From: Natronorubrum thiooxidans
GTDB taxonomy: Archaea > Halobacteriota > Halobacteria > Halobacteriales > Natrialbaceae
NCBI RefSeq assembly: GCF_900156475.1
Contig: NZ_FTNR01000003.1
Coordinates: 62,001-126,000 of the forward strand
DNA: 64,000 nucleotides
Reading direction: 5' to 3'
The number at the start of each line of letters is the position of its first letter. Within the stretch, counting starts at the first letter, position 1. The notes under the pieces were generated by a model that saw nothing but the letters and a program-made list of their open reading frames with translations, ran no database searches and was not told the DNA's origin. Positions 1-64,000 of this stretch are shown in pieces. A program made the position numbers and the translations under genes.

Positions 1-44
1 CGGCGGACGGCACCGGCAGGGTCGCGGAATCGAACGTATTTCAT
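1..44 (-). CDS. Partial CDS, N-terminus of probable fumarylacetoacetate hydrolase family protein
   Basis: Only the first 14 codons lie in the window; the gene runs off the left edge. The start is an ATG read leftward from base 44 and the translation begins MKYVRFRDPAGAVR, which resembles the conserved amino end of haloarchaeal fumarylacetoacetase / 2-keto-4-pentenoate hydratase-like proteins (KxVRFRD...G.VR). Those enzymes hydrolyse or hydrate beta-dicarbonyl compounds in aromatic or sugar-acid degradation. The assignment rests on 14 residues only, so the family is an inference; that a coding start lies here is somewhat more likely than the exact function. Confidence 0.45.
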   Translation of the reverse strand, partial: MKYVRFRDPAGAVR

Positions 45-230
45 GCGAGATGGGTCGCGGCGGATGTTCAAAAACGTTGAGATGGCGGCGGCACTCGCAC
101 ACTCGAGGGCGTTTCGGATCTCGTGAGTGGGGGCGAACCGATACCCGTCCGGTGTCGGCCCGCGGTCCGCGGCTACGTGACAGTGACCTAAGTACGTCAG
201 TACATGCCACTACGGGCGCAGAACGGAACG

Positions 231-238
231 CTTTTTAC
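231..238 (+). promoter_or_regulatory. Probable TATA box (BRE/box A) for tRNA-Glu
   Basis: A run CTTTTTAC lies about 40 bases upstream of the mature tRNA 5' end in otherwise GC-rich DNA. This fits an archaeal box A placed about 25 bases before a start site near base 260, with a short 5' leader removed by RNase P. Position and composition are seen directly; use as a promoter is inferred. Confidence 0.5.
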
Positions 239-273
239 TAGGCCCCCGCAATCGACTAATGCGTTCGAGGCAC

Positions 274-348
274 GCTCCGTTGGTGTAGTCCGGCCAATCA
301 TTTCGGCCTTTCGAGCCGATGACCAGGGTTCAAATCCCTGACGGAGCA
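274..348 (+). tRNA. tRNA-Glu (anticodon TTC)
   Basis: A 75-base cloverleaf. Acceptor arms GCTCCGT (274-280) and ACGGAGC (341-347) pair perfectly and are followed by discriminator A at 348; CCA is not encoded. The anticodon arm is TCGGC-CTTTCGA-GCCGA, giving anticodon TTC (glutamate). The T arm carries the usual GGTTCAAATCC. There is no intron. It stands alone between the fumarylacetoacetase-like gene and the tungstate operon. Confidence 0.96.
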
Positions 349-395
349 TTCTTCCGACGACCTGCTTCCTGAGCCGACGCTGTATTTTATAAACC

Positions 396-435
396 GAAGC
401 GAAAAGCACGAGCGGCGAACCGAGTGTTTCGCTTC
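396..435. terminator. Stem-loop downstream of the ModE-like gene and tRNA-Glu
   Basis: GAAGCGAAA at 396-404 pairs with TTTCGCTTC at 427-435, giving a 9 bp perfect stem with a 22-base GC-rich loop. It sits between tRNA-Glu and the stop codon of the leftward regulator gene (484). A T/A-rich tract (TATTTTATAAA, 382-392) follows the hairpin on the minus strand, so it could terminate the regulator transcript. A small structured RNA is the alternative. Only the inverted repeat is seen directly. Confidence 0.4.
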
Positions 436-483
436 GTATTCGACTCGCTTGTCGTCACGACACTATTCGTACTCGACAGTCGC

Positions 484-1188
484 TCACGCGCTGTAATCCG
501 ACTCGAGGCGGATCGCTCGAGCGGCCGTCGCTTTGAACGAGACCGTAATCGACTGGCCGACCTCGAGTCCTAGTCGGCTCGAGCTGGCGTTCGTAATGAG
601 TGCCTGGAGCTCGCTATCCGCTCCGAGCCGGACCGTCACGCCGGTGATGGCCTCGCCGGGCTCGAGGGCCATGACAGTCCCCCGAAACTGGTTGCGGAGG
701 CTGGTTTCGTCTGCGCTGGGCGCTTCGTCCGGATCAGTCAGGACGACCGCATCCGACCGGACAGTCACTTGAACCTCGTGGGCACCGTCGGGAACGAGCG
801 CGAGAATCGAGCCGATTGCCGTCTCGACGGTTGCGAGTTCTCCCGTTCGATCCTGGACGGTCCCCGGAAACACGGATTCGGTGACCCGTGCCACACCGTC
901 GAGTTCGGCCTCGTGTCGACCGAACTGGTGGCACAACTCGTGGGCCGTCTGGGTGAGGGTCGTTCCACCACCACCGCTGCCACCCCGCTGGCGCTCCGTA
1001 ATCGGGCCGACAGCGTCCTCGATCTCGACGACACGGTTTTGCAGTCGTGCGTACGACCGGCCCAGTTGCTCGGCTGCTTTGTGCATCGATCCGTGTCGGT
1101 CGATCGCATCGAGCATCTCGATATCGCGTCGATCGATCGTAACCTCGCCGACCGCGAGTTTCGTGCTGTATTCTTTTTCGATCGTCAT
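484..1188 (-). CDS. ModE-like molybdate/tungstate-responsive regulator (LysR-type HTH plus TOBE domain)
   Basis: 234 residues. The first third is a winged HTH of the ModE/LysR type (about residues 18-75, with DRHGSMHKAAEQLGRSYARL, where one-step helix recognition is typical of ModE). The C-terminal part (about 165-230, RGTVMALEPGEAITGVTVRL then VGQSITVSFKATAARAI) is a TOBE oxyanion-binding domain. Family members sense molybdate or tungstate and control uptake genes. It is the last gene of the leftward tup operon, two bases after tupC, so it probably regulates its own transport genes. A glycine-rich insert (GGSGGGG) lies between the domains. Whether it prefers tungstate or molybdate cannot be read from the sequence. 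Confidence 0.85.
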   Translation of the reverse strand: MTIEKEYSTKLAVGEVTIDRRDIEMLDAIDRHGSMHKAAEQLGRSYARLQNRVVEIEDAVGPITERQRGGSGGGGTTLTQTAHELCHQFGRHEAELDGVARVTESVFPGTVQDRTGELATVETAIGSILALVPDGAHEVQVTVRSDAVVLTDPDEAPSADETSLRNQFRGTVMALEPGEAITGVTVRLGADSELQALITNASSSRLGLEVGQSITVSFKATAARAIRLESDYSA

Positions 1189-1190
1189 AC

Positions 1191-1994
1191 TCAGTAAATC
1201 AGCTCACCGTCGATGAATTTCCGGGCGCGGTCGTCGGTCGGGTTTTCGAACACCATTTCGGCACGGCCGACCTCGATGATATCGTTCCCGAGCAACACTG
1301 CAACCCGATCCGCGACGCGCTCTGCCTGGTGCATATCGTGCGTTGCGATGGCGACCCCGATCCCCCGATCTCGCGCCTCGAGGACGGCATCCTCGAGAAC
1401 GGCCGTATTTCGCGGGTCGAGATCCGATGTGGGTTCGTCGAGCAAGAGCACGTCGGGATCGTACGCGAGTGCGCGGGCGAACGCGACCCGCTGGGCCTCG
1501 CCACCGGAGAGCGACGTCGCGTCCTGCTTGACCTTGTCCCGGAGGCCGACGCTCTCGAGGGCGTTGATCGCGTCGCCGGTCGCAGTGGATCGGCCGACGA
1601 GACTCGCAAGTTCGTGCCGAAGCCGATCGGGCCACGACTGGCGAACCCGAAGCCCGTACTCGGCGTTGCGCCGCACGCTTGCGTCGAAGAGACTCGCGTC
1701 TTGAAAGACCATGCCAATCCGTCGGCGACACTCGAGGCGGCGCTGTTCGGACGCGTCCCAGACGTCGACGCCGTCGTGCTCGATCGTCCCACGGTCGGGC
1801 GCGTCGAAGAGTGCGAGCAGTCGAAGCAGGGTCGATTTGCCGACACCCGACGGGCCGATGATCGCGACGACCTCGCCGGCCGACACCGACAGCGAGAGTC
1901 CCTCGAAAACGGGCTCGTCGCCGTAGCTGTGATGGATGTCGAGTGCCTCGAGCGTCGTCGCTGCTCCCCGGACAGCGGTCGGTTTGAGCGTCAT
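1191..1994 (-). CDS. tupC: Tungstate-type ABC transporter ATP-binding protein
   Basis: 267 residues with all ABC ATPase motifs: Walker A GPSGVGKS at about 47-54, Q-loop MVFQD near 96-100, signature LSGGEAQR at 162-169, Walker B VLLLDEP at 182-188 and the H-loop in [15 protein letters not shown]. It would power import of tungstate (the metal of haloarchaeal aldehyde and formate-type oxidoreductases) through the membrane partner encoded next to it. The start codon overlaps the end of tupB by four bases. Assignment to the tungstate/molybdate class rather than phosphate rests on the partner permease, the tupA remnant upstream and the ModE-like regulator downstream. Confidence 0.85.
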
Positions 1995-2701
1995 CGGTAG
2001 CCTCCGTCGTCGCTTCCCAGTCGCACCACGATCGCGTTGACGAGCAAGACGAGGACGACGAGGATCGCGCCGAGGATCATCGCCGTCTCGTACTGCCCCT
2101 GTCGGGCCTCGAGTTGGATCGCCGTCGTGAGCGTTCGGGTCTTCGACGTGCCGTCCGAGCCGGCGATGTTGCCGCCGACGATGAGGACGGAGCCGACCTC
2201 GCTGATCGCCCGGCCGAACCCGGCAAGCACCGCCGTCGCGATTCCGTAGCGGGCCTCTTTGATCGTCACGAGTGCCACGTCGACGCGCGTTCCGCCCATC
2301 GCGTACGCCGCGTCACGAACGTTCTGTTCGACGCCACCGACGGCAGCGAGACTGACGCCAGTGATCACCGGGAACGCGAGAATGAACTGCGACATGATCA
2401 TCGCCTCGGGCGTGAACACGAGCTCGAGCGAGCCGAGCGGTCCCTGATTGGACACCGCAAACAGCACGATGAGTCCGACAACGACGCTGGGAAATCCCAT
2501 CCCGGTATTGATGATCGAGGTGAGTAGGCGCTTGCCCCGGAACTCCGTGAATCCGACGAGGAGTGCAACGGGGAGGCTACAGAGGGTACTCAGCGAAACC
2601 GCGACGAGACTGACGTACAGCGAGACGCGAATAATACTCCGAACGTAGGTCCATTCGAAGGGGAACTCGACCGCAAGCGCAGTGATCGTATTGAGTAGCA
2701 T
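1991..2701 (-). CDS. tupB: Tungstate-type ABC transporter permease
   Basis: 236 residues, an integral membrane protein with about five to six hydrophobic helices and the ATPase-coupling (EAA-type) loop around [15 protein letters not shown]. The short single-subunit permease matches TupB. It forms the membrane channel with TupC. The gene starts at ATG 2701, four bases after the stop of the tupA remnant, and overlaps tupC, so all were one transcript. Without an intact TupA nearby the importer must use a binding protein encoded elsewhere or be idle. Confidence 0.83.
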
Positions 2702-2704
2702 GAG

Positions 2705-3082
2705 TTATGCCGTTTCGGCCGGGTCGCTCGAGTGCTGGGGACTGTTCTGACCGACGGTTGGCTTTTCGGACCGTCCATCCGGGTGGAACACCGGTTCAGT
2801 ATCGATCGTATCCACCTCGGTCCTGGGCTGGCCCCATGGTCCAGCAAAAAATCCGCGAGCATGGGCCACGACGACACCGACGTCTCTGCGTTCCCCAGCG
2901 GCGGTCGTTTCGCTCGTCTCCGCCGAAACGGCTCGAACCGTGAGCTCGAACAGCGACTCGAAGATCGAGTGCTGTTCGTCGAGTGTGGGCCCACCCCCGG
3001 CGTGTTCCCCACCCAGACAACTCGAACGGCGTCTCACTGCTGAGCCAACGCCTGTGAGGGGGACACGACGTTGTATCTTCAT
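2705..3082 (-). pseudogene. tupA: Decayed tungstate-binding protein gene (tupA remnant with internal deletion)
   Basis: An open frame of 125 codons lies exactly where the binding protein belongs. The start MKIQRR..LTGVGSAV followed by CLGGEHAGGG looks like a twin-arginine/lipobox signal with the middle scrambled. LDEQHSIFESLFELTVRAVS, then GERRDV and VVVAHARG, match the front lobe of TupA proteins (usually about 300 residues). The end, FHPDGRSEKPTVGQ, resembles the C-terminus of TupA. Some 170 or more residues between are missing, and the conserved TTTSTYDTG region after the lipobox is absent. It is therefore most likely a pseudogene left by internal deletion. A short expressed protein cannot be ruled out because the frame stays open. 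Confidence 0.7.
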
Positions 3083-3102
3083 AGATATATCGCCGTTCGA
3101 AT

Positions 3103-3112
3103 AGAATAAATA
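3103..3112 (-). promoter_or_regulatory. Probable TATA box of the tup operon
   Basis: The minus strand reads CGTATTTATTC here, about 25 bases before the ATG of the tupA remnant (3082), a spacing typical of haloarchaeal leaderless transcripts. It suggests tupB, tupC and the regulator can still be transcribed although tupA is broken. Confidence 0.5.
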
Positions 3113-3239
3113 CGTTTCGGCTCCGGGCGTTAACGCGGCCCAGAGGTGTTAGACTGCGAACGATGAGACACGAGAGAATTGACACGAACGATCCTGCTGG
3201 ATGCGGTAGCGCGTAAATCGGTTCCGTCGCCCAAACTGT

Positions 3240-3425
3240 CCGACATGATTTCGTTTTGTGGCCAGCGGCGACGCGCTCGAGTTCGACCGACAGACCGGCG
3301 TGTTCGGCGATGATCTGGTCGAGGAGAAACTCGTAGACCCGATCGAAATTCAGCGATGACGGCCAGAGGGTGTATGCACTCCACGGGAGTGAACGGACAC
3401 GGAGCAGCTGATCCGGAGTTGTTCG
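3240..3425 (-). other. Possible coding fragment of an unrecognised gene
   Basis: The 340-base gap between the tup operon and the CHY protein has no complete gene. On the minus strand one frame reads LNFDRVYEFLLDQIIAEHAG followed by LSVELERVAAGHKTK, which looks like real protein (amphipathic, acidic, no codon oddity) but lacks a start in a sensible place. It may be a relic of a deleted gene. Nothing else was recognised between 3113 and 3434. Confidence 0.25.
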
Positions 3426-3434
3426 CTGGAGGCG

Positions 3435-3791
3435 TTAGGATATGTCTGTCTCGAAGTAACGATCGGCATGGGCACGACAACCGGGATTGAACGGGACATC
3501 ACACGCCGGACAGCGATAGTCAGCCTCGAGGTACTCGGGAACAGTGAGTTCGGTCTCACAGACGCCACACAGCACCGATGGCTCGTCGAAGCGCTCGCGT
3601 GGCCACGGAATCGCCTCGTGATCGGTCACGGCTTCGTGACACCGATAGCAAGGGGAGTACTGCCGACAGCAGGCGAACTTGAAGGCGACGACGTCACGGT
3701 CGGTCTGGTAGTGGCGACATCGAGTCTCGGAGTCGACGCCGTGGACAGGGATTTCAGACACGGTTCGTCGATCGAACTGACGGGGAGACAC
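3435..3791 (-). CDS. CHY-type zinc-finger protein
   Basis: 118 residues, starting at a GTG (3791). Cysteine and histidine pairs follow the CHY zinc-finger pattern: CRHYQTDRDVVAFKFACC, then CYRCHEAVTDHEA, a CGVC pair, CPACDVPFNPGCRAHADRY. The family (PF05495) binds several zinc ions; its relatives are eukaryotic RCHY1/Pirh2 N-terminal domains and the mitochondrial Hot13 protein, but the archaeal role is unknown. It stands alone between the tup operon and gvpO, transcribed leftward. The fold is confident, the function is not. Confidence 0.85.
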   Translation of the reverse strand: MSPRQFDRRTVSEIPVHGVDSETRCRHYQTDRDVVAFKFACCRQYSPCYRCHEAVTDHEAIPWPRERFDEPSVLCGVCETELTVPEYLEADYRCPACDVPFNPGCRAHADRYFETDIS

Positions 3792-3859
3792 GACTTCCGG
3801 GTTGTGCTTTCGAACTCGAGCGCCTCACACCGGTTGTGTGGGTCGCGCCCGGCGGTCTC

Positions 3860-4429
3860 CTACTCAAACGTTCCCGTGTCGCCGCGCCGGTACCGATCCA
3901 GTCGGCGATAGCCATGGACGGTCGCGTCGTCGTCGAGTTCGATCTCGTACCGTCCGATGATGTCCTGGGTGTCGGGGACTGCTCGGCGTTCGACGACCTC
4001 GACGACTGCACGCCAGCCGTCGTCGGTCGGCGCGATTTCGCTGACGGCGTCGAACTCCCGGCCGATGAGTTCGCCGGCCGTCGACTGGACTGTCTGACGA
4101 ACGGTGAGGACGCCGGCGATCTCGTCGTGGTCAGTTTCGACGTCGGCGTCGACCGACTCGGGATCGGTCTTCTCTTCGGCGGTCATATCGACTCCGAGAT
4201 CACGACTTTGGGACTGGCTTTCGTCGGCCTCGTCGGCCTCCTGTGTTCGCTGTTCGTCTTCGACTTGTTCCTGTTCGCCTTCGACTGTTTGACTATCACT
4301 CACAGTTGGATCACTCTCGTCATGTTGGTAGCAGAACCCGTCGTCCTGGGCTGGCCGCGAGCAGCGCTCGCCGTCCTCGGTGAGCGCCTGACACTGCGTC
4401 GCTGATTGCTGTGTCTCGACATCAGCCAT
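3860..4429 (-). CDS. gvpO: Gas vesicle protein GvpO with an N-terminal Cys/His motif
   Basis: 189 residues, third gene of the gvpA-N-O arm. The C-terminal half (about 105-185: VLTVRQTVQSTAGELIGREF, then GWRAVVEVVERRAVPD..DIIGRYEI and YRRLDRYRR) is the GvpO domain, a cytosolic factor needed for gas-vesicle formation or gvp mRNA/protein levels in haloarchaea. Before it is a very acidic linker (40-100). The first 37 residues hold C13, C23, C33 and H36 spaced C-x9-C-x9-C-x2-H, a likely small metal-binding motif that classic halobacterial GvpO does not, to my knowledge, carry. Its stop is the left end of the gas-vesicle locus. Confidence 0.88.
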   Translation of the reverse strand: MADVETQQSATQCQALTEDGERCSRPAQDDGFCYQHDESDPTVSDSQTVEGEQEQVEDEQRTQEADEADESQSQSRDLGVDMTAEEKTDPESVDADVETDHDEIAGVLTVRQTVQSTAGELIGREFDAVSEIAPTDDGWRAVVEVVERRAVPDTQDIIGRYEIELDDDATVHGYRRLDRYRRGDTGTFE

Positions 4430-4506
4430 TGGATTTTGAGCCTGTCGTCGTTCCGCGTTTCGCTATCGTCTGGAGATTTCTTGTCGGCCTCTTCGTCTCG
4501 ATCGAG

Positions 4507-5529
4507 TCAGATCGATTCGGCGATCTGTGTCTGGAGCTGTCTCACGTCATCGGGTCCCTGGCCAGCGATCTTCGGCGCGAGCACGTCCACGAAGACCTCG
4601 GTTAGCAGTTCGTCGTCGAGCGTACCGTTTTCGCCGCTGTCGAAGATCGTGAGTCCCTTTGCGGCCGTGATCGCCGCCCGCGTGCCGACGACGATCTCGA
4701 GGTCATCCCGTAGCGTCCGCATCGTCTCGACGACCACCTCGATGGCCTCTTCCGGAAGGTCGACGTGGGATCGAACGATCTCGCGCTCGGTCTCACCGTC
4801 GTAGTAATCGACGTGGACGCCGACAAACCGATCGAGCAGCGCGTCCTGTTGCTCGTGGACGCCCGCGTACTCGACGTCGTTCGAGGTCAGGATTGCCCGG
4901 AACTCGGGATGGACGTCGATCGATCGATTCTCGCCGCGTTTGCCCGGTCGCTCCAGAACGCCCTCCTCAAAGACCGAGAGCAAGACGTTGTGGGCGGCGG
5001 GATCGCTGCGCGAGAACTCGTTGTAGACGAGCGTTGCTCCCTCCCGGACGGCGACCGACAGTGGATTGTCCACCCAGCGTTCGCGGATGATCTCCGTCTG
5101 TTTGCTCACGCCACTGACGAACCGGTCGTCTTCTTTGTAGCGCTCTCCGCCGGCGTGGTCGCCGACGAGTGCGGCCGTGTCGACGGCCTCGTCTCCATTG
5201 AGCCAGACGACTGGGCGGCCACGCTTGGCAGCCGCTGACAGCGCAAGTGCGGTCTTTCCACAGCCCGTCGGCCCGATCAGATGGACCGGCTGATCCGCCT
5301 CGAGCCAGCCGGTGATCCGTCCACGTAACGCGGTGACGGCATCCGTCTCGACGAAGGGGTCGGGGGTGACGTCTGCTGGATCGGTAAGCGGGCTGTCGCC
5401 GTTCTTCTTGCCCGCGTTCGACGCTTTTCGAGCGAGTTCCTTCTTGGCACGCCGCCCTGCTTTCTGTGAACGGTCGCTTCTGATCTTCCGGCCACGGACC
5501 TTTCGCTTGCGCGAAGCATCGTCTGCCAT
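4507..5529 (-). CDS. gvpN: Gas vesicle AAA+ ATPase GvpN
   Basis: 340 residues. A basic N-terminal tail (about 1-45, rich in K/R) precedes a MoxR/GvpN-type AAA+ domain: Walker A GPTGCGKT at 86-93, Walker B region ATLVYNEFSRS at 165-175, sensor-1 ILTSND at 213-218 and arginine-finger segment DALLDRFVG near 229-237. GvpN is an ATPase required for growth of gas vesicles from bicones to full cylinders. The gene follows gvpA by six bases and lies 77 bases before gvpO, so all three are probably cotranscribed. Confidence 0.93.
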   Translation of the reverse strand: MADDASRKRKVRGRKIRSDRSQKAGRRAKKELARKASNAGKKNGDSPLTDPADVTPDPFVETDAVTALRGRITGWLEADQPVHLIGPTGCGKTALALSAAAKRGRPVVWLNGDEAVDTAALVGDHAGGERYKEDDRFVSGVSKQTEIIRERWVDNPLSVAVREGATLVYNEFSRSDPAAHNVLLSVFEEGVLERPGKRGENRSIDVHPEFRAILTSNDVEYAGVHEQQDALLDRFVGVHVDYYDGETEREIVRSHVDLPEEAIEVVVETMRTLRDDLEIVVGTRAAITAAKGLTIFDSGENGTLDDELLTEVFVDVLAPKIAGQGPDDVRQLQTQIAESI

Positions 5530-5535
5530 GACGTG

Positions 5536-5823
5536 TTATTCAGTGGCAGACTTTGGTGACGATTCTGGACGCTGTTCAACCTCGAGTTCCTCGAGTTCTT
5601 CGAGGTCGCCCTCTGCGGTGGCTTGCTCAATTTTTGCGATCTCCTCCGCGTAGTGCAGGAAGGTGTCGACGGAGGCGACGACGACACGGGCTTCGATCGT
5701 CAGCAGTTCGATCCCGACGACCGAGACCCGCGCCCAGACGTCGATGACGACGCCCTTGTCCAGAATACGGTCCAGTACCTCCGCGAGACTCGAGGAGTCA
5801 GGTCTTCGTTGTGGTTGTGCCAT
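5536..5823 (-). CDS. gvpA: Major gas vesicle structural protein GvpA
   Basis: 95 residues from ATG 5823; an in-frame upstream start would add a six-residue extension not seen in the family. The core [20 protein letters not shown], then [26 protein letters not shown] is diagnostic of GvpA, the small amphipathic protein that assembles into the ribbed gas-vesicle wall. The C-terminus is an acidic glutamate-rich tail ([20 protein letters not shown]) longer than in bacterial GvpA. No gvpC follows; gvpN starts within six bases of its stop. It is transcribed away from gvpF across a 361-base control region. Confidence 0.96.
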
Positions 5824-6184
5824 ACTACATGCAGGATACATCTGGGATTCCTAACACGGCTGGCGCTGCGACTGCAAGCCCCTCTGACACGGTCAGTCGA
5901 GCCCGTGTCCACGTTCACGATCGCCCGAGCGAAGGCTGCGACTGCAAGCAGCATAATAACCCGGCGCGGTGGTGTACCTCTCGTGATGAGTTGCCCGAGT
6001 ATCCGCGGGTGAAGCCACCGAGTCGTGCTCGCGTTTCACCCCCGGGTAGTCGACGACTAGTTCCCATGAGATCCATTCGATCGATCCCCCTCGAGGCCGA
6101 CGCTGAACTGAGCCCCTGGCCGCGGGCACGAGTCGCATCGTCCACTGACCGACGACGGCAACACGCTGGTCGGGTGAGCATCCG
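5824..6184. promoter_or_regulatory. Divergent gvpA/gvpF control region
   Basis: 361 bases without a gene between the two divergent gas-vesicle arms. In Halobacterium and Haloferax the corresponding space holds gvpD and gvpE on one side and the GvpE-dependent promoters. Here neither gene is present. The region contains a 15 bp direct repeat (5865-5879 and 5935-5949) and an AT-rich GCATAATAAC tract (about 5951-5960) that could be a TATA element for either arm. No other structure was recognised. Confidence 0.6.
5865..5949. repeat. 15 bp direct repeat pair upstream of gvpA
   Basis: GCTGCGACTGCAAGC occurs at 5865-5879 and again, identical, at 5935-5949, 70 bases apart, both within the gvpA/gvpF intergenic region. 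Two exact 15-mers in 361 bases are very unlikely by chance. They may be binding sites of a regulator or the footprint of a small duplication. The repeat is seen directly; the role is inferred. Confidence 0.7.
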
Positions 6185-6808
6185 ATGACCAACCGGTACG
6201 TCTACGGCGTCATGACCGACGAACCAGTCGAGTTCGAAACCGATGCTGTCGGTGGCGCAGACCGCGTCTACACGGTCTCGCATCGCCGCCTCAGTGCCGT
6301 CGTCTCCACCATCGACACCACGGATCCCGAAGAGACCGACGCGGACGCCCAGCGCCACGATGACGTCCTCCGGGAGATCATGGACCGTGACGGCGGGCGG
6401 ACGATCGTCCCGATGCAGTTCGGGATGGCCTTCGAGAGCGACCGAGCGCTGAAGAACGTCCTTCGTGGCGCGAAACCGGCGTTTCGGCGCGCAATCAACG
6501 ATATCGAGGGACGGATCGAACTCGGCCTCAAACTCGTCCGCGAGGAGGACGCCGACGTCGACGTGGATGCGGTCGAGAAGGCCGTCGCAGACGAACTCAA
6601 CCCCATCGCCGCCCAGTCGGTCCCAAATGACCTGTTCAGCGATCGGCTCGTACTCAATCGCTCCTATCTCGTCGATCGCGACGACCGCGAGCGCTTCGAC
6701 GAGGCGATCGCCCGATTCGAGGACGAACACGACGACCTCATCGTTCGATACACGGGGCCGTTCGCACCGTACAGCTTCGTCGACGTCAAAATCGGAGCCC
6801 AGCGCTAA
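6185..6808 (+). CDS. gvpF: Gas vesicle protein GvpF
   Basis: 207 residues. The start YVYGVMTDEPVEF, the central VPMQFGMAFESD and the end VRYTGPFAPYSFVDVKI are hallmarks of the GvpF/GvpL family, two-domain accessory proteins; GvpF binds GvpA and is thought to keep it from aggregating before assembly. It is the first gene of the rightward arm, and the remaining seven or eight genes follow with overlaps of a few bases, so they form one operon. GvpL, four genes downstream, is a paralogue. Confidence 0.94.
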   Translation: MTNRYVYGVMTDEPVEFETDAVGGADRVYTVSHRRLSAVVSTIDTTDPEETDADAQRHDDVLREIMDRDGGRTIVPMQFGMAFESDRALKNVLRGAKPAFRRAINDIEGRIELGLKLVREEDADVDVDAVEKAVADELNPIAAQSVPNDLFSDRLVLNRSYLVDRDDRERFDEAIARFEDEHDDLIVRYTGPFAPYSFVDVKIGAQR

Positions 6809-6810
6809 CC

Positions 6811-7065
6811 ATGTTCATCCTCGACGATCTCCTGTTTCGGCCGTTCGTCGGCATCGTGGATACACTGCACACGATGGCACTCAGCGAGATCTACGACATC
6901 GACGCGCTCGAGGACGAACTCAAGGAAAACCAGCTGCTGTACGAACTCGGCGAACGCCCCGAGACGGAGTACCAGCGACGCAAGGACGAACTCGAGGACG
7001 AACTCGAGATCGCCCGCGACGTGCACGAACGGCTCACGAGCGGTCGTGTGGAGGTGAAATCGTAA
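6811..7065 (+). CDS. gvpG: Gas vesicle protein GvpG
   Basis: 84 residues, two bases after gvpF. The hydrophobic start FILDDLLFRPFVGIVDTLHT followed by an acidic coiled-coil-like stretch (LEDELKENQLLYELGERPE and RRKDELEDELEIARDV) is the standard GvpG profile. GvpG is an essential accessory protein of vesicle assembly that interacts with the other Gvp F-M proteins. Its TAA stop shares one base with the ATG of gvpH (TAATG), indicating coupled translation. Confidence 0.92.
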   Translation: MFILDDLLFRPFVGIVDTLHTMALSEIYDIDALEDELKENQLLYELGERPETEYQRRKDELEDELEIARDVHERLTSGRVEVKS

Positions 7066-7631
7066 TGCCACCAACCGATCCCGAACGGGACGATACGTCG
7101 GACGAATCGGCCGACGAGACCCACTGGCTCTCGAATCTGTTCACAGCGCTGCAGTGGCTCGACGATTCGACGTCGGGACGACGTGACGACCGAACGAGAT
7201 TCGATTACGACGTGTCGATCCGCACTGGGATATCGTCCGACGACGACCCACAGTTCGAACGACGACCGTTCTCCCGCGAGGAGTCCGCCCGAGGGCGGGA
7301 GCGAGAGCATAGTCGATCACGAACGCGACGCGACCGTTCGGATGCGCCCTCGGTGACACCCTCGAGCGACCACCACCTGACGACGCGAGAGTTCGAGGAC
7401 GAACTGCTTGTAATCGCCGACGTAGCCGGTGCCAATCCGGACGACGTCACCGTCGGCTTCGGCGACGACGCGACGCTCGTCGTCGCCGTCTCGGATCGGG
7501 AACTCGGCCGTCTCGAGGTCCCCTGGCGCGATTGGACGGCCGATGCGGTGATCACGAACGGCGTGCTCACCGTCCGGGTCAGGCCGGACCCGACGGCGAC
7601 CGGAACCAACGAGCAGGAGGGCGACGAATGA
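7065..7631 (+). CDS. gvpH: Gas vesicle protein GvpH (small heat-shock-like)
   Basis: 188 residues from the ATG at 7065, which overlaps the gvpG stop. The C-terminal part (about 105-175: LTTREFEDELLVIADVAGAN, DDVTVGFGDDATLVVAVSDR) is an Hsp20/alpha-crystallin-like domain, as in GvpH, a chaperone-like accessory protein that acts with GvpL and GvpM. The N-terminal 100 residues are low-complexity, charged and probably disordered. The stop overlaps the start of the next gene by four bases (ATGA). Confidence 0.88.
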   Translation: MPPTDPERDDTSDESADETHWLSNLFTALQWLDDSTSGRRDDRTRFDYDVSIRTGISSDDDPQFERRPFSREESARGREREHSRSRTRRDRSDAPSVTPSSDHHLTTREFEDELLVIADVAGANPDDVTVGFGDDATLVVAVSDRELGRLEVPWRDWTADAVITNGVLTVRVRPDPTATGTNEQEGDE

Positions 7632-8539
7632 GCTCCGATAACACAGACAAGGGTTTCGACGCACTGCTCGAGGACGCCATAGAGAGCCTCCAGCGGCTCG
7701 AATCGACGCTCGGCGACGCGGAGACGCTCGACGCACTCGACGACGAGACCATCGAGACGGCAATCGGCGACGTCGACACCCTCGCGCAGGTGGCAACCGA
7801 AGTCGGTGACCTGATCGAGGCGATGAATCTGCGCGAGTTGCCGGCGGCAGTCGACGGCGACAAACTCCTCGAGGCGATCGAACTGGGCGAGATCCCCGAC
7901 GTGCTGGCAAACGAGGACGAGGGCGTCAGCGAACTCGTCGACTTCACGGCGCTGGTCGACGCGATCAACTTGCTGAACGCCTGGAACGCCACGGACCTGA
8001 CCGACGTCTGGGAGGAGAAACGCGAACTGGACGGCGCGATCGACGACCTCGAGGACGGCGACGACGCCGGAGTGGTCGAAAACGCCGTGGCGGGCATCGC
8101 CGACGATGATGGCGGGCAGTTCCTCGGCGATGACGAGGACGACCTCATCGAAACGGGGATGGACTCGGCGACCGCGGCAAAGGAGGCCCTCGGTGACATC
8201 GACGTTGCGGAGGACCCCGAGGCCTACCAAGTGGCCATCCAGCAGCAGGCGATGACGGGGATCGACGCCTTCCGCTGGGCGCTGCTCGAGACCCACGAGC
8301 AGTTCGAACGACTCTACGAACAAAACCGCGAGCAGATGCGCCGGCAGGATACCAGCACGAACTCGCGGAACCCGACCGCGGCGTCGACGATCCCGACCGA
8401 TCGCCGCGACCTCGGCGGTGGGGCACGGTATGCGACCGTCCCACGGGACGTCAAACTCTCGACAGCACCCAGCCGAACGCGGATCTACGGCCGCCGGTTC
8501 GAGCTCGAACGGGAAAAACGGAGATCCACCAATGACTGA
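7628..8539 (+). CDS. Gas-vesicle operon protein at the GvpI position (unrecognised N-terminal domain, basic GvpI-like tail)
   Basis: 303 residues between gvpH and gvpJ, the slot of gvpI. Haloarchaeal GvpI is normally a small basic protein of about 100-145 residues; this one is over twice as long. The first 220 residues are acidic and helical with regular leucine spacing (IESLQRLESTLGDAETLDAL; LPAAVDGDKLLEAIELGEIP) and match no family I can name. The last 60 are basic and end VPRDVKLSTAPSRTRIYGRR, which could be the GvpI part. The start overlaps gvpH by four bases. It may be a fusion of GvpI to an extra domain, or a different gas-vesicle factor replacing it. Confidence 0.75.
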   Translation: MSSDNTDKGFDALLEDAIESLQRLESTLGDAETLDALDDETIETAIGDVDTLAQVATEVGDLIEAMNLRELPAAVDGDKLLEAIELGEIPDVLANEDEGVSELVDFTALVDAINLLNAWNATDLTDVWEEKRELDGAIDDLEDGDDAGVVENAVAGIADDDGGQFLGDDEDDLIETGMDSATAAKEALGDIDVAEDPEAYQVAIQQQAMTGIDAFRWALLETHEQFERLYEQNREQMRRQDTSTNSRNPTAASTIPTDRRDLGGGARYATVPRDVKLSTAPSRTRIYGRRFELEREKRRSTND

Positions 8540-8639
8540 CCCACCCACACTGGCCCGGAGACGACGTGAGCTGACGAGTACCGTCCTCGAACCGACGGCA
8601 TCGACGACTCGACCCGGAGGTGAGCGCCATGGTCGATGA
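8532..8639 (+). CDS. Possible 35-residue basic peptide between gvpI-like gene and gvpJ
   Basis: An ATG at 8532 overlaps the stop of the preceding gene and opens a 35-codon frame (MTDPPTLARRRRELTSTV...) that ends 11 bases inside gvpJ. It is arginine-rich. It could be a real mini-gene, a broken copy of gvpI, or only a translational bridge that carries ribosomes to the gvpJ ribosome-binding site. No family was recognised, so existence as a protein is uncertain. Confidence 0.3.
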   Translation: MTDPPTLARRRRELTSTVLEPTASTTRPGGERHGR

Positions 8640-9111
8640 CTTCCAGCCGAGTCGACAGAAGACCGACCTCGCGGAGGTCGTCGAGATGCTACTGGACAAA
8701 GGCATCGTCATCAACGCCGACATCGCCGTCTCGATCGGCGACACGCAGCTACTGGGCGTTCAGATCCGGGCTGCCATCGCGTCCTTCGAGACGGCGGCAA
8801 AGTACGGCCTCGAGTTCCCCGAGGGGACCGACATGCGTCGCGTCGCCGCCGCGGTCGACGATCCCGAACTCGCCGAGATGGAGCGGCCGAAGCCCCCAAT
8901 CGATCCGACGCGTGGCGTCAACGTCACCCCCGACGAACGGTACGCAGACGAGACGCGAGCGGACGACTCGAGCGAGGACGAACGCGACGACTCGAGCGCC
9001 GACGGGAACGACGAGAGCGGCGACGACAGCGCCGACACGGGCGACGGCATCGACACGGAGACCGAGGAAGACGAAGCGCAGACAGCGGACACGAAGGGTG
9101 AGAACGCATGA
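8629..9111 (+). CDS. gvpJ: Gas vesicle protein GvpJ (GvpA paralogue)
   Basis: 160 residues. I choose ATG 8629 because GGAGG (8616-8620) lies eight bases upstream; a GTG at 8620 would overlap that site. Residues 8-65 ([40 protein letters not shown]) are the GvpA/GvpJ/GvpM fold, a minor wall or tip component that shapes the vesicle. The C-terminal 70 residues are an extremely acidic, Ser/Asp/Glu-rich tail (about 100-160), longer than in Halobacterium GvpJ. The stop overlaps gvpK by four bases. Confidence 0.92.
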
Positions 9112-9452
9112 CCCAGATCGATGTCGGTGACGGCGAGGACGCACGCCAGGGACTGGTTAGTCTCGTTGTCACTGTCATCGAGATCCTGATCGACGCCTTA
9201 GAGCGCGAAGCCGTCCGTCGCATGGAGTCGGGTAACCTCTCTGACGAGGAAATCGAGCGCCTCGGCCGCCAGCTCGCGACGATCGAAGCCGAGATCGAAC
9301 AGCTCAAACGCGACGAAGAGATCGAAGACAGCGTCGACGGTCTTCGAGACGATCTGAACGGACTGGTCAACGACGCGATCGAACAGCTCCACGGCGAGCC
9401 GGAGATCGCCCACGCGCCCGGCTACTCCGTGTTCGGGGGTGACGAGCAGTGA
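9108..9452 (+). CDS. gvpK: Gas vesicle protein GvpK
   Basis: 114 residues matching GvpK end to end: [39 protein letters not shown] and the C-terminal [12 protein letters not shown]. GvpK is an accessory protein conserved in all gas-vesicle clusters, with coiled-coil potential at about 45-75. Start ATG overlaps the gvpJ stop and its own stop overlaps the GTG start of gvpL. Confidence 0.93.
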
Positions 9453-10357
9453 GCTCCGACCGATCGGACCGACTCGAGGGCGTCGATGATGTCGACACAG
9501 CTGGCGACGACGCGGTCCCCGAGATCGATACCGGTCGATATCTCTACTGTCTCGTTCGGGCCGACGAGGGCGAATCACTCGAGACGACCGGCGTCGACGG
9601 CGAACCCGTCTCGGTTATTACTGAGGACGGTATCGGTGCAGTCGTCCACGCCTGCGATGGTCTCTACGACTCGGCGGATCTCACGCAGATCCGGCGCTGG
9701 CTCGTCCGTCACCAGACGGTCGTCGACGAGGCCGGCGAGGTCTTTGGCACACCGGTTCCGTTCCAGTTCGATACGATCCTCCGTGGCGACGACGATGGCG
9801 TCCGCGAGTGGCTTCGCGAGGAATCCGACACCCTCGAGCGGGCGCTATCGGGGCTGGCGGACCACTGGGAGTACCGGGTCGAGGTCGTCGAAACCGAGCC
9901 GATCAGCGACGACGCACTGTGCGAGCGCGATGATCGGCTCCGGGAACTCGAGTCGAAGATCGACGACGCCGAAGAAGGGGCGGCGTACCTGCTCGAGAAG
10001 CAGTTCGACCAGCGGCTCAAAGAGTTGCGGGCTGTCCGTCGCGAATCGCTGACGGCCGACCTGCAGACGCGACTCGACGAGCATGCACGGGAGGTCCACG
10101 CGCTCGAGCGCTCGCCAACGGCATCGCTTTCGGACGAGGTGGCTGATGCTGACGGCGACGGGAGTGACGGCGAAACACTCTGTCGGCTCACATTGCTCGC
10201 CCACGAAGACGACGAAGGGGGTCTCGGCTCGGTCTTAGATGACGTCGCAGCGAACGACGGTGTCAAAGTCAGGTTCACTGGCCCGTGGCCGCCGTACACG
10301 TTCGCGCCGGAACTGGGCGGCGATGACGAGCCGACAGACACACCCACACACGCATGA
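9449..10357 (+). CDS. gvpL: Gas vesicle protein GvpL
   Basis: 302 residues, GTG start overlapping the gvpK stop (GTGA). Family signs: [10 protein letters not shown] near 31-40, [11 protein letters not shown] near 105-115, and the end [14 protein letters not shown]. It is a paralogue of GvpF, about 90 residues longer because of an acidic N-terminus and a coiled-coil insertion (about 165-235). GvpL acts as a hub that binds most other accessory Gvp proteins in Halobacterium. Its stop overlaps gvpM. Confidence 0.93.
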
Positions 10358-10677
10358 GACCGCAAAAAGACGAGGAGGCACTCGTCGACGTCCTCGACGT
10401 CCTGCTCAGGGATGGGGCGATCTTGCGTGCGGACGTGATCGTCTCGGTCGCGGAGATTCCGCTCGTCGGGATCAAGCTCACGGCCGCGATCGCTGGCATG
10501 GAGACGATGAACGAGTACGGCCTCTTCGAAGAGTGGGATATCGAGCGCCGGCGGTCGGCGGTCACACGTCGCCAACACCGACGCGAGCGAAACAGAAACA
10601 CAGCCGACCACGACCGAGTCGCGGGCGGGGGGTCACAGATATCCGATCAGGCTCGAACCGAGGACGGGTCCGAGTGA
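10354..10677 (+). CDS. gvpM: Gas vesicle protein GvpM (GvpA paralogue)
   Basis: 107 residues, last gene of the rightward arm. Residues 7-60 (EEALVDVLDVLLRDGAILRA, DVIVSVAEIPLVGIKLTAAI) carry the GvpA/J/M fold, and GMETMNEYGLFEEWD follows. GvpM is a minor, hydrophobic accessory protein kept soluble by GvpH and GvpL. The last 40 residues are basic to mixed and unlike GvpA. Its start overlaps the gvpL stop. Fifty bases downstream a convergent small zinc protein ends, marking the border of the cluster. Confidence 0.92.
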   Translation: MRPQKDEEALVDVLDVLLRDGAILRADVIVSVAEIPLVGIKLTAAIAGMETMNEYGLFEEWDIERRRSAVTRRQHRRERNRNTADHDRVAGGGSQISDQARTEDGSE

Positions 10678-10727
10678 ACGCCTCGAGAGACAGCGATAGC
10701 CGACTCTTCGGGATCGACGGGACAGCG

Positions 10728-10943
10728 TCAGGCGAACTTCGGCCGTTCCGTCGTGAGGTCGACGTCACCGGTGACGGTCTCTTTGTCCCGATCCTCGTCG
10801 TAGATGTACTGGCCGGTACTTCCACAGAGCGTACACTCGTAGGTCTCGGAGATCTCGTTGATCATCTCCCCGTCCTCGAAGTAGACGCGGCTCTGGGTAA
10901 TCTGCAGGAATTGGGGCGTCTCGCAGTTACTGCAGCTGATCAT
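10728..10943 (-). CDS. Small zinc-ribbon protein
   Basis: 71 residues from ATG 10943 (MISCSNCETPQFLQITQS...). Two CxxC pairs, CSNC at 4-7 and CTLC near 37-40, form a probable zinc beta-ribbon. A haloarchaea-type small protein of unknown function; similar proteins are common beside unrelated genes. It converges on gvpM and so is probably not part of the gas-vesicle operon, though a regulatory link cannot be excluded. Confidence 0.7.
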   Translation of the reverse strand: MISCSNCETPQFLQITQSRVYFEDGEMINEISETYECTLCGSTGQYIYDEDRDKETVTGDVDLTTERPKFA

Positions 10944-11305
10944 ACTCGGTCGGTAGCCGTGACCGGTTGTAGTTATCCGGCTTGTAACCGAAAGCAATAG
11001 CAGACTATGCGTTTCTCATTCGGCCGCTGGCCGGGTCCCGAACACCTACTCGAATCGTTACCGGTTCGATTTCAGTGATAGTCTGTCGAACCGAAGTAAA
11101 TACCGCATAACCGCCGGACACAGGCCGAATGTACTCGCAGAAATAAACTCGAGTTAGCAGCTGCTAACCAGTCTGATCCGTGTCGTTCGCTCGGAGTATT
11201 CGGGTACTTCTCGGGTCGAACAGTCCCGATCGGCGGCCGAAATCTCCCCCGCTCGTTTGTCGTGGTGCGTTCGTGTCTCGACGGCGGGACACCGTTGGAT
11301 CGGGC
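10944..11305. other. Intergenic region with a 16 bp perfect palindrome
   Basis: 362 bases without a recognisable gene between the zinc-ribbon gene and an oxidoreductase. GTTAGCAGCTGCTAAC at 11153-11168 is a perfect 16 bp palindrome. It lies downstream of the oxidoreductase stop and upstream of the zinc-ribbon start, so it might be a regulator site for the latter or a terminator-like hairpin. Nothing else was seen. Confidence 0.5.
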
Positions 11306-12322
11306 TTACTCCTTGAGCGATACCCGTACTCGGTCTCCGGTCCGTGCCGCCTCGTAGGCTGCCTCCGTCAGTGCCGTCACCCGAAGCGCGTCTCGAGCCG
11401 TCGCCGGCGGCTCGGCTCCCGTTCGGACGCTCTCGAGGAAGGCATCGGCTCGTGTCTGTTCGGTGCGGAAATCGATGTAGGGGTCGTACTCGTTGGCGTC
11501 GGCATCGATCTCGCGGACGTCGCGTGGCCCCCACTGACGGCCCTCGAGGTAGACCGCACCGTCGTCGTCCCAGCAGTGGATATGTTCGCGGACCGACGGT
11601 GCATCGCCGTGAAACGAGAACGTCCCGGTCGCGCCGTTCGTAAATCGGACGTCGAGATGGGCCCGCCGATCGATCCGCGTTGCGTCGTCGTGAAAGTCCA
11701 TACTCGCCGTGACGGATTCCGGCTCGAGTCCGGTCGTCCAGAGCACGCCGTCGAGGACGTGACTGCCGGTATCGTAGAGGAAGCCACCGCCGGAAAGCGA
11801 GGGGTCGAGACGCCAGGTGCCGCTCGCGTCGTCGATCCAATCCTGTGTGATCGATGCCGTCAGCCAGGTCGGTGATCGATCGCGAAAGCGCTCCCTGGCG
11901 GTCCGAAACGCCGTCTGGAGGTGGCGCTGGTAGCCGACCATGAGCATCTTCTTTCCCCCTTCGGCCCGGGCTGTCAACTCGCGGGCGTGCTTGAGGTCGG
12001 TCGCGAGGGGCTTGTCGCAGTAGACGTGCGCGCCGTGGTCAAGTGCTCCCATAATCTGCTCATAATGCAGCGTATGAGGCGTTCCGATGAGGACGGCCTC
12101 AACTGGCTCATCCGCCAGCATCGTCTGATACTCGGTGTACTGTCGGTCAGCCGGGACGTCGAATTCGGCACCGTGTGCCGTGAGTCGGTCCTGATCGAGG
12201 TCACAGAGAGTCTGGACGGTCGCGTCCGGATGGTGGTGAAACTGCTCGCCGACGGTCGTGCCGATATATCCGAGTCCGACAATGCCGATCCGAAGCGGCT
12301 GCTCGGGACGTGCCGTGTGCAT
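11306..12322 (-). CDS. Gfo/Idh/MocA family NAD(P)-dependent oxidoreductase
   Basis: 338 residues when started at ATG 12322 (MHTARPEQPLRIGIVGLGYI); an upstream in-frame start is possible but adds an unusual basic tail. The Rossmann motif GIVGLGYIG lies near 13-21, and the catalytic-region EKP/DKP motif appears as HVYCDKPLATD at about 100. The second half has the substrate domain with GGGFLYDTGSHVLD, where the histidine is the usual active-site residue. Such enzymes oxidise or reduce sugars, inositols or their derivatives. Substrate is unknown, and no pathway partner is adjacent. Confidence 0.88.
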   Translation of the reverse strand: MHTARPEQPLRIGIVGLGYIGTTVGEQFHHHPDATVQTLCDLDQDRLTAHGAEFDVPADRQYTEYQTMLADEPVEAVLIGTPHTLHYEQIMGALDHGAHVYCDKPLATDLKHARELTARAEGGKKMLMVGYQRHLQTAFRTARERFRDRSPTWLTASITQDWIDDASGTWRLDPSLSGGGFLYDTGSHVLDGVLWTTGLEPESVTASMDFHDDATRIDRRAHLDVRFTNGATGTFSFHGDAPSVREHIHCWDDDGAVYLEGRQWGPRDVREIDADANEYDPYIDFRTEQTRADAFLESVRTGAEPPATARDALRVTALTEAAYEAARTGDRVRVSLKE

Positions 12323-13007
12323 AGGCCGACGAACGGGCCCCTCTCGTGTTTTTCTGTGGGTGTCGTAAGCAAGCAACCGCACTCGAGGTTGCTCGAGCAG
12401 GACGGGATTCAGTCCGCGTAGCGATCGCCTAGCGATTTGAGGGAGGTTCTAATCAGTCTCCAGCCCAGTCCTGTAACCGGGTTATTCGATGCCTGTCAAT
12501 GGTTCGTCCCCGCTACTATCAGCCAAGTGCCTGCATAACAATGGTAACAAGTTGCATTGTTCCGGGTGCGGGGATGAACAACCCCGCCGGGTACACGCTC
12601 CAACAGACCACGACGCGCTGACCAGCTGATTGCGTGCGTTCGTGCCCGGATCGCTCGGAAGTGGACTCGCCCCCGCTTCGAGTTAGCTCATGTCTCTCAC
12701 GCCAGGGCGGGCTCCCGCCCCCGCCCGGGTTTACTGCCCTACTTTCCCTCGAGCGGGACGGCTCTGTCACCGCTGAGTCAGGAACCTGGACAGTCGTTAC
12801 GCAGCTGATCTACTACCCCACCGTCCCGGTACGATCGCCGGATTGTTCGCGGTCGCGTTGAAACTGACGGAGAGGAGTCCGTTTCGCGGTCGAGTTCGGA
12901 CACCGTCTCGAGGACCACCATCTGTTAACTCACAGGGCGTTGTCTGTGAATGTCCGTAACTGATTATTCCGATATACATTTACAATGTTGTATGCATATA
13001 TTTCGGT
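12323..13007. other. 685-base intergenic region; possible relic of an IS1341-type transposase end
   Basis: No complete gene is present. On the minus strand about 12600-12760 one frame reads SRAVNPGGGGSPPWRERHEL, which recalls the C-terminal tail of haloarchaeal IS200/IS605 OrfB (IS1341-type) transposases, but no upstream part is left. The last 50 bases before the acyl-CoA dehydrogenase are AT-rich (ATATACATTTACAATG, ATGCATATATTTCGG) and probably hold its promoter; the two blocks form an imperfect inverted repeat. The transposase link is weak. Confidence 0.35.
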
Positions 13008-14258
13008 ATGGAGTATCACGACTCCGAGAAAGCAAAGGCGGTCGCAGGACGCGTCGAGGACTTCATGGACGAAGTCGTCCTTCCGCGCGAGCGAGAGGCA
13101 CTCGCGACTGGCGAGCAGCTCACGCAAGACGAACTCGAGGACTTCTGGAAGCAGGCCAAAGAGCGGGAGCTGTTTGCGCCACAGGTCTCCGAGGAGTACG
13201 GCGGTCAGGGGCTGGATTTCAGCGACATGCTCCCCTCGTTCGAACAGGTCGGGCGCTCACTGATCGGCGCACACGCGATCCGCGCGAACGCCCCGCAGGA
13301 AGGGAACATGCACACCTTAGAGATGGTCGGCACGGACGACCAGAAAGAAAAGTGGCTGCGCCCGCTCGTTCAGGGCGAGATCTCATCGGCCTTCGCGATG
13401 ACCGAGCCCAAACAGGGCGGCGGCTCGGACCCGAAAATGCTCCAGAGCACCGCCGTCAAAGACGGTGACGAGTGGGTCATCAACGCCCACAAGTGGTGGA
13501 CGACCGACGGCCTCGAGGCGGACTTCTATCTGGTGATGGCCCGGACCGATCTGGACGCCCATCCCTACGAGGGAACGTCGATCATTCTCGTCCCCGCCGA
13601 CGCCGACGGCGTCGAAGTCGTCCGCAACATCCCCCATCTCGGCGGCCACGGCATCACCGAACGCGAGGGCGGCCACGCCGAGGTAAAGTTCAACGACGTT
13701 CGCGTGCCGGTCGAGAACACGATCGGCGAGGAAGGGCAGGGCTTTCAGGTCGCCCAGATGCGGCTTGGCGGCGGGCGACTCACCCACTGTATGCGCTACT
13801 CCGGAATGGCCGAGCGCTCGCTCGACATCGCGAAGGCGTATCTCAGCGAGCGCGAAGCGTTCGGGACGACCTTAGACGAAAAACAGGCGCTTCGCCACCG
13901 CATCGCCGACGCCGAAACGCAACTCCACGCCGCCCGAACGATGGTTCGCCACGCCGCGCGCGAACTCGATCGCAGCGACGCCCGCATCGAGGTCGCGATG
14001 TCGAAGGTGTTCACCGCGAACGTCACCAACGAAGCGATCGACCTCGCACTCCAGTGTTGTGGCGGCAACGGCATCGGAAAAGACCTCCCGATCGCCCACT
14101 TCTACGAGGACGTCCGCGCGTTCCGGATCGTCGACGGTGCCGACGAGGTCCACCGCCGCTCGATCGCCCGCTGGGCGTTCGATGACATCGCCGACGAAGA
14201 GATCGAGCACGCACTCCAGTTCGACGAGGATCTGCGTATCGACGCCCTCGACGAGTAA
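13008..14258 (+). CDS. Acyl-CoA dehydrogenase
   Basis: 416 residues, a complete FAD acyl-CoA dehydrogenase. The N-terminal helical domain carries FWKQAKERELFAPQVSEEYG, the middle beta domain carries AFAMTEPKQGGGSDPKMLQS (FAD/substrate contact), and the C-terminal domain has LQCCGGNGIGKDLPIAHFYE and VHRRSIARWAF. It catalyses alpha,beta-dehydrogenation of an acyl-CoA, the first step of beta-oxidation or branched-chain catabolism; chain preference cannot be told. The position of the usual catalytic glutamate after FYEDVR is occupied by a hydrophobic/basic run (ARAFRIVDGADEVH), with the base probably in helix DGADEVH. It converges on a thiolase gene, supporting a fatty-acid role. Confidence 0.9.
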   Translation: MEYHDSEKAKAVAGRVEDFMDEVVLPREREALATGEQLTQDELEDFWKQAKERELFAPQVSEEYGGQGLDFSDMLPSFEQVGRSLIGAHAIRANAPQEGNMHTLEMVGTDDQKEKWLRPLVQGEISSAFAMTEPKQGGGSDPKMLQSTAVKDGDEWVINAHKWWTTDGLEADFYLVMARTDLDAHPYEGTSIILVPADADGVEVVRNIPHLGGHGITEREGGHAEVKFNDVRVPVENTIGEEGQGFQVAQMRLGGGRLTHCMRYSGMAERSLDIAKAYLSEREAFGTTLDEKQALRHRIADAETQLHAARTMVRHAARELDRSDARIEVAMSKVFTANVTNEAIDLALQCCGGNGIGKDLPIAHFYEDVRAFRIVDGADEVHRRSIARWAFDDIADEEIEHALQFDEDLRIDALDE

Positions 14259-14302
14259 CCTCGAGCGTTCGTTTCGCGGTCGTAATTCCGAGTCGTGGCC
14301 GT

Positions 14303-15526
14303 CTAGACGCGCTCGATAATCGTCGCGATCCCCTGTCCGAAGCCGATACACATCGTCGAGAGCGCGGTGTCCTGGCCCGTTCGCTCGAGTTCGTGCACGA
14401 GTTTCGTCAGCAACGCTGCGCCGGTCGCCCCGAGCGGGTGGCCGTGAGCGATCGCGCCGCCGTTGACGTTGACGTCCGCCCACGACGCGCCGGTTTCCTC
14501 GAGCCAGGCGGCAACGACCGACGCGAACGCCTCGTTGACCTCGAACAGGTCGATGTCGCCGATCGTCATGTCGGCTTTCTCGAGAACCTCCTCGGTTGCC
14601 GGAATCGGGCCGGTCAGCATCGTCACGGGATCGACGCCGACGACCTCGGTCTGGGTGATGCGGGCCATCGGCTCCCAGCCGTGTTCCGCGGCGGCCGCCT
14701 CGCTCGTGACCAGCAGCGCCGATGCGCCGTCGACGATCCCCGAGGAGTTGCCCGGATGGTGGACGCCCTCACCGTCTTCGCGGAACGATAGGGGCAGTTT
14801 CGAGAGCGTTTCAAGATCCGTTTCGGGTCGCGGGTGTTCGTCCTGCTCGACGGTGACGGTCTCACGGGTCGCTTCGCTCTCCGTTCGATTCTCCGAGTCG
14901 TTTCGTGACTCGCTCTCCACCTCGAGTTCGGTCTCGACGGGCACGAGCTGATCGTCGTACCGGCCGTTCTCCCAGGCCTCGCCCCAGCGGCGCTGGGAGT
15001 CGACGGCGAGTTCGTCCAGTTCCTCGCGCGTAAAGCCGTACTCCTCGGCGATCCGTTCGGCTCCTTCGCCCTGGTGGGTCAGTTCGTCGAAATGTTCGAA
15101 ATAGGTGTCCGTGACGGCACCACCGCCGGAGACGCCGTCAGCGCCGTCCGACCCCAACGGCACGCGGGTCATGTGCTCGACGCCGCCGGCGACCAACACG
15201 TCGTGCTGGCCGGCCATGACGTTCGTCGCGGCGAAGTTGACCGCCTGCTGGCCGGAGCCACACATCCGATTGAGCTGGACGCCCGGGACGCCGTCACCCC
15301 AGCCGGCGACCATCGGCGCGAGCCGGCCGATGTTGAGCCCCTGCTCGTCGACCGGCGTGACACAGCCGTAGATGACGTCTTCGACTGTCTCGGGCTCGAA
15401 CCCGTTGCGTTCGGCGAGCGCCTCGAGCGGTTTCGCCGCCAGATCCTGCGGGTGCGTGTCGCGAAACGAGCCGCCTCGTTTACCGAAGGGGGTCCGCACC
15501 GCATCGACGATGACTGCATTGGTCAT
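14303..15526 (-). CDS. Thiolase (acetyl-CoA C-acyltransferase)
   Basis: 407 residues from ATG 15526 (MTNAVIVDAVRTPFGKRGG). Thiolase signatures: nucleophile cysteine in LNRMCGSGQQAVNFAA near 85-100, the GGAIAHGHPLGATGAALL histidine motif near 350, and C-terminal CIGFGQGIA with the second cysteine. It cleaves 3-ketoacyl-CoA with CoA or condenses acetyl-CoA. An unusual acidic, Ser/Glu-rich stretch (ELEVESESRNDSENRTESEA, about residues 205-230) interrupts the loop domain. It lies tail to tail with the acyl-CoA dehydrogenase, suggesting beta-oxidation. Confidence 0.92.
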   Translation of the reverse strand: MTNAVIVDAVRTPFGKRGGSFRDTHPQDLAAKPLEALAERNGFEPETVEDVIYGCVTPVDEQGLNIGRLAPMVAGWGDGVPGVQLNRMCGSGQQAVNFAATNVMAGQHDVLVAGGVEHMTRVPLGSDGADGVSGGGAVTDTYFEHFDELTHQGEGAERIAEEYGFTREELDELAVDSQRRWGEAWENGRYDDQLVPVETELEVESESRNDSENRTESEATRETVTVEQDEHPRPETDLETLSKLPLSFREDGEGVHHPGNSSGIVDGASALLVTSEAAAAEHGWEPMARITQTEVVGVDPVTMLTGPIPATEEVLEKADMTIGDIDLFEVNEAFASVVAAWLEETGASWADVNVNGGAIAHGHPLGATGAALLTKLVHELERTGQDTALSTMCIGFGQGIATIIERV

Positions 15527-15841
15527 TGTTCTCATGGAAATATCACCGCGTTCCCCATAGACGTTCCGCCCGTAATGACTGTCTCGAGGGCGATTTCCGC
15601 ACGTCGCGTGCAGTACGGGATTCGCGGCTGGAGCATTGCTGCGGTTCGAGGCTCGGAGTCAGGTCGCGCTTGCTGGTCGGCTGTCGACCGCGACGCGCTG
15701 TCCTCGAGGCGTACGCTTATGCGTTTTGTTACCTAATAGCTTTAAAAATGGACCGAAACCGGACCACGGCGTCACGTCGCCCCCGATCGAGGGCCTACTC
15801 GAACGATCCACCGCAGCGGACGAGCGCTCGAGGTGACACAC

Positions 15842-16861
15842 GTGCCGCGTAAGTCGATGGCCGACCTCGAGGCGATGGTCGGCGACTCGCGGGTCACCGT
15901 CGAGGAGTTTCGGATCGAACGGGGCAAGGTCGAAGAGTTCGCGCGGGCGATCACGGATCCGAACCCGGTGTTTCGGGATGCGACAGCCGCCCGTGAGCGC
16001 GGCTACGATCGAATTCCGGCTCCGCTGACGTATGCCCGGGTTAGCACGTTCCCGCGGTATCGGGCCGATGGCGTCGAGGATCACGGCTTCGACCTCGGCT
16101 TCGAGTCCGAATACGTCCTCCACGGCGAGCAGGCCTACGAGTACGAACGGCCGCTACAGGTCGGCGACGTCCTGACGGGGACGACGACGCTTTCGGACGT
16201 CTACCAGCGCGACGGCGGCCGGGCCGGGACGATGACTGTCGCCGTCTACGAGACGACCTATCGAGACGGCGATGACGACCTCGTCCTCACGGAACGGGCG
16301 ACCGTCATCGAAACCGAGGGAGCCGTTCAGGACGATGCAGAAGGCGACGAGTCGGGTGACTCGAGCGACGCTGACGCCGAAACGGATCCGAAGACACAGA
16401 CGGCCACAGCCGAGTTCGGATCGACAGTCGAGGGCGGCCCGCTCGCCACCTCCATCGACGACGTCGCCGTCGGCGACACCGGGCCAACGGTCGTCGTCGA
16501 CGACCTCTCGCGCCGACAGTTCGTCGAATACGCCGGCGCGAGCGGCGACTTCAATCCGATCCACTACGACGAGCCCTACGCCCGCGCGGCCGGCAACGAC
16601 CGCGTCTTCGGGCAGGGAATGTTCACGGCCGGCGTCGTCTCGCGGGTCGTCACCGACTGGTTCGGCCTCGAGGCGGTATCGGCGTTTCGTGTCCGATTTC
16701 AGTCGCAGGTCTTCCCTGGCGATACGATCGTCGCGACCGGTGAACTCGCCGACAGCCAGCCCGATGACGGGATCGTCGAGGCCGACCTCGAGGCGACAAA
16801 CCAACACGACGAGACGCTACTGACGGGGACAGCGACGGCCACGTTCCCGAGCGGCGAGTGA
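15842..16861 (+). CDS. Tandem MaoC/FAS1-like dehydratase domain protein
   Basis: 339 residues. I prefer the GTG at 15842, which has GAGGTGA six bases upstream; GTG 15833 and ATG 15857 are alternatives. The N-terminal half (VEEFARAITDPNPVFRDATA, then PLTYARVSTFPRY) is a FAS1-like hotdog domain. The C-terminal half (YAGASGDFNPIHYDEPYARA, GQGMFTAGVVSRVVTDWF) is a MaoC (R)-specific enoyl-CoA hydratase domain with the Asp/His active-site loop DFNPIHYD. Between them lies an acidic linker (about 165-195). It would hydrate enoyl-CoA or dehydrate hydroxyacyl-CoA, and sits head to head with the thiolase, so both may share a control region with a TATA-like TTTAAAAA near 15740. Confidence 0.85.
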   Translation: MPRKSMADLEAMVGDSRVTVEEFRIERGKVEEFARAITDPNPVFRDATAARERGYDRIPAPLTYARVSTFPRYRADGVEDHGFDLGFESEYVLHGEQAYEYERPLQVGDVLTGTTTLSDVYQRDGGRAGTMTVAVYETTYRDGDDDLVLTERATVIETEGAVQDDAEGDESGDSSDADAETDPKTQTATAEFGSTVEGGPLATSIDDVAVGDTGPTVVVDDLSRRQFVEYAGASGDFNPIHYDEPYARAAGNDRVFGQGMFTAGVVSRVVTDWFGLEAVSAFRVRFQSQVFPGDTIVATGELADSQPDDGIVEADLEATNQHDETLLTGTATATFPSGE

Positions 16862-16973
16862 TCCGGACTGCTATCCGCGAGAGAGGAGATTCGTACCTAT
16901 CAGTGGTGACAACACCGCGCGCACAATGCTGGCATTCCGCTTAAGAATATGCACACCCCAACGAGCGAGTGGG

Positions 16974-17117
16974 ATGGATGTCGTGACTCGACTCCGACTG
17001 CTCGTCAACAGTGATGGTGAGTTGTACGAATGTCGGAACTGCGGCGAGAAACTCGACCACGACTGCGAGGAGTGTCCGACCTGTCGATCGACGGAGATCG
17101 CTCACTACGAGTTCTGA
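16974..17117 (+). CDS. Small zinc-ribbon protein
   Basis: 47 residues starting MDVVTRLRLLVNSDGELYEC; CRNC and CPTC pairs around two more cysteines (CRNCGEKLDHDCEECPTC) form a zinc ribbon. A TATA-like CTTAAGAAT lies about 35 bases upstream of ATG 16974. Proteins of this kind are widespread in haloarchaea and unstudied for the most part. It stands alone between the MaoC-type gene and msrA, on the same strand. Confidence 0.7.
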   Translation: MDVVTRLRLLVNSDGELYECRNCGEKLDHDCEECPTCRSTEIAHYEF

Positions 17118-17279
17118 GACGGACACACGACCGCTGACAGGGGCGACCAGTCGGCCGAACACCGGACACTTGGTCCGTCCGAACGTCTGTACTGACCATC
17201 GCGTCCATCCGCTCCCACCAGCGCCCGCCTCGAGCGACTGGAGCGAAGACGCCATCTCTCCGAAGCCCGTCGATTGGGT

Positions 17280-17948
17280 ATGGAAGAGTCAGACCCGTCC
17301 GTCACGGAGTTCTCTCTGCTAGAGCAGCAGGGGGACACTCCCTCTCCGAGCGAGACAGAAACGGCGACGTTCGGCATGGGCTGTTTCTGGGGCCCCGACG
17401 CCCGGTTCGGTGCGATGGAGGGCGTTGTTCGAACACGTGTCGGCTACGCTGGTGGGACGACTCCCAATCCACGGTACTACTCCCTCGGTGATCACACCGA
17501 AGTCGTGCAGGTCGTGTACGACCCCGGGACCGTCACCTACGACGAGTTACTCGAGGACTGCTGGGCGAACCACGACTGGACGTCGACGGCACACAAACGA
17601 CAGTATCGTGGCGTCATCCTCACTCACGACGATCACCAGCACGAAGTTGCCACGCGCCAGCGGACCGCACTCGAGGAGCAAACCGGCCAGTCGGCCGAAA
17701 CCGCAATCGAACGGCTCGAGCAACTGTTCCTCGCAGAAGACTACCACCAGAAGTACGAACTCCGCTCGACACCGGTTGTCGGCGACGAACTCGAGGCACA
17801 GTACGGTGACGCGTTCGTCGACTCGACAGTCGTGGCCCGACTCAATGGGTTCGTCGCTGGCCACGGAACACCAGCCCAGCGAAACGAGGTTCTGGCGCGC
17901 CTGAATCTTCCACCGAGGCTGCTCGCGGAACTTCGGCGGCGTTTCTGA
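17280..17948 (+). CDS. msrA: Peptide-methionine (S)-S-oxide reductase
   Basis: 222 residues from ATG 17280 (MEESDPSVTEFSLLEQQGDT). The catalytic motif GMGCFWGPDARFGAMEGVV holds the nucleophilic cysteine, and YAGGTTPNPRYYSLGDHTEV and FLAEDYHQKYELR complete the MsrA signature. The enzyme repairs methionine-S-sulfoxide in oxidised proteins, important under strong light and desiccation. The C-terminal extension of about 50 residues (AQYGDAFVDSTVVARLNGFV...) lacks the usual recycling cysteines, so it may depend on an external reductant. Confidence 0.93.
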   Translation: MEESDPSVTEFSLLEQQGDTPSPSETETATFGMGCFWGPDARFGAMEGVVRTRVGYAGGTTPNPRYYSLGDHTEVVQVVYDPGTVTYDELLEDCWANHDWTSTAHKRQYRGVILTHDDHQHEVATRQRTALEEQTGQSAETAIERLEQLFLAEDYHQKYELRSTPVVGDELEAQYGDAFVDSTVVARLNGFVAGHGTPAQRNEVLARLNLPPRLLAELRRRF

Positions 17949-18029
17949 GCGGCGTCTGGCGAATGCAACGTCGCAAACGACGCGATCACTGCTCGTCCTT
18001 TTTTATATGCCGGCCCCGAACTGTCGGGT

Positions 18030-18437
18030 ATGACTGGCGGCGACCACTACAAGCTATTCGGCGTGTACGTTTCGGAGCCAGTCGCCGACGCCCTCGCTGA
18101 CACACTCTACGACGAAGCAGGCGTCGTCGACCCCGAAACGTACTTCGATGCCAGCATGGATTCGGTGCCTACCGGTGACCCCGGTGGCGAGGTGACAGCC
18201 ACACTCGTCGCGGACATCCGCACGTCGTTTGCCACCCTGTACGACCGAGCCGACTTCGAGTCCGCCGAAGCCGTCGCGCCTGATGCGTTCACCCTCGTCC
18301 ATCTCGCCGCCACCCCACAGACCGTGACCGAGGTTCGCGAGCGCTTCCGGGCCGCCGTAACTATTCAGGAAACGGACCTGCGGACGGTCCAGACCGCGAT
18401 TCTCGCCGCAGCGCTCGATGTGGAGACAGCGGTGTAG
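18030..18437 (+). CDS. Conserved haloarchaeal protein of unknown function
   Basis: 135 residues beginning MTGGDHYKLFGVYVSEPVAD, 27 bases after a TATA-like TTTTTTATATGCC, a good leaderless arrangement. The protein is acidic, soluble and without cysteines or membrane segments. Alternating helical and strand-like stretches (TATLVADIRTSFATLYDRAD; FRAAVTIQETDLRTVQTAIL) suggest an alpha/beta fold. I do not recognise the family. It lies between msrA and a convergent MaoC-type gene. Confidence 0.65.
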   Translation: MTGGDHYKLFGVYVSEPVADALADTLYDEAGVVDPETYFDASMDSVPTGDPGGEVTATLVADIRTSFATLYDRADFESAEAVAPDAFTLVHLAATPQTVTEVRERFRAAVTIQETDLRTVQTAILAAALDVETAV

Positions 18438-18505
18438 CATGCCACTGCGGTCCGTCGTTTCAGTTTATTTCGCTCGAGTCGAACAGCAACTTCCCCAACC
18501 GTAGT

Positions 18506-18955
18506 TCACGTGTCGGGATTCCGTCGCTTGATCATCGCGTGTGCGAGCCACGAGATGACGACGTCGCCGTCCTGATTGATGCCCTCGAGACGGGAGTCGA
18601 CGTACCCCCGCTTGGGATCGCTCTCGGAGACGCGCTTGTCGACGACTTCCGTCCGAACCGACAGCGTATCGCCCGGCGTGACGGGCTGTTTCCAGCGGAG
18701 GTCGTCGACGCCACGGGCACCCATGCCGGCCTGGTCGTTGAGCGCACCGTCGACGAGCAACCGCATACAGATCGATGCGGTGTGCCACCCGGACGCGATG
18801 AGTTCACCGAACGCGGAGTCAGTGGCTGCCTCCTCGTCGACGTGAAACGGCTGTGGATCGTACTGCTCAGCGAACTCGACGAGTTCGTCTTTCGTGACGT
18901 GATACTCACCGAACTCGTCGACATCCCCGATGTCGATATCTTCGTAGTACTGCAT
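18506..18955 (-). CDS. MaoC-like dehydratase (hotdog fold)
   Basis: 149 residues, a single MaoC hotdog domain: EFAEQYDPQPFHVDEEAATD carries the catalytic Asp/His loop, and FGELIASGWHTASICMRLLV the adjoining hydratase helix. WKQPVTPGDTLSVRTEV and DGDVVISWLAHAMIKRR complete the domain. (R)-specific enoyl-CoA hydratase activity is likely; substrate unknown. It belongs with the acyl-CoA dehydrogenase, thiolase and tandem MaoC gene nearby but is not in an operon with them. Confidence 0.87.
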   Translation of the reverse strand: MQYYEDIDIGDVDEFGEYHVTKDELVEFAEQYDPQPFHVDEEAATDSAFGELIASGWHTASICMRLLVDGALNDQAGMGARGVDDLRWKQPVTPGDTLSVRTEVVDKRVSESDPKRGYVDSRLEGINQDGDVVISWLAHAMIKRRNPDT

Positions 18956-19031
18956 CTACTACAACTGTGTCGCACGCAAACAAGAGTCTATGGAAAGGCG
19001 AAACCCGACGGCAGCGTGGTGGTATCTGAGT

Positions 19032-19172
19032 TCAGGCTTCCTGTAAATCGTAGATACTCACCCAGTGGTCGGGGTACTCCGCCTCGTGGGCACTTGCGTC
19101 TCTGTTTGCCGTTGGCCAGTCGGGGCACTCACGCTCGAGATCACAGCTATCACAGCGTAGTTGGTATGTCAT
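19032..19172 (-). CDS. 46-residue cysteine-rich protein
   Basis: A short frame below the usual cut-off. From ATG 19172 it reads MTYQLRCDSCDLERECPDWP and ends PDHWVSIYDLQEA. C7, C10 and C16 could bind a metal. The wording (LRCDSC, ASAHEAEYPDHWV) is typical of conserved haloarchaeal small proteins. A TATA-like AATTTAAG (minus strand, about 19197-19204) lies 25-30 bases upstream, and two palindromes flank the start, so it appears to be a regulated leaderless gene. Function unknown. Confidence 0.65.
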   Translation of the reverse strand: MTYQLRCDSCDLERECPDWPTANRDASAHEAEYPDHWVSIYDLQEA

Positions 19173-19204
19173 ACCTAGGCATACTCCGGCGGAGTGCTTA
19201 AATT
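19163..19204 (-). promoter_or_regulatory. Promoter with two palindromic operator-like sites for the 46-residue protein
   Basis: Going upstream from the start codon: GGTATG-T-CATACC (19163-19175), overlapping the ATG; CCTAGG (19174-19179); ACTCCG-G-CGGAGT (19183-19195), a 13 bp palindrome; then the TATA-like AATTTAAG. A dyad between TATA box and start codon is the usual place for an archaeal repressor. The sequences are seen directly; the regulator is unknown. Confidence 0.5.
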
Positions 19205-19352
19205 TTCATCTCGATCGGAAACTCTGTGTCGGGAGTCGACCGAGCAATCGCGACTGTTTCACTCGGTGGTCTCGTGACCGTCTCCGGACTGCAAGATTGT
19301 CTCGGTGTATATCCCACCAGTACTGGATTCGCCTGCGCTTTGACAGACACAG

Positions 19353-20249
19353 TCACGGTAGATTTCTGAGCCGCTGCAGTTGTCGAAGCACTGGCCCGCC
19401 GACAGCATCATCGGCTCGAGCAAGGATCACCGTCCGATCGGTTCGTTTGATAACAGTCCGCGGAATCGACCCAACGAGACGGCGATGCAATGCTCCCTGA
19501 CGTGTCGCACCGAACACCAGGACGTCGTGGTCGGCCACTTCGTCGACGAGCGTCCCGACAACGTCGTCGCTGTCGTGGAGCCGTATCTGCACGTCGACAC
19601 TCGGCCCCGGGGTCTCCTCGAGTGCCAACTGTGCGTCGACGGTCGACTCCTGTGCGACGTCAGTGTCTACGTCGGCACCGATGACGGCCGTGACGGTCAC
19701 CGTGGCGTCGTTGCGAGCCGCGATTGCCTTCGCAATGGTAGCTGCCGGGCGAACGTGGGGGCCGCCGGCCACCGGCAACAAGACCGAATCGACGCCGTTT
19801 GCCTCGCTCCCGATCCGTTCGACGTAGAGATCACACGACGCTCGCTTGAGCAGGCGATCGACGGTCGTCCCGAGTACCGCGTCGGTCCGCCCACGGCGCT
19901 CCTGCCAGCCGACCACGAGCGCCCGCGCGTCCGTTCGCTCGATCGCCGTGAGCAGGCCATCGGACACCGAGTTGCCGACCACCAACTCGCCGGTGACCGT
20001 CACGTCCTCGGGCGCAACTTTCGTCGCTCGATCCAGCGTTTCCTGTGCATCGCCCGAATACTGCTCGAGGATTGCGTCGTCGGTATACACCGAAAACGGC
20101 GACTCGTGGGACTTGACCACCACCGAGACGATCTGCACGACGCCGTCGGTCGCTCGAGCCAGATCACCCGCCGTCCGAGCCAACTGCTCGGCGTGTTCGG
20201 GGTTCGCGATCGCAACCAGTACCGGCCGGTCTTCCGATGCTGTAGCCAT
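19353..20249 (-). CDS. Tandem universal stress protein (UspA)
   Basis: 298 residues made of two UspA domains (about 8-142 and 150-280). Domain 1 begins RPVLVAIANPEHAEQLAR and includes ARALVVGWQERRGRTDAVLG before VDRLLKRASCDLYV; domain 2 has SVLLPVAGGPHVRPAATIA and HDVLVFGATRQGALHRRLVG followed by IPRTVIKRTDRTVILA. The G-x2-G-x9-G(S/T) nucleotide-binding pattern is partly kept (GATRQGALHRRLVGS). USP proteins act in stress resistance or bind transporters; in haloarchaea they often neighbour transporter genes. Here it is divergent from an MFS exporter across 181 bases. Confidence 0.88.
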   Translation of the reverse strand: MATASEDRPVLVAIANPEHAEQLARTAGDLARATDGVVQIVSVVVKSHESPFSVYTDDAILEQYSGDAQETLDRATKVAPEDVTVTGELVVGNSVSDGLLTAIERTDARALVVGWQERRGRTDAVLGTTVDRLLKRASCDLYVERIGSEANGVDSVLLPVAGGPHVRPAATIAKAIAARNDATVTVTAVIGADVDTDVAQESTVDAQLALEETPGPSVDVQIRLHDSDDVVGTLVDEVADHDVLVFGATRQGALHRRLVGSIPRTVIKRTDRTVILARADDAVGGPVLRQLQRLRNLP

Positions 20250-20430
20250 GAATGGTAATATGTGACATGATGATGAATACGCTCGGATACGATTGTGAGA
20301 CAGTCATCTCAAGCGTACAAACGGGAGGTGGATCAAATGTGGAGAGCAAAGCGGCGGTCGATTCTTCCCTCGAATGTTCGCTTCGACGCTGGTGACTGCT
20401 ATTTGAGGCTCAAACACGTTAGACCACTGT

Positions 20431-22161
20431 ATGCCCACAGATGAGTCTACTTCCAACGGGAGTACTCGTCTCTCTACGGGCCTCAAGGCCGGCGTACAGT
20501 ACTGGGCCCCAGCAATCGCCGTGAGTCTGACGACGTTCATCGTGGTCCTCAATGCATCCCTGATGAACGTGGCGATCCCCACGATGGTGGACGAGTTCGA
20601 TACCACGGTCACCGTGATTCAAGGGGCGGTTGCACTCTACTCGCTGGTGACAGCTGCGCTGGTTCTCCCAGCCGGGACGCTGCCGTCTCGGCATAGTATT
20701 CGGCGTGTACTGGCAGTCGCACTGCTCGTCTATGCCGGTGGGACGCTGGTGGCGTCGATTAGCTGGAATACGACGATACTCTATCTCGGCTGGTCGCTCA
20801 TCCAGGGGTCCGCGGCCGCTGTGATATTTCCTCTGACGTTCACGGTACTGATAATCAGTTACGAAGACGATGACCGGGCGAAGGCATTCGGACTGTTAGC
20901 TGGCGTGAGCGGGGTTGGCTCAACTATTGGACCGATTATCGGTGGCGCACTCACTACGTACGCGAGTTGGCGGTGGGGATTTACGTTGCAACTCGTCGGT
21001 GTGGGGGTTATTCTCTTCTTCGCGCAGTATGTGAGCCCGAACCCACTGTCAGAAACACCCAGTTCACTGGATAAAGGTGGGACAGCGCTGTCAATCGTCG
21101 GTTCGACGTCGCTCGTCACTGGGTTCCTTCTGAGCGGGAAGTACGGGTGGTTAGTGGAACGGCGGCCGTTCGTCGTCGGCGAGATGCAGTTCAATCCGTT
21201 CGGGACGTCGCCGGCGATCTGGTTTCTCGGGGTCGGACTGCTCGGATTCGCCGCGTTCGTTCAGTACGAACGTCGACTGGAACGGGCCGGGAAGTCGCCG
21301 CTCGTTCCGTTGCACGTCCTGACGAACCGCCCGTTTTTGGCCGGCGTTCTCACCTACAACATGCGCTCGATCGTCTCGGCTGGCTTCTTTTTTATCTTCC
21401 CGGTCTATCTCCAGGCAGTACTCGGATACACTGCCTTTGAAACTGGGGTCGCGCTGTTACCGTATTCACTCGCGTCGATCCTTTTTTCGACGGTTACGCC
21501 CAACTGGCGGAAGTACATCTCGCCAAGGACGCTTATCCAGATCGGTATCGTGTGTATGGGCGTTGCGCTGGTGCTGTTGTACGAGCAGACGGGCCCCAGT
21601 CAGACGATCGTCAGGATGGCACTCCCGGTGGCGCTGTATGGGGCCGGCGTCGGACTCGTACTGGCACAGATTACCAATATGACGATGTCGGCCGTCCCGA
21701 CCGCATACTCCGCCGAGGCATCCGGCATCCTGAACGTAAGCTATTCGATCGGGTTCTCCCTGGGGACCGCAGTGATCGGCTCGTATTTTCTCGGCCGATT
21801 CTATGGGGGTGTCGTCGATGGCGTCCTCCGAGCGGAACACGAGACCGTTTCGGCCGAGCAGCGAACTGATCTGGTAATCGCGCTCGAGGATGCAGCAGAG
21901 ACAGCGACCGACGCCACGCAGCAACAGTTCCTGACCCAACTCACTCCGGCACAACGACAGTTGCTCGAGGAGATCTTCGAGGCGGCGATGTTCGACGCGC
22001 AACGGGCAACGCTGCTGCTGCTCGTCCTGTTCGTGTTACTCTTGCTTATTGCGTCGACGTTCTTACCACGGCAGATACCGGACGCCGACGCCGGAACCGA
22101 CCACCTCGAATCGTCACAGGATGCGACACGTGAGGCGTCTGAAACGGCCACAGAGGACTAA
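20431..22161 (+). CDS. MFS drug-efflux type transporter (DHA2/EmrB-QacA family)
   Basis: 576 residues with about 14 hydrophobic helices. The first helix is followed by LMNVAIPTMVDEFDTTVTVI, a typical DHA2 motif D1 region, and motif C-like GVSGVGSTIGPIIGGALTTY marks helix 5 of drug/proton antiporters. A long cytosolic or external segment (about 475-535) precedes the last helix, and the C-terminus is acidic. It would export hydrophobic toxic compounds with proton exchange. GC and codon use (ATA, TTA, GTA) look slightly less biased than neighbours. Divergent from the UspA gene. Confidence 0.88.
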   Translation: MPTDESTSNGSTRLSTGLKAGVQYWAPAIAVSLTTFIVVLNASLMNVAIPTMVDEFDTTVTVIQGAVALYSLVTAALVLPAGTLPSRHSIRRVLAVALLVYAGGTLVASISWNTTILYLGWSLIQGSAAAVIFPLTFTVLIISYEDDDRAKAFGLLAGVSGVGSTIGPIIGGALTTYASWRWGFTLQLVGVGVILFFAQYVSPNPLSETPSSLDKGGTALSIVGSTSLVTGFLLSGKYGWLVERRPFVVGEMQFNPFGTSPAIWFLGVGLLGFAAFVQYERRLERAGKSPLVPLHVLTNRPFLAGVLTYNMRSIVSAGFFFIFPVYLQAVLGYTAFETGVALLPYSLASILFSTVTPNWRKYISPRTLIQIGIVCMGVALVLLYEQTGPSQTIVRMALPVALYGAGVGLVLAQITNMTMSAVPTAYSAEASGILNVSYSIGFSLGTAVIGSYFLGRFYGGVVDGVLRAEHETVSAEQRTDLVIALEDAAETATDATQQQFLTQLTPAQRQLLEEIFEAAMFDAQRATLLLLVLFVLLLLIASTFLPRQIPDADAGTDHLESSQDATREASETATED

Positions 22162-22734
22162 CCGACATCGGATAGCTCGGATGCGAGCCGGCATCCGTTC
22201 GGTTGGCTCATATTGCCGGACAAAACGATTCACGCCTCGATCGCACGCGAACGCTCGTCGCCTTCGCCGATGAGCCATGAGACGCGATCGGGCGGTTACT
22301 GACTGTTGTCCGGCAGTATCTGTGTGACTCGAGAAACCGCTGATAGCACACTATCGATCGCCGCAGGACACTGTCGGCTGCGACTATACTGGTGTCTGCC
22401 TTGAATAGAATGATTAGTGATTAGCGTAGGTGCGAAATCCATTCAGGACTGGCCCTTTAGTCGGTTTAGTACAGGAATCGAATCCATAATCAGGCTCATA
22501 CGCTCATATTTTCGATCTCGCGCGTCTTCCCATGCTTTGTCGAAATTCGCGTTGATCGTGCTAGCTACACTTGCAATTTGAAATCTTAATCGGCAGACAT
22601 TCATTATCCAGAGAAGACTGCTTTCATGCGATTTCGACAAAAACGAGTGGTGATTGTGGAAATCAAAGATCAACGAGCAATAGATGCTGAGGCGTTTTGC
22701 GAATCACTCCTTAGGAACCATTACTCCACGAATA
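22162..22734. other. Gene-poor tract, AT-rich in its right half, next to tRNA-Val
   Basis: 573 bases between the MFS gene and tRNA-Val. From about 22390 to 22734 composition drops well below the surrounding GC level (TTTCGAAATTCGCGTTGATC, TTGCAATTTGAAATCTTAAT). Such AT-rich scraps beside tRNA genes are often leftovers of integrated elements, but no integrase, terminal repeat or duplicated tRNA end was found. Confidence 0.5.
22443..22604 (-). CDS. Unrecognised 53-codon frame in the AT-rich tract
   Basis: From ATG 22604 the minus strand reads MNVCRLRFQIASVASTINAN and ends IMDSIPVLNRLKGQS. A TTG start at 22673 would lengthen it to 76. Unlike nearby proteins it is not acidic and uses unbiased codons, as expected for foreign or decaying DNA. 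No family recognised; it may not be a gene. Confidence 0.25.
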   Translation of the reverse strand: MNVCRLRFQIASVASTINANFDKAWEDARDRKYERMSLIMDSIPVLNRLKGQS

Positions 22735-22809
22735 TGGGTTGGGGCAGATTTGAACTGCCGGCCTCCTCCATGTCAAGGAGGTGTCATAACCAGACTAGAC
22801 CACCAACCC
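22735..22809 (-). tRNA. tRNA-Val (anticodon GAC)
   Basis: A 75-base cloverleaf on the minus strand. Acceptor arm GGGTTGG (22809-22803) pairs with CCAACCC (22742-22736), discriminator A at 22735, CCA not encoded. Anticodon arm CCTCC-TTGACAT-GGAGG gives GAC (valine). T arm CAGTTCAAATCTG. No intron. It lies between an AT-rich tract and the trp operon, transcribed away from trpD. Confidence 0.96.
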
Positions 22810-22933
22810 GCCTGGTTTCGCTTCCGTGGCGTCCGTCGCCACCTCGTCTGCAATCAATCGTTGCCCGCCACGGTAATTGAAGGTTTCGAATCGGTTGCTG
22901 TTCGGGTGTCGACCCCACACACTCCGACGACAC

Positions 22934-22981
22934 ATTTAAGTCGATGTACTGATTTGGACATTACAAGACAACTACGTACAT
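22934..22981 (+). promoter_or_regulatory. trp operon promoter with inverted hexamers
   Basis: ATTTAAG at 22934-22940 is a good haloarchaeal TATA box, 53 bases before the trpD ATG. ATGTAC (22944-22949) and GTACAT (22976-22981) are inverted copies bracketing the expected start site. In some methanogens the trp repressor TrpY uses a TGTACA core; similarity is suggestive only. Confidence 0.5.
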
Positions 22982-22992
22982 TGGTGTTCACT

Positions 22993-24009
22993 ATGCAGGA
23001 ATACGTCGAACGGGTGACTGACGGACAGGATCTGACACAAACGGAGGCTCGAGCGGCCTCGACGGCGGTGTTCGAGGATGCAACGGAGGCACAGATCGGC
23101 GCACTGCTCGCGGCATTGCGTGCGAAAGGCGAGACGGAAGCGGAGATCGCCGGCTTCGCGGAAGGGATGCGTGAGGCTGCCCGCACGATCTCGCCCGACC
23201 GGGAGCCGTTGGTCGACACCTGCGGGACGGGCGGGGACGACTACGATACGATCAACGTCTCGACGACGAGCGCGATCGTCGCCGCCGGCGCTGGCGTGCC
23301 AATCGCTAAACACGGCAACTACTCCGTCTCCTCGTCGTCTGGCAGCGCAGACGTTCTCGAGGTCGCCGGTGTCGACGTCGAGGCCGAGCCACCGGCCGTC
23401 GAAGAAGCGATCGAACGCGACGGCATCGGCTTCATGCTCGCGCCGGTGTTCCACCCTGCAATGAAAGCCGTCATCGGGCCGCGAAAGGAACTCGGCATGC
23501 GAACGGTCTTTAATATTCTCGGGCCGCTGACGAACCCCGCGGGTGCGGACGCACAGGTCGTCGGCGTCTACGACCCCGGTCTCGTCCCGACGCTGGCGGC
23601 AGCACTTGCCCGAATGCACGTCGACCGCGCGCTGGTCGTCCACGGCGCGGGCACCGACGAGATCGCCATCCACGGCGAGACCACCGTCGCGGAAGTAACG
23701 GGCTCCGACGTCGAGCAGTATTCGCTCGAGCCAACCGATCTCGGCCTCGAAGAACACGATATCACGGACATCGCGGGCGGCTCGCCCGAGGCAAACGCCG
23801 ACGACATGCGCGGTATCGTTGCGGGCGACGTGACGGGCGCAAAGCGCGACGTCATCCTCGCGAACGCGGGCGCAGCGATCTACGTTGCGGGCGAAGCCGA
23901 CTCGCTCGAGGCAGGTGCCGACACCGCGCTCGAGGCGATCGAGTCCGGCACGGCGGCGGCGAAGTTCGAGCGCCTCTGTGAGGGGGCCTCGGAGCAGGTA
24001 CAGCGATGA
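22993..24009 (+). CDS. trpD: Anthranilate phosphoribosyltransferase
   Basis: 338 residues from ATG 22993, first gene of the trp operon. The enzyme joins anthranilate to PRPP, second step of tryptophan synthesis. Seen: DTCGTGGDDYDTINVSTTSA (the PRPP/glycine-rich GTGGD loop near 75-95), AKHGNYSVSSSSGSADVLE (KHGN motif) and LGPLTNPAGADAQVVGVYDP. Length fits the family. Its stop overlaps the trpF start by four bases (ATGA). Confidence 0.95.
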   Translation: MQEYVERVTDGQDLTQTEARAASTAVFEDATEAQIGALLAALRAKGETEAEIAGFAEGMREAARTISPDREPLVDTCGTGGDDYDTINVSTTSAIVAAGAGVPIAKHGNYSVSSSSGSADVLEVAGVDVEAEPPAVEEAIERDGIGFMLAPVFHPAMKAVIGPRKELGMRTVFNILGPLTNPAGADAQVVGVYDPGLVPTLAAALARMHVDRALVVHGAGTDEIAIHGETTVAEVTGSDVEQYSLEPTDLGLEEHDITDIAGGSPEANADDMRGIVAGDVTGAKRDVILANAGAAIYVAGEADSLEAGADTALEAIESGTAAAKFERLCEGASEQVQR

Positions 24010-24674
24010 CACGCGTCAAGATCTGTGGACTGACGACCGAAGCCGACCTCGAGACGGTCGTCGACGCGGGTGTCGATGCGGTCGGGATCATCTGTGGCGT
24101 TTCCGTCGACACGCCACGAGAGGTCTCGATCGAGCAGGCACGGCAACTCGTCACGGCCACGCCACCGTTTGTGACGACGGTACTCGTGACGATGCCGTCT
24201 GATCCCGACCACGCACGCGAGTTGGTCGATGCGGTCGGGCCGGACGTCCTCCAGATCCACGGCGGTCTCGAGCCGGACGACCTCGACCACTTGCGATCGT
24301 CCATCAACGCGCAGCTCCTCTACGCGGTCGATGCCGACGACGCGACGAACGCAGCCGCCTACGACGACGTCGTCGACGCCCTCCTCGTCGATACGCCGGG
24401 CGAGGACGGCGGTGGCGGCACCGGAAAGACCCACGACTGGGAGCGGACCCGACAGGCTGCTACCGACCTCGAGTCGCCGTTGATTCTCGCGGGTGGGCTC
24501 ACCCCGGACAACGTCGCGGATGCGGTCCGAACCGTCGAGCCGTTCGCCGTCGACGCCGCAAGCGGGGTCGAAGCCGACGACGGCAGCAAGGACCCAACCG
24601 CAGTGCAATCGTTCGTCGACCGAGCCACGACCGCCCATCGAACGGTAGAGCCGGATTCGTCCCATCTCCCATGA
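24006..24674 (+). CDS. trpF: Phosphoribosylanthranilate isomerase
   Basis: 222 residues, (beta/alpha)8 barrel. MTRVKICGLTTEADLETVVD carries the N-terminal KICG with the catalytic cysteine; the general acid aspartate is in LLVDTPG (about 125-131), and ILAGGLTPDNVADAV plus VDAASGVE form the phosphate-binding loops. It performs the Amadori rearrangement in tryptophan synthesis. A glycine-rich insert GEDGGGGTGK is slightly unusual. Overlaps trpD and trpE by four bases at each end, so translation is coupled. Confidence 0.94.
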   Translation: MTRVKICGLTTEADLETVVDAGVDAVGIICGVSVDTPREVSIEQARQLVTATPPFVTTVLVTMPSDPDHARELVDAVGPDVLQIHGGLEPDDLDHLRSSINAQLLYAVDADDATNAAAYDDVVDALLVDTPGEDGGGGTGKTHDWERTRQAATDLESPLILAGGLTPDNVADAVRTVEPFAVDAASGVEADDGSKDPTAVQSFVDRATTAHRTVEPDSSHLP

Positions 24675-26350
24675 CTGACTCAGCCACCCCATCGAACCCG
24701 ACGCCGACGCTGGATATCGACCGCGAGACCTTCCGCGAGTATGCGGGCGACCGCGAGGACCGGCCGACAGTCGTCCGAACCGTCGTCACCATCGACGTCG
24801 AGACGACGCCGCTTGCAGCCTACGCCGCCCTCACTGGCCGCTCACCCTCGAGCGACCGGGAGCGAGCGCCCTATGCCTTCTTGCTCGAGAGCGCGGAGAA
24901 AACCGCCTCGAGCGATCCGGACGGCGCGTTCCGCCCGAGTTCGACGCGAGCGGACCGCCACGCGCGCTACTCCTACGTCGGCTACGATCCTGACGCCGTC
25001 GTCACAGTCGAGCCCGAGGGGACGACCGTCGAGGCGCTGACCGACGACGCGCCGCTGGATCTCGTCGAGACGGACGTCGAAGGCGACACCGTCGACGCGC
25101 TCCGAGCAGCGATGCCAGATGTCGACTTCCCGAACGCACCCAACCACGACCGCCAGCATCTGACCGGCGGGCTGGTCGGTTTTCTCGCCTACGACGCGGT
25201 CTACGACCTCTGGCTCGAGGAAGTCGGCCTCGAGCGGCCCGACTCGCGGTTCCCGGACGCCCAGTTCGTTCTGACGACGAAGACGCTCGCGTTCGACGAG
25301 CGCGACGGGACGGTCTCACTCGTGTGTACGCCGGTTCTCGAGGCCGGCGACGATCCCAACGCGGTCTACGACGACCTCCTCGCGGAGGCACGCGCGGTCG
25401 CGGAAACGCTGCGAACGGCCGCCGAACCGGAGACGGGCGGGTTCGTCCGCGACGAAGAGATCGCCGGCCCCAAAGACGAGTACGAAGAGAGCGTCCGCCG
25501 GGCGAAAGAACACGTCCTCGACGGCGACATCTATCAGGGCGTCATCTCCCGAACGCGAGAACTCTACGGCGACGTCGACCCGCTCGGCTTCTACGAGGCG
25601 ATGCGTGACGTGAACCCGTCACCGTACATGTATCTGCTCGACCACGACGATCTGACCGTCGTCGGCGCGAGCCCCGAGACGCTGGTCTCCGTGCGCGGGC
25701 GCGAAGTGATGTCCAACCCCATCGCCGGGACCTGTGATCGGGGCTCGAGTCCCGTCGAGGACCGTCGACTAGCCGGCGAGATGCTGGCCGACGAGAAAGA
25801 GCGCGCCGAACACACGATGCTGGTCGATCTGGCGCGAAACGACGTCCGGCGCGTCTCGGAGGCCGGGTCGGTCCGCGTCGACGAGTTCATGAACGTCCTC
25901 AAATACAGCCACGTCCAGCATATCGAGTCGACAGTGACCGGTGAGTTAGCAACGGACGCCGATGCGTTCGACGCGACGCGTGCGTCGTTCCCCGCCGGCA
26001 CACTCTCGGGCGCACCGAAGATCCGCGCGATGGAAATCATCGACACGCTCGAGGCTGAGCCACGCGGGCTCTACGGCGGCGGCGTCGGCTACTACTCCTG
26101 GACGGGCGATGCCGATTTCGCGATCGTGATCCGGACGGCAACGGTTGAAAACGAGGCAGATCGAGACCGGATTACGGTTCAGGCCGGTGCTGGATTGGTC
26201 GCCGACAGCGACCCCGAGGCCGAGTACGAGGAAACCGAGAAGAAAATGGGCGGCGTGCTCGCAGCCCTCGAGGCGATCGAGACGCCTGCCGACGGCAGCG
26301 AGGACGACTCAAGCGGAGCCATTGAGCGGACGCCGGAGGTGAGCCGATGA
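24671..26350 (+). CDS. trpE: Anthranilate synthase component I
   Basis: 559 residues. The N-terminal regulatory domain has FLLESAEKT (about 72-80), the LLES motif that binds tryptophan, and YSYVGYDP. The catalytic chorismate-binding domain shows PSPYMYLLDHDDLTVVGASP, PIAGTCDRG, ADEKERAEHTMLVDLARNDV and TLSGAPKIRAMEIIDTLE. It makes anthranilate from chorismate with ammonia from TrpG, the next gene. The LLES motif suggests feedback inhibition by tryptophan is kept. An acidic tail of about 30 residues ends the protein. Confidence 0.95.
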   Translation: MTDSATPSNPTPTLDIDRETFREYAGDREDRPTVVRTVVTIDVETTPLAAYAALTGRSPSSDRERAPYAFLLESAEKTASSDPDGAFRPSSTRADRHARYSYVGYDPDAVVTVEPEGTTVEALTDDAPLDLVETDVEGDTVDALRAAMPDVDFPNAPNHDRQHLTGGLVGFLAYDAVYDLWLEEVGLERPDSRFPDAQFVLTTKTLAFDERDGTVSLVCTPVLEAGDDPNAVYDDLLAEARAVAETLRTAAEPETGGFVRDEEIAGPKDEYEESVRRAKEHVLDGDIYQGVISRTRELYGDVDPLGFYEAMRDVNPSPYMYLLDHDDLTVVGASPETLVSVRGREVMSNPIAGTCDRGSSPVEDRRLAGEMLADEKERAEHTMLVDLARNDVRRVSEAGSVRVDEFMNVLKYSHVQHIESTVTGELATDADAFDATRASFPAGTLSGAPKIRAMEIIDTLEAEPRGLYGGGVGYYSWTGDADFAIVIRTATVENEADRDRITVQAGAGLVADSDPEAEYEETEKKMGGVLAALEAIETPADGSEDDSSGAIERTPEVSR

Positions 26351-26988
26351 GCGCGACGGGCGAGCAGTCGGCTGTCGACGCGGATGCAGCGGCGCTGACA
26401 GTACTGTTTATCGACAACTACGACTCGTTTACGTACAACCTCGTCGAGTACGTCAGCCAACTGCCGGGCACCGAGACCGAGATTCTGAAAAACACCGCCT
26501 CGCTCGAGGACGTCCGTGCTGTCGATCCCGACGCGATCGTCATCAGTCCGGGGCCAGGGCATCCAAAAAACGACCGCGACGTCGGCGTTACGATGGACGT
26601 ACTGGACGAACTCAGTCCCGAAGTGCCGACGCTGGGCGTCTGTCTCGGCCTCGAGGCTGCCGTCTACGCTTACGGCGGCACCGTCGGCCGCGCCCCCGAC
26701 CCGATCCACGGCAAGGCCTCTGCGGTCGACCACGACGGCGAGGGCGTCTTCGAGGGACTCGAGCAGGGCTTTCGGGCTGGTCGCTATCACTCGCTGGTCG
26801 CCACCGAGGTGCCTGACTGTTTCGCGGTGTCGGCGACGGCCGAACACGGGGACGAGACGCTCGTGATGGGTGTGCGCCACCAGGAGTATCCACTCGAGTG
26901 CGTGCAGTTCCATCCGGAAAGTGTCCTGACGGCTGTTGGGCACGATGTCATCGAAAACTTCCTCGAGTCGGTCTATAGTAACAACTGA
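26347..26988 (+). CDS. trpG: Anthranilate synthase component II (glutamine amidotransferase)
   Basis: 213 residues, class I amidotransferase. FIDNYDSFTYNLVEYVSQL opens the domain, IVISPGPGHPKNDRDVG follows, the nucleophile cysteine is in TLGVCLGLEAAVY, and the catalytic His-Glu pair is in VQFHPESVLT. The usual GHQ after the nucleophile elbow is GLE here. It supplies ammonia to TrpE. ATG overlaps the trpE stop. An imperfect stem-loop follows ten bases after the stop. trpCBA are not in the window, consistent with the split trp loci of haloarchaea. Confidence 0.93.
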   Translation: MSATGEQSAVDADAAALTVLFIDNYDSFTYNLVEYVSQLPGTETEILKNTASLEDVRAVDPDAIVISPGPGHPKNDRDVGVTMDVLDELSPEVPTLGVCLGLEAAVYAYGGTVGRAPDPIHGKASAVDHDGEGVFEGLEQGFRAGRYHSLVATEVPDCFAVSATAEHGDETLVMGVRHQEYPLECVQFHPESVLTAVGHDVIENFLESVYSNN

Positions 26989-26997
26989 AACGATTTA

Positions 26998-27033
26998 CAC
27001 ACAGATCGCATAGCTGTCATGCGATCTGGTGTG
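26998..27033 (+). terminator. Stem-loop after trpG
   Basis: CACACAGATCGCAT (26998-27011) pairs with ATGCGATCTGGTGTG (27019-27033), leaving one bulged base and a seven-base loop. It lies ten bases after the trpG stop. No T run follows, so it may protect the mRNA 3' end or mark a site of processing rather than terminate directly. Confidence 0.5.
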
Positions 27034-27119
27034 CATTGACTTTCAGTGGCTACTATAGCTCCTGTCGCGTTCGGTATCAAACGGCAGCAAAAGCAGAGAT
27101 AGTCATCCGATCGTCAGGT

Positions 27120-27302
27120 TCAGACGCCAGGGAGCAACTCGAGGGTGCCGGTCGCCCACAGCGCGGCGAGCACGACCGCGGCGACGATACCGAGTCGGAC
27201 GGCCAGTTTGATCGCGATGCGGATCGCAACGACGGCGACCGCGAAGGCAGCCAGCCCCGCCAGAATGAGCAGGATCGTCGAGGACGTTAGCGGTTCGAAC
27301 AT
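27120..27302 (-). CDS. Small integral membrane protein
   Basis: 60 residues, MFEPLTSSTILLILAGLAAF..., with two hydrophobic helices (about 9-27 and 36-52) separated by a basic turn (RIAIKLAVRLG). No enzyme motif. Codon use is haloarchaeal and the frame is clean, so a real gene is likely. It stands alone between the trp operon and an AT-rich tract, transcribed leftward. Function unknown. Confidence 0.6.
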   Translation of the reverse strand: MFEPLTSSTILLILAGLAAFAVAVVAIRIAIKLAVRLGIVAAVVLAALWATGTLELLPGV

Positions 27303-27742
27303 ACGGAATACCCTGTACTACAGGGACGTAATCTTTCTGGATGAGATGAGAGAACAAGAATCAAGATTATCATGAAATATGAATAGTCTTCGTAGTCAGA
27401 ATGTCACCACTGCGAAACTGAAAATCACCCGACAAGGTGGCGATTCATTATTGCTGTGGCTACTTTCAGTTCGGTCTGAAAATCGTTAAGACCGTTGGCG
27501 TTGTAGTTGTTGATAGCACCGAATACGGTCATCTCGAGGATCGTGATCGAACCGACACACGAAACAGTCCAGAGACATCTATACAACTGGATTTGCACTA
27601 GTCCAACAAAAGTGGGACGAAATACCCAGTTTTAAGATGCATGGCTGACTATCGAACCTTCGTTACGAATGATGGAATCCAGAACCCACTCTTCCGCCAG
27701 AATCGCCACCCGGAAACGGGATACTGACGAGGTGACCCGCGC
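27303..27742. other. AT-rich tract upstream of nrdJ with two very short frames
   Basis: 440 bases of lowered GC (for example AAGATTATCATGAAATATGA). Two short frames are seen. On the minus strand, 27425-27532 encodes 35 residues (MTVFGAINNYNANGLNDFQT...), not acidic and of no recognised family. On the plus strand, 27641-27727 encodes 28 residues (MADYRTFVTNDGIQNPLFRQ...) directly before nrdJ. A TATA-like TTTTAAG lies at 27630-27636. The tract may be a relic of inserted DNA plus the nrdJ leader. Confidence 0.4.
27641..27727 (+). CDS. 28-codon upstream frame in the nrdJ leader
   Basis: MADYRTFVTNDGIQNPLFRQ..., stop 15 bases before the nrdJ ATG. The A-D-Y-R start and balanced composition look protein-like. 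It could be a leader peptide, a separate small protein, or chance. nrdJ expression might be coupled to it, since the stop-to-start distance is short and GAGGTGA (27729-27735) follows. Confidence 0.3.
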   Translation: MADYRTFVTNDGIQNPLFRQNRHPETGY

Positions 27743-30700
27743 ATGAGCGACTCGGAGCTCTCCGCGGCTGACCTCACCCTCCCGATCAAGCGCACCGACG
27801 GCGACACGCTCGAGGAGCGCCTGACCGACAACGCCTACCACAACATCCTGCCCGCACGGTACCTGCGCAAGGACGCTGACGGCGAACTCATCGAGGAGCA
27901 AGAAGACCTCTTCGACCGCGTCGGCAAGAACGTCGCCCTCGCAGAAGCCGTCTACGAGGCCGAAAACTGCGACCTTGAGGTCACGGTCACGCCCGACCAG
28001 CTCAAGCCCGACCATCCACGCCGAGACGAACTCGCCGAGGAGGTCTTCGGCGAGGGGACGACCGCAGATGACGACGTCGAAACGGAACTGACCGAGCACA
28101 ACGTCAACAAGTTCGCCTACGACACGGTCGTTCCCGAACTCCCCGAAGACGTACGCGAACACGTCGAAGACGTCGCCGAGACGTTCATCGAGGGGATGGA
28201 AAGCCTTTCGTTTATGCCGAACTCGCCGACCCTGATGAACGCCGGCGACGAACTCCAGCAGCTCTCGGCGTGTTTCGTCATGAGCCCCGACGACGACCTC
28301 TCGGACATCCACGAAACCGCAAAGAAGGCCGCGGAGGTCTTCCAGTCCGGCGGCGGCGTCGGCTACGGCTTCTGGCAGCTGCGCCCCTACGGCGACTCGG
28401 TCGGTTCGACCGGCGGTATCGCCTCCGGCCCGATCACGTTCATGCGCACGTACGACCAGCTCTGTGAGACGATCGCCCAGGGTGGCACCCGACGCGGTGC
28501 CCAGATGGGGATCATGCGCGTCTCCCACCCGGACGTCATCGAGTTCATCCACGCCAAAAACAAGGACGTCTCGCTTGCCCACACGCTGCGGCTCAACGAC
28601 CCTGACGACTACACCTATACGACCTTCTCCGAAGCCCTCGAGGAAGCCCGCGAGCTGATCGACGAGGAAGGACGGGTTCCGAAACACCTGCGCAACGCCG
28701 TCGAGGGCCATCTCTCTAATTTCAATATCTCCGTCGGCATCACCGACGGCTTCATGGACGCCGTCAAAAACGGCGACGAGTTCACATTCACGAACCCGCG
28801 CACCGAAGAGCCACACATCGCCACCGAGGAGACCAAGGAGATGTACAGCCGCTACGATCTCGGCGAGCACGTCGAGGTCGGCGAGCCGCTGTCGATCCCC
28901 GCCGAACTCATCTTCGAGCGCATCGTCGAAGGCGCCCACGAGAACGGCGAACCGGGCGTCATCTACCTCGAGCGTGTCAACAAACAGCACTCTTTCGACA
29001 TCGAGGAACAGGAGGACCACCGTATCCTCGCGACGAACCCGTGTGGCGAACAGCCACTCGAGGAGTACGAGGCCTGCAACCTCGGCCACATCAACCTCTC
29101 GACGGTCGCCGACCAGAACGCACCCGACTGGCGTGTCTGGTCCGACGAACACGAAGACGAGTACGACTCCACGGAAGCGGCCGTCGCGGCCTTCTTAGAG
29201 GAGGCAATCGACGTCGAGGAGTTCGACGAGCGCATCGAGTACGGCACGCGCTTCCTCGAGAACGTCGTCACGATGTCCGACTTCCCGGTCGACGAGATCG
29301 AGGAGAAGGTCCGTGACATGCGCAAGATCGGCCTCGGGATCATGGGGCTTGCTCAGCTCTACATCCAGCTCGGCATCAAGTACGGCAGCGAGGAGGGCAA
29401 CGAGGTCGCCAGTCAGCTGCTGACCCACATCAACCACGGCGCGAAGGCGACGAGCCACGACCTCGCGACCGAGCGTGGCTCCTTTAACGACTGGGACGAC
29501 TCGAAGTACGCCGAGCCGACCGAGTACCGCGAGTGGTTCGAGAAACAGACCGGCGAGGACGCCGACGACTGGGCCGATGGCTTCCCGATCCGCAACCACA
29601 ACGTGACGACCATCGCCCCGACCGGGACGACCTCGATGGTCGGCAACACGACGGGTGGCTGTGAGCCGATTTACAACGTCGCCTACTACAAGAACGTCAC
29701 CGACGACGTCCAGGGCGACGAGATGTTGGTCGAGTTCGACGACTACTTCCTGCGCGTCTTAGAGGACAATGACATCGACGTCGATGCCGTCAAGGAAGAA
29801 GCCCAAGAGCAGATGGCGACCAACCAGTTCGACGGCGTCGAAGGCCTCTCGACGGTGCCAGACGCCATCGGCGAACTGTTCGTCATCACCTCGGATCTCT
29901 CGGCGAAACAGCACGCTGCGGTCCAGTGTGCCGCACAGAAAGGCGTCGACTCCGCAATTTCGAAGACGGTCAACGCACCGAACGACTCCTCGCTCGAGGA
30001 CGCCAAGGAGGTCTTCGAGTGGGTCTACGAGAACGGCGGGAAGGGTGTCACCTACTACCGCGACGGCACCCGCAGCAAACAGGTGCTGACGACGCGGGCC
30101 GACAACGCCGACTTCGCCGACGAGACGGAAGCCGCACAGGCGCTCGTCGAACAGATCGACGAGATCTTCGGTGGCCTCGAGGCGTTCCTCGAGAGCGAGG
30201 ACGTCCGAGACGTGCTCGAGGAAGACGTCGACTCGCTGGTCGGCGAGGCACGCCAGCCTGTCGAAGTCGACTTCACCGAGAAGCGCGAGCGGCCAGACGC
30301 CCTTCAGGGTGTCAGCCAGCGTATCGACACCGGCTACGGCAAAGTCTACGTGACGATCAACGAGGATCCCGAGACCGGCCAGCCATTTGAACTGTTCGCG
30401 AACATCGGCCACTCCGGTGGCTTCACGAACTCCTTTACCGAGGCGCTGGCGAAGGTCATCTCGACCTCGCTACGCTCGGGTGTCGACCCCGACGAGATCG
30501 TCGACGAACTCTGTGGCACGCGCAGTCCGAAAGTCGCCTGGGACAAAGGCGAGCAGATCCAGTCTATCCCGGACGCCATCGGCACCGCGATGCGTCGCTA
30601 TCTCGAGGGCGAGATCGACAAGCCGTACCCAACCCAGCAGACGCTCGAGGATGCGGCTGATACGGGAACGGAAGCCGAGTACGACGGCCCACAGACCGAC

Positions 30701-30862
30701 GGCGGCGCTGCCGCCCAGAACGGCTCGAAAGTAGACGACGACGCCACTCAGGACCTCATCGACGCCGGCGAGTCGCCGGAGTGTCCCGACTGTGGCTCGC
30801 TGTCGCTGTACTTCTCGGAAGGCTGCAAGACCTGCGAGTCTTGTGGCTGGAGCGAGTGCTGA
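27743..30862 (+). CDS. nrdJ: Ribonucleoside-diphosphate reductase, adenosylcobalamin-dependent (class II)
   Basis: 1039 residues. It reduces ribonucleotides to deoxyribonucleotides using a B12-derived radical, so it works with or without oxygen. Seen: SFMPNSPTLMNAGDELQQLS then ACFVM (first redox cysteine, about residue 174), FQSGGGVGYGFWQLRP near 200, the NPCGEQPLEEYEACNLGHIN radical-cysteine loop near 432, and TIAPTGTTSMVGNTTGGCEP near 632. The last 30 residues form a zinc ribbon (CPDCG, CKTC, CGWSEC) that probably passes electrons to the active site. Length agrees with class II enzymes of haloarchaea. No nrdAB partner is nearby. Confidence 0.95.
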   Translation: MSDSELSAADLTLPIKRTDGDTLEERLTDNAYHNILPARYLRKDADGELIEEQEDLFDRVGKNVALAEAVYEAENCDLEVTVTPDQLKPDHPRRDELAEEVFGEGTTADDDVETELTEHNVNKFAYDTVVPELPEDVREHVEDVAETFIEGMESLSFMPNSPTLMNAGDELQQLSACFVMSPDDDLSDIHETAKKAAEVFQSGGGVGYGFWQLRPYGDSVGSTGGIASGPITFMRTYDQLCETIAQGGTRRGAQMGIMRVSHPDVIEFIHAKNKDVSLAHTLRLNDPDDYTYTTFSEALEEARELIDEEGRVPKHLRNAVEGHLSNFNISVGITDGFMDAVKNGDEFTFTNPRTEEPHIATEETKEMYSRYDLGEHVEVGEPLSIPAELIFERIVEGAHENGEPGVIYLERVNKQHSFDIEEQEDHRILATNPCGEQPLEEYEACNLGHINLSTVADQNAPDWRVWSDEHEDEYDSTEAAVAAFLEEAIDVEEFDERIEYGTRFLENVVTMSDFPVDEIEEKVRDMRKIGLGIMGLAQLYIQLGIKYGSEEGNEVASQLLTHINHGAKATSHDLATERGSFNDWDDSKYAEPTEYREWFEKQTGEDADDWADGFPIRNHNVTTIAPTGTTSMVGNTTGGCEPIYNVAYYKNVTDDVQGDEMLVEFDDYFLRVLEDNDIDVDAVKEEAQEQMATNQFDGVEGLSTVPDAIGELFVITSDLSAKQHAAVQCAAQKGVDSAISKTVNAPNDSSLEDAKEVFEWVYENGGKGVTYYRDGTRSKQVLTTRADNADFADETEAAQALVEQIDEIFGGLEAFLESEDVRDVLEEDVDSLVGEARQPVEVDFTEKRERPDALQGVSQRIDTGYGKVYVTINEDPETGQPFELFANIGHSGGFTNSFTEALAKVISTSLRSGVDPDEIVDELCGTRSPKVAWDKGEQIQSIPDAIGTAMRRYLEGEIDKPYPTQQTLEDAADTGTEAEYDGPQTDGGAAAQNGSKVDDDATQDLIDAGESPECPDCGSLSLYFSEGCKTCESCGWSEC

Positions 30863-30973
30863 GCCGGTTTCGAGAGCGGAGATTCTGACGGCGAACGGCT
30901 CGAAACGCGTTTTCGATTTGTGGATGATCTGTCCCCGTCAGCGATGCGATAACGCTGCTAGCGACCGTCGACG

Positions 30974-32605
30974 TTAGTCGTCGTCATCACCGGGAATCGC
31001 ATCCGTCTCCCCTGTCGAGGCCCGTTCGGGCCGCGAGCCGATGATCCAGGCGTCATCCTGCAGGAGCACGCGGCCGAACTTCGAGCTGAACTCCCGAGCG
31101 AGGCCGAGCAACGCGAAGAGACAGACAAACGCGAACGGGCCACCCGTGATGATCGCGGCCGACTGCAAGGCGTCGACGCCGCCGAGGATCATCAGGATCG
31201 CCGCCGTCATGCCGAGGACGACCCCCCAGAAGACCCGATTGATGCTCGAGGGACTGGCCTTGCCGCCGGTGGTCATCATCGACACGGCGAGGGTCGAGGA
31301 GTCCGCCGACGTGATGAAGAACGTGGTGACGAGGATCATGAAGGCGATCATGAACACGGAACCGAGCGGGAACGCCTCGAAGAGGGCGAAGCCGGCGACC
31401 GGCGCGCCGTGTTCGCCGACGGGGCCGAGGATATCCGTGACACCGTTGTGCTGGGCCCAGACCGCTGAGCCGCCGACGAACGTAAACCACGGAATCGTCG
31501 CCCCAGAGGTTGCAGCGATACCCGTAAATGCGACTTCACGAACGGTGCGTCCCTTGGAGATCCGTGCAATGAACAGGCCGGCGAACGGCGACCATGAGAG
31601 GGCCCACGCCCAGTAGAAGACGGTCCAGTCGTTTGCCCACTGGGTGCCACCCTCGACACCCGCGCCGGTAAACAGGCTCATTGAGACGAAGTTTGTCACC
31701 ATACCGCCGAAAGCCTGTGTCCCGAGTAAGACGAGGAAGACGGTCGGACCGAGAATGAACGTCGCCACCATGAGGACGACGAAGAGGATCATGTTGAAAT
31801 TCGAGAGCCGTCGGATCCCGCGGTCGACGCCGAGCACCATCGAGATCGTAAACAGGAGCGTCATCGTCGTCACGACGAGGAGGACCCCGGTGTTCCCCAA
31901 GTCGATCCCCCACTGGTAGTCGAGCCCGGTGACAAACTGGCTGCCGATGAAGCCAAGCGACGTCGCGACGCCACCGATCGTCGCGAAGACGGCGATGATG
32001 TCGATGAACTTCGCGGCGGCACCATCGAGGTTGTCGATACCGAGCAACGGCGTCAGCGCCGAGGAAACGCGCAGTGGGACGTTCTCGTAGTTGTACGCGA
32101 AGTAGCCGATCGCGATCCCCATGATCGTAAACACCGCCAACTGCGGGAGCGCCCAGTGGAACAGCGTCTGCTGGACGGCGACCGTCATCGCTGCAGCCGA
32201 GCCACTGGAGACATCGAACAGCGGTGACGGGTTGTCGTAGTAGAACAGCGCCTCGGTTGGCCCCCAGAAGACGACTCCAGCGGCGAAGCCAGCCGAGTAC
32301 AACATTGCAAAAAACGAGAGGAAGCTGTACTCCGGTTTCTCGTCGCCGAGTCTAATCTTCCCCCACGGGCCGACGATCAGGAACAGCAAGAAGAGGACGA
32401 TGAGGAAGACGATCAGCAACAGCGCCCAATTCAGATACTGGAGCATCGCCTCGTTTGCCACGCCGATGGCGTTTTCGACGGTCGCCGGACTGAGGAAGTA
32501 GAGTGCAATAATGCCAACCGAGAGGCCGGCCCCGAACAGGAACACGATCGGGTCGAGTTCCTCGCGGAAGCGACCGACAGCACCGAGATCGTCCGAATCA
32601 GCCAT
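30974..32605 (-). CDS. BCCT-family betaine/carnitine/choline transporter
   Basis: 543 residues from ATG 32605 (MADSDDLGAVGRFREELDPI); an upstream start in the same frame is possible. About 12 hydrophobic helices. The family signature in helix 8 is clear: DWTVFYWAWALSWSPFAGLF followed by IARISKGRTVRE; the glycine-rich stretch in helix 3 is FYYDNPSP..., and the tryptophans of the substrate box are kept. It imports compatible solutes such as glycine betaine with sodium, useful for osmotic balance. Single gene, convergent with nrdJ across 111 bases. Confidence 0.93.
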   Translation of the reverse strand: MADSDDLGAVGRFREELDPIVFLFGAGLSVGIIALYFLSPATVENAIGVANEAMLQYLNWALLLIVFLIVLFLLFLIVGPWGKIRLGDEKPEYSFLSFFAMLYSAGFAAGVVFWGPTEALFYYDNPSPLFDVSSGSAAAMTVAVQQTLFHWALPQLAVFTIMGIAIGYFAYNYENVPLRVSSALTPLLGIDNLDGAAAKFIDIIAVFATIGGVATSLGFIGSQFVTGLDYQWGIDLGNTGVLLVVTTMTLLFTISMVLGVDRGIRRLSNFNMILFVVLMVATFILGPTVFLVLLGTQAFGGMVTNFVSMSLFTGAGVEGGTQWANDWTVFYWAWALSWSPFAGLFIARISKGRTVREVAFTGIAATSGATIPWFTFVGGSAVWAQHNGVTDILGPVGEHGAPVAGFALFEAFPLGSVFMIAFMILVTTFFITSADSSTLAVSMMTTGGKASPSSINRVFWGVVLGMTAAILMILGGVDALQSAAIITGGPFAFVCLFALLGLAREFSSKFGRVLLQDDAWIIGSRPERASTGETDAIPGDDDD

Positions 32606-33003
32606 TGACCCGCCCCCCTTCGATAGGATCATGCCCTACCAGAGCCGCGTTCACACCCCACCGTCGCGCGACAGTCGAACCAGTCCACTTAAACACGTCG
32701 TCGCTTCCCGGGTGACTCCGTTCGTTCGAACGTCCCCGCCGTTCTGCACAAACCATGGTCATTGGTAACACCATCCGCAGGGTCCACGAACGCCGTCTTA
32801 ACGCTATCCATACTCATTCTTCCGAGAAAGATTTTTGTGGATATTTCTCGAGTCGACAGGCAATCCGAGAGCCACAGGGAACTGGTGTCACTCGAGTCCG
32901 TCGCGTTCATAACGATACCAGCCGTCAGTATGACGTACCCAATGTATCGCGGCCGAGCAATCCCGTCTACCGCTGCAGACAGCCCCTCGAGTGCTGGTGA
33001 TCC
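32606..33003. other. 398-base intergenic region
   Basis: No convincing gene. A moderately AT-rich segment (32800-32850, ATACTCATTCTTCCGAGAAA) may hold the promoter of the BCCT gene or the next small gene. One open frame on the plus strand ends inside the following gene's start but has no haloarchaeal character. Confidence 0.4.
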
Positions 33004-33141
33004 GTGACCGACAGCACTGAAACCCACAGAGCGGGCGGGCCGCCATGTCCGTTCTGTGAGACGGCGATGTACAAGCGCCACTGCAAGTACGTCTGTCCAC
33101 AACACGGTGTCATCATCGACTGCAGTGATCCGTTCCGTTGA
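33004..33141 (+). CDS. 45-residue zinc-finger protein (CPxC type)
   Basis: Starts at GTG 33004, because an in-frame stop lies directly upstream (32998) and the next ATG is inside the zinc motif. The translation contains PPCPFCETAMYKRHCKYVCP followed by QHGVIIDCSDPFR. Four cysteines (CPFC and C-x3-C) plus His would make a compact zinc finger, a type of small protein conserved across haloarchaea. It ends nine bases before the stop of a convergent membrane protein gene. Function unknown. Confidence 0.72.
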   Translation: MTDSTETHRAGGPPCPFCETAMYKRHCKYVCPQHGVIIDCSDPFR

Positions 33142-33150
33142 ACGGTCTAT

Positions 33151-33864
33151 CTACCGATCGACGGGCCATCGCTGCGTCCGCGAGCGGACGGTTCGATAGA
33201 CGGGGCCTGCAAGCAGTGCCAGCGCGGCGAGCAGACAGGCGACGGTGAGCGTGAGACCGAGGTCGCCGACCCCGCCGGTCGTCACGGCTGCCGCCGAGGA
33301 GCCAACGACGACTGCAGCGACCGTCCAGGGAAGTTCGCCGATTATCGTCCCGATCACGAGTTCACGAAGCTGCACGCCGCTGATCGCCGCTGCACACGTC
33401 GAGACGTCCGACGGAATCGGTGCCAGCCGCGAGACGATGACCCCACGGATCGGTCCTGCGGCCTCGTAGTACCGTGAGACCGTCGTCCCGGTTCGCTCGA
33501 GGAGCCTTCCGAACCAGCCGACAAGCGGCCCTGAAGACGTACCCATATCAGCGCCGTCGAACCAGCGTGCAGCGACGAAGACGGGCACCACGGTCGTGAC
33601 GACACCGGCCAGTGCGATCGGAACCCCAAGTGTGACGCCGTAGCCGTAGCCGACGACGAACGCAAGCGGCGTCGTCGGAAGGGCAAACAACGGCCGCAGC
33701 AGATAGAGCCCGATCACGAGCAGTCCGAACAGCGCGGGATCAGCGGCTACTGACGCGACGACCTCGAGGATTTGTGTTGGGGAGACGAGAATGCCAACCG
33801 CTCCGATCACACCGACGGCGATCGTTCCAGCGAGCAGCCGTCCCTGTCCCGGCGACACCGACAT
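33151..33864 (-). CDS. TVP38/TMEM64 (VTT/SNARE-associated) family membrane protein
   Basis: 237 residues with about six hydrophobic helices. The VTT/DedA-like core is visible: LRPLFALPTTPLAFVVGYGY, the loop RYYEAAGPIRGVIVSRLAPI with the conserved arginine-proline, and VQLRELVIGTIIGELPWTVA. Such proteins are lipid scramblase- or transporter-like; precise archaeal role unknown. It is divergent from the next gene with only 92 bases between starts. Confidence 0.85.
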   Translation of the reverse strand: MSVSPGQGRLLAGTIAVGVIGAVGILVSPTQILEVVASVAADPALFGLLVIGLYLLRPLFALPTTPLAFVVGYGYGVTLGVPIALAGVVTTVVPVFVAARWFDGADMGTSSGPLVGWFGRLLERTGTTVSRYYEAAGPIRGVIVSRLAPIPSDVSTCAAAISGVQLRELVIGTIIGELPWTVAAVVVGSSAAAVTTGGVGDLGLTLTVACLLAALALLAGPVYRTVRSRTQRWPVDR

Positions 33865-33956
33865 CGATCACCGTTTTCACTCGAGTGGTTGAAACGTTTG
33901 TGTCTCTGCGGGCAGCGACACAACGTTTATTCGTGCCGGCCCGACACCACACACCG

Positions 33957-34355
33957 ATGGACCGTGACGAGACCGGGGCTGGTACGCCCGTCGACGCCAG
34001 CGACGACCGGGTCGCGCTCGGACTGGCACTGCTCGAGCGACTCGAGCACGAGTCACTCCCGCTCCCCGCGGTCGTCGACCGAATCGAGACCGTGACGACC
34101 GATCCGACGGTGACGCGAACGATCCTCGACGAGGCCGAACTCCGGGGCATTATCGACCGCGAGGACGGGATTATCCGCCCGAAGAGCCGACAGTACGTGC
34201 GCTTCGAGCAGGACGTCATTACGAAAGACGGTGATTTCTCGTGCCAGCGCTGTGGCTCGGGACTGTCGACGGGATACTTTATCAAGCTTGACGCTGGCGA
34301 ACTGGGGCCGTTTGGGTCCTCGTGTATTCGGAAGGTAACGGGGCGTGAGGACTGA
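33957..34355 (+). CDS. DUF5830-type haloarchaeal protein with zinc-binding and regulator-like features
   Basis: 132 residues from ATG 33957, about 25 bases after a TATA-like CGTTTATTC. The first 95 residues are helical and resemble a winged helix (LGLALLERLEHESLPLPAVV, TRTILDEAELRGIIDREDGI). The end holds FSCQRCGSGLSTGYFIKLDA then PFGSSCIRKVTGRED, with three cysteines that may bind zinc. I take it as the DUF5830 family; function unknown, possibly DNA or RNA binding. Confidence 0.7.
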   Translation: MDRDETGAGTPVDASDDRVALGLALLERLEHESLPLPAVVDRIETVTTDPTVTRTILDEAELRGIIDREDGIIRPKSRQYVRFEQDVITKDGDFSCQRCGSGLSTGYFIKLDAGELGPFGSSCIRKVTGRED

Positions 34356-34460
34356 TACGGTCTGCTGTACCGATCGCCAGAGACGGGTCGGTGATCGGCG
34401 GTCAGTGACGACAGCAGTCCGTATGAGAAGACGTCGGAGACGGTGTGGATCTCGAGGCCG

Positions 34461-35738
34461 TTATCGGCGCGCGCGGAGTTCCGCGATCAGCTGTTCGATC
34501 GTCTGCTGTTGGCGCTCGATCGTCTCCGTTTGCCGTTCGACGGTCGTTTCGAGCGCCTCGAGGCGCTCGACGAGTTCGGCATCGGAAATCAGGTCGGCGT
34601 CCACATCGGCGTCGTCGGTGTCACCACCGAGCAAGGGGGTCGCGTCGAGATCGGCGTCACTGGTGTCTCGGTCGGTGTCCGATTCGGGCGCAGCCGCCTC
34701 CGCTGTCTCGAGTTCCGTGGCCGACTCGGTCGGCGTCTCGGCCGTCATCTCGAACGTCGTGTCCGGCGTTGCCGTGTCGTGGCCCGGCGTCGGCTCCGTT
34801 GGCTCTTCGGTCGACTGTGCGTCCGGCTTGTGTTGGTGGGGCTCCTGTGGACGGTCCTGGTGAGCGTGTCCAGCACTCGAGTCGTGTCCGTCCGACGATG
34901 GGGCCGTACCCGCGCTCGAGTCGGCCGTCGAACTGTCTGCGAGTGGATCCGTCGATCCTGTCGGTGCTGGTTCGCTCGCGTCGTTGACGGAGTCGCTACG
35001 CGCGTCGTCGTCCAGTTCGGGTGGGTTGGCATCGAGCGGATCGACGCCGTCGCCGAAGTCGACCGTCGCAGGGTCACGTTCTTGGGCGACGTCCTCGTCG
35101 TCGCCGACCGCTTCGTTGAGTTCCGCGAGCGAGCCGACATTATGGTACTCGAACAGCGCGCGCTTGAGCCGCTCGCGGAGGTCATTTGCCTCCTCGTTGG
35201 GGGCTTTGATCCGCTGTGGGCGGCCGTCGACCGTGAGGACGATCTGGGTGGCGACGCTGCCGTCCTCGAAGGCGAGTCCGGTCACGTCGTCGAACTGGTA
35301 CTCCTCGTAGTCACCGTCCCAGACCGCCGCGCCGATGTGTTTGACCAGCCGGTCGCTCGTGATGATCAGCGTCAGCTCGCTAAAGCGGTAGGTCTGGACG
35401 ACCGTCTCGCCCGGCTCGGTGATCCCGTTGCCGTTCAGGACACCAGCGAGCACCGGATGGAGGACCGCGTCGGTTTTGCTCGCGGGGACGGTGAATTTCT
35501 TTTCCCCTTCGAGTGGGTACTCGAGGGTGAACGCGGTTTTGCGCCGTCCCTCAGAGAGTGTCAACCGGTCGGCATCGTGGGGGTATTCGTCGACAGATTC
35601 GTCGCTTAGCAGTCCTTCGGAGTTGTAGACGAGGGTACTCGAGGGAGTAATAAAGAGTTCGTCGTCACCACCGAGAGAGACTCGAGCCGCGATTTCGTCG
35701 CCATCGAGAGTAGAGTGGACGATTCCGGGAACGCTCAT
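34461..35738 (-). CDS. DUF7115-type protein: PH-like N-terminal domain, long disordered middle, coiled-coil end
   Basis: 425 residues. The N-terminal 200 residues form a beta-rich domain (LGGDDELFITPSSTLVYNSE; FDDVTGLAFEDGSVATQIVL), like the PH-related domains of haloarchaeal proteins, in two repeats. Residues 215-360 are acidic, Ser/Thr/Asp/Pro-rich and disordered. The last 45 residues make a strong coiled coil (LVERLEALETTVERQTETIE). No catalytic motif. Two domains plus oligomerising tail suggest a scaffold or adaptor. The DUF7115 name is from memory of such proteins and should be treated as tentative. Confidence 0.7.
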   Translation of the reverse strand: MSVPGIVHSTLDGDEIAARVSLGGDDELFITPSSTLVYNSEGLLSDESVDEYPHDADRLTLSEGRRKTAFTLEYPLEGEKKFTVPASKTDAVLHPVLAGVLNGNGITEPGETVVQTYRFSELTLIITSDRLVKHIGAAVWDGDYEEYQFDDVTGLAFEDGSVATQIVLTVDGRPQRIKAPNEEANDLRERLKRALFEYHNVGSLAELNEAVGDDEDVAQERDPATVDFGDGVDPLDANPPELDDDARSDSVNDASEPAPTGSTDPLADSSTADSSAGTAPSSDGHDSSAGHAHQDRPQEPHQHKPDAQSTEEPTEPTPGHDTATPDTTFEMTAETPTESATELETAEAAAPESDTDRDTSDADLDATPLLGGDTDDADVDADLISDAELVERLEALETTVERQTETIERQQQTIEQLIAELRARR

Positions 35739-35841
35739 GCGCGGGTAGTTGGGAAGGCCATCTCATAAATCCGTGGGTCGGCGTTACACGCCCGGCCGGA
35801 ATGAGAAGGTTAAAGAAATAGACCGCACTATCAGAAAACGA

Positions 35842-35995
35842 GCCCGGGTGGCTTAGCTGGACATAGCGCCGCACTCATAGGGTTCAGAGATTCGGTGCGG
35901 TTTCGCCTTGGAAGCCTCCGTGTCCCCACGAGGACTCTGCCGAGCCTCGGACCTGGGACATGCGGAGATCGAGGGTTCGGAGCCCTCCCCGGGCA
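35842..35995 (+). tRNA. Elongator tRNA-Met (anticodon CAT) with an 80-base intron
   Basis: Exon 1 spans 35842-35879 and exon 2 35960-35995, giving a 74-base mature tRNA. Acceptor GCCCGGG pairs with CCCGGGC (35988-35994), discriminator A at 35995. The anticodon arm is CCGCA-CTCATA|A-TGCGG with the intron (35880-35959) directly after position 37, the canonical site cut by the archaeal splicing endonuclease. Haloarchaeal elongator tRNA-Met genes are known to carry an intron of about this size. Intron borders may shift by a base or two. Confidence 0.93.
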
Positions 35996-36106
35996 TTTTT
36001 CGACGAAATCACGTCTCAGAGCGGAGTGATACCGTCGCAAGCGTAAAATCAGGACTAGAGACGGCGGCTGCCAGCTCTCGTCTCGAGCCGTCGCAGTAGC
36101 ACCCGA

Positions 36107-36397
36107 TCAGGCCGTTTCGATGCTGATTTCACCGTCAGCGGTGGCGGTCACCAGACAGTCGTTGTATTCGAAACAGACCGAGCCGCCGGACCGAAGCCCG
36201 TCTGCACGCGGCTCGAATAGTCGCTCGAGCGCATCGGTGTTGATCGTGTAATGAAGCGGGTCGAGTGCGGTGATGTCTTCGTTACAGAACGTTGCAACGG
36301 CATCGACGATCGCAACGCTCAGCGGTTCGTTGTCGAGTCGGTCATACTGTACAGTGTAACACTCTTCTGTTGAGGTAGACGGTGAGCGTGAAGTCAT
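36107..36397 (-). CDS. HalOD1-domain protein
   Basis: 96 residues from ATG 36397 (MTSRSPSTSTEECYTVQYDR); another ATG three codons upstream is possible. LSVAIVDAVATFCNEDITAL, then DPLHYTINTDALERLF and a C-terminal VCFEYNDCLVTATADGEISI match the HalOD1 output domain, a small haloarchaea-specific domain found alone or on signalling proteins. Adjacent to a large sensor-regulator gene in the same direction, which may hint at a signalling role. Confidence 0.82.
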   Translation of the reverse strand: MTSRSPSTSTEECYTVQYDRLDNEPLSVAIVDAVATFCNEDITALDPLHYTINTDALERLFEPRADGLRSGGSVCFEYNDCLVTATADGEISIETA

Positions 36398-36515
36398 TTC
36401 AGTCATTAATTCTGCGCACCCCCAATCGCTGGGAAGACAGAGATGGCTTCACGAGTGGAAGTAAAGAAGTTGACTGTTAACTGTATAACCGGGTGGGAGT
36501 TCTATGGTTAATCAA

Positions 36516-39500
36516 TTAACCACCGCTCGTCGGTTCGCCGAACAGGGCGGTGAGGAGCTTCCGTTCGGTGGCTCTGACGTGCTTATGAAACGCGGGTGGA
36601 GAGATCTCGAGTGAATCTGCCAGGTCTTCGCCGGTGGTTTGACGCGGCCACTCGAAGAAGCCACCGTGGTAGGCCGTCTGGACGACCTCACGTTGGCGGT
36701 CGGTCAGTTGTTCGAGCAGCGAGTTGCGGGCAGTGATATCGATCGTCGAGCGGTCGGCCGTCGACTGTTCACGACGAGCGACCATCGATGCGGGGAACCC
36801 ACGACGGCCGAGCCCCGACAGCAGGTTCCTGATTTCGATTGTATCCGGCACGTCGATGATCGCCCGGCTGTCGGCGTGGTCGGTCACGAACGACCGGAGC
36901 GTTCCACCCTGGGCCTCGACGACGGAGCCGAGGAACGGCTCCGCACACCGGAGCTGTACCAGCGTCTCCCCCTCGAGATCGGCGATCACGGAGAGATCGC
37001 GAACGCCCTCGAGATCGGCAAGGGGAGCGATATCGTCGGTCACGACGTCGACGTCGGCCATGGCGAACACCGTCGATGAGCCGTCAGTTCGGCGCGTTTC
37101 CCCTTCATACTCCATCCGCGCACCCAGCTGCTCGGCGACTCGACACAGCGGCGACTCGGCCTCGAGTTCGAGTTCGAGTTCGACCGCGGACACGCCGTCG
37201 GCACGCAGCGCGGTCTTTCGTTTGACTGCGTCGATCGCATAGCCGATGGTCTCGCCGAGGTCTGCAAGCATCGAGCGAAGCGGTGCATCGAACACATCCC
37301 GTTCGTCGCCGTAGAGTGAGACGACGCCGTACAGAAAGTCATCGTACACCAGCGGGACGGTATAGACGGACTGGATGTTCCGTGAGAGGGCTTCGACGCG
37401 CCAGGTTCCGTCACGAACCGAGTCGGCGACGTTCTCGACGTACACCGAGTCTCGTGTCCGCGCCGCGCGCCCCGTCGGTTCGGCCGCGGAGTCGTTGACA
37501 GTCGTCACCGTGACGGCCTCGAGATAGCCACGCTCGAGGCCGTCCTGTGCCCGCATCTGGAGCTGGTTGCCGCTCGGGTCGGGTTCGCCGATCCAGGCAA
37601 ACGAGCAGGCCTCGAGATCGGCAAGGTGGTCACAGATGCCCCGTTCGATCTCGGACCGGGAGTCGGCCATCAGAAGCAACTGCTCGATGTTCTGGCGAAC
37701 CTCGTTGGCGTCGTTTAACCGCTCGAGGTGGACGTTTTGTTGCTTGAGTTCGCGTTCGCGACGGTGGAGGCGGTGGGTGCGGCCGATCCGATCGAGTGCG
37801 GCTTCGGCCGTCGCGGCGAAGAGCTGGGCGAGTTCGAACGTCTCGTCGTCGTACTGGTCGGGTTCGGGATCGAGGGCGACGAGGACGCCGTGTTCACCGA
37901 TCGGGACGTAGAGCCCGCTGCGAGCGGCCGTTACCGACTCGGACACCGGCTCCGAGTCCCGAATGTCGTCGAATCGAGACGGCGTGTCACTGGCAAACGC
38001 TTGCCACGTGATGCTGTCGGTGGGCTCGAGTCGGGGTGGCGTTCCGATCATCGACTCGAACCCGGAGGCGTAGGCTGCCGGCAACAGTTCGTTCTGTTGC
38101 TCGTCGAAGCGGTACACGACGCTCTCGATGTCGAGGACGTCGGCGGCGACGTCGACCATGTATTCACAGGCAGCCTGCTTCGATTCGACGGTGAGGAGGT
38201 GTCTCGTGGCTTCGTGTAAGGCGTTGAGCGTCTCCTGATACTGTGTCCGCTCGGTGACGTCGACGGCCGTTCCGATCACGCGCTCGACGGTCTCGTCCGT
38301 GGTGATCGGTTGCCACCAGGCTTCGAAGACGCGATCCTCGAGAAGCGTCACAGAGTGGGCGGCTTGGCCGTCCAAGGCCGTGTTCGCATCGTCGATGATG
38401 GTCGAATGAGAATCGAGCACGTCGAACAACGACTCGCCGACGAGCTGTTCAGTACAGCCGTCGATATGATCGAGCGCGCGCCCTTCGGCAAGCGTGATCG
38501 TGCCGTCAGCGTCGACGACGAAGAGGACGACGGGGACGTTCTCGACGAGCGTCTCCAGGCGTTCCGTCCGCGCCTCGAGCGCCCGTTCGCGCTCGATTCG
38601 ATCGGTCACGTCCTGAAAATACACCGACGTACCCGACGGAGAGGGGTAGATCCGCACGGCATACCAGCGATCGGCCGGCTCATAGTACTGCTCGAGAGAC
38701 GTGGGCTCCTGGCGTTCCATCGCCTCGAGTGCGGCCTCGTGAAACGCTGTTCCCTCGAGCCCCGGGAACCGCTCGAGGACGTTCCGTCCGAGCACTGCCG
38801 ACGGATCGACGTCGAGAACGGACGCAGCTTGGTCGTTGATATAGGTGAGTCGCCACTCCGTGTCGAGCGCGTAGAAGGCGTCTGTCACCCGTTCGAACGA
38901 CTCGTCTAGCTCCCGTTCGACGTGGTGGCGTTCCGTGACGTCCCTGATCGAGACGACGATGCCACCGCCTTCGTCGAGCCAGTTCGTGAGAACGGCTTCG
39001 TGGACGAACCAGCCGTCAGTTGCGTGTTGCCATCTGTATTCGACGGTCGTCGTCTCGCCGGTCGCTCGGTCACGGAGATCCTCGAAAGCCGCTCGAACTG
39101 CCGGTGTGTCTGCCGGATGGACGTGTGCCGTGAGTTCGGTGTCGAGCACCGACGCCGGCTCTGTGCCGAGTGCCTGGTCGGTCGACTGCCCGACGTCGGT
39201 GATCGTGCCGTCGCTATCGGTCACGATCAAGAGATCCGACGACTGCTCGAGCAGTGTCTGATACCACGTCTCCTGTCGCGTGACCGTCCGACGTACCCTC
39301 ACGGACTGTGCGGCCTGCTGCAGCCGGTGTTCGAGCATCGCCGGCTCCTCGACCGTCGATCTGCGAACAATGTCAGTCGCGCCCGCGTTTTGAGCTCGCT
39401 CGAGCGTCTCTTTGTCTCCCGTATCGACGGCATAGACGACCGCACACGTCGCGTCGATGGCGGTGAGAGCGTCCTGCTCGTCGGTGAGCACACAGTCCGT

Positions 39501-39665
39501 TGCCTCGAGCGATCCCGCTTCGAGGTCGGCTGCCGACTCGAGCGGGCCGGAGATCGTCATTCCCTCGTCCTCGAGGCGTTCGGTCGCCGTCCGGAGCCAC
39601 GTCGACGAGCCGACTACGAGGACCCGAAAATGGGTCGTCTCGGGTGTACCGAGACTGCGGTTCAT
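36516..39665 (-). CDS. Large PAS/GAF sensor with bacterio-opsin-activator HTH (Bat family regulator)
   Basis: 1049 residues. Order: degenerate response-regulator-like segment (about 12-115), PAS 1 (TLLEQSSDLLIVTDSDGTIT, about 135-255), PAS 2 (ERVTDAFYALDTEWRLTYIN, 260-370), PAS 3 (TLVENVPVVLFVVDADGTIT, 375-480), GAF 1 (490-635), a coiled linker, GAF 2 (665-815), BAT-type domain (about 830-970) and an HTH_10 domain at the end (LLEQLTDRQREVVQTAYHGG; DLADSLEISPPAFHKHVRAT). It lacks a histidine-kinase domain, so it should sense a signal and bind DNA in one polypeptide. PAS and GAF ligands (oxygen, redox, light) cannot be identified from the motifs. Confidence 0.9.
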   Translation of the reverse strand: MNRSLGTPETTHFRVLVVGSSTWLRTATERLEDEGMTISGPLESAADLEAGSLEATDCVLTDEQDALTAIDATCAVVYAVDTGDKETLERAQNAGATDIVRRSTVEEPAMLEHRLQQAAQSVRVRRTVTRQETWYQTLLEQSSDLLIVTDSDGTITDVGQSTDQALGTEPASVLDTELTAHVHPADTPAVRAAFEDLRDRATGETTTVEYRWQHATDGWFVHEAVLTNWLDEGGGIVVSIRDVTERHHVERELDESFERVTDAFYALDTEWRLTYINDQAASVLDVDPSAVLGRNVLERFPGLEGTAFHEAALEAMERQEPTSLEQYYEPADRWYAVRIYPSPSGTSVYFQDVTDRIERERALEARTERLETLVENVPVVLFVVDADGTITLAEGRALDHIDGCTEQLVGESLFDVLDSHSTIIDDANTALDGQAAHSVTLLEDRVFEAWWQPITTDETVERVIGTAVDVTERTQYQETLNALHEATRHLLTVESKQAACEYMVDVAADVLDIESVVYRFDEQQNELLPAAYASGFESMIGTPPRLEPTDSITWQAFASDTPSRFDDIRDSEPVSESVTAARSGLYVPIGEHGVLVALDPEPDQYDDETFELAQLFAATAEAALDRIGRTHRLHRRERELKQQNVHLERLNDANEVRQNIEQLLLMADSRSEIERGICDHLADLEACSFAWIGEPDPSGNQLQMRAQDGLERGYLEAVTVTTVNDSAAEPTGRAARTRDSVYVENVADSVRDGTWRVEALSRNIQSVYTVPLVYDDFLYGVVSLYGDERDVFDAPLRSMLADLGETIGYAIDAVKRKTALRADGVSAVELELELEAESPLCRVAEQLGARMEYEGETRRTDGSSTVFAMADVDVVTDDIAPLADLEGVRDLSVIADLEGETLVQLRCAEPFLGSVVEAQGGTLRSFVTDHADSRAIIDVPDTIEIRNLLSGLGRRGFPASMVARREQSTADRSTIDITARNSLLEQLTDRQREVVQTAYHGGFFEWPRQTTGEDLADSLEISPPAFHKHVRATERKLLTALFGEPTSGG

Positions 39666-39771
39666 ATCTTCGATGGGAACGGCATGAATAAAAAACTCGT
39701 GTTGGTGTTGGGTGCAGGATTGTGTGTCGCTGCCCAGCTACGTCCCGATTACGGCCGCGTTCGCGACGCGC

Positions 39772-40101
39772 CTACGAGGGGAGCGGACAGAGACTTGCGG
39801 TGAAGACGACCGTTTCGTCGGTTTCGTTTCGTGCGCCGTGGGCGACACCGCGGTCGTGCCGGACGACGCCGGGTGCCGTGATCGCCTCGCTCTGTTCACC
39901 CTGGACGACGGTCACCGTCCCCTCGAGGACGTGGAACACGTTCGTGCTGTCGGCGTGTTCGTGGGCCGGGAGTTCCGCGCCCGGTCCGAGCGCAAACGCC
40001 TTGACCAGGACGTCGTCGGTGACGACGAGTTCGGCGGTTTCGATCTCGCCGTCGGCCGGCTCGAGTTCAGCCAGTACAGTGTCGTATTCATCGAGAGACA
40101 T
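39772..40101 (-). CDS. Cupin-domain protein
   Basis: 109 residues from ATG 40101 (MSLDEYDTVLAELEPADGEI). The two cupin motifs are seen: LPAHEHADSTNVFHVLEGTV, with His-His and Glu for metal, and APGVVRHDRGVAHGARNE, with a final His. Small single-domain cupins bind a metal and act as enzymes or regulators. Its start faces the zinc alcohol dehydrogenase start across 127 bases, so the two may share control. Confidence 0.87.
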   Translation of the reverse strand: MSLDEYDTVLAELEPADGEIETAELVVTDDVLVKAFALGPGAELPAHEHADSTNVFHVLEGTVTVVQGEQSEAITAPGVVRHDRGVAHGARNETDETVVFTASLCPLPS

Positions 40102-40196
40102 ACCCGATGGTTCGTGGAGGCGACATAAATGTGATGCTGAAGCGGCGGCCTGCTCAATTGCCCCACTATCATGGTTATTGTCATCTATACACACAG

Positions 40197-40204
40197 TATT
40201 TATC
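40197..40204 (+). promoter_or_regulatory. TATA box of the alcohol dehydrogenase gene
   Basis: TATTTATC at 40197-40204 stands 25-32 bases before ATG 40229 in a GC-rich setting, so the transcript probably begins at or next to the start codon. Confidence 0.55.
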
Positions 40205-40228
40205 TACGTTCGACGGGAAGAGAGCGAT

Positions 40229-41296
40229 ATGCGTTCCGCCGTATTCCACGGACGAGAGGACATTCAGGTCGATGAGATAGCCGAACCGGCCGTCGAGAGC
40301 GACAGTGTGCTGATCGAGGTCACTGCAGCGGGGATCTGTGGGTCCGACCTGCACGAGTACGCTGCCGGTCCGATCTTCATTCCGGGTGATGCCCCCCATC
40401 CAGTGACTGGGGAAACGGCCCCCATCTCGATGGGCCACGAGTTCGGCGGCGAAATCATCGAGATCGGCGAGGACGTCGACGATATCGCCGTCGGCGATAC
40501 CGTTACCGTGAATCCGGTTCTGTACTGCGGCGAGTGTCGGTACTGTGAGGACGGTTCATACCACCTCTGTGAATCCGGCGGATTCACCGGCCTCTCCGGC
40601 GGCGGTGGCGGCTTCTCGGAGCAGATCGCCGTCTCGAGCGAGCAGGCCATTCCGGTCCCCGACGACGTCCCGGCCGAGTACGCCGCGCTGGTTGAACCGT
40701 TCAGTGTCGGCCTGCACGCGGTCCGAAACGCGGAATTTTCCGCCGGCGATTCGGTCGCCGTCTACGGGACTGGCCCGATCGGCCTGACGGTCGTCCAGGC
40801 GGCGAAAGCCGCCGGTGCGAACCCGGTGTACGCCGTCGAACCCCAGGACGCACGACGAGAACTGGCTGCTGAGGTCGGTGCAGACGAGACGCTCGACCCA
40901 ATCGAAACGGATGCACCCGAAGCGATCATCGAGCAGTCGAACGGCGGCGTCGATGCCACGTTCGAAGTCGCAGGAATCGAGCAGACGGTCCGGGACGCGA
41001 TCCGGTCGGCGAAAAACGGTGGCTCGGTTACCATCGTCAGTATCTTCGAGGAATCCATCGCGATCGAACCGAACGAGATTGTCCTCGGCGAGCGCACCGT
41101 TTCCGGGACGTTGGCGTACGAAGGCGGACCGAAAAGCGACGTCGAGTTCGGTGCCGTCATCGACATGTTTGCCGACGGAACACTCGATCCCGAACCGCTG
41201 ATCACCAGTCGAATCGACCTCGGCGAGATCGTCGACGGCTTCGAGACGCTGCTCGGCGGCGAGCACGACGAGATCAAAATCCTCGTCGAACCATAG
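40229..41296 (+). CDS. Zinc-dependent medium-chain alcohol/polyol dehydrogenase (2,3-butanediol or threonine type)
   Basis: 355 residues from ATG 40229. Catalytic zinc ligands are C37 (GICGSDLHE), H70 and E71 (GHEFGGEI); structural zinc cysteines are C100, C103, C106 and C114 (YCGECRYCEDGSYHLCE). The Rossmann motif is AVYGTGPIGLTVVQ near 175. The family includes butanediol, sorbitol and threonine dehydrogenases; the SDLHEY motif and the PISMGHEF sequence fit 2,3-butanediol dehydrogenase best. Substrate and cofactor (NAD or NADP) are not settled by sequence. Confidence 0.9.
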   Translation: MRSAVFHGREDIQVDEIAEPAVESDSVLIEVTAAGICGSDLHEYAAGPIFIPGDAPHPVTGETAPISMGHEFGGEIIEIGEDVDDIAVGDTVTVNPVLYCGECRYCEDGSYHLCESGGFTGLSGGGGGFSEQIAVSSEQAIPVPDDVPAEYAALVEPFSVGLHAVRNAEFSAGDSVAVYGTGPIGLTVVQAAKAAGANPVYAVEPQDARRELAAEVGADETLDPIETDAPEAIIEQSNGGVDATFEVAGIEQTVRDAIRSAKNGGSVTIVSIFEESIAIEPNEIVLGERTVSGTLAYEGGPKSDVEFGAVIDMFADGTLDPEPLITSRIDLGEIVDGFETLLGGEHDEIKILVEP

Positions 41297-41330
41297 CCGG
41301 CACGTCGCCGCGAGTCACCGCGGGCAATGC

Positions 41331-42398
41331 TTACTCGAGGACCAGCGGTTCGTGGGTAGCCCGATACGCGTACTCGGCCTCGTCGTCAGTGAGTGTCTCG
41401 ATCGAAGCCACCTCGCGGAGCTGAATCCCCTGTTCCATTTTCGTGACGACCGGCGTCTCGTAGTGGTCGGCCTCGTACTCGAACCCCTTCCCGTCCTCGC
41501 GACGGCGTGTGACGAACTCGTGGTGGCGCTCGAGGCGCGCCTGACTGACGGACCGCGAAAGCGACGGCACGTCGGCGAGACGGTCGTCGAAGCGCTCGAG
41601 GAACGCGGCCTCGAGCTCCGACCCCAGCGAGTGGCGGCCGGCACACATCGCCGCGAGCGTCGTCGTTCCGGTTCCCCAGAAGGGGTCGAGAACGGTGTCG
41701 CCGTAGGCCGAGTACATACAGATCAGTCGGTAGGGGATTTCGAGCGGATAGGCGGCCGACCGATCACGGAGGTCGTCGTCGTCGAGCCCGAGGGTCTGCA
41801 ACTCGCCCCGTACTTCGGTCCAGACGTCCGAAAACCAGCGGTTGCGCTCCTCCCAGAAGTAGGCAGCCTCGTAACGGCGGTCGGCCCCCGGCTCGAACGA
41901 ACGGCTCTCATCGCCTTTCCGAAAGACCAGCACGTACTCGTGTTCGAGCGTGACGTAGGCGTTCGGCGGGATCATCCCGCTGCCCATGAACTTGGCAGCG
42001 CTGTTTGCCGGCTTGCGCCAGAGGACGTCGGGCAGGGGATCGAACCCGCGGGACTCGAAGGCCTCGAGGACGCGAGCGTGGTTGGCATACACTCGAAAGC
42101 TGTCGTCGAGCGACCGGGTCGCGTCGCCGACGTTGAGACATGCGATACCGCCGTCGACCAGCACGCGCTCGAGTTCGTCCCAGACACGGTCGAGTTGGGC
42201 GTGCATCGCGTCGAACGCCGCGCGGCCGTCGCCGGACTCGAGTGCGTCGCCGATCGCGGGATCGAGCGCCGTAAAGAGGTCGTCCCACATCTCAATCATG
42301 GGGTACGGCGGGGACGTAACGACGAGTTCGACCGATTCGTCGTCGATCGAAGCGAGGTCCCGTGAGTCACCGACGAAGACGCGGTGGGTCGTCTCCAT
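41331..42398 (-). CDS. zim: Orphan DNA N4-cytosine methyltransferase (CTAG-type)
   Basis: 355 residues from ATG 42398. TSPPYPMIEMWDD (about 28-40) is motif IV of an N4-cytosine/N6-adenine methylase, and VLDPFWGTGTTTLAAM (about 233-248) is motif I, so the order is that of the beta class. The closest match in memory is the CTAG methylase conserved in haloarchaea (Zim of Halobacterium, HVO_0794 of Haloferax), which makes m4C in CTAG. No restriction gene is adjacent, so it is an orphan, probably with a housekeeping or regulatory role. CTAG sites appear rare in the window, as in other haloarchaea. Confidence 0.87.
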   Translation of the reverse strand: METTHRVFVGDSRDLASIDDESVELVVTSPPYPMIEMWDDLFTALDPAIGDALESGDGRAAFDAMHAQLDRVWDELERVLVDGGIACLNVGDATRSLDDSFRVYANHARVLEAFESRGFDPLPDVLWRKPANSAAKFMGSGMIPPNAYVTLEHEYVLVFRKGDESRSFEPGADRRYEAAYFWEERNRWFSDVWTEVRGELQTLGLDDDDLRDRSAAYPLEIPYRLICMYSAYGDTVLDPFWGTGTTTLAAMCAGRHSLGSELEAAFLERFDDRLADVPSLSRSVSQARLERHHEFVTRRREDGKGFEYEADHYETPVVTKMEQGIQLREVASIETLTDDEAEYAYRATHEPLVLE

Positions 42399-42520
42399 TG
42401 GATACACACTGTCGGCGTCGCCCCCTTAGCTCCTTCGTCAAGGCGAGCACACAATCGGCGGTTCGGGAGTGTCCGTGTCGATGGCTACCGCCTGATCGAC
42501 ACCGCCTGTCGGTCGAGCCG

Positions 42521-43108
42521 CTACTCCTCGTCGGTCTCGTCGGCATCACCCTCGGTTTCGGTAGCCTCGGGTCCAGTTTCGGTCGTGTCGACCGCCATGT
42601 CGTCGTCCATCTCAGCACTCGTCGCCGGTTCGAACTCTTCGATCGGTTCCCAGTCGTCGTCCTCGTCCGACGCGAGTCGACGGCGCAAGAGCGCGATTCC
42701 GCCGAGCACACCCACAGCGAGTAGCAGCCGACCGAGACGGCTCGAGCCCCCGTTCTCGTCGGCTTCGGTCTCGGTCTCAGTCTCAGTCTCGGTCTCGGTC
42801 GGCATCTCGTCGTCGGGTTCGGTCGCCCTCTCGGTGACCGTCTCGATGATGTCGGGCTCCTGGACGTCCTCGAGCGACGGCTCCTCGAGGTCGGTCGACT
42901 GGCGTCCCGCGAGGAAGCCGAGTGCAGCACCCACACCGAAGATCGCCCCTACGAGCGGCAGACTGCGTGACCGCCCCGATGGCGAGCCATCCGCGTCCTC
43001 AACGGCCTCGAGGATCGACTCCCGCATCGGCGAGTCCAGTCCTTTCCCAACTGCTTCTTTGACCACGATCTCGGACAGCGTCTTGTCCTGTTGTTCCGTT
43101 TCGGGCAT
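42521..43108 (-). CDS. Acidic membrane-anchored protein of unknown function
   Basis: 195 residues from ATG 43108 (MPETEQQDKTLSEIVVKEAV). Two short hydrophobic stretches (LPLVGAIFGVGAALGFLAGR, about 50-70, and LGRLLLAVGVLGGIALL, about 125-142) may each cross the membrane. Between them is an acidic linker containing TETETETETETEADE, a low-complexity repeat. The end is again acidic. Haloarchaea carry several such proteins; none I recall has a known role. It stands alone. Confidence 0.65.
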   Translation of the reverse strand: MPETEQQDKTLSEIVVKEAVGKGLDSPMRESILEAVEDADGSPSGRSRSLPLVGAIFGVGAALGFLAGRQSTDLEEPSLEDVQEPDIIETVTERATEPDDEMPTETETETETETEADENGGSSRLGRLLLAVGVLGGIALLRRRLASDEDDDWEPIEEFEPATSAEMDDDMAVDTTETGPEATETEGDADETDEE

Positions 43109-43442
43109 AATGGCATCCGACCACACCCCCGTAAATAGTTCTGTCCAACGTTTCGATGCGGCTGCTTCCAGTCTCGACGAGTATCCACAGCCTACTGCCA
43201 GTGAGCACAGTTGGTAACAGACTCCTACTCGCTTGAGGCCACGAGCACAGTTGCGTTCGATGGCCGTCAGGGACGAGACGTCCTGTCCGAATCACACTGG
43301 AATAGCTCGTTCCGTTTATCGATTCGAAAAACGGACTATTGTCTCCCTATATATTCGGTGCCCTCGGATCAACTGAACGAATTTCATTACAATGTGAGTT
43401 AATGACTATCATAACCAAAGGGTATGGCCGAGATGAGCCCGT
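43109..43442. other. 334-base intergenic region, AT-rich at its right end
   Basis: No gene recognised. From 43300 to 43430 the DNA is AT-rich (ATATATTCGGTG, CATTACAATGTGAGTTAATG) and probably contains promoter elements for the following membrane protein gene; no strong inverted repeat was found. Confidence 0.4.
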
Positions 43443-44087
43443 ATGAGCGTCATTCGTCAGCCCGGCCTTCTCGGGCGAACGACTCGTCGGCGCGTCGTCG
43501 GGGTGACTGCGGCGCTCTCGATAGCCATGGTCGAAGCGGTCGCTGTCGGGCTCTGGTTCGGCCTCGTCGTCGGCGAGCGATCGACGTCGACGGCGCTCGC
43601 CGGGCTCGGTATTCTCTTCTGTGGCGCGTTGCTCCGGGCTGGCGTCTTCGGAGCAACGGTCAGTGACGTGCGGGATCTCTGCCAGCCACAGCGACTTGCG
43701 GCCGCGCTTGCGTTGACTGGCGGCTGGGTCGTCTGGCTGCTCGTGGCCGAACTGGTCGGCAACATCGCCGGTCTAGCCGTCGCAACCGTCGTGCTCACCG
43801 GGGTTCTCACCGGGCAGTTCGTCCTCGAGCGACACGTCTTCCCCACCCGGGTGCACTCGCCGACGGTACGGACAGCACTCGTCCCCGCGCTCCTGTTGGC
43901 CGTCGGTGCAGCGACGCTGCTTGCGTCGGCGTGGTTTACGGACCTCACGCTCGCTACGCCGCCGCTCTCACTCGAGATCACAACGATCGTCCTGTGGATC
44001 GACGTCCAACACCTGGGCTATCTTGCCTTCGGACTGTTCGCGTTTCTCGCCCACCAGCAGCGCTTCGAGCAGGTTCTCGATCCCTGA
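43443..44087 (+). CDS. Six-helix membrane protein of unknown function
   Basis: 214 residues, about six hydrophobic helices (for example VVGVTAALSIAMVEAVAVGL, ALALTGGWVVWLLVAELVGN, VPALLLAVGAATLLASAWF) with short loops and an RR-rich N-terminal region that should stay cytoplasmic. No transport or enzyme motif was recognised. It lies convergent to the FMN reductase gene. Confidence 0.65.
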   Translation: MSVIRQPGLLGRTTRRRVVGVTAALSIAMVEAVAVGLWFGLVVGERSTSTALAGLGILFCGALLRAGVFGATVSDVRDLCQPQRLAAALALTGGWVVWLLVAELVGNIAGLAVATVVLTGVLTGQFVLERHVFPTRVHSPTVRTALVPALLLAVGAATLLASAWFTDLTLATPPLSLEITTIVLWIDVQHLGYLAFGLFAFLAHQQRFEQVLDP

Positions 44088-44091
44088 CCCG

Positions 44092-44679
44092 CTATTTGTC
44101 TTCGGCACCGACGTTCTGGTCGCTCTCGAAGGACGCCGGATCCGGTTCGATCGTGGCGTACTGGACCGCCCGTTGCCCGAGCGTGACGACACGGTCCTCG
44201 AGTTTCGGATCGACGAACGCACCGTCCTCGAACGCCGAGTGGGAGTTCGCGATCGCGGCCTCGTGTGGGATCACCCACGCGTTCAGCGCCCGACAGACCG
44301 AGCGCATATGCTCGAGTGCCGTCACCGGGAACGCCCCGCCCGACACCGCGAGCAAGCCGACGGTCGTCTCCTCGAACTCGTCGAAGCCACAGTAATCCAG
44401 CGCGGTCTTGAGCGGTGAGGCGTAGGAGCCGTGGTACATCGGCGAGCCGAGGAGGATCGTGTCGGCGGCCCGGAGCCGAGCCGCCAGCGCCGCTGCATCG
44501 CCCGCGTCCTCCCGATCGCGATCGGCATCGAAGATCGGCAACTCGAACGCTCGCAAGTCGAGCAGTTCGGTGCTGGCTCCAGCCTGTTCGGCGGCCTCGA
44601 GGGCGACCTCGAGGGCGAGACGAGTCGTGCTTGCATCACGAAGACTGCCACAGACTGCGGCGACGCGGATGTCAGTCAT
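44092..44679 (-). CDS. NADPH-dependent FMN reductase family protein
   Basis: 195 residues from ATG 44679 (MTDIRVAAVCGSLRDASTTR). Flavodoxin-like fold: the phosphate loop GSLRDASTTRLAL near 11-23 and the flavin loop LLGSPMYHGSYASPLKTALD near 75-95 are clear. It would reduce FMN, azo or quinone compounds with NAD(P)H in the cytoplasm. It is a single gene; substrate not known. Confidence 0.9.
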   Translation of the reverse strand: MTDIRVAAVCGSLRDASTTRLALEVALEAAEQAGASTELLDLRAFELPIFDADRDREDAGDAAALAARLRAADTILLGSPMYHGSYASPLKTALDYCGFDEFEETTVGLLAVSGGAFPVTALEHMRSVCRALNAWVIPHEAAIANSHSAFEDGAFVDPKLEDRVVTLGQRAVQYATIEPDPASFESDQNVGAEDK

Positions 44680-44761
44680 GCTGACACAGAAGACTGCAAG
44701 CCCCAAATAGACTGGCGGACAACACGACGCTCGAGCGCGTTTCGCGGCCCCGACGTGTGCC

Positions 44762-45793
44762 GTGACCGACGGCCCTTTCGTTCAGGAATTCGAAACAGTC
44801 GATGTGCAGTCGCTGCTTTCCGTCCTGCTGACCGAAGCGCTCCCTCGAGTCCTGACGATCACGCTGTTGATCGGGTTTGGTGTCGGGCTGGCGAATCTCG
44901 CCGTCGGGTACGGCCTCGTCGACGTCATCGCCCGCGTCGGTCGTTACCTGACGGAGCCCGCCAATCTGCCCGACGAAGTTGGCGCTGCCGTGTTGACGAA
45001 CATGCTTTCGGTCACCGCCGGCTACGGGATGCTCGCCGAGTTCCGCGAGTCCGGGCTCCTCGACGACCGCGCGACGTTGATCGCCATTGTTATCAACACG
45101 TTCTTTGGCTTTCTCAAGCACAGCATCACCTACTACGGCCCCGTCCTCGTTCCCATTCTTGGGGTTCAGACCGGCTTGCTGTACGTCGGTGTGCGGGCTG
45201 GGATCTCGCTTGCCATTTCGGTCATCGGCTTGCTCGCCGGGGCCATCCTGTTGCGTGGCTACGAGTACGACAGCAGTGCGGTCGAGCCCGAAACGCCCGA
45301 CGACGAGAAACGAACACACCGAGAGACACTCCGTCATGCCGGTGTGAAAACGGCGGAGCAACTGCGATCGATCGTCCCGCGACTGGCGGTCGTCTACTCG
45401 CTCGTCTTCGTCGCCCTCGAGTACACCGATCAGTTGCTCGCCGGCTTCGCCGCCGTCGGCATCGAAGAGCCGGCTGCCATCGTCGACCCGGTGGCGAGTC
45501 TCGTCGGACTCCCGGCCGCAGCGGTGCCAGTGATCATCGTCTCCCTCGTCGATCCGACGATGGGTGCAGTTACCGTCGCTCCCATGATCGGTGACGTGCT
45601 CACGCCCGCCCAAGCGGTGCTGGCGTTGCTCGTCGGGAGCCTGTTTTCGCTGACCGTCGGCACAGTCAAACGATCGATCCCGTTTCAGTACGGCATCTGG
45701 GGCTCGGCGTTCGGGACCAAAGTCATCATCGTCAACACGGGGCTGAAAGCCGTCTTCATCATCGCTGCGATTCTCGTCTTCCTCGTCGTCTAA
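44762..45793 (+). CDS. Membrane protein with nucleoside-recognition (GATE) domain
   Basis: 343 residues, GTG start at 44762. About eight hydrophobic helices in two halves, split by a charged cytoplasmic stretch (YEYDSSAVEPETPDDEKRTH). LTITLLIGFGVGLANLAVGY opens the first half; the loop LTNMLSVTAGYGMLAEFRES and VSLVDPTMGAVTVAPMIGDV carry the glycine/proline features of the GATE family (nucleoside recognition, spore maturation SpmA/B-like). The transported compound is unknown. Single gene between FMN reductase and mutY. Confidence 0.72.
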   Translation: MTDGPFVQEFETVDVQSLLSVLLTEALPRVLTITLLIGFGVGLANLAVGYGLVDVIARVGRYLTEPANLPDEVGAAVLTNMLSVTAGYGMLAEFRESGLLDDRATLIAIVINTFFGFLKHSITYYGPVLVPILGVQTGLLYVGVRAGISLAISVIGLLAGAILLRGYEYDSSAVEPETPDDEKRTHRETLRHAGVKTAEQLRSIVPRLAVVYSLVFVALEYTDQLLAGFAAVGIEEPAAIVDPVASLVGLPAAAVPVIIVSLVDPTMGAVTVAPMIGDVLTPAQAVLALLVGSLFSLTVGTVKRSIPFQYGIWGSAFGTKVIIVNTGLKAVFIIAAILVFLVV

Positions 45794-45817
45794 CACTCGA
45801 GTGCGTTCGTGGCCCCG

Positions 45818-46753
45818 TCAACGCTGCAATCGTGCCACGAGGTCGCTGCCACTGCCCTCGAGAGCGACCAGCCCGTCCGACTCGAGATCATCGAGCAGTC
45901 CCTCGAGCCACTCGCGGCCGTACTCGCCGTCCGGGACGTAGTCGACGCGGATGCGGTGGCCAAGCGTATCGATCTCGAGGTCGTCGTACTCCCGGAGCGT
46001 GCCGATGACGCGACCGCGGAACTGCCGTCGACTCCCCTCGAAACTCGGCTGGGTGGGAACGTCGGGGGCGGTGAAGTCGCCACTGGCATAGGCCCCACAC
46101 CACTCGCGCCACGGACAGCCGACCTCGTCACAGCGGGGGGTCTGGGTGCAGGCGACGCCGCCCAGTTCCATGATCGCGTTGTTCCAGACCCGCGACTCGG
46201 CGTCTGGCATGAGTGCGTTTGCGGCGTCCTCGAAGGCCGTCTCGTCGTCGGGCACGCCGAACGCCCGGTAACAGACCCGCTTGACGTTCGTGTCCACGAC
46301 AGCGTCGCCGTTGTTGAACGCGAAACTCGCGACGGCGTTTGCGGTGTAGGGACCGACACCCATCAGCTCCTGGAGTTCTGTTGGGGTATCGGGAAACTCA
46401 CCGTCGTACTCCGTTTGAACCTGTTGGGCCGCCTCGTGGAGATACTTCGCCCGGTTGTTGTAGCCCAGACTGTGACTCGTCCAGAAGCCTACCACATCCG
46501 CTCGATCCGCGGCAGCGAGATCGGCCGTCGTCGGCCAGCGCTCGAGAAAGTCCTCCCAGGCGTCGACCACGCGATCGAGTTGGGTCTGCTGGCTCATCAC
46601 CTCGCTGACGAGGATCGCGTAGGGGTCGTCGGTCCGCCGCCAGGGATAGTCGCGGTGGTCGGCCTCGTACCACGCGATCAGCGCCTTGCGGACGGCCTCG
46701 CGGTCGTCGGGCAGCGTCCACGCCCCATCGCCGTCACCGTCGCTCTCACTCAT
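45818..46753 (-). CDS. mutY: A/G-specific adenine glycosylase
   Basis: 311 residues from ATG 46753. It removes adenine mispaired with 8-oxoguanine. Catalytic Glu51 is in SEVMSQQTQLDRV, the helix-hairpin-helix is MGVGPYTANAVASFAFNNGD (about 131-150) and catalytic Asp154 in AVVDTNVKRV. Four cysteines, C202, C208, C213 and C219, would bind the 4Fe-4S cluster; their spacing C-x5-C-x4-C-x5-C differs from the classic C-x6-C-x2-C-x5-C. The C-terminal region (about 235-311) is short compared with the bacterial 8-oxoG-recognition domain. Confidence 0.92.
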   Translation of the reverse strand: MSESDGDGDGAWTLPDDREAVRKALIAWYEADHRDYPWRRTDDPYAILVSEVMSQQTQLDRVVDAWEDFLERWPTTADLAAADRADVVGFWTSHSLGYNNRAKYLHEAAQQVQTEYDGEFPDTPTELQELMGVGPYTANAVASFAFNNGDAVVDTNVKRVCYRAFGVPDDETAFEDAANALMPDAESRVWNNAIMELGGVACTQTPRCDEVGCPWREWCGAYASGDFTAPDVPTQPSFEGSRRQFRGRVIGTLREYDDLEIDTLGHRIRVDYVPDGEYGREWLEGLLDDLESDGLVALEGSGSDLVARLQR

Positions 46754-46870
46754 CGGTCGTCCTAGCGAGTGGGCCGTCTTACTGGTGGCGGTTCGATCCT
46801 TCGGATCGATCGCCGATCGCGCTCGGTCGACCACGAAAGCCCTATCCCGCCGGCTCGAGTCCCCTCCCCT

Positions 46871-47194
46871 ATGAGTCTCGACGACCTCACCGATGACGTA
46901 CAGGATTCTTATGGGCAGTTGGACGACGACCTCACCGTCTCGCTCGATCGGGAAGCGCGAAACGAACTCGCCTTGCTCGAGGCCGCACTCGAGCCCGAAG
47001 ACACCGATGAACTCGTTCGCCGGGCGATCCATCTGCTCTTTCAGACCACCGTCGACACCGGCAAACTCGACTTCCAGCTTCGGTCGGCCTACGACGTCAC
47101 CTACGACGAGTATCTCTCGGGGATGACCTTCGAGGAGATGACCGGCGCGGATCAGTACCCCTCGATGGACGACGAGCGCCGCTACCAGTTCTAA
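46871..47194 (+). CDS. Conserved haloarchaeal protein of unknown function
   Basis: 107 residues from ATG 46871 (MSLDDLTDDVQDSYGQLDDD). Acidic, helical throughout, no cysteines, with DELVRRAIHLLFQTTVDTGK and LSGMTFEEMTGADQYPSMDD. The gene is divergent from mutY with 117 bases between starts. Its helical character and size recall DNA-binding or antitoxin-like small proteins, but no recognised family. Confidence 0.65.
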   Translation: MSLDDLTDDVQDSYGQLDDDLTVSLDREARNELALLEAALEPEDTDELVRRAIHLLFQTTVDTGKLDFQLRSAYDVTYDEYLSGMTFEEMTGADQYPSMDDERRYQF

Positions 47195-47341
47195 CGGCGC
47201 TGCGATCGCTGGCGACTCGCGAACAAAACGCCGTGCCCGACTGATGCCCCGCTTGTGAGATCCGTATGTGTTCTAGGGTCAACAAAGAATCTTATCCACA
47301 TCATAGGTGCGCTTATCTACACCCAGTTCCTCGAGTCGGCT

Positions 47342-47470
47342 ATGGCAACCAGTCAACGTTTACTCGAATCCGAATTTCATTGTCCCGAATGTTCGGGATC
47401 GCTATCGACCCGGCACGACTCACTCGTCTGTGACGACTGTGGCTACACGCCACGCCACGGCGCAGACTGA
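47342..47470 (+). CDS. 42-residue zinc-ribbon protein
   Basis: From ATG 47342 (MATSQRLLESEFHCPECSGS); CPEC and CDDC pairs (14-17, 30-33) form a minimal zinc ribbon. TATA-like CTTATC stands 25-30 bases upstream. A small haloarchaeal protein of unknown role; the CPxC-x12-CxxCG layout suggests a rubredoxin- or ribbon-like fold. Confidence 0.65.
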   Translation: MATSQRLLESEFHCPECSGSLSTRHDSLVCDDCGYTPRHGAD

Positions 47471-47553
47471 CGTTGCCACTGAATTTTTCGAACTAGGGTA
47501 AAACGCTCGAACGCCGGTTTTAGTATCCGTTGCTCAGCACCTCGAGTCGGCGC

Positions 47554-49458
47554 TCAGTCGTCGATCGGGGCCGCACTCGAGAGCGCTTCGTCGATCTCGG
47601 CTTCTTCCATCTTGTCGACCAAGGCGTCGATCACTTCCTCGCGCTTGCCTTTGACGAACTTGATCGAGCCGACGACGAGGTGACCGCCGCCGGAGACGCC
47701 GCCACCGGAGATCTCTTCCTCGAGTTCGGTGACCATGTTCGGAATATCGAGTCGGACGCCGTCACTGCGCAGGACGGCGAAGTCGGGGCCGTAGCCGACC
47801 GTGATGACAGGGTCGCCCGTCTCCTCGATCTTGCGGTCGTGGATCTCACCCGTGGTCTTGCCCGGTGCGGGGTACGTAAAGCGGTGGGCGTAGTTCTCGA
47901 CGTCGATCCGGTAGAGGTGTGCGCCGTTGTCCAGATCCTCGTGCTCGAGATGGGGCATCGCCGCATCGAGTTGGTCGTCGACTTCCGCGCGGGCACGGTC
48001 GGCGAAGAAGGAAACGAGTTCGCGGTGGCGCTCCTCGTCGTCGGAATCGATCTGGAGCAAGTCCTGGATCAGCTGGTCGCCGGAGTTATAACGCAGCCAG
48101 AAGGCGGCGTAATCCAGCGCTTCGCTGAGATCCTGCAGTCGGTCCTCGTCATACCCTTCCGCGGCGGCGAGGTCGAGGTAGTCGGTCATCGCGTCGGCTT
48201 TCGAGCGATCGGAGAGCCCGGCAACGGCGGGAACGTGTCGGAGTTCGTCCGTGATGTCGGGGTAGATCATCCGCGCGAGTTCGACACAGAGCATCCCCGT
48301 CGTGATCCGGTAATCCTCGTCGTGGAGGTATGGGTTGACGTGGGCGTCGAGTAAGTCCTCGACGGCCTCGGGGTCGGGGTGATGGTGGTCGACGACCGCA
48401 ATCGGGATGTCGTAGTGGGCCAGCGTCTCGTAGGCCGGGACGTCCTCGGCCGTCGAGCCGTTGTCCAGCATGAGCAAGAGTGGGAGCTGCTGGCCGTGTT
48501 TCTCCTGGTCCTCGAGGGCGAAGTTCAGGTCCCGCGTGGCGTCTTCCATCTCGTAGAAGGGGGCCTTCGCGGGGAGGCGTTTGATGAGATGTCGCGGGGC
48601 GTTGTCGTCTTCGTGGACCTCCGCGATGAATCGCTCGAGAGCGATCTGGACGGGGACGGCGGCACACATGCCGTCGCCGTCGGCGTGATGGCGCACGCGG
48701 ATCGGACGACCTTCGAGGACGGTGCGACGGAGCAGTTGTGCGACTTCCTGCAGGTTCGGTCGGAGCTTCTCGAAGGCAGGCCAGTCGATCAGTGGCTCGA
48801 CGTCGTGGGGCTGTGCGCGGGACTCGAGGGCAGCCTCGAGCCGTTGTCGGGCGTCGTCTGCGACCTCGCCCTCGAGTTTCGAGAGGCCGTCGACCTCGAT
48901 CTGGACGCTTCCCTCACGGTGTTCCGGCGCGCCAGTGACACGGACGATGTCGCCGACTTCGATCGAGGGGTAGGCACGGACGCCTGCCTCCTCGAAGGCG
49001 GCACACGGGACGACGCCGTCCTCGTCGGTGATGTGGAAGATCGTCGGCCCGCCGGTCTGTTTGACCTGAACGACCTCGCCCTCGAGGTGGATCTGCTCGC
49101 CGATATTCGCCGTGAGGCGGTCGGTCCCGGTCAGGGCGTAGTCGTGGTCGACGTGTTCGACGGTGTAATCGTCGACGTCGGCCGGTTCGAACGCCATATC
49201 GCCGTTCTCACGAACGCTCTCGAGTTCGACGACGAGTTCGTCGTCGACGGCGTAGGTGCCGTTGAGAACGGATTCGTGGACGAGTCCGGAGACGGATTCG
49301 GAGAGATCAACGAAGACGCCGTAATCGACGATGCCGTTGATTTTGGCGAGATATGACCGATCATGTTCGACATCCGCTGCAGTACACTCGGAAGCGAGAT
49401 CGTAGACGACGGAATCCCCGTCGTCTGCGCCGGGTTCCCCGGCGGACTCACGTGTCAT
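47554..49458 (-). CDS. DHH-family phosphoesterase with S1 and OB domains (RecJ-like)
   Basis: 634 residues. Order: S1 RNA-binding domain (LAKINGIVDYGVFVDLSESV, about 35-95), OB-fold (IHLEGEVVQVKQTGGPTIFH, about 115-190), then a DHH nuclease core with RHHADGDGMCAAVP near 255, LMLDNGSTAEDVPA, and IAVVDHHHPDPEAVED near 350. The C-terminal SGGGVSGGGHLVVGSIKFVK glycine motif is the DHHA1-type nucleic acid-binding region. It probably degrades single-stranded DNA or RNA 5'-3' as RecJ/GAN relatives do in archaea, acting in repair or replication. Exact role and metal not known. Confidence 0.88.
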   Translation of the reverse strand: MTRESAGEPGADDGDSVVYDLASECTAADVEHDRSYLAKINGIVDYGVFVDLSESVSGLVHESVLNGTYAVDDELVVELESVRENGDMAFEPADVDDYTVEHVDHDYALTGTDRLTANIGEQIHLEGEVVQVKQTGGPTIFHITDEDGVVPCAAFEEAGVRAYPSIEVGDIVRVTGAPEHREGSVQIEVDGLSKLEGEVADDARQRLEAALESRAQPHDVEPLIDWPAFEKLRPNLQEVAQLLRRTVLEGRPIRVRHHADGDGMCAAVPVQIALERFIAEVHEDDNAPRHLIKRLPAKAPFYEMEDATRDLNFALEDQEKHGQQLPLLLMLDNGSTAEDVPAYETLAHYDIPIAVVDHHHPDPEAVEDLLDAHVNPYLHDEDYRITTGMLCVELARMIYPDITDELRHVPAVAGLSDRSKADAMTDYLDLAAAEGYDEDRLQDLSEALDYAAFWLRYNSGDQLIQDLLQIDSDDEERHRELVSFFADRARAEVDDQLDAAMPHLEHEDLDNGAHLYRIDVENYAHRFTYPAPGKTTGEIHDRKIEETGDPVITVGYGPDFAVLRSDGVRLDIPNMVTELEEEISGGGVSGGGHLVVGSIKFVKGKREEVIDALVDKMEEAEIDEALSSAAPIDD

Positions 49459-49549
49459 CTTGGGTCGTTATTTGAGGTGGTCGCGTATAACCCTTGTCAA
49501 GAAGGGATGGCACGCACGCTGAGCCGTCTGCTGGAGGCGACCGAAGACG

Positions 49550-51802
49550 CTACTCGTCTTGGGCGTCGACGGTCGCGACGGCTGCCAGATTGACGATATC
49601 GGCAACGTCGTCGTCGCGCTGGAGGACGTGGACTGGCCGATCCATGCCGACGAGCATCGGCCCGATCGCTTCGGCCCCACCCAACCGCTGGAGCAGCTTG
49701 TAACAGATGTTGCCCGCCTCGAGGTTCGGCAAGACCAACACGTTCGCTGGTTCGTCAAGGTCGGCGAACTCGTACGTGTCCTCGAGTAACTCCTCGACGA
49801 CGGCGGTGTCGGCCTGCATTTCGCCGTCGACTGGGAAGTCGACGCTCGGATCGTTGCGAAGCTGTTGGGCCGCTCGGCGGGGTTTTCGAGTCCCCTCGTT
49901 GTCGACGCTCCCGAAGTCGGAGTACGAGAGCAGTGCGGCTCGTGGCTCAACGTTGAACTGCCTGGCGAGGGTAGCCGTGTGACGCGTGATTTCGGCGAGA
50001 ACGTCCTCATTAGGGTCTTGATTGACCGTCGCGTCGGCGAGGAAGACGACGCGGTTTTTGAACGTGAGCATGTAGACGCCCGCGGCATAGTCAGTGTCCG
50101 GTGCGGTTCCGATGACCTGCAGCGGCGGGCGCAGCGCCGACGGGTAGTGATTCGTCAGCCCGGTAAGCATCGCGTCGGCGTCGCCCTGCTCGACCATCAC
50201 CGAGGCGAAGTAGTTGCTGTCCCGGATCAGTTCGCGGGCTTCGGTGCGGGTCACGCCCTTGCGCTGGCGACGCTCGTAGAGTGACTCGGTGTAGTGGTCG
50301 TACTCGCCGGTGCTTGGATCGACTACCTCGGGGTCGAACTCGAGGCCGAGATCCGCGATCGTCGTCGTGATCTCGGCTTCGTCCCCGATCAGCACTGGCC
50401 GGGCGACCTCCCGTTCTTCGATCTGGGCCGCCGCGCGGATGATCTTCTCGTTGCCACCTTCGGCCAGCGCGAGCCGTTTGGGCTCGGTTTGCGCCTTGTT
50501 GAACACCGTTCGCATCATCTCCCGGGATTTGCCGAGGCGGGCCTCGAGGCGTTCGACGTAGGTCTCAATATCCATGTCGATACGAGCGGCCCCGCTGTCG
50601 ATCGCGGCGCGGGCAACTGCAGGCGCGACCTCGAACAGGACTCGCGGATCGAGCGGTTTCGGGATGATGTACTCGGGGCCGAACTGGAGTGGCTGGTCAC
50701 CGTAGGCCTTGCGGACGGCGTCTGGAACGTCCTGTTTCGCGAGGTCGGCGATCGCTTTCGCGGCCGCGACTTTCATGTTCTCATTGATCTCGGCCGCACG
50801 GGCGTCGAGTGCCCCCCGGAAGATGAATGGGAACCCGAGGACGTTGTTGACCTGATTCGGGTAGTCGGACCGTCCCGTTGCCATAATAATATCGTCCTCA
50901 CGGGCAGTTTTTGCCGTCTCGTAGTCAATCTCGGGTTCGGGGTTAGCCATCGCGAAGACGATCGGCTCTGCGGCCATCGACTGGATCATCTCCGGTGAGA
51001 CGATGCCGCCAACCGAGAGGCCGACGAAGACGTCCGCATCAATCATCGCGTCGGCGAGTTCGCCCTCGGGCACGTCGCGAGCGAACTCGCGGCTGTAGGG
51101 ATCGAGGTCGCCGGCTTCGGCTCGTTCCGTCGTCAGGATGCCGTCGATGTCGACCATCGTGATGTTTTCTCGCGTAACCCCAAGCGAGACGAAAAACTGG
51201 GCCGTCGCGAGCGCTGCGGCACCCGCGCCCGCGAACGTGACCGAGATTGACTCGAGGTCTTTGCCGGCAAGTTCGGCGGCGTTTAGCAGCGCCGCGCCGG
51301 TAATAATCGCGGTCCCGTGTTGGTCGTCGTGAAAGACCGGGATATCCATCCGCTCCCGCAGGCGCTCTTCGATCTGAAAACAGTCCGGGGCGGCGATATC
51401 CTCTAAGTTGATTCCGCCGAAGGTCGGTTCCATCGCCGCGACCGACTCGACGAACGCGTCGAGATCATCGAGATCAAGTTCGATATCGAAGACGTCGATA
51501 TCCGCAAAGCGCTTGAAGAGGACGCCTTTTCCCTCCATGACCGGTTTCGAGGCCTGCGCCCCGATATCACCGAGTCCGAGCACGGCGGAGCCGTTCGAGA
51601 CGACGCCGATGAGGTTCGCCTTCGCAGTGTACTGGTAGGCGTCGTCCCCGTTGTCGGCGATTTCTCGACAGGGCGCGGCGACCCCGGGCGAGTAGGCGAG
51701 CGAGAGATCCCGCTGCGTGCTCGTCGACTTCGTCGTTCGAATCTCGATCTTTCCCGGTGGATCGTCGCAATGGTACGCGAGTGAGTCCTCGTCTAGTGAC
51801 AT
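49550..51802 (-). CDS. maeB: Malic enzyme fused to a phosphate acetyltransferase-like domain
   Basis: 750 residues from ATG 51802 (MSLDEDSLAYHCDDPPGKIE). Residues 1-430 are NADP-type malic enzyme: malic domain with SLAYSPGVAAPCREIADNGD and GDIGAQASKPVMEGKGVLFK, NAD(P) domain with FAGAGAAALATAQFFVSLGV. Residues 430-750 are the PTA-like domain (EPKRLALAEGGNEKIIRAAA; LPNLEAGNICYKLLQRLGGA). Malate is oxidised and decarboxylated to pyruvate. The PTA part is usually regulatory rather than active. Single gene, standard length for the fused class. Confidence 0.94.
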   Translation of the reverse strand: MSLDEDSLAYHCDDPPGKIEIRTTKSTSTQRDLSLAYSPGVAAPCREIADNGDDAYQYTAKANLIGVVSNGSAVLGLGDIGAQASKPVMEGKGVLFKRFADIDVFDIELDLDDLDAFVESVAAMEPTFGGINLEDIAAPDCFQIEERLRERMDIPVFHDDQHGTAIITGAALLNAAELAGKDLESISVTFAGAGAAALATAQFFVSLGVTRENITMVDIDGILTTERAEAGDLDPYSREFARDVPEGELADAMIDADVFVGLSVGGIVSPEMIQSMAAEPIVFAMANPEPEIDYETAKTAREDDIIMATGRSDYPNQVNNVLGFPFIFRGALDARAAEINENMKVAAAKAIADLAKQDVPDAVRKAYGDQPLQFGPEYIIPKPLDPRVLFEVAPAVARAAIDSGAARIDMDIETYVERLEARLGKSREMMRTVFNKAQTEPKRLALAEGGNEKIIRAAAQIEEREVARPVLIGDEAEITTTIADLGLEFDPEVVDPSTGEYDHYTESLYERRQRKGVTRTEARELIRDSNYFASVMVEQGDADAMLTGLTNHYPSALRPPLQVIGTAPDTDYAAGVYMLTFKNRVVFLADATVNQDPNEDVLAEITRHTATLARQFNVEPRAALLSYSDFGSVDNEGTRKPRRAAQQLRNDPSVDFPVDGEMQADTAVVEELLEDTYEFADLDEPANVLVLPNLEAGNICYKLLQRLGGAEAIGPMLVGMDRPVHVLQRDDDVADIVNLAAVATVDAQDE

Positions 51803-52002
51803 ATATTCGAATATGATGAGCGTCGGGAAAAGAAACGCGCTAATATTGCTTGAGAGGATATGTATTCCTAGTTGTTCCTTGAGAAATATCATCGACGATG
51901 AGGATCGTTTTTCGTCGACGGCCGAGCCAGCGTCGGCGAGCCACCGATGAAAGTGGCCACCTTATCGGAACGTTTAGCAACCGCAAGCCCGCAGGATGTG
52001 CT

Positions 52003-52500
52003 ATGGGGCTGTTCGACGCGCTGTTTCGATCGAGTGAGATTCTCGGCATCGCCGAGGAGACACTCGAGTTTGCCCTCGAGTCCTCCGAGGCGTCACATCC
52101 CGACGAGTATATGGGGTTTCTCCGGGGGACCGAGGCGAACAAGTTGGGGGTCGATCAGGACGGTCTCGTCATCACCGATATCCTGGTCGTCCCCGGGACC
52201 GAGACGAACAGCGTCAGCGCAACGGTCAAGACGAGCCAGATTCCAAACGACGTGAAGGCACTCGGCAGTATCCACTCCCACCCAAACGGCGTGATCCGCC
52301 CGAGTAGCGCGGATCTGGAGACGTTCGGCCGGGGTAGCGTCCACGTCATCATCGGCGCACCCTACCGTCGAACGGACTGGAAAGCCTTCGACTCACAGGG
52401 CAAACCCACCCAGTTGAACGTAATCGATGTAGACCTCCCCGAAACCGAGGATTTTTTCGATTTCACGCAGGCGGATATCGACGACGAACTCCGACGATAG
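52003..52500 (+). CDS. JAMM/MPN+ metalloprotease, desampylase-like
   Basis: 165 residues from ATG 52003. JAMM motif complete: catalytic Glu35 (HPDEYMGFLRG), His91, His93, Ser101 and Asp104 (SIHSHPNGVIRPSSADL). Haloarchaeal JAMM1 (Haloferax) removes ubiquitin-like SAMP proteins from targets; this family member is likely similar, though longer at the C-terminus (about 25 residues more). A RibL gene follows 78 bases downstream, same strand, so the two may be cotranscribed. Confidence 0.86.
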   Translation: MGLFDALFRSSEILGIAEETLEFALESSEASHPDEYMGFLRGTEANKLGVDQDGLVITDILVVPGTETNSVSATVKTSQIPNDVKALGSIHSHPNGVIRPSSADLETFGRGSVHVIIGAPYRRTDWKAFDSQGKPTQLNVIDVDLPETEDFFDFTQADIDDELRR

Positions 52501-52578
52501 TATGAGTATGCTCGAGACGACTCCTGACCTGGATTGTGAACTGACGACGAGCAACGCACGCCGCAGTCGGTGGATATC

Positions 52579-53010
52579 ATGACGAAAACGGTCATCGCAC
52601 AGGGCACGTTCGACATCATCCACCCCGGCCACGTCCACTACCTCGAGGAGGCAGCGGCGATGGGCGACGAACTGTACGTGATCGTCGCCCGTAAGGCGAA
52701 CGTCGACCACAAGAAAGCGCCGATCTGTCCGGCAACACAGCGTCGAGACGTCGTCGACGCACTCGAGGCCGTCGACGAGGCGATACTCGGCCACGAGGAG
52801 GACATTTTCATCCCGATCGAGGAGATCGACCCCGACGTCATCGCGCTGGGCCACGACCAACACCACGACACCGACGGGATCGAATCCGAACTCGAGCGCC
52901 GCGGCATCGACTGTGTCGTCGAGCGTGCAAGCGGCCGCGAACCGAGCGACAACGACGAAATCCTTTCGACGCGACTCATCATCGACCGCATCCTCGAGCG
53001 ACGCGGGTGA
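52579..53010 (+). CDS. ribL: FAD synthase (archaeal cytidylyltransferase type)
   Basis: 143 residues from ATG 52579. The HxGH motif is HPGH at 15-18 ([20 protein letters not shown]), followed by [15 protein letters not shown]; the C-terminal conserved RxSSTR-like segment reads [13 protein letters not shown]. RibL makes FAD from FMN and ATP in archaea and replaces bacterial RibF. Small size (about 145) fits RibL. A GTG three codons upstream is an alternative start. Downstream of the JAMM protease. Confidence 0.92.
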
Positions 53011-53368
53011 ACCACCGGTTCCGGGAGGGTTGTATACAGGCTCGAGTGGAGATGGGATTCGACGATTGAACCAGTGTTTAACACTCGTTACAGCCGAAAT
53101 TACTGAGACAGCACACCGACATCGAGATCCCTGGAGTGACAATTTTCGACGGAGACGAGTGGCGACACAGCTACCGGCAATACAATCCGCAATAGCCGCT
53201 GGGAAACGCCCTCGAGCGGGAGGCAACCGGCCGTCTCGTGGCGTTCAGAATGTGGACGGGTGAACCCGGCTCAATTCTTGCCTCTGTCTACGTCCCAAAT
53301 GTCGAATTCACCACGGAGAAGGCCTGAAACCCGCAAACTTTTGAGTTAGGGGTTCGGAGCATGCAGGT
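53011..53368. other. 358-base intergenic region
   Basis: No gene recognised. A TATA-like ACTTTTGAG lies about 30 bases before the lipoprotein start. The left part contains AT-richer patches (CAGTGTTTAACACTCGTTAC) with a small inverted repeat GTGTTTAACAC but no clear function. Confidence 0.4.
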
Positions 53369-54766
53369 ATGCAGATGGATGCAACTCGCAGACGATTTTT
53401 GGTCGGAAGTGCAGCCGCTGGCGCAGTCGCGCTGGCCGGCTGTGCCGGGGACAGAGACAATGACGATGACGGTTCGGGGAACGGCGAAGAGACGACGTTC
53501 GATTACGAGGTCGATCCCGAACTCGAGGCCGGCGACGGCTCCTACGAACTCTGGGCGCTCGACCAGGGTCGGGACAACATCTTCATTTACGAGCCGGCAG
53601 CCGACGGCGATGACGAGTTCGCAGTCACGGACTTCATCGACATCAACGGCCTCGAGGGCGTCCCCGAAGAGGGCGTCGTCCCGCACATGATCGATTACAG
53701 CTCGGACTACGAGTACGCCGCCGTCGCCTGTACGGCCGGCGCGCGCACGCTCGTCTTCCGCACCGAGGATCACGAACTGGTCGCCGACATCGATACCGGC
53801 GCTGGCTCACACATGGCCGCGTTCTCGCCTGGCGACGAGTACATCCACGTCGACGCCATCGGTGAGGGTGCGATCGTCCGTGTCGAGGCCGACCTCGAGA
53901 GCGAGTCGTTCGAAGTCGTCGACGAGATCGAGGTGCTCGAGGATGACACCGTCCAGGCCGCCGGCATCGAAAGCGGTGCGCCGATCTGCCACCAGTATGC
54001 CCACGACGGGCGCTCGCTGCACACGCTCGGCCCGAGCTACCACGACGGCGCGCTCGTCATCATCGACCACGAGGAGTTCACCGTCGACAAGGCGTACTCC
54101 GGCGACGAACTGCCGACCAACTGTGGGACCATGCCTCACCCGACCGAGGAGAAATTCTATCTCACCGCGGGGCTGCCCTCGAGCAACGAGGACGGTGTCG
54201 GCGAGTACTACGTCTACGACACCGCCGCCGACGAGATCGTCGTCGATGGCGCGGCTGCTGGCGAGAACAAAGGCGACACCGGCGGCAACGACGCACACGG
54301 CTTCTGGTTCACCCCCGACGGCGAGGAGTTGTGGGTCCTGAACCGCGAGACCAACGACGGCGTTATCGTCGACCCCGAAACCGACGAAGTCGTCGAGACG
54401 ATCGAGAAGTACGGTCCCGACCAGTCCGAGAACCCCGACGAGCGTGACTCGCCCGACATTATGTGGGCCTCGCCTGACGGCGAGTACATGTTCGTCACCC
54501 TGCGCGGTCCAGCCCCGCTGTCGGGTGACCCACACGCCGCGACGGGTGTCACGCCAGGCATCTCCGTGCTTGACATCGAGACTCGAGAGATCGTCGACGT
54601 CATCGAACCGCACCCGATCGGCGACTTCGACGACGACCACATCGCACTCGCCCAGGACGAAACCGAAGACGGGCCACGCGTCCCCGACTTCCACGGGGTC
54701 GGCGTCAGACCGATCGAGGCGTTCGAGACTGTCATCGGGACGTCCCCGCCGTTCGATGGGACCTAG
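53369..54766 (+). CDS. Tat-exported lipoprotein, YVTN-type beta-propeller
   Basis: 465 residues. RRRFLVGSAAAGAVALAGCA at the amino end is a twin-arginine signal with lipobox LAGC, so the protein is exported folded and lipid-anchored outside the cell. It then has repeated propeller blades (SPGDEYIHVDAIGEG; HDGRSLHTLGPSYHDGALVI; TPDGEELWVLNRETNDGVIV; SPDGEYMFVTLRGPAPLSGD), typical of seven-bladed YVTN/cytochrome-D1-like proteins. ATG 53369 or 53375 are both plausible. Ligand is unknown; a periplasmic-side binding or redox role is possible. The gene runs into a convergent 54-residue gene with overlapping stops. Confidence 0.88.
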   Translation: MQMDATRRRFLVGSAAAGAVALAGCAGDRDNDDDGSGNGEETTFDYEVDPELEAGDGSYELWALDQGRDNIFIYEPAADGDDEFAVTDFIDINGLEGVPEEGVVPHMIDYSSDYEYAAVACTAGARTLVFRTEDHELVADIDTGAGSHMAAFSPGDEYIHVDAIGEGAIVRVEADLESESFEVVDEIEVLEDDTVQAAGIESGAPICHQYAHDGRSLHTLGPSYHDGALVIIDHEEFTVDKAYSGDELPTNCGTMPHPTEEKFYLTAGLPSSNEDGVGEYYVYDTAADEIVVDGAAAGENKGDTGGNDAHGFWFTPDGEELWVLNRETNDGVIVDPETDEVVETIEKYGPDQSENPDERDSPDIMWASPDGEYMFVTLRGPAPLSGDPHAATGVTPGISVLDIETREIVDVIEPHPIGDFDDDHIALAQDETEDGPRVPDFHGVGVRPIEAFETVIGTSPPFDGT

Positions 54767-54927
54767 CTCTCGAGAACCACTTCCGGAGGTGGCAGCCGCA
54801 CCGACTCCACCGTGTGACCGGTTTCGACAAAGTGTTCAATCGCGCTCTTCGACACCGCAGCATCGGTATCGGCATCGGCATCGACAGTGCTAGCCTGCCA
54901 CTCACACTCGAGACAGTACGTATACAT
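54763..54927 (-). CDS. 54-residue zinc-finger-like small protein
   Basis: From ATG 54927 the minus strand reads MYTYCLECEWQASTVDADAD and ends LPPPEVVLES. C5 and C8 with H32 and H38 (EHFVETGH) make a C-x2-C...H-x5-H pattern like a C2H2-type finger, as in many haloarchaeal mini-proteins. The stop codon shares three bases with the end of the convergent lipoprotein gene. Function unknown. Confidence 0.65.
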   Translation of the reverse strand: MYTYCLECEWQASTVDADADTDAAVSKSAIEHFVETGHTVESVRLPPPEVVLES

Positions 54928-55063
54928 TCGGTGCTCTATCAGTCACTCTGTGATAGGTGCGGGAAAGCCCCGTGCAGGAAATCGAAGGCGAGCGTGTCCA
55001 GCGGAGTGGACACCGAATGTGTTCGACTGCGGCTTGATGTGGGGTGATGTCGGTATCCGAGGT

Positions 55064-55070
55064 CTTTAAG
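55064..55070 (+). promoter_or_regulatory. TATA box of ilvD
   Basis: CTTTAAG at 55064-55070, 24-30 bases before the ilvD ATG (55094), giving a leaderless transcript. No clear operator palindrome was found beside it. Confidence 0.6.
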
Positions 55071-55093
55071 CGCCGAGGTGGCAATCTCACGGT

Positions 55094-56830
55094 ATGAGCC
55101 AACAGTCCGAAGAGCAATCGCCCGCGGCGGGCAAACCCGAGGAGTTACCGAGCAAGGAGGTCACGGAGGGGGTCGAACGGGCCCCCCACCGTGCGATGTT
55201 CCGTGCGATGGGATACGACGACGCGGACCTGTCTTCGCCGATGATCGGCGTCGCGAATCCGGCCGCCGACATCACACCGTGTAACGTTCACCTGGACGAC
55301 GTGGCCCAGTCGGCCTACGACGCCGTCGACGAGGCCGACGGGATGCCGATTGAGTTCGGCACGATCACCATCTCCGACGCGATTTCGATGGGGACCGAGG
55401 GGATGAAGGCCTCGCTGATCTCCCGTGAAGTCATCGCCGACTCCGTCGAACTCGTCGCGTTCGGCGAGCGCATGGACGGCCTCGTCACCATCGGCGGTTG
55501 TGACAAGAACATGCCCGGGATGATGATGGCCGCGATCCGGACGGATCTGCCCAGTGTCTTCCTCTATGGCGGCTCGATCATGCCCGGCGAACACGAGGGC
55601 CGTGAGGTCACGATCCAGAACGTCTTCGAAGGCGTCGGTGCCGTCGCCGACGGCGAGATGTCCGAGGACGAACTCGACGAGATGGAGCGCCACGCCTGCC
55701 CCGGCGCGGGCTCCTGTGGCGGGATGTTCACCGCCAATACGATGGCATCGATCTCCGAGACGATCGGCTTCGCGCCGCTTGGCTCGTCCTCGCCGCCCGC
55801 CGAGGACGACGACCGCTACGAGGTCGCCCGCGAGAGCGGCGAACTCGCCGTCGAGGCCGTTCGAGAGCAGCGCAAACCGTCGGACTTCCTCTCAGCGGAA
55901 TCCTTCGAGAACGCGATCGCGCTGCAGGTCGCCGTCGGCGGCTCGACCAACGCCGTGCTCCACCTGCTGGCGATGGCCGCCGAGGCCGGTATCGATCTCG
56001 ATATCGAGAAATTTAACGAAATCAGCGCCCGAACACCGAAGATCGCCGACCTCCAGCCCGGTGGCACGCGCGTCATGAACGACCTCCACGAGGTCGGCGG
56101 CGTCCCAGTCGTGCTTCGCGAACTCCTCGAGGCAGACCTACTCCACGGCGACGCGCTGACGGTCACCGGCGAGACGATCGAAGAAGCTATCGAGCGCATC
56201 GACCCGCCACGAATCGAAGAGCTCGACGCCGACTTCCTCTACACCGTCGACGACCCGATCCACGAGCGCGGTGCCATCCGCATCCTCACCGGGAACCTCG
56301 CACCCGAGGGTGCCGTCATCAAGATCACTGGCGAAGACCATCTCCACCACGAAGGCCCAGTCCGGATCTTCGAAGGCGAGGAGAACGCGATGAAGTACGT
56401 CCAGGAGGGCCATGTCGACTCCGGCGACGTCATCGGCATCCGCAACGAAGGCCCCCGCGGTGGGCCCGGGATGCGCGAGATGCTCGGCGTCACGAGCGCG
56501 GTCGCCGGCCAGGGCCACGCTGAGGACGTGGCGCTGTTTACCGACGGTCGGTTCTCCGGTGCGACCCGTGGGTTCTCCATCGGCCACGTCGCGCCGGAAG
56601 CGTTCGACGGCGGCCCAATCGCCGCCCTCGAGGACGGCGACACCGTCACGATCGACATCGACAATCTCGAACTCTCCGTGGACCTCTCCGAGGATGAACT
56701 CGAGCAGCGACTCGCAGACCGCGACCACCCCGAGCCCAACTACACCACCGGTGTGCTGGCAAAATACGGGCAGACGTTCGGCTCTGCAGCCAACGGTGCG
56801 GTGACCAACCCCGGCGCGAAGCAGGACTGA
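55094..56830 (+). CDS. ilvD: Dihydroxy-acid dehydratase
   Basis: 578 residues. It converts dihydroxyisovalerate and its homologue to the keto acids of valine and isoleucine. Cluster cysteines are seen in [20 protein letters not shown] and [20 protein letters not shown], and the C-terminal substrate motif in [20 protein letters not shown]. Length fits. It is a single gene with a near-leaderless promoter; no other ilv gene is in the window. Confidence 0.95.
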
Positions 56831-56887
56831 CGGGTCTGGCCCCAAAGTAGCGGTTTGAAGACGCTCGACAGTTTTTCGAGACTCGTC

Positions 56888-57511
56888 CTACTCGAGCCGC
56901 CGCGCTGCCGCCTGCAGGTCGTCCGGGGTATCGACGCTCTCGAAGGTCGTCTCCGAGACGTCCTCGAGTTCCGCTTCTTCGACGGTGATCACGTCGAGGG
57001 TGTCGAACGCAGCGAGGATCCGCGTGTCGTCGGATTCGAGCGTCTCTGTACAGGCATGGGCCATCCGGTCGGCACGGTAAATGGCCTGCGTCGTCTGATA
57101 CCAGCCGTCCTCGAGCCGGACAACGGCCCCATCGTGGCCGCGGGCACGCTCGTATAGTTGTTCGAACAGTGCCGGATCGACGAACGGCATATCGCAGGCG
57201 ACGACGGCCGCGTACTCGCGGTCGACCGCCTCAAGGCCGACGCCGATCCCGGCAAGCGGACCGCGGTCGGGAACCGGATCGATCGCGTAGCGACGGTCGA
57301 CGTCGCTCCCTGAGAGCGCGTCTCGAATCGCCTCGCGTTGCTCGTCTCGGCAGTTGATGACGACGGCGTCGGTCACCGTCGCGAGCCGATCGACGACACG
57401 GCGAATCATCGGCGTCCCGGCGAGTTCGGCGACGGCTTTGTCCGCCTCGCCAAAGCGCGTCGAGTAGCCGCCCGCGAGGACGACGCCCTCGAGTGAATCG
57501 ATACTCGTCAC
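56888..57511 (-). CDS. mobA: Molybdenum cofactor guanylyltransferase
   Basis: 207 residues. LAGGYSTRFGEADKAVAELA near 12-31 is the GTP/nucleotide-binding N-terminus of MobA; AVVACDMPFVDPALFEQL near 105-122 carries the metal-binding aspartate. It attaches GMP to molybdopterin. It faces the same way as the YqeC-like gene 87 bases upstream, so a Mo-cofactor functional pair is plausible. NTP-transferase specificity is inferred from the motifs and context. Confidence 0.87.
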   Translation of the reverse strand: MTSIDSLEGVVLAGGYSTRFGEADKAVAELAGTPMIRRVVDRLATVTDAVVINCRDEQREAIRDALSGSDVDRRYAIDPVPDRGPLAGIGVGLEAVDREYAAVVACDMPFVDPALFEQLYERARGHDGAVVRLEDGWYQTTQAIYRADRMAHACTETLESDDTRILAAFDTLDVITVEEAELEDVSETTFESVDTPDDLQAAARRLE

Positions 57512-57598
57512 AGGCGATGCTATGGACGATAGCCGTATAAACCGTCAGTGATCAGTCGATAGCCGGACCACGGCGAAGTGCCATACTGTCTGACAGTA

Positions 57599-58354
57599 TC
57601 ACTGACAGACGTCGACCAGCGGCTCGTCGGCGAGCATGCTCGTCAGGACGACTCGCGAGACACGACCGTGTGTGGCAGCACTTTTTTCGAGGACGTGCGT
57701 CGCGACCTCGCGTGCCGTCTCGAGGGCGTCGTCATCGTCGACCATGTTGACCAGTGGGACGTACGTCGCCCCCTCAGGGACGTCCTTCAGTCCACCTTCC
57801 GGGCTGGTCAGAATCGCCGCCACGTCGGCCGGTTCGATCGGTTCGCCGATCGCTCGTCCGGTCACATCCGCGACGCGCTCCGGGCGGTGGACGACGTCGT
57901 CCTCGAGCGGCTGACCGACCGCGTCGACGCTCGCGATAGCGACTACTGTCTCGACGGTGTCGGGCAGTTGCGGTTCGCGTTCGTTCGGGGCCTTCAGCAA
58001 TCGCGTTCGCGCGCCGTCGGCTTTGACGAGCACGTGCTCGACGCCTGCGGCCGACGCGATCCGATCGACCGTCGCGGGATCGTACCCCCGATACCGGTCG
58101 TCTCGTTCCTGTTCCGGCACCAGTCCGAGCGGCCACTCGAGATCCGTCTCGGCAGCCGACTCGAGGGCGGCGAGTGGCTCTTCAGTCACCCACACGTCGG
58201 CGACCTCGCGATCGAAAATCGGGATCCGAACGGTTGCCGTCACGACCGATTGCTCGAGGCGGCCGGCGAGTTCGTACAGCGTCGATTTCTTCCCGCCAGC
58301 GCCGACGACGCAGGTGAGCCCGGCATCGGCCTCGAGCGCGCGTATAAGATCCAT
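57599..58354 (-). CDS. YqeC-like selenium/molybdenum-hydroxylase accessory protein
   Basis: 251 residues from ATG 58354 (MDLIRALEADAGLTCVVGAG). GAGGKKSTLYELAGRL is a P-loop (Walker A-like), ATVRIPIFDREVA follows and VLVKADGARTRLLKAPNERE is the family motif. YqeC proteins appear with MobA-like and XdhC-like factors in maturation of molybdenum hydroxylases; here mobA follows on the same strand. No selenium-specific gene is adjacent. The family call is good, the exact job inferred. Confidence 0.82.
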   Translation of the reverse strand: MDLIRALEADAGLTCVVGAGGKKSTLYELAGRLEQSVVTATVRIPIFDREVADVWVTEEPLAALESAAETDLEWPLGLVPEQERDDRYRGYDPATVDRIASAAGVEHVLVKADGARTRLLKAPNEREPQLPDTVETVVAIASVDAVGQPLEDDVVHRPERVADVTGRAIGEPIEPADVAAILTSPEGGLKDVPEGATYVPLVNMVDDDDALETAREVATHVLEKSAATHGRVSRVVLTSMLADEPLVDVCQ

Positions 58355-58483
58355 GTGTACAAGACACACGACCTGCGGAAAAGACCTATCGGTGACACGA
58401 TCCCGTAAGTGCCAGCACGCGCCACGGCGACAGGCGTTGCCACCGTCGAAACCCCCTTCCCGAGGGCTTGCCTACCGCCGCCT

Positions 58484-59461
58484 ATGACAACCGCGACCGT
58501 CAGCGCCGGGGCCCGACTTCACGTCGGGTTCCAAAACCTCTCGCTGGCTCGCCGGCGGCTCTACGGCGGCATCGGTATCGGACTCGAGGAGCCACGCGTC
58601 ACGGTCACCGCCAAGCCGGCGTCCGGCATCGAGAGCGACGACCAGTTGGCTCGAGAGTATGCAGCCCGTGCCGCCAGCGTCCTCGAGGTCCCCGGCGTCG
58701 CGGTCACGGTCGAGAAGCGACTGCCACGCCATATTGGCCTCGGCAGTGGCACACAGCTCGCGCTGTCCGTTCTCGCGGCGACGGCGAGCGCCCACGATCT
58801 CGAGCCGGACGTCCGAGCCCACGCCCCCGCGATGGGTCGTGGTGGGCGCAGCGGTATCGGCGTCGCAACGTTCGAAGCCGGCGGGTTCGTCGTCGACGCC
58901 GGTCACCCGACGAATCGGTTTACGACCGAACCGCCAGCCGAGGGCGACTGGACGGTCCCGCCGGTCGTCGCCCGCCACGACCTGCCCGCCGACTGGCGAT
59001 TCCTCGTCGTCGTTCCAGATACTGACCCCGGTCGCAGTGGCGACGACGAGGACGCGAGCATGCGCGCCGTCGTCGAGCGTGCAGACCCCGCCGTCGCCGA
59101 CGAAATCGCCGGCGTCGTCACCCGGAAACTGCTGCCAGCCGCCGCCGAGGGCCGACTCGAGGCATTCGGCGAGGCGATCGCCGAAATCGGCCGCAAGAAC
59201 GGCTCGTGGTACGCCGACGCACAGGGTGGCGTCTTTCGGCCGCCGGCGGGTACCCTCGTCGAAGCGCTCGAGGGCTGTCCGGTCTGTACCGGCGTCGGCC
59301 AGTCGTCGTGGGGCCCCGTCGTCTACGGCGTGACCGACCGCGCACACGCCGACGAGACCGCGGCTGCCGCCCACGACGCGCTCGCGGACAACGACCTCGA
59401 GGGACGGATTGTGCTCTCGGAACCGGCCTCGAGCGGGGCGACGATTCGCGTCGATCAGTAA
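58484..59461 (+). CDS. Beta-ribofuranosylaminobenzene 5'-phosphate synthase-like GHMP protein
   Basis: 325 residues from ATG 58484 (MTTATVSAGARLHVGFQNLS). The GHMP fold is shown by PRHIGLGSGTQLALSVLAAT (ATP-type loop, though these enzymes use PRPP) and GRGGRSGIGVATFEAGGFVV. C-terminal SWGPVVYGV is typical for the family. In methanogens beta-RFAP synthase makes the first committed intermediate of methanopterin; haloarchaea carry homologues, perhaps for a folate-like C1 carrier. Divergent from the YqeC-like gene, 129 bases apart. Confidence 0.85.
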   Translation: MTTATVSAGARLHVGFQNLSLARRRLYGGIGIGLEEPRVTVTAKPASGIESDDQLAREYAARAASVLEVPGVAVTVEKRLPRHIGLGSGTQLALSVLAATASAHDLEPDVRAHAPAMGRGGRSGIGVATFEAGGFVVDAGHPTNRFTTEPPAEGDWTVPPVVARHDLPADWRFLVVVPDTDPGRSGDDEDASMRAVVERADPAVADEIAGVVTRKLLPAAAEGRLEAFGEAIAEIGRKNGSWYADAQGGVFRPPAGTLVEALEGCPVCTGVGQSSWGPVVYGVTDRAHADETAAAAHDALADNDLEGRIVLSEPASSGATIRVDQ

Positions 59462-59530
59462 CGGCGGGTGGACGAACACCCGCACCGACGAGAAGAGCGT
59501 TTTTTGCGTCCCGACCGCATACGGGCGGCT

Positions 59531-59860
59531 ATGCAGTTTTGCGACGACTGCGGTTCGATGATGAAAGCCGAGGGCGACCGCATGGTCTGTACGAACGACG
59601 ACTGTGGCGCGTCGCTCGAGCGAGATCGAGAACAGGAAGATGCGTTCGTCACAACGGAGTCACAGACCGACGCCGAGGTGATCGAGTCCGACGAGAACGC
59701 GAACTTCGAAGGGAAACCGAAGGCGACGGACGTGGTCTGTGACGAGTGTGGCAATCAGGAAGCCTGGTACACGCTCAAACAGACTGCGTCGGCCGACGAA
59801 CCGCCAACGCGCTTTTTCAAGTGTACCGAGTGTGGGAAGCGGTGGCGCGGCTACAACTGA
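59531..59860 (+). CDS. tfs: Transcription factor S (TFS, TFIIS/RPB9-like)
   Basis: 109 residues from ATG 59531 (MQFCDDCGSMMKAEGDRMVC). N-terminal zinc ribbon: CDDC and CTNDDC; C-terminal ribbon: CDECGNQEAWYTLKQTASAD, then EPPTRFFKCTECGKRWRGYN, whose acidic loop (ADEP) reaches the RNA polymerase active site to stimulate transcript cleavage. It rescues stalled polymerase. Twenty bases after the GHMP gene stop, a T-rich tract may contain its promoter. Confidence 0.95.
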   Translation: MQFCDDCGSMMKAEGDRMVCTNDDCGASLERDREQEDAFVTTESQTDAEVIESDENANFEGKPKATDVVCDECGNQEAWYTLKQTASADEPPTRFFKCTECGKRWRGYN

Positions 59861-59869
59861 CCGGTCAGG

Positions 59870-60274
59870 TCACAGTTCGGTTTTGATGTAGCGGCCGAAC
59901 ACTGCACCGAGAGCGCTTAACCCGACAGTGTAGAGCGCGCCGAACGTGAGCCCAACGATGAACACCACGCCGATGGTTGTCCCGGGGCCACCAGCCCCAA
60001 GGAAGAAGAGCCAGGCAATCATCCCGAAAAGCACGAACGGCGCAAGCATACAGAGTCCTGCAATGGCACCGACTCGCAGCCCGTCTACCGGATCGGCATC
60101 GCCCTCGAGATAGCCGGCGACGGCACCACCGAGCAGCGTTGACCCCGGGACGAACGAGAGTACGATGCCCACCGCAGCGCCGATCAGGGCGTTGAAAATG
60201 GTGGTTCTCCCGGTGCTTGAATCCGTACCGTACGTGTCGATCGGTGGCGGCGTATCGGCGGTGTCGGAGACCAT
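59870..60274 (-). CDS. DUF5518-type membrane protein
   Basis: 134 residues from ATG 60274 (MVSDTADTPPPIDTYGTDSS). Four hydrophobic helices: IFNALIGAAVGIVLSFVPGS, LLGGAVAGYLEG, VGAIAGLCMLAPFVLFGMIA and IGVVFIVGLTFGALYTVGLS. The GGAVAGYLEGDADPVDGLRV motif is characteristic of DUF5518, abundant in haloarchaea and of unknown role. Convergent with tfs; stop is ten bases from the tfs stop. Confidence 0.8.
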   Translation of the reverse strand: MVSDTADTPPPIDTYGTDSSTGRTTIFNALIGAAVGIVLSFVPGSTLLGGAVAGYLEGDADPVDGLRVGAIAGLCMLAPFVLFGMIAWLFFLGAGGPGTTIGVVFIVGLTFGALYTVGLSALGAVFGRYIKTEL

Positions 60275-60484
60275 AGCAACCGATTTCGACGCGGAACGGA
60301 TAGGGGTTATTGTAGCCACGCGGCCGTTTCGGTCGCCCATCGGCCGAACCTGCCGCTCGATCTCGCGTGGAGACACGCTGCACATCTACGAGACTGCCTA
60401 TGAGAATGTACCTGCAATGGCACCGACTCGAGCGGCCCCGGGCACAACGTTCACAACGATCCACGCGAACCGATCAGTAGACGA

Positions 60485-61765
60485 ATGTCGGAGGAACCGC
60501 GGCTTCCGGGCGTCGAGGAGAGCGACGACGACGAGCGGATCGTCTGTCACGTCGACGCTGACTGCTTCTATGCCGCCTGTGAGCGCCTTCGGGAGCCACA
60601 ACTCCGTGGCGAACCCGTCGTCGTCGGCATGGGCTATGAACCCGGCGAGACCGTCGGGGCCGTCGCCACCGCCAGCTACGAAGCCCGCAAGTTCGGCGTC
60701 GAGAGTGCCCAAGCGATATCGACGGCACTCGAGCACCTTCCCAGACGCGCCGCGCTCGAGTCCGACGCGGCCGACGACGACCCGGCCCTCGAGCGCGAGG
60801 AAACCGGCTTCTATCGGCCCGTCGATCTGGACTACTATGAGTCGGTCGCCGAGGAGGTCAGGGAAATCCTCCACGACTGTGCCGACGTGGTCCGTGAGGT
60901 GAGCATCGACGAGGCCTATCTCGACGTGACCGATCGAACCGCCTGGGCGGTCGCCGACGGCTTCGCCCGCCACATCAAAGACCGCATCCGTCGGGAGGTC
61001 GGCGTCGTCGTCAGTGTCGGCGTCGCACCGACGATGAGCGCGGCCAAGATCGCCAGCGACTTCGAGAAACCCGACGGGTTGACCGTCGTCGAACCCGGTG
61101 CCGTGCGGGACTTTCTCGCCCCGCTCGAGGTCGACTTGCTCCACGGCGTCGGCCCCGTAACCGCTCGCGAGCTTCGGGCAATGGGTCTGGAGACGGCCGG
61201 TGACGTCGCTGCGACCGATTCGGAGCCCCTCGTTGAACGCTTCGGCGAGCGCGGCCGAGAATTGTACGAGCGCGCCCGTGGCGACGACGACCGCCGGGTC
61301 AAGCCGAAAGGCGAGCCCAAGAGCTTCTCGCGTGAATCCGCCTTCGCAGAGCCGGTCACGGCGGTGGATCCAAAGTACGAACAGATCGAGACGCTCGCGA
61401 CGGCCGTCGCCGATCGCGCCCAGCGAGAAGGGGCACTCTACCGGACCATCGGCGTCAAAGCCGTCACACCGCCGTATGACATCAATACCCGCGAGCGATC
61501 GCTGCCGGGTCCGGTCGATGACCCCGACCTCGTCGAGCGCATCGCACGCGACCTGTTTACGGAGTTCGAGCCCGATCCCGTCCGCAAACTCGGCGTTCGA
61601 GTGGCAAACCTCGAGTTCGCGGCGGCCGATCAGGCCAGCCTCGACAGTTGGGGGCAACGCGAGGACGGTCACCGAACCAACGGTGGGAACGCGGCCGACG
61701 ATGATAGTGAACCGGCCGACGAAACCCCGACGAGTGGGCAGTCGTCGCTGGCCGACTTTTCCTGA
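60485..61765 (+). CDS. dinB: DNA polymerase IV (Y-family translesion polymerase)
   Basis: 426 residues. Palm residues: HVDADCFYAACERLREPQL (metal Asp), ATASYEARKFGVESAQAI and SIDEAYLDVTDRTAW (catalytic Asp-Glu, about 140). HhH-type thumb DLLHGVGPVTARELRAMGLE, then the little-finger domain. The end QSSLADFS is a PCNA-interacting box, so the enzyme is recruited by the sliding clamp. It bypasses damaged bases with low fidelity. A disordered acidic linker (about 395-418) connects clamp box to polymerase. Confidence 0.95.
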   Translation: MSEEPRLPGVEESDDDERIVCHVDADCFYAACERLREPQLRGEPVVVGMGYEPGETVGAVATASYEARKFGVESAQAISTALEHLPRRAALESDAADDDPALEREETGFYRPVDLDYYESVAEEVREILHDCADVVREVSIDEAYLDVTDRTAWAVADGFARHIKDRIRREVGVVVSVGVAPTMSAAKIASDFEKPDGLTVVEPGAVRDFLAPLEVDLLHGVGPVTARELRAMGLETAGDVAATDSEPLVERFGERGRELYERARGDDDRRVKPKGEPKSFSRESAFAEPVTAVDPKYEQIETLATAVADRAQREGALYRTIGVKAVTPPYDINTRERSLPGPVDDPDLVERIARDLFTEFEPDPVRKLGVRVANLEFAAADQASLDSWGQREDGHRTNGGNAADDDSEPADETPTSGQSSLADFS

Positions 61766-61830
61766 GAGCACTGTTATTATAACCCCCCCTCGTGTACACT
61801 ACAGCAAACGAGACGATCACAGAGGCTTAT

Positions 61831-63150
61831 ATGACCGAGGATTTCTACGATCTCCTGGAGATTTCGTCCGATGCATCTCAAGACGAAATCAAAGACGCCT
61901 ACCGTGAACAGGTCCGCGTATATCATCCCGACCACAACGACGACGACCGGGCTCGAGCCCAGTTTACGGCCGTCAAGAAGGCATACGATATCCTCGGCGA
62001 TCCCGTCGAACGGAAGGCCTACGACCGCATGGGCCACAGGGATTACGTCGCCAAGCGAACCAGCGGTCTCCCCTCACCGGACGTCTGGCAGGATACCGAC
62101 AAATCGAAATCGACGGAGACGACAGAATCGGACGACTCACCGTCGAACGAGACGAGTTCCGGAACGACGTTTACCTACTCCTCGACTGCGTCCAGTTCCT
62201 CGAGTGCTGACGAATCGACGACGTCGAAGACATCGACGACGGCCTCCGCGGCAGGGGCGACGACGGGTGGATCGACATCGACGACTGCGGATGCCTCGAG
62301 TACCACAACTGGAACGACGACCAGCAGCGGCACGTCCGGGTCCGGTACGGCAACCGGAACTGGTTCCACGACGACCGACACCCATACCACCAGTTCGACC
62401 ACCAATACCGCGAATAGCCAAACGAGGGGGTCCACGGCCGAGTCCGACACGCAGACGGGGTCCAGCGGTATCGCCGACAACCCGGTCTCCCGGTGGTGGC
62501 GACGACAGAACTTCTCGTTGCCGCTGATCTGGCTGTCGGTCTGTCTCTACGTCGTTGGACTCGCCCACTTCGCGCTCGAAAACGAGGCCGGACTCGAGGC
62601 GCTCTCGACTGAGCTACAGGCGATCGGTGCCGATCCCGAGCGGATCTGGAAGACGCTCTCGAGCAGCCGTCATGGCATCGATTCGACCGTCGAGTTTTTG
62701 CTAGCCGTCGAGTTCGTCACGCCGCCGCTCGAGCCGCTCCAGTGGTATGGTGCGTTGGCTGGTGCAGTCGGCGTGACGCTCGTCGTCCTGCTCGGTGCCC
62801 GCCTCGTCCGCGACCAGGAGACGTGGGGTGCAGTGTCGATCGACGAAACGATCGTCGTCGCCCTCGCGGTGGCCGTGACGACTGTCCTCGTTGGCGGGCC
62901 GTTACTGGCCGGTGCGGTCCTCATGCCCGTCCTGTTCGGCGTGATCGTTCGCCACACACGGCGCGGGCCGGGCTGGACGCCGTCGTATCTGTACGTGCTC
63001 CCCGTGTTGGCACCGGCCGTCGGCTTTGGGCTCGCGGCTGCCGGATACGCGACGCTTGCGATCGATCTCCTCGTGTTCGTGGTGCTCCCGATCATCGGCG
63101 CGCTGGGACTGCCGCTGCGGGCGACGATCAGAAAGCGGTTCGGGCGGTGA
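61831..63150 (+). CDS. Membrane-anchored J-domain protein
   Basis: 439 residues from ATG 61831 (MTEDFYDLLEISSDASQDEI). Residues 1-68 are a J domain with HPD at 33-35 (VYHPDHNDDDRARAQF) and DILGDPVERKAYDRMG. Residues 90-215 are a long Ser/Thr-rich linker (repeated SST, TTT blocks) like a surface spacer. The rest has about six hydrophobic helices from residue 225 on. A J domain should stimulate DnaK/Hsp70 and the Thr/Ser linker could be flexible or glycosylated. It lacks the zinc and C-terminal domains of true DnaJ. The helices and linker suggest an Hsp70 recruiting factor at the membrane. Confidence 0.85.
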   Translation: MTEDFYDLLEISSDASQDEIKDAYREQVRVYHPDHNDDDRARAQFTAVKKAYDILGDPVERKAYDRMGHRDYVAKRTSGLPSPDVWQDTDKSKSTETTESDDSPSNETSSGTTFTYSSTASSSSSADESTTSKTSTTASAAGATTGGSTSTTADASSTTTGTTTSSGTSGSGTATGTGSTTTDTHTTSSTTNTANSQTRGSTAESDTQTGSSGIADNPVSRWWRRQNFSLPLIWLSVCLYVVGLAHFALENEAGLEALSTELQAIGADPERIWKTLSSSRHGIDSTVEFLLAVEFVTPPLEPLQWYGALAGAVGVTLVVLLGARLVRDQETWGAVSIDETIVVALAVAVTTVLVGGPLLAGAVLMPVLFGVIVRHTRRGPGWTPSYLYVLPVLAPAVGFGLAAAGYATLAIDLLVFVVLPIIGALGLPLRATIRKRFGR

Positions 63151-63233
63151 GACTCGGTCCCGCCGGTGACCGATTCCGAACGCGTCTCGAGGGCGGCGAA
63201 AACACCTTGTCGGCAGGACCATACTGATCGATA

Positions 63234-63887
63234 ATGAGCGTTATCGCCGAGTATACAGTCTCGAATCCGATACTGGCGGACACGCGACGGGCGGTTCCAG
63301 GGGTCACACTCGAGGTCGAAGACGAACAGCCGGTCCCCGGAACCAACTCGCGGCTGATCATCTGGGCGAGGGGGACAGAGACCGACCTCAAGCGGTTCTT
63401 TCGGGAACTTCCGGACGATCCCACGATTACGTCGTTCGAACTCCTCTCGACGCTTCCCGAGCGACGGCTCTTCCGTGTTACACTATCTCTCGAAGGCGAG
63501 CGAGGCCTGACGTACGTTGATGCGATCGAACACGGCATTACGTTTCTCGATATCGAAGCGAGCGGCGACGAGATGCGATACCGTGCGCAGATTCCGAACC
63601 GCCGTGCACTGGTTGACTACCGCGAACAGTGTCAAGAACGTGGCCTCTCGTTCGACCTGCGGCGACTCTACCGAAGCGACGCGGATCCGGCCGGGAGATA
63701 CGGCCTCACTGCCCGCCAACAAGACGCACTCTGTCGGGCCCTAGAAGCGGGCTATTTCGACGTGCCACGCGAGACCTCGACCGAAGAACTGGCCGACGAG
63801 TTCGATATCTCGAGTCAAGCCTTCTCCGCGCTCCTTCGGCGTGGCCACGACGCGCTGTTGCGAAACACGATCGCCGAGGGCGGATGA
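63234..63887 (+). CDS. HTH_10 (bacterio-opsin activator-type) regulator
   Basis: 217 residues. The N-terminal 155 residues form a beta-rich sensor-like domain (VEDEQPVPGTNSRLIIWARG; VTLSLEGERGLTYVDAIEHG), as in haloarchaeal Bat-family proteins. C-terminal GLTARQQDALCRALEAGYFD, then ELADEFDISSQAFSALLRRG is the HTH_10 DNA-binding domain, about 165-215. It is much smaller than the Bat protein at 36516. Such proteins control local operons; target unknown. Starts after a weak TATA-like region. Confidence 0.87.
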   Translation: MSVIAEYTVSNPILADTRRAVPGVTLEVEDEQPVPGTNSRLIIWARGTETDLKRFFRELPDDPTITSFELLSTLPERRLFRVTLSLEGERGLTYVDAIEHGITFLDIEASGDEMRYRAQIPNRRALVDYREQCQERGLSFDLRRLYRSDADPAGRYGLTARQQDALCRALEAGYFDVPRETSTEELADEFDISSQAFSALLRRGHDALLRNTIAEGG

Positions 63888-63953
63888 ACTTAAAACGTTG
63901 GCCAGCAAACCCGGGCGAACTCCTGTCCATACTGCATTCGTCCTCATAGATCG

Positions 63954-64000
63954 ATGGCTACGAAACAAGACCATGCAGCGACGGCGGGGAAACAGGGGGA
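63954..64000 (+). CDS. Possible start of a further gene, cut by the window edge
   Basis: An ATG at 63954 begins MATKQDHAATAGKQG and stays open to the last base. A TATA-like CTTAAAACG lies at 63888-63896. Too little is left to assign a function, and the frame may not be used. Confidence 0.3.
   Translation, partial: MATKQDHAATAGKQG

Follow-up and report, generated by a model that had tools for sequence, protein, structure and literature searches.

A long form of the gas vesicle protein GvpI with an acidic N-terminal arm in Natronorubrum thiooxidans, and its relation to GvpC

GvpI has been described in a review as a haloarchaea-specific gas vesicle protein (PMC9501494). In Halobacterium it is reported to be non-essential, its loss leading to extremely long vesicles; it carries 23 lysine or arginine residues among its first 53, has GvpH as a strong binding partner and GvpL and GvpF as further ones, and makes GvpJ, GvpK and GvpM multimerise in pull-down experiments (PMC7688916). 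GvpH binding and the limitation of vesicle length are known for Halobacterium GvpI only. Halobacterium GvpC has been reported to interact with GvpF, GvpH, GvpI and GvpL (PMC9372576; tabulated in PMC9501494). An N-terminal extension of GvpI was reported in 2012 for Natrialba magadii and Haloterrigena turkmenica, whose clusters are highly similar, that of N. magadii being without gvpC, gvpD and gvpE (PMC3403918). We likened these two proteins (Nmag_0338 and Htur_2370) to the one studied here by their description only; the part of that account which concerns them does not discuss repeats, spread or paralogs. Besides this paper we found no report of the extension in the open-licence literature, nor any survey of a long form, of its relation to GvpC, of a nine-residue repeat or of a paralog linked to pdxS.

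We analysed a stretch of 64,000 nucleotides from N. thiooxidans (the window). Its gvp cluster is split between the two strands, gvpO, gvpN and gvpA being read from the minus strand and gvpF through gvpM from the plus strand:

3860 to 4429, minus strand: gvpO (profile match)
4507 to 5529, minus strand: gvpN (profile match)
5536 to 5841, minus strand: gvpA (profile match)
6185 to 6808, plus strand: gvpF (profile match)
6811 to 7065, plus strand: gvpG (profile match)
7065 to 7631, plus strand: gvpH (position in the cluster), overlapping gvpI by 4 nt
7628 to 8539, plus strand, stop included: gvpI, long form, 303 aa (ORF call, homologue and profile matches)
7628 to 8212, plus strand: residues 1-195, acidic and helical arm at the N-terminus, lacking in short GvpI
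7769 to 8059, plus strand: residues 48-144, region of nine-residue repeats (z 19 at lag 9, z 13 at lag 18)
8213 to 8536, plus strand: residues 196-303, GvpI core with helix 197-240 and tail NPTAxSTxP ... TVP ... RIYGxRF
8532 to 8639, plus strand: ORF of 35 codons that overlaps gvpI at its 3' end and gvpJ at its 5' end
8629 to 9111, plus strand: gvpJ (profile match)
9108 to 9452, plus strand: gvpK (profile match)
9449 to 10357, plus strand: gvpL (profile match)
10354 to 10677, plus strand: gvpM (profile match)

The first-pass annotation had placed a 303-residue protein in the gvpI position and had considered its gene translationally coupled to gvpH. Both points hold. The ORF is real and lies between gvpH and gvpJ in the gvp operon; its ATG at 7628 overlaps the gvpH stop by 4 nt, and its stop ends at 8539. 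Across the window and 39 named loci, with start codons chosen by a script, an overlap of 4 to 11 nt is present in 39 of 40 clusters; L110 is without detectable gvpH. The gene is conserved in 38 of the 61 genomes searched, the window's own included. Its closest counterpart among plasmid records is that of Natronorubrum bangense (89%), which is annotated there as 'hypothetical protein'; a simple Nei-Gojobori comparison of the two gives a dN/dS of 0.36 for the whole gene, of 0.39 within residues 1-195 and of 0.27 within residues 196-303. N. bangense has the cluster in both a chromosome and a plasmid record (L073, L074) with equal identity to the window, reflecting either a duplication or an assembly artefact. 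Neither the 303-residue protein nor the one short GvpI that was searched matches any Pfam or NCBIfam model, so that a GvpI family model is warranted.

Some neighbouring features are recorded here. GvpO shows a DUF5763 match at its N-terminus (E 4e-19) ahead of the GvpO domain. GvpH is in place, yet the Pfam model for GvpH does not match it at E up to 1, and its C-terminal half yields only sub-threshold matches to DUF7127 and HSP20. The 35-codon ORF is a possible coupling leader, and our guess is that it corresponds to the 'additional gene' Nmag_0337 of PMC3403918. At the same junction of gvpI and gvpJ, an ORF of 31 to 67 codons, often beginning MTD, is present in 18 of 21 Natrialbaceae loci, the 21 coming from 39 such loci submitted; of the remaining three, L085 and L080 have 8 codons at the start tested and L103 has none. 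Adjoining the cluster, at 484 to 2701 on the minus strand, the translations read like an ABC transporter ATPase, a permease and an HTH regulator.

When the 303-residue protein was searched as a single sequence against 3416 ORFs from fetched loci, it matched GvpI of Halobacterium pNRC200 at E 8e-7. Residues 204-303 align to residues 16-113 of the 113-residue Halobacterium protein, which makes the long protein a GvpI with an N-terminal extension. In profile-profile comparison with ten short GvpIs, residues 196-303 reached a probability of 99% (E 7.4e-18) over 100 columns, that is, nearly the whole short GvpI, and the N-terminal part reached 0.1%. A tail model based on long forms alone recovered all ten short GvpIs (E 2e-18 to 3.4e-6), the best decoy among 22,348 reversed or shuffled sequences scoring E 0.017. 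Over 11,174 ORFs this model gave 155 matches at E up to 10, of which 142 had been found previously by GvpI queries. The eight listed among the other 13 comprise two broken gvpI-like remnants (each in two loci) and four matches at E 0.002-0.008, three of these four being one stretch of genome G159. All ten invariant columns of a 25-member alignment fall at residues 205-290. With Halobacterium salinarum GvpI (pNRC200, 113 aa in the record used) the protein shares the position between gvpH and gvpJ, the overlap with gvpH, the basic core, and the helix followed by the tail NPxAxSTxP / STVP / RLYGxR; the Halobacterium protein differs in being without the 195-residue acidic arm, and its cluster has GvpC, GvpD and GvpE. 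Judged by these alignments, the gene is gvpI in a long form, and its last ~100 residues make up a complete GvpI unit. The protein is not short and basic overall, having 303 residues with a basic core and an acidic arm; we do not treat shortness as defining for GvpI, since 113-149 aa is typical of a minority type only.

The protein had initially been put forward as the best candidate for an undescribed component. This proposal is withdrawn, as residues 204-303 match nearly all of GvpI and the extension has been in print for two species since 2012 (PMC3403918). Similarity to an established Gvp family over the whole length, which was to decide the matter, is nearly entire when seen from GvpI; seen from the long protein, a stretch of 195 residues is left without any known counterpart. 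With about two thirds of its length matching no known family, one could suppose a new vesicle component that resembles GvpI in its tail through convergence on a docking motif. We regard this as highly improbable, because the match spans nearly all of short GvpI, the helix ahead of the tail included, the operon slot is the same as that of gvpI, and short and long GvpI stand side by side in none of the clusters listed. The original division into an acidic domain of 220 residues and a basic tail was correct as to charge (pI 4.05 for residues 1-220, 10.4 for residues 221-303). The tail is not a separate unit, being only part of the conserved GvpI unit that starts near residue 200.

AlphaFold2 (39-row alignment) predicts helices and no strands for the protein, with low overall confidence (mean pLDDT 61, pTM 0.34); the putative helices of the arm are at residues 6-30, 39-65, 77-86, 106-121 and 125-142; residues 144-185 have a pLDDT under 50 and are followed by the core helix 197-240. 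Self-similarity within residues 48-144 (mean BLOSUM, 25 members) is highest at lag 9 (z 19.3); lag 18 reaches z 13.0, and shorter lags are likewise raised (lag 3 z 15.8, lag 6 z 10.3). These z values were taken against 200 shuffles and, the members being related, overstate the independent evidence. DPEELPDAI is one repeat unit, from the unlinked plasmid copy of Halalkalicoccus jeotgali. Mean identity by stretch is 0.46-0.63 in the arm vs 0.76-0.81 in the core. No relatives of the arm were found in Pfam, NCBIfam or the PDB; the best PDB match by sequence (E 0.0016) was not convincing, no stretch passing alone, nor was the best Foldseek match of the weak AlphaFold2 model (E 0.77). The initial description of the protein as one of unknown fold holds for its N-terminal part, the predicted model being too weak for interpretation.

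Among 342 genomes of the order, a GvpI-like match is present in 143, GvpK in 141 and both in 140. By match strength the 143 comprise 132 with a long form, nine with a short form and two with broken remnants, where a long form means a best match at E 6e-36 or lower, lengths being measured in fetched loci only. In the nine short-form genomes the match is limited to the C-terminal third, and the proteins have 113-149 aa. G159, in which the gene lies in two frames at a contig end, was counted as long, as was G305, in which the best match is not beside gvpK and the copy within the cluster spans the long profile as two pieces that overlap. GvpK without GvpI occurs in G349 only, which was kept outside the short/long count for want of a gvpI match; its gvpK shares a 6.9-kb contig with an adjacent gvpC reading frame. 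The reverse, a GvpI-like match without GvpK, occurs in G126, G184 and G350; G126 is a 61% complete genome with its gvpI-like gene on a 4.3-kb contig together with other gvp genes. Besides its long-form match, G061 has a second, partial cluster gvpFGHIJKLM (L145) with a 116-aa GvpI, in whose fetched 10 kb no gvpA, C, N or O was found. Outside the order none of the 15 GvpK-bearing genomes of the phylum has a GvpI match, so that GvpI is tied to haloarchaeal gvp clusters (140 of the 141 GvpK genomes of the order). Carriage by viruses was considered and dropped, none of 17 pattern matches in viral contigs being confirmed. In Halocatena marina a long GvpI-like gene (L052, 8527-9636) lies beyond gvpO on the gvpA strand, not between gvpH and gvpJ.

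GvpC is present in nine of nine short-form genomes, the partial short-form cluster of G061 being without it, and in none of the long-form clusters fetched. The Pfam model of the GvpC repeats (PF05465) matches 12 of the 342 genomes, eight of which are short-form genomes with gvpC next to gvpA. In G014, the ninth short-form genome, Pfam missed GvpC; a 416-aa acidic ORF in the gvpA-gvpN slot was found there by a GvpC profile of eight sequences (E 1.3e-4). In the long-form clusters among L001-L151 and the window's first 16 kb this profile gave no match at E up to 1, and since Pfam missed the GvpC of G014, diverged GvpCs in unfetched long-form genomes could be missed too. G349 is a further PF05465 genome, and the single weak matches in G080, G087 and G102 were discarded as chance, G080 being without a GvpK match and those of G087 and G102, both long-form genomes, lying away from the gvp cluster. 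Among 67 long-form clusters examined, 66 have gvpN or gvpO no more than 172 nt after gvpA, too short a gap to hold gvpC; the 67th has no detectable gvpA. In the window the gap between gvpA and gvpN is 6 nt and the usual gvpC slot is empty. By gene content, long GvpI and GvpC were thus never found in the same cluster. This relation and the order-wide spread of the long form (132 of 143) are new here.

Is the arm itself a relative of GvpC? The 303-residue protein has no Pfam match to the PF05465 repeats, and with a profile-profile probability of only 0.5% this kinship was set aside as unsupported. GvpC resembles the arm as an acidic helical repeat protein, and in Halobacterium it is reported to interact with GvpI, GvpL, GvpF and GvpH; unlike the arm it is encoded by a separate gene, its Pfam repeat has 32 positions vs 9, and profile similarity is absent.

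When GvpA, F, G, J, K, L and M of 52 clusters of our choosing were concatenated for a tree, the ten short-form clusters (the nine with GvpC and the partial one of G061) form one clade, with SH-aLRT 99 in a quick search and 100 when six outgroup clusters are included. Rooting was used to distinguish loss of the arm from its gain: in the quick outgroup tree the short clade falls next to part of the long forms (support 82), and a tree with all long forms together is 14.5 log units better than this free search (p-AU 0.857). Repeated independent swaps of GvpC and arm were not found, the short forms being a single clade. The complementarity therefore amounts to one evolutionary event, however many species show it, and may be an accident of descent. 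There is an even chance that it is mere phylogeny, reflecting two ancient types of cluster with many differences between them: gvpD and gvpE mostly track the short type (seven of the eight clusters with Pfam-detected GvpC, L112-L119) and occur in none of the long-form loci listed. Such descent leaves the role of the arm unexplained and is compatible with either of the other readings given below.

Nineteen regions around second or diverged gvpI-like matches were fetched. Five are gvp clusters, and 14 (L031-L037, L039, L042-L044, L047-L049) have no other gvp gene within about 6-8 kb. Ten of the 14 unlinked copies lie downstream of pdxS on the same strand, two of the ten with another large ORF between; pdxS was identified by Pfam (SOR_SNZ) in two regions and by similarity to those two in the others. 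Each of these 14 genomes has, in addition, a match that adjoins gvp genes. Among the 201 GvpK-less genomes of the order there is no intact unlinked match at E up to 0.001, the only matches being those of G126, G184 and G350. The broken remnants in G184 and G350 (loci L150, near 6300, and L151, near 7080) are just downstream of pdxS and cut short, one with an internal stop. These two cases suggest that the pdxS-linked copy may serve gas vesicles and decay without them. The sole other match in the window's own genome is a third kind of gvpI-like gene, a 268-aa ORF on contig C41 with a weak arm match (E 1e-7) and E 3e-10 to a GvpI profile, whose tail ends ahead of RIYG; no gvp gene was found in the 18 kb fetched.

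Two members of an acidic protein family with glycine-zipper-like stretches, such as GALGAIIGRKLG, adjoin this third gene (G000:C41; family region L161 8041-8847, 8898-9887 and 9939-10598, minus strand). The family recurs at gvp-cluster edges (L038, L041, L045, L051, L053, L108, L122-L124, L126, L129, L130, L133-L136, L138, L139 and others), in 21 of 132 gvpK loci and in L139, and stands directly before gvpI in L045, L053 and L130. An iterated profile gathered 30 ORFs, 28 of them within about 2 kb of a gvp gene, a set that acidic bias and profile drift may inflate, the bias exceeding the score in some. As a candidate for an undescribed vesicle component, this family ranks above long GvpI.

Concerning function, the role in vesicle assembly proposed in the first-pass annotation is likely. 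By analogy, the role of Halobacterium GvpI probably holds for the core here: it would be made early and in small amounts together with GvpF-GvpM, pair with GvpH, dock on GvpL and GvpF and limit vesicle elongation. The arm would serve the basic core as an acidic partner in cis, and could do in cis part of what GvpC does in trans, namely contact and shape the shell; that it stands in, partly, for GvpC on the shell is a tentative and rather unlikely proposal. Its main rival is plain charge shielding, whereby the arm would be an acidic solubility and anti-clumping domain, neutralising the very basic core in cis without any link to GvpC. This has a real chance of being right, somewhat short of even: the pI of 4.05 for the arm vs 10.4 to 11.5 for the core, the multimerisation of GvpJ, GvpK and GvpM by Halobacterium GvpI in pull-downs (PMC7688916) and the lower conservation of the arm all fit it, but shielding needs no nine-residue repeat kept across families, and short GvpI manages without an arm. 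If not GvpC-like, the arm would mainly keep the basic core from clumping acidic Gvp proteins. Taken as a whole, a long-form gvpI with such roles of core and arm is in our view the best explanation of the locus, with a probability of roughly 0.75. Since a 2015 review lists five species with clusters lacking gvpC and gvpDE as vesicle-negative (PMC4390858), caution is needed as to the working of the long-form system.

Experiments on GvpI, as described for Halobacterium, used the short form. In most haloarchaeal genomes with a gvp cluster the protein has two to three times that length, is labelled hypothetical in the records examined and goes together with the absence of GvpC. A speculative, on balance doubtful, view is that haloarchaea have two differently built systems: a common one without GvpC, whose shell-shaping partner would be built into GvpI as an acidic arm of nine-residue repeats and which the paralog beside pdxS would also serve, decaying with cluster loss, and a minority one with short GvpI and GvpC. 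The long form offers a direct approach to what sets the shape and strength of vesicles when GvpC is missing, and its arm is a domain to graft for vesicle engineering.
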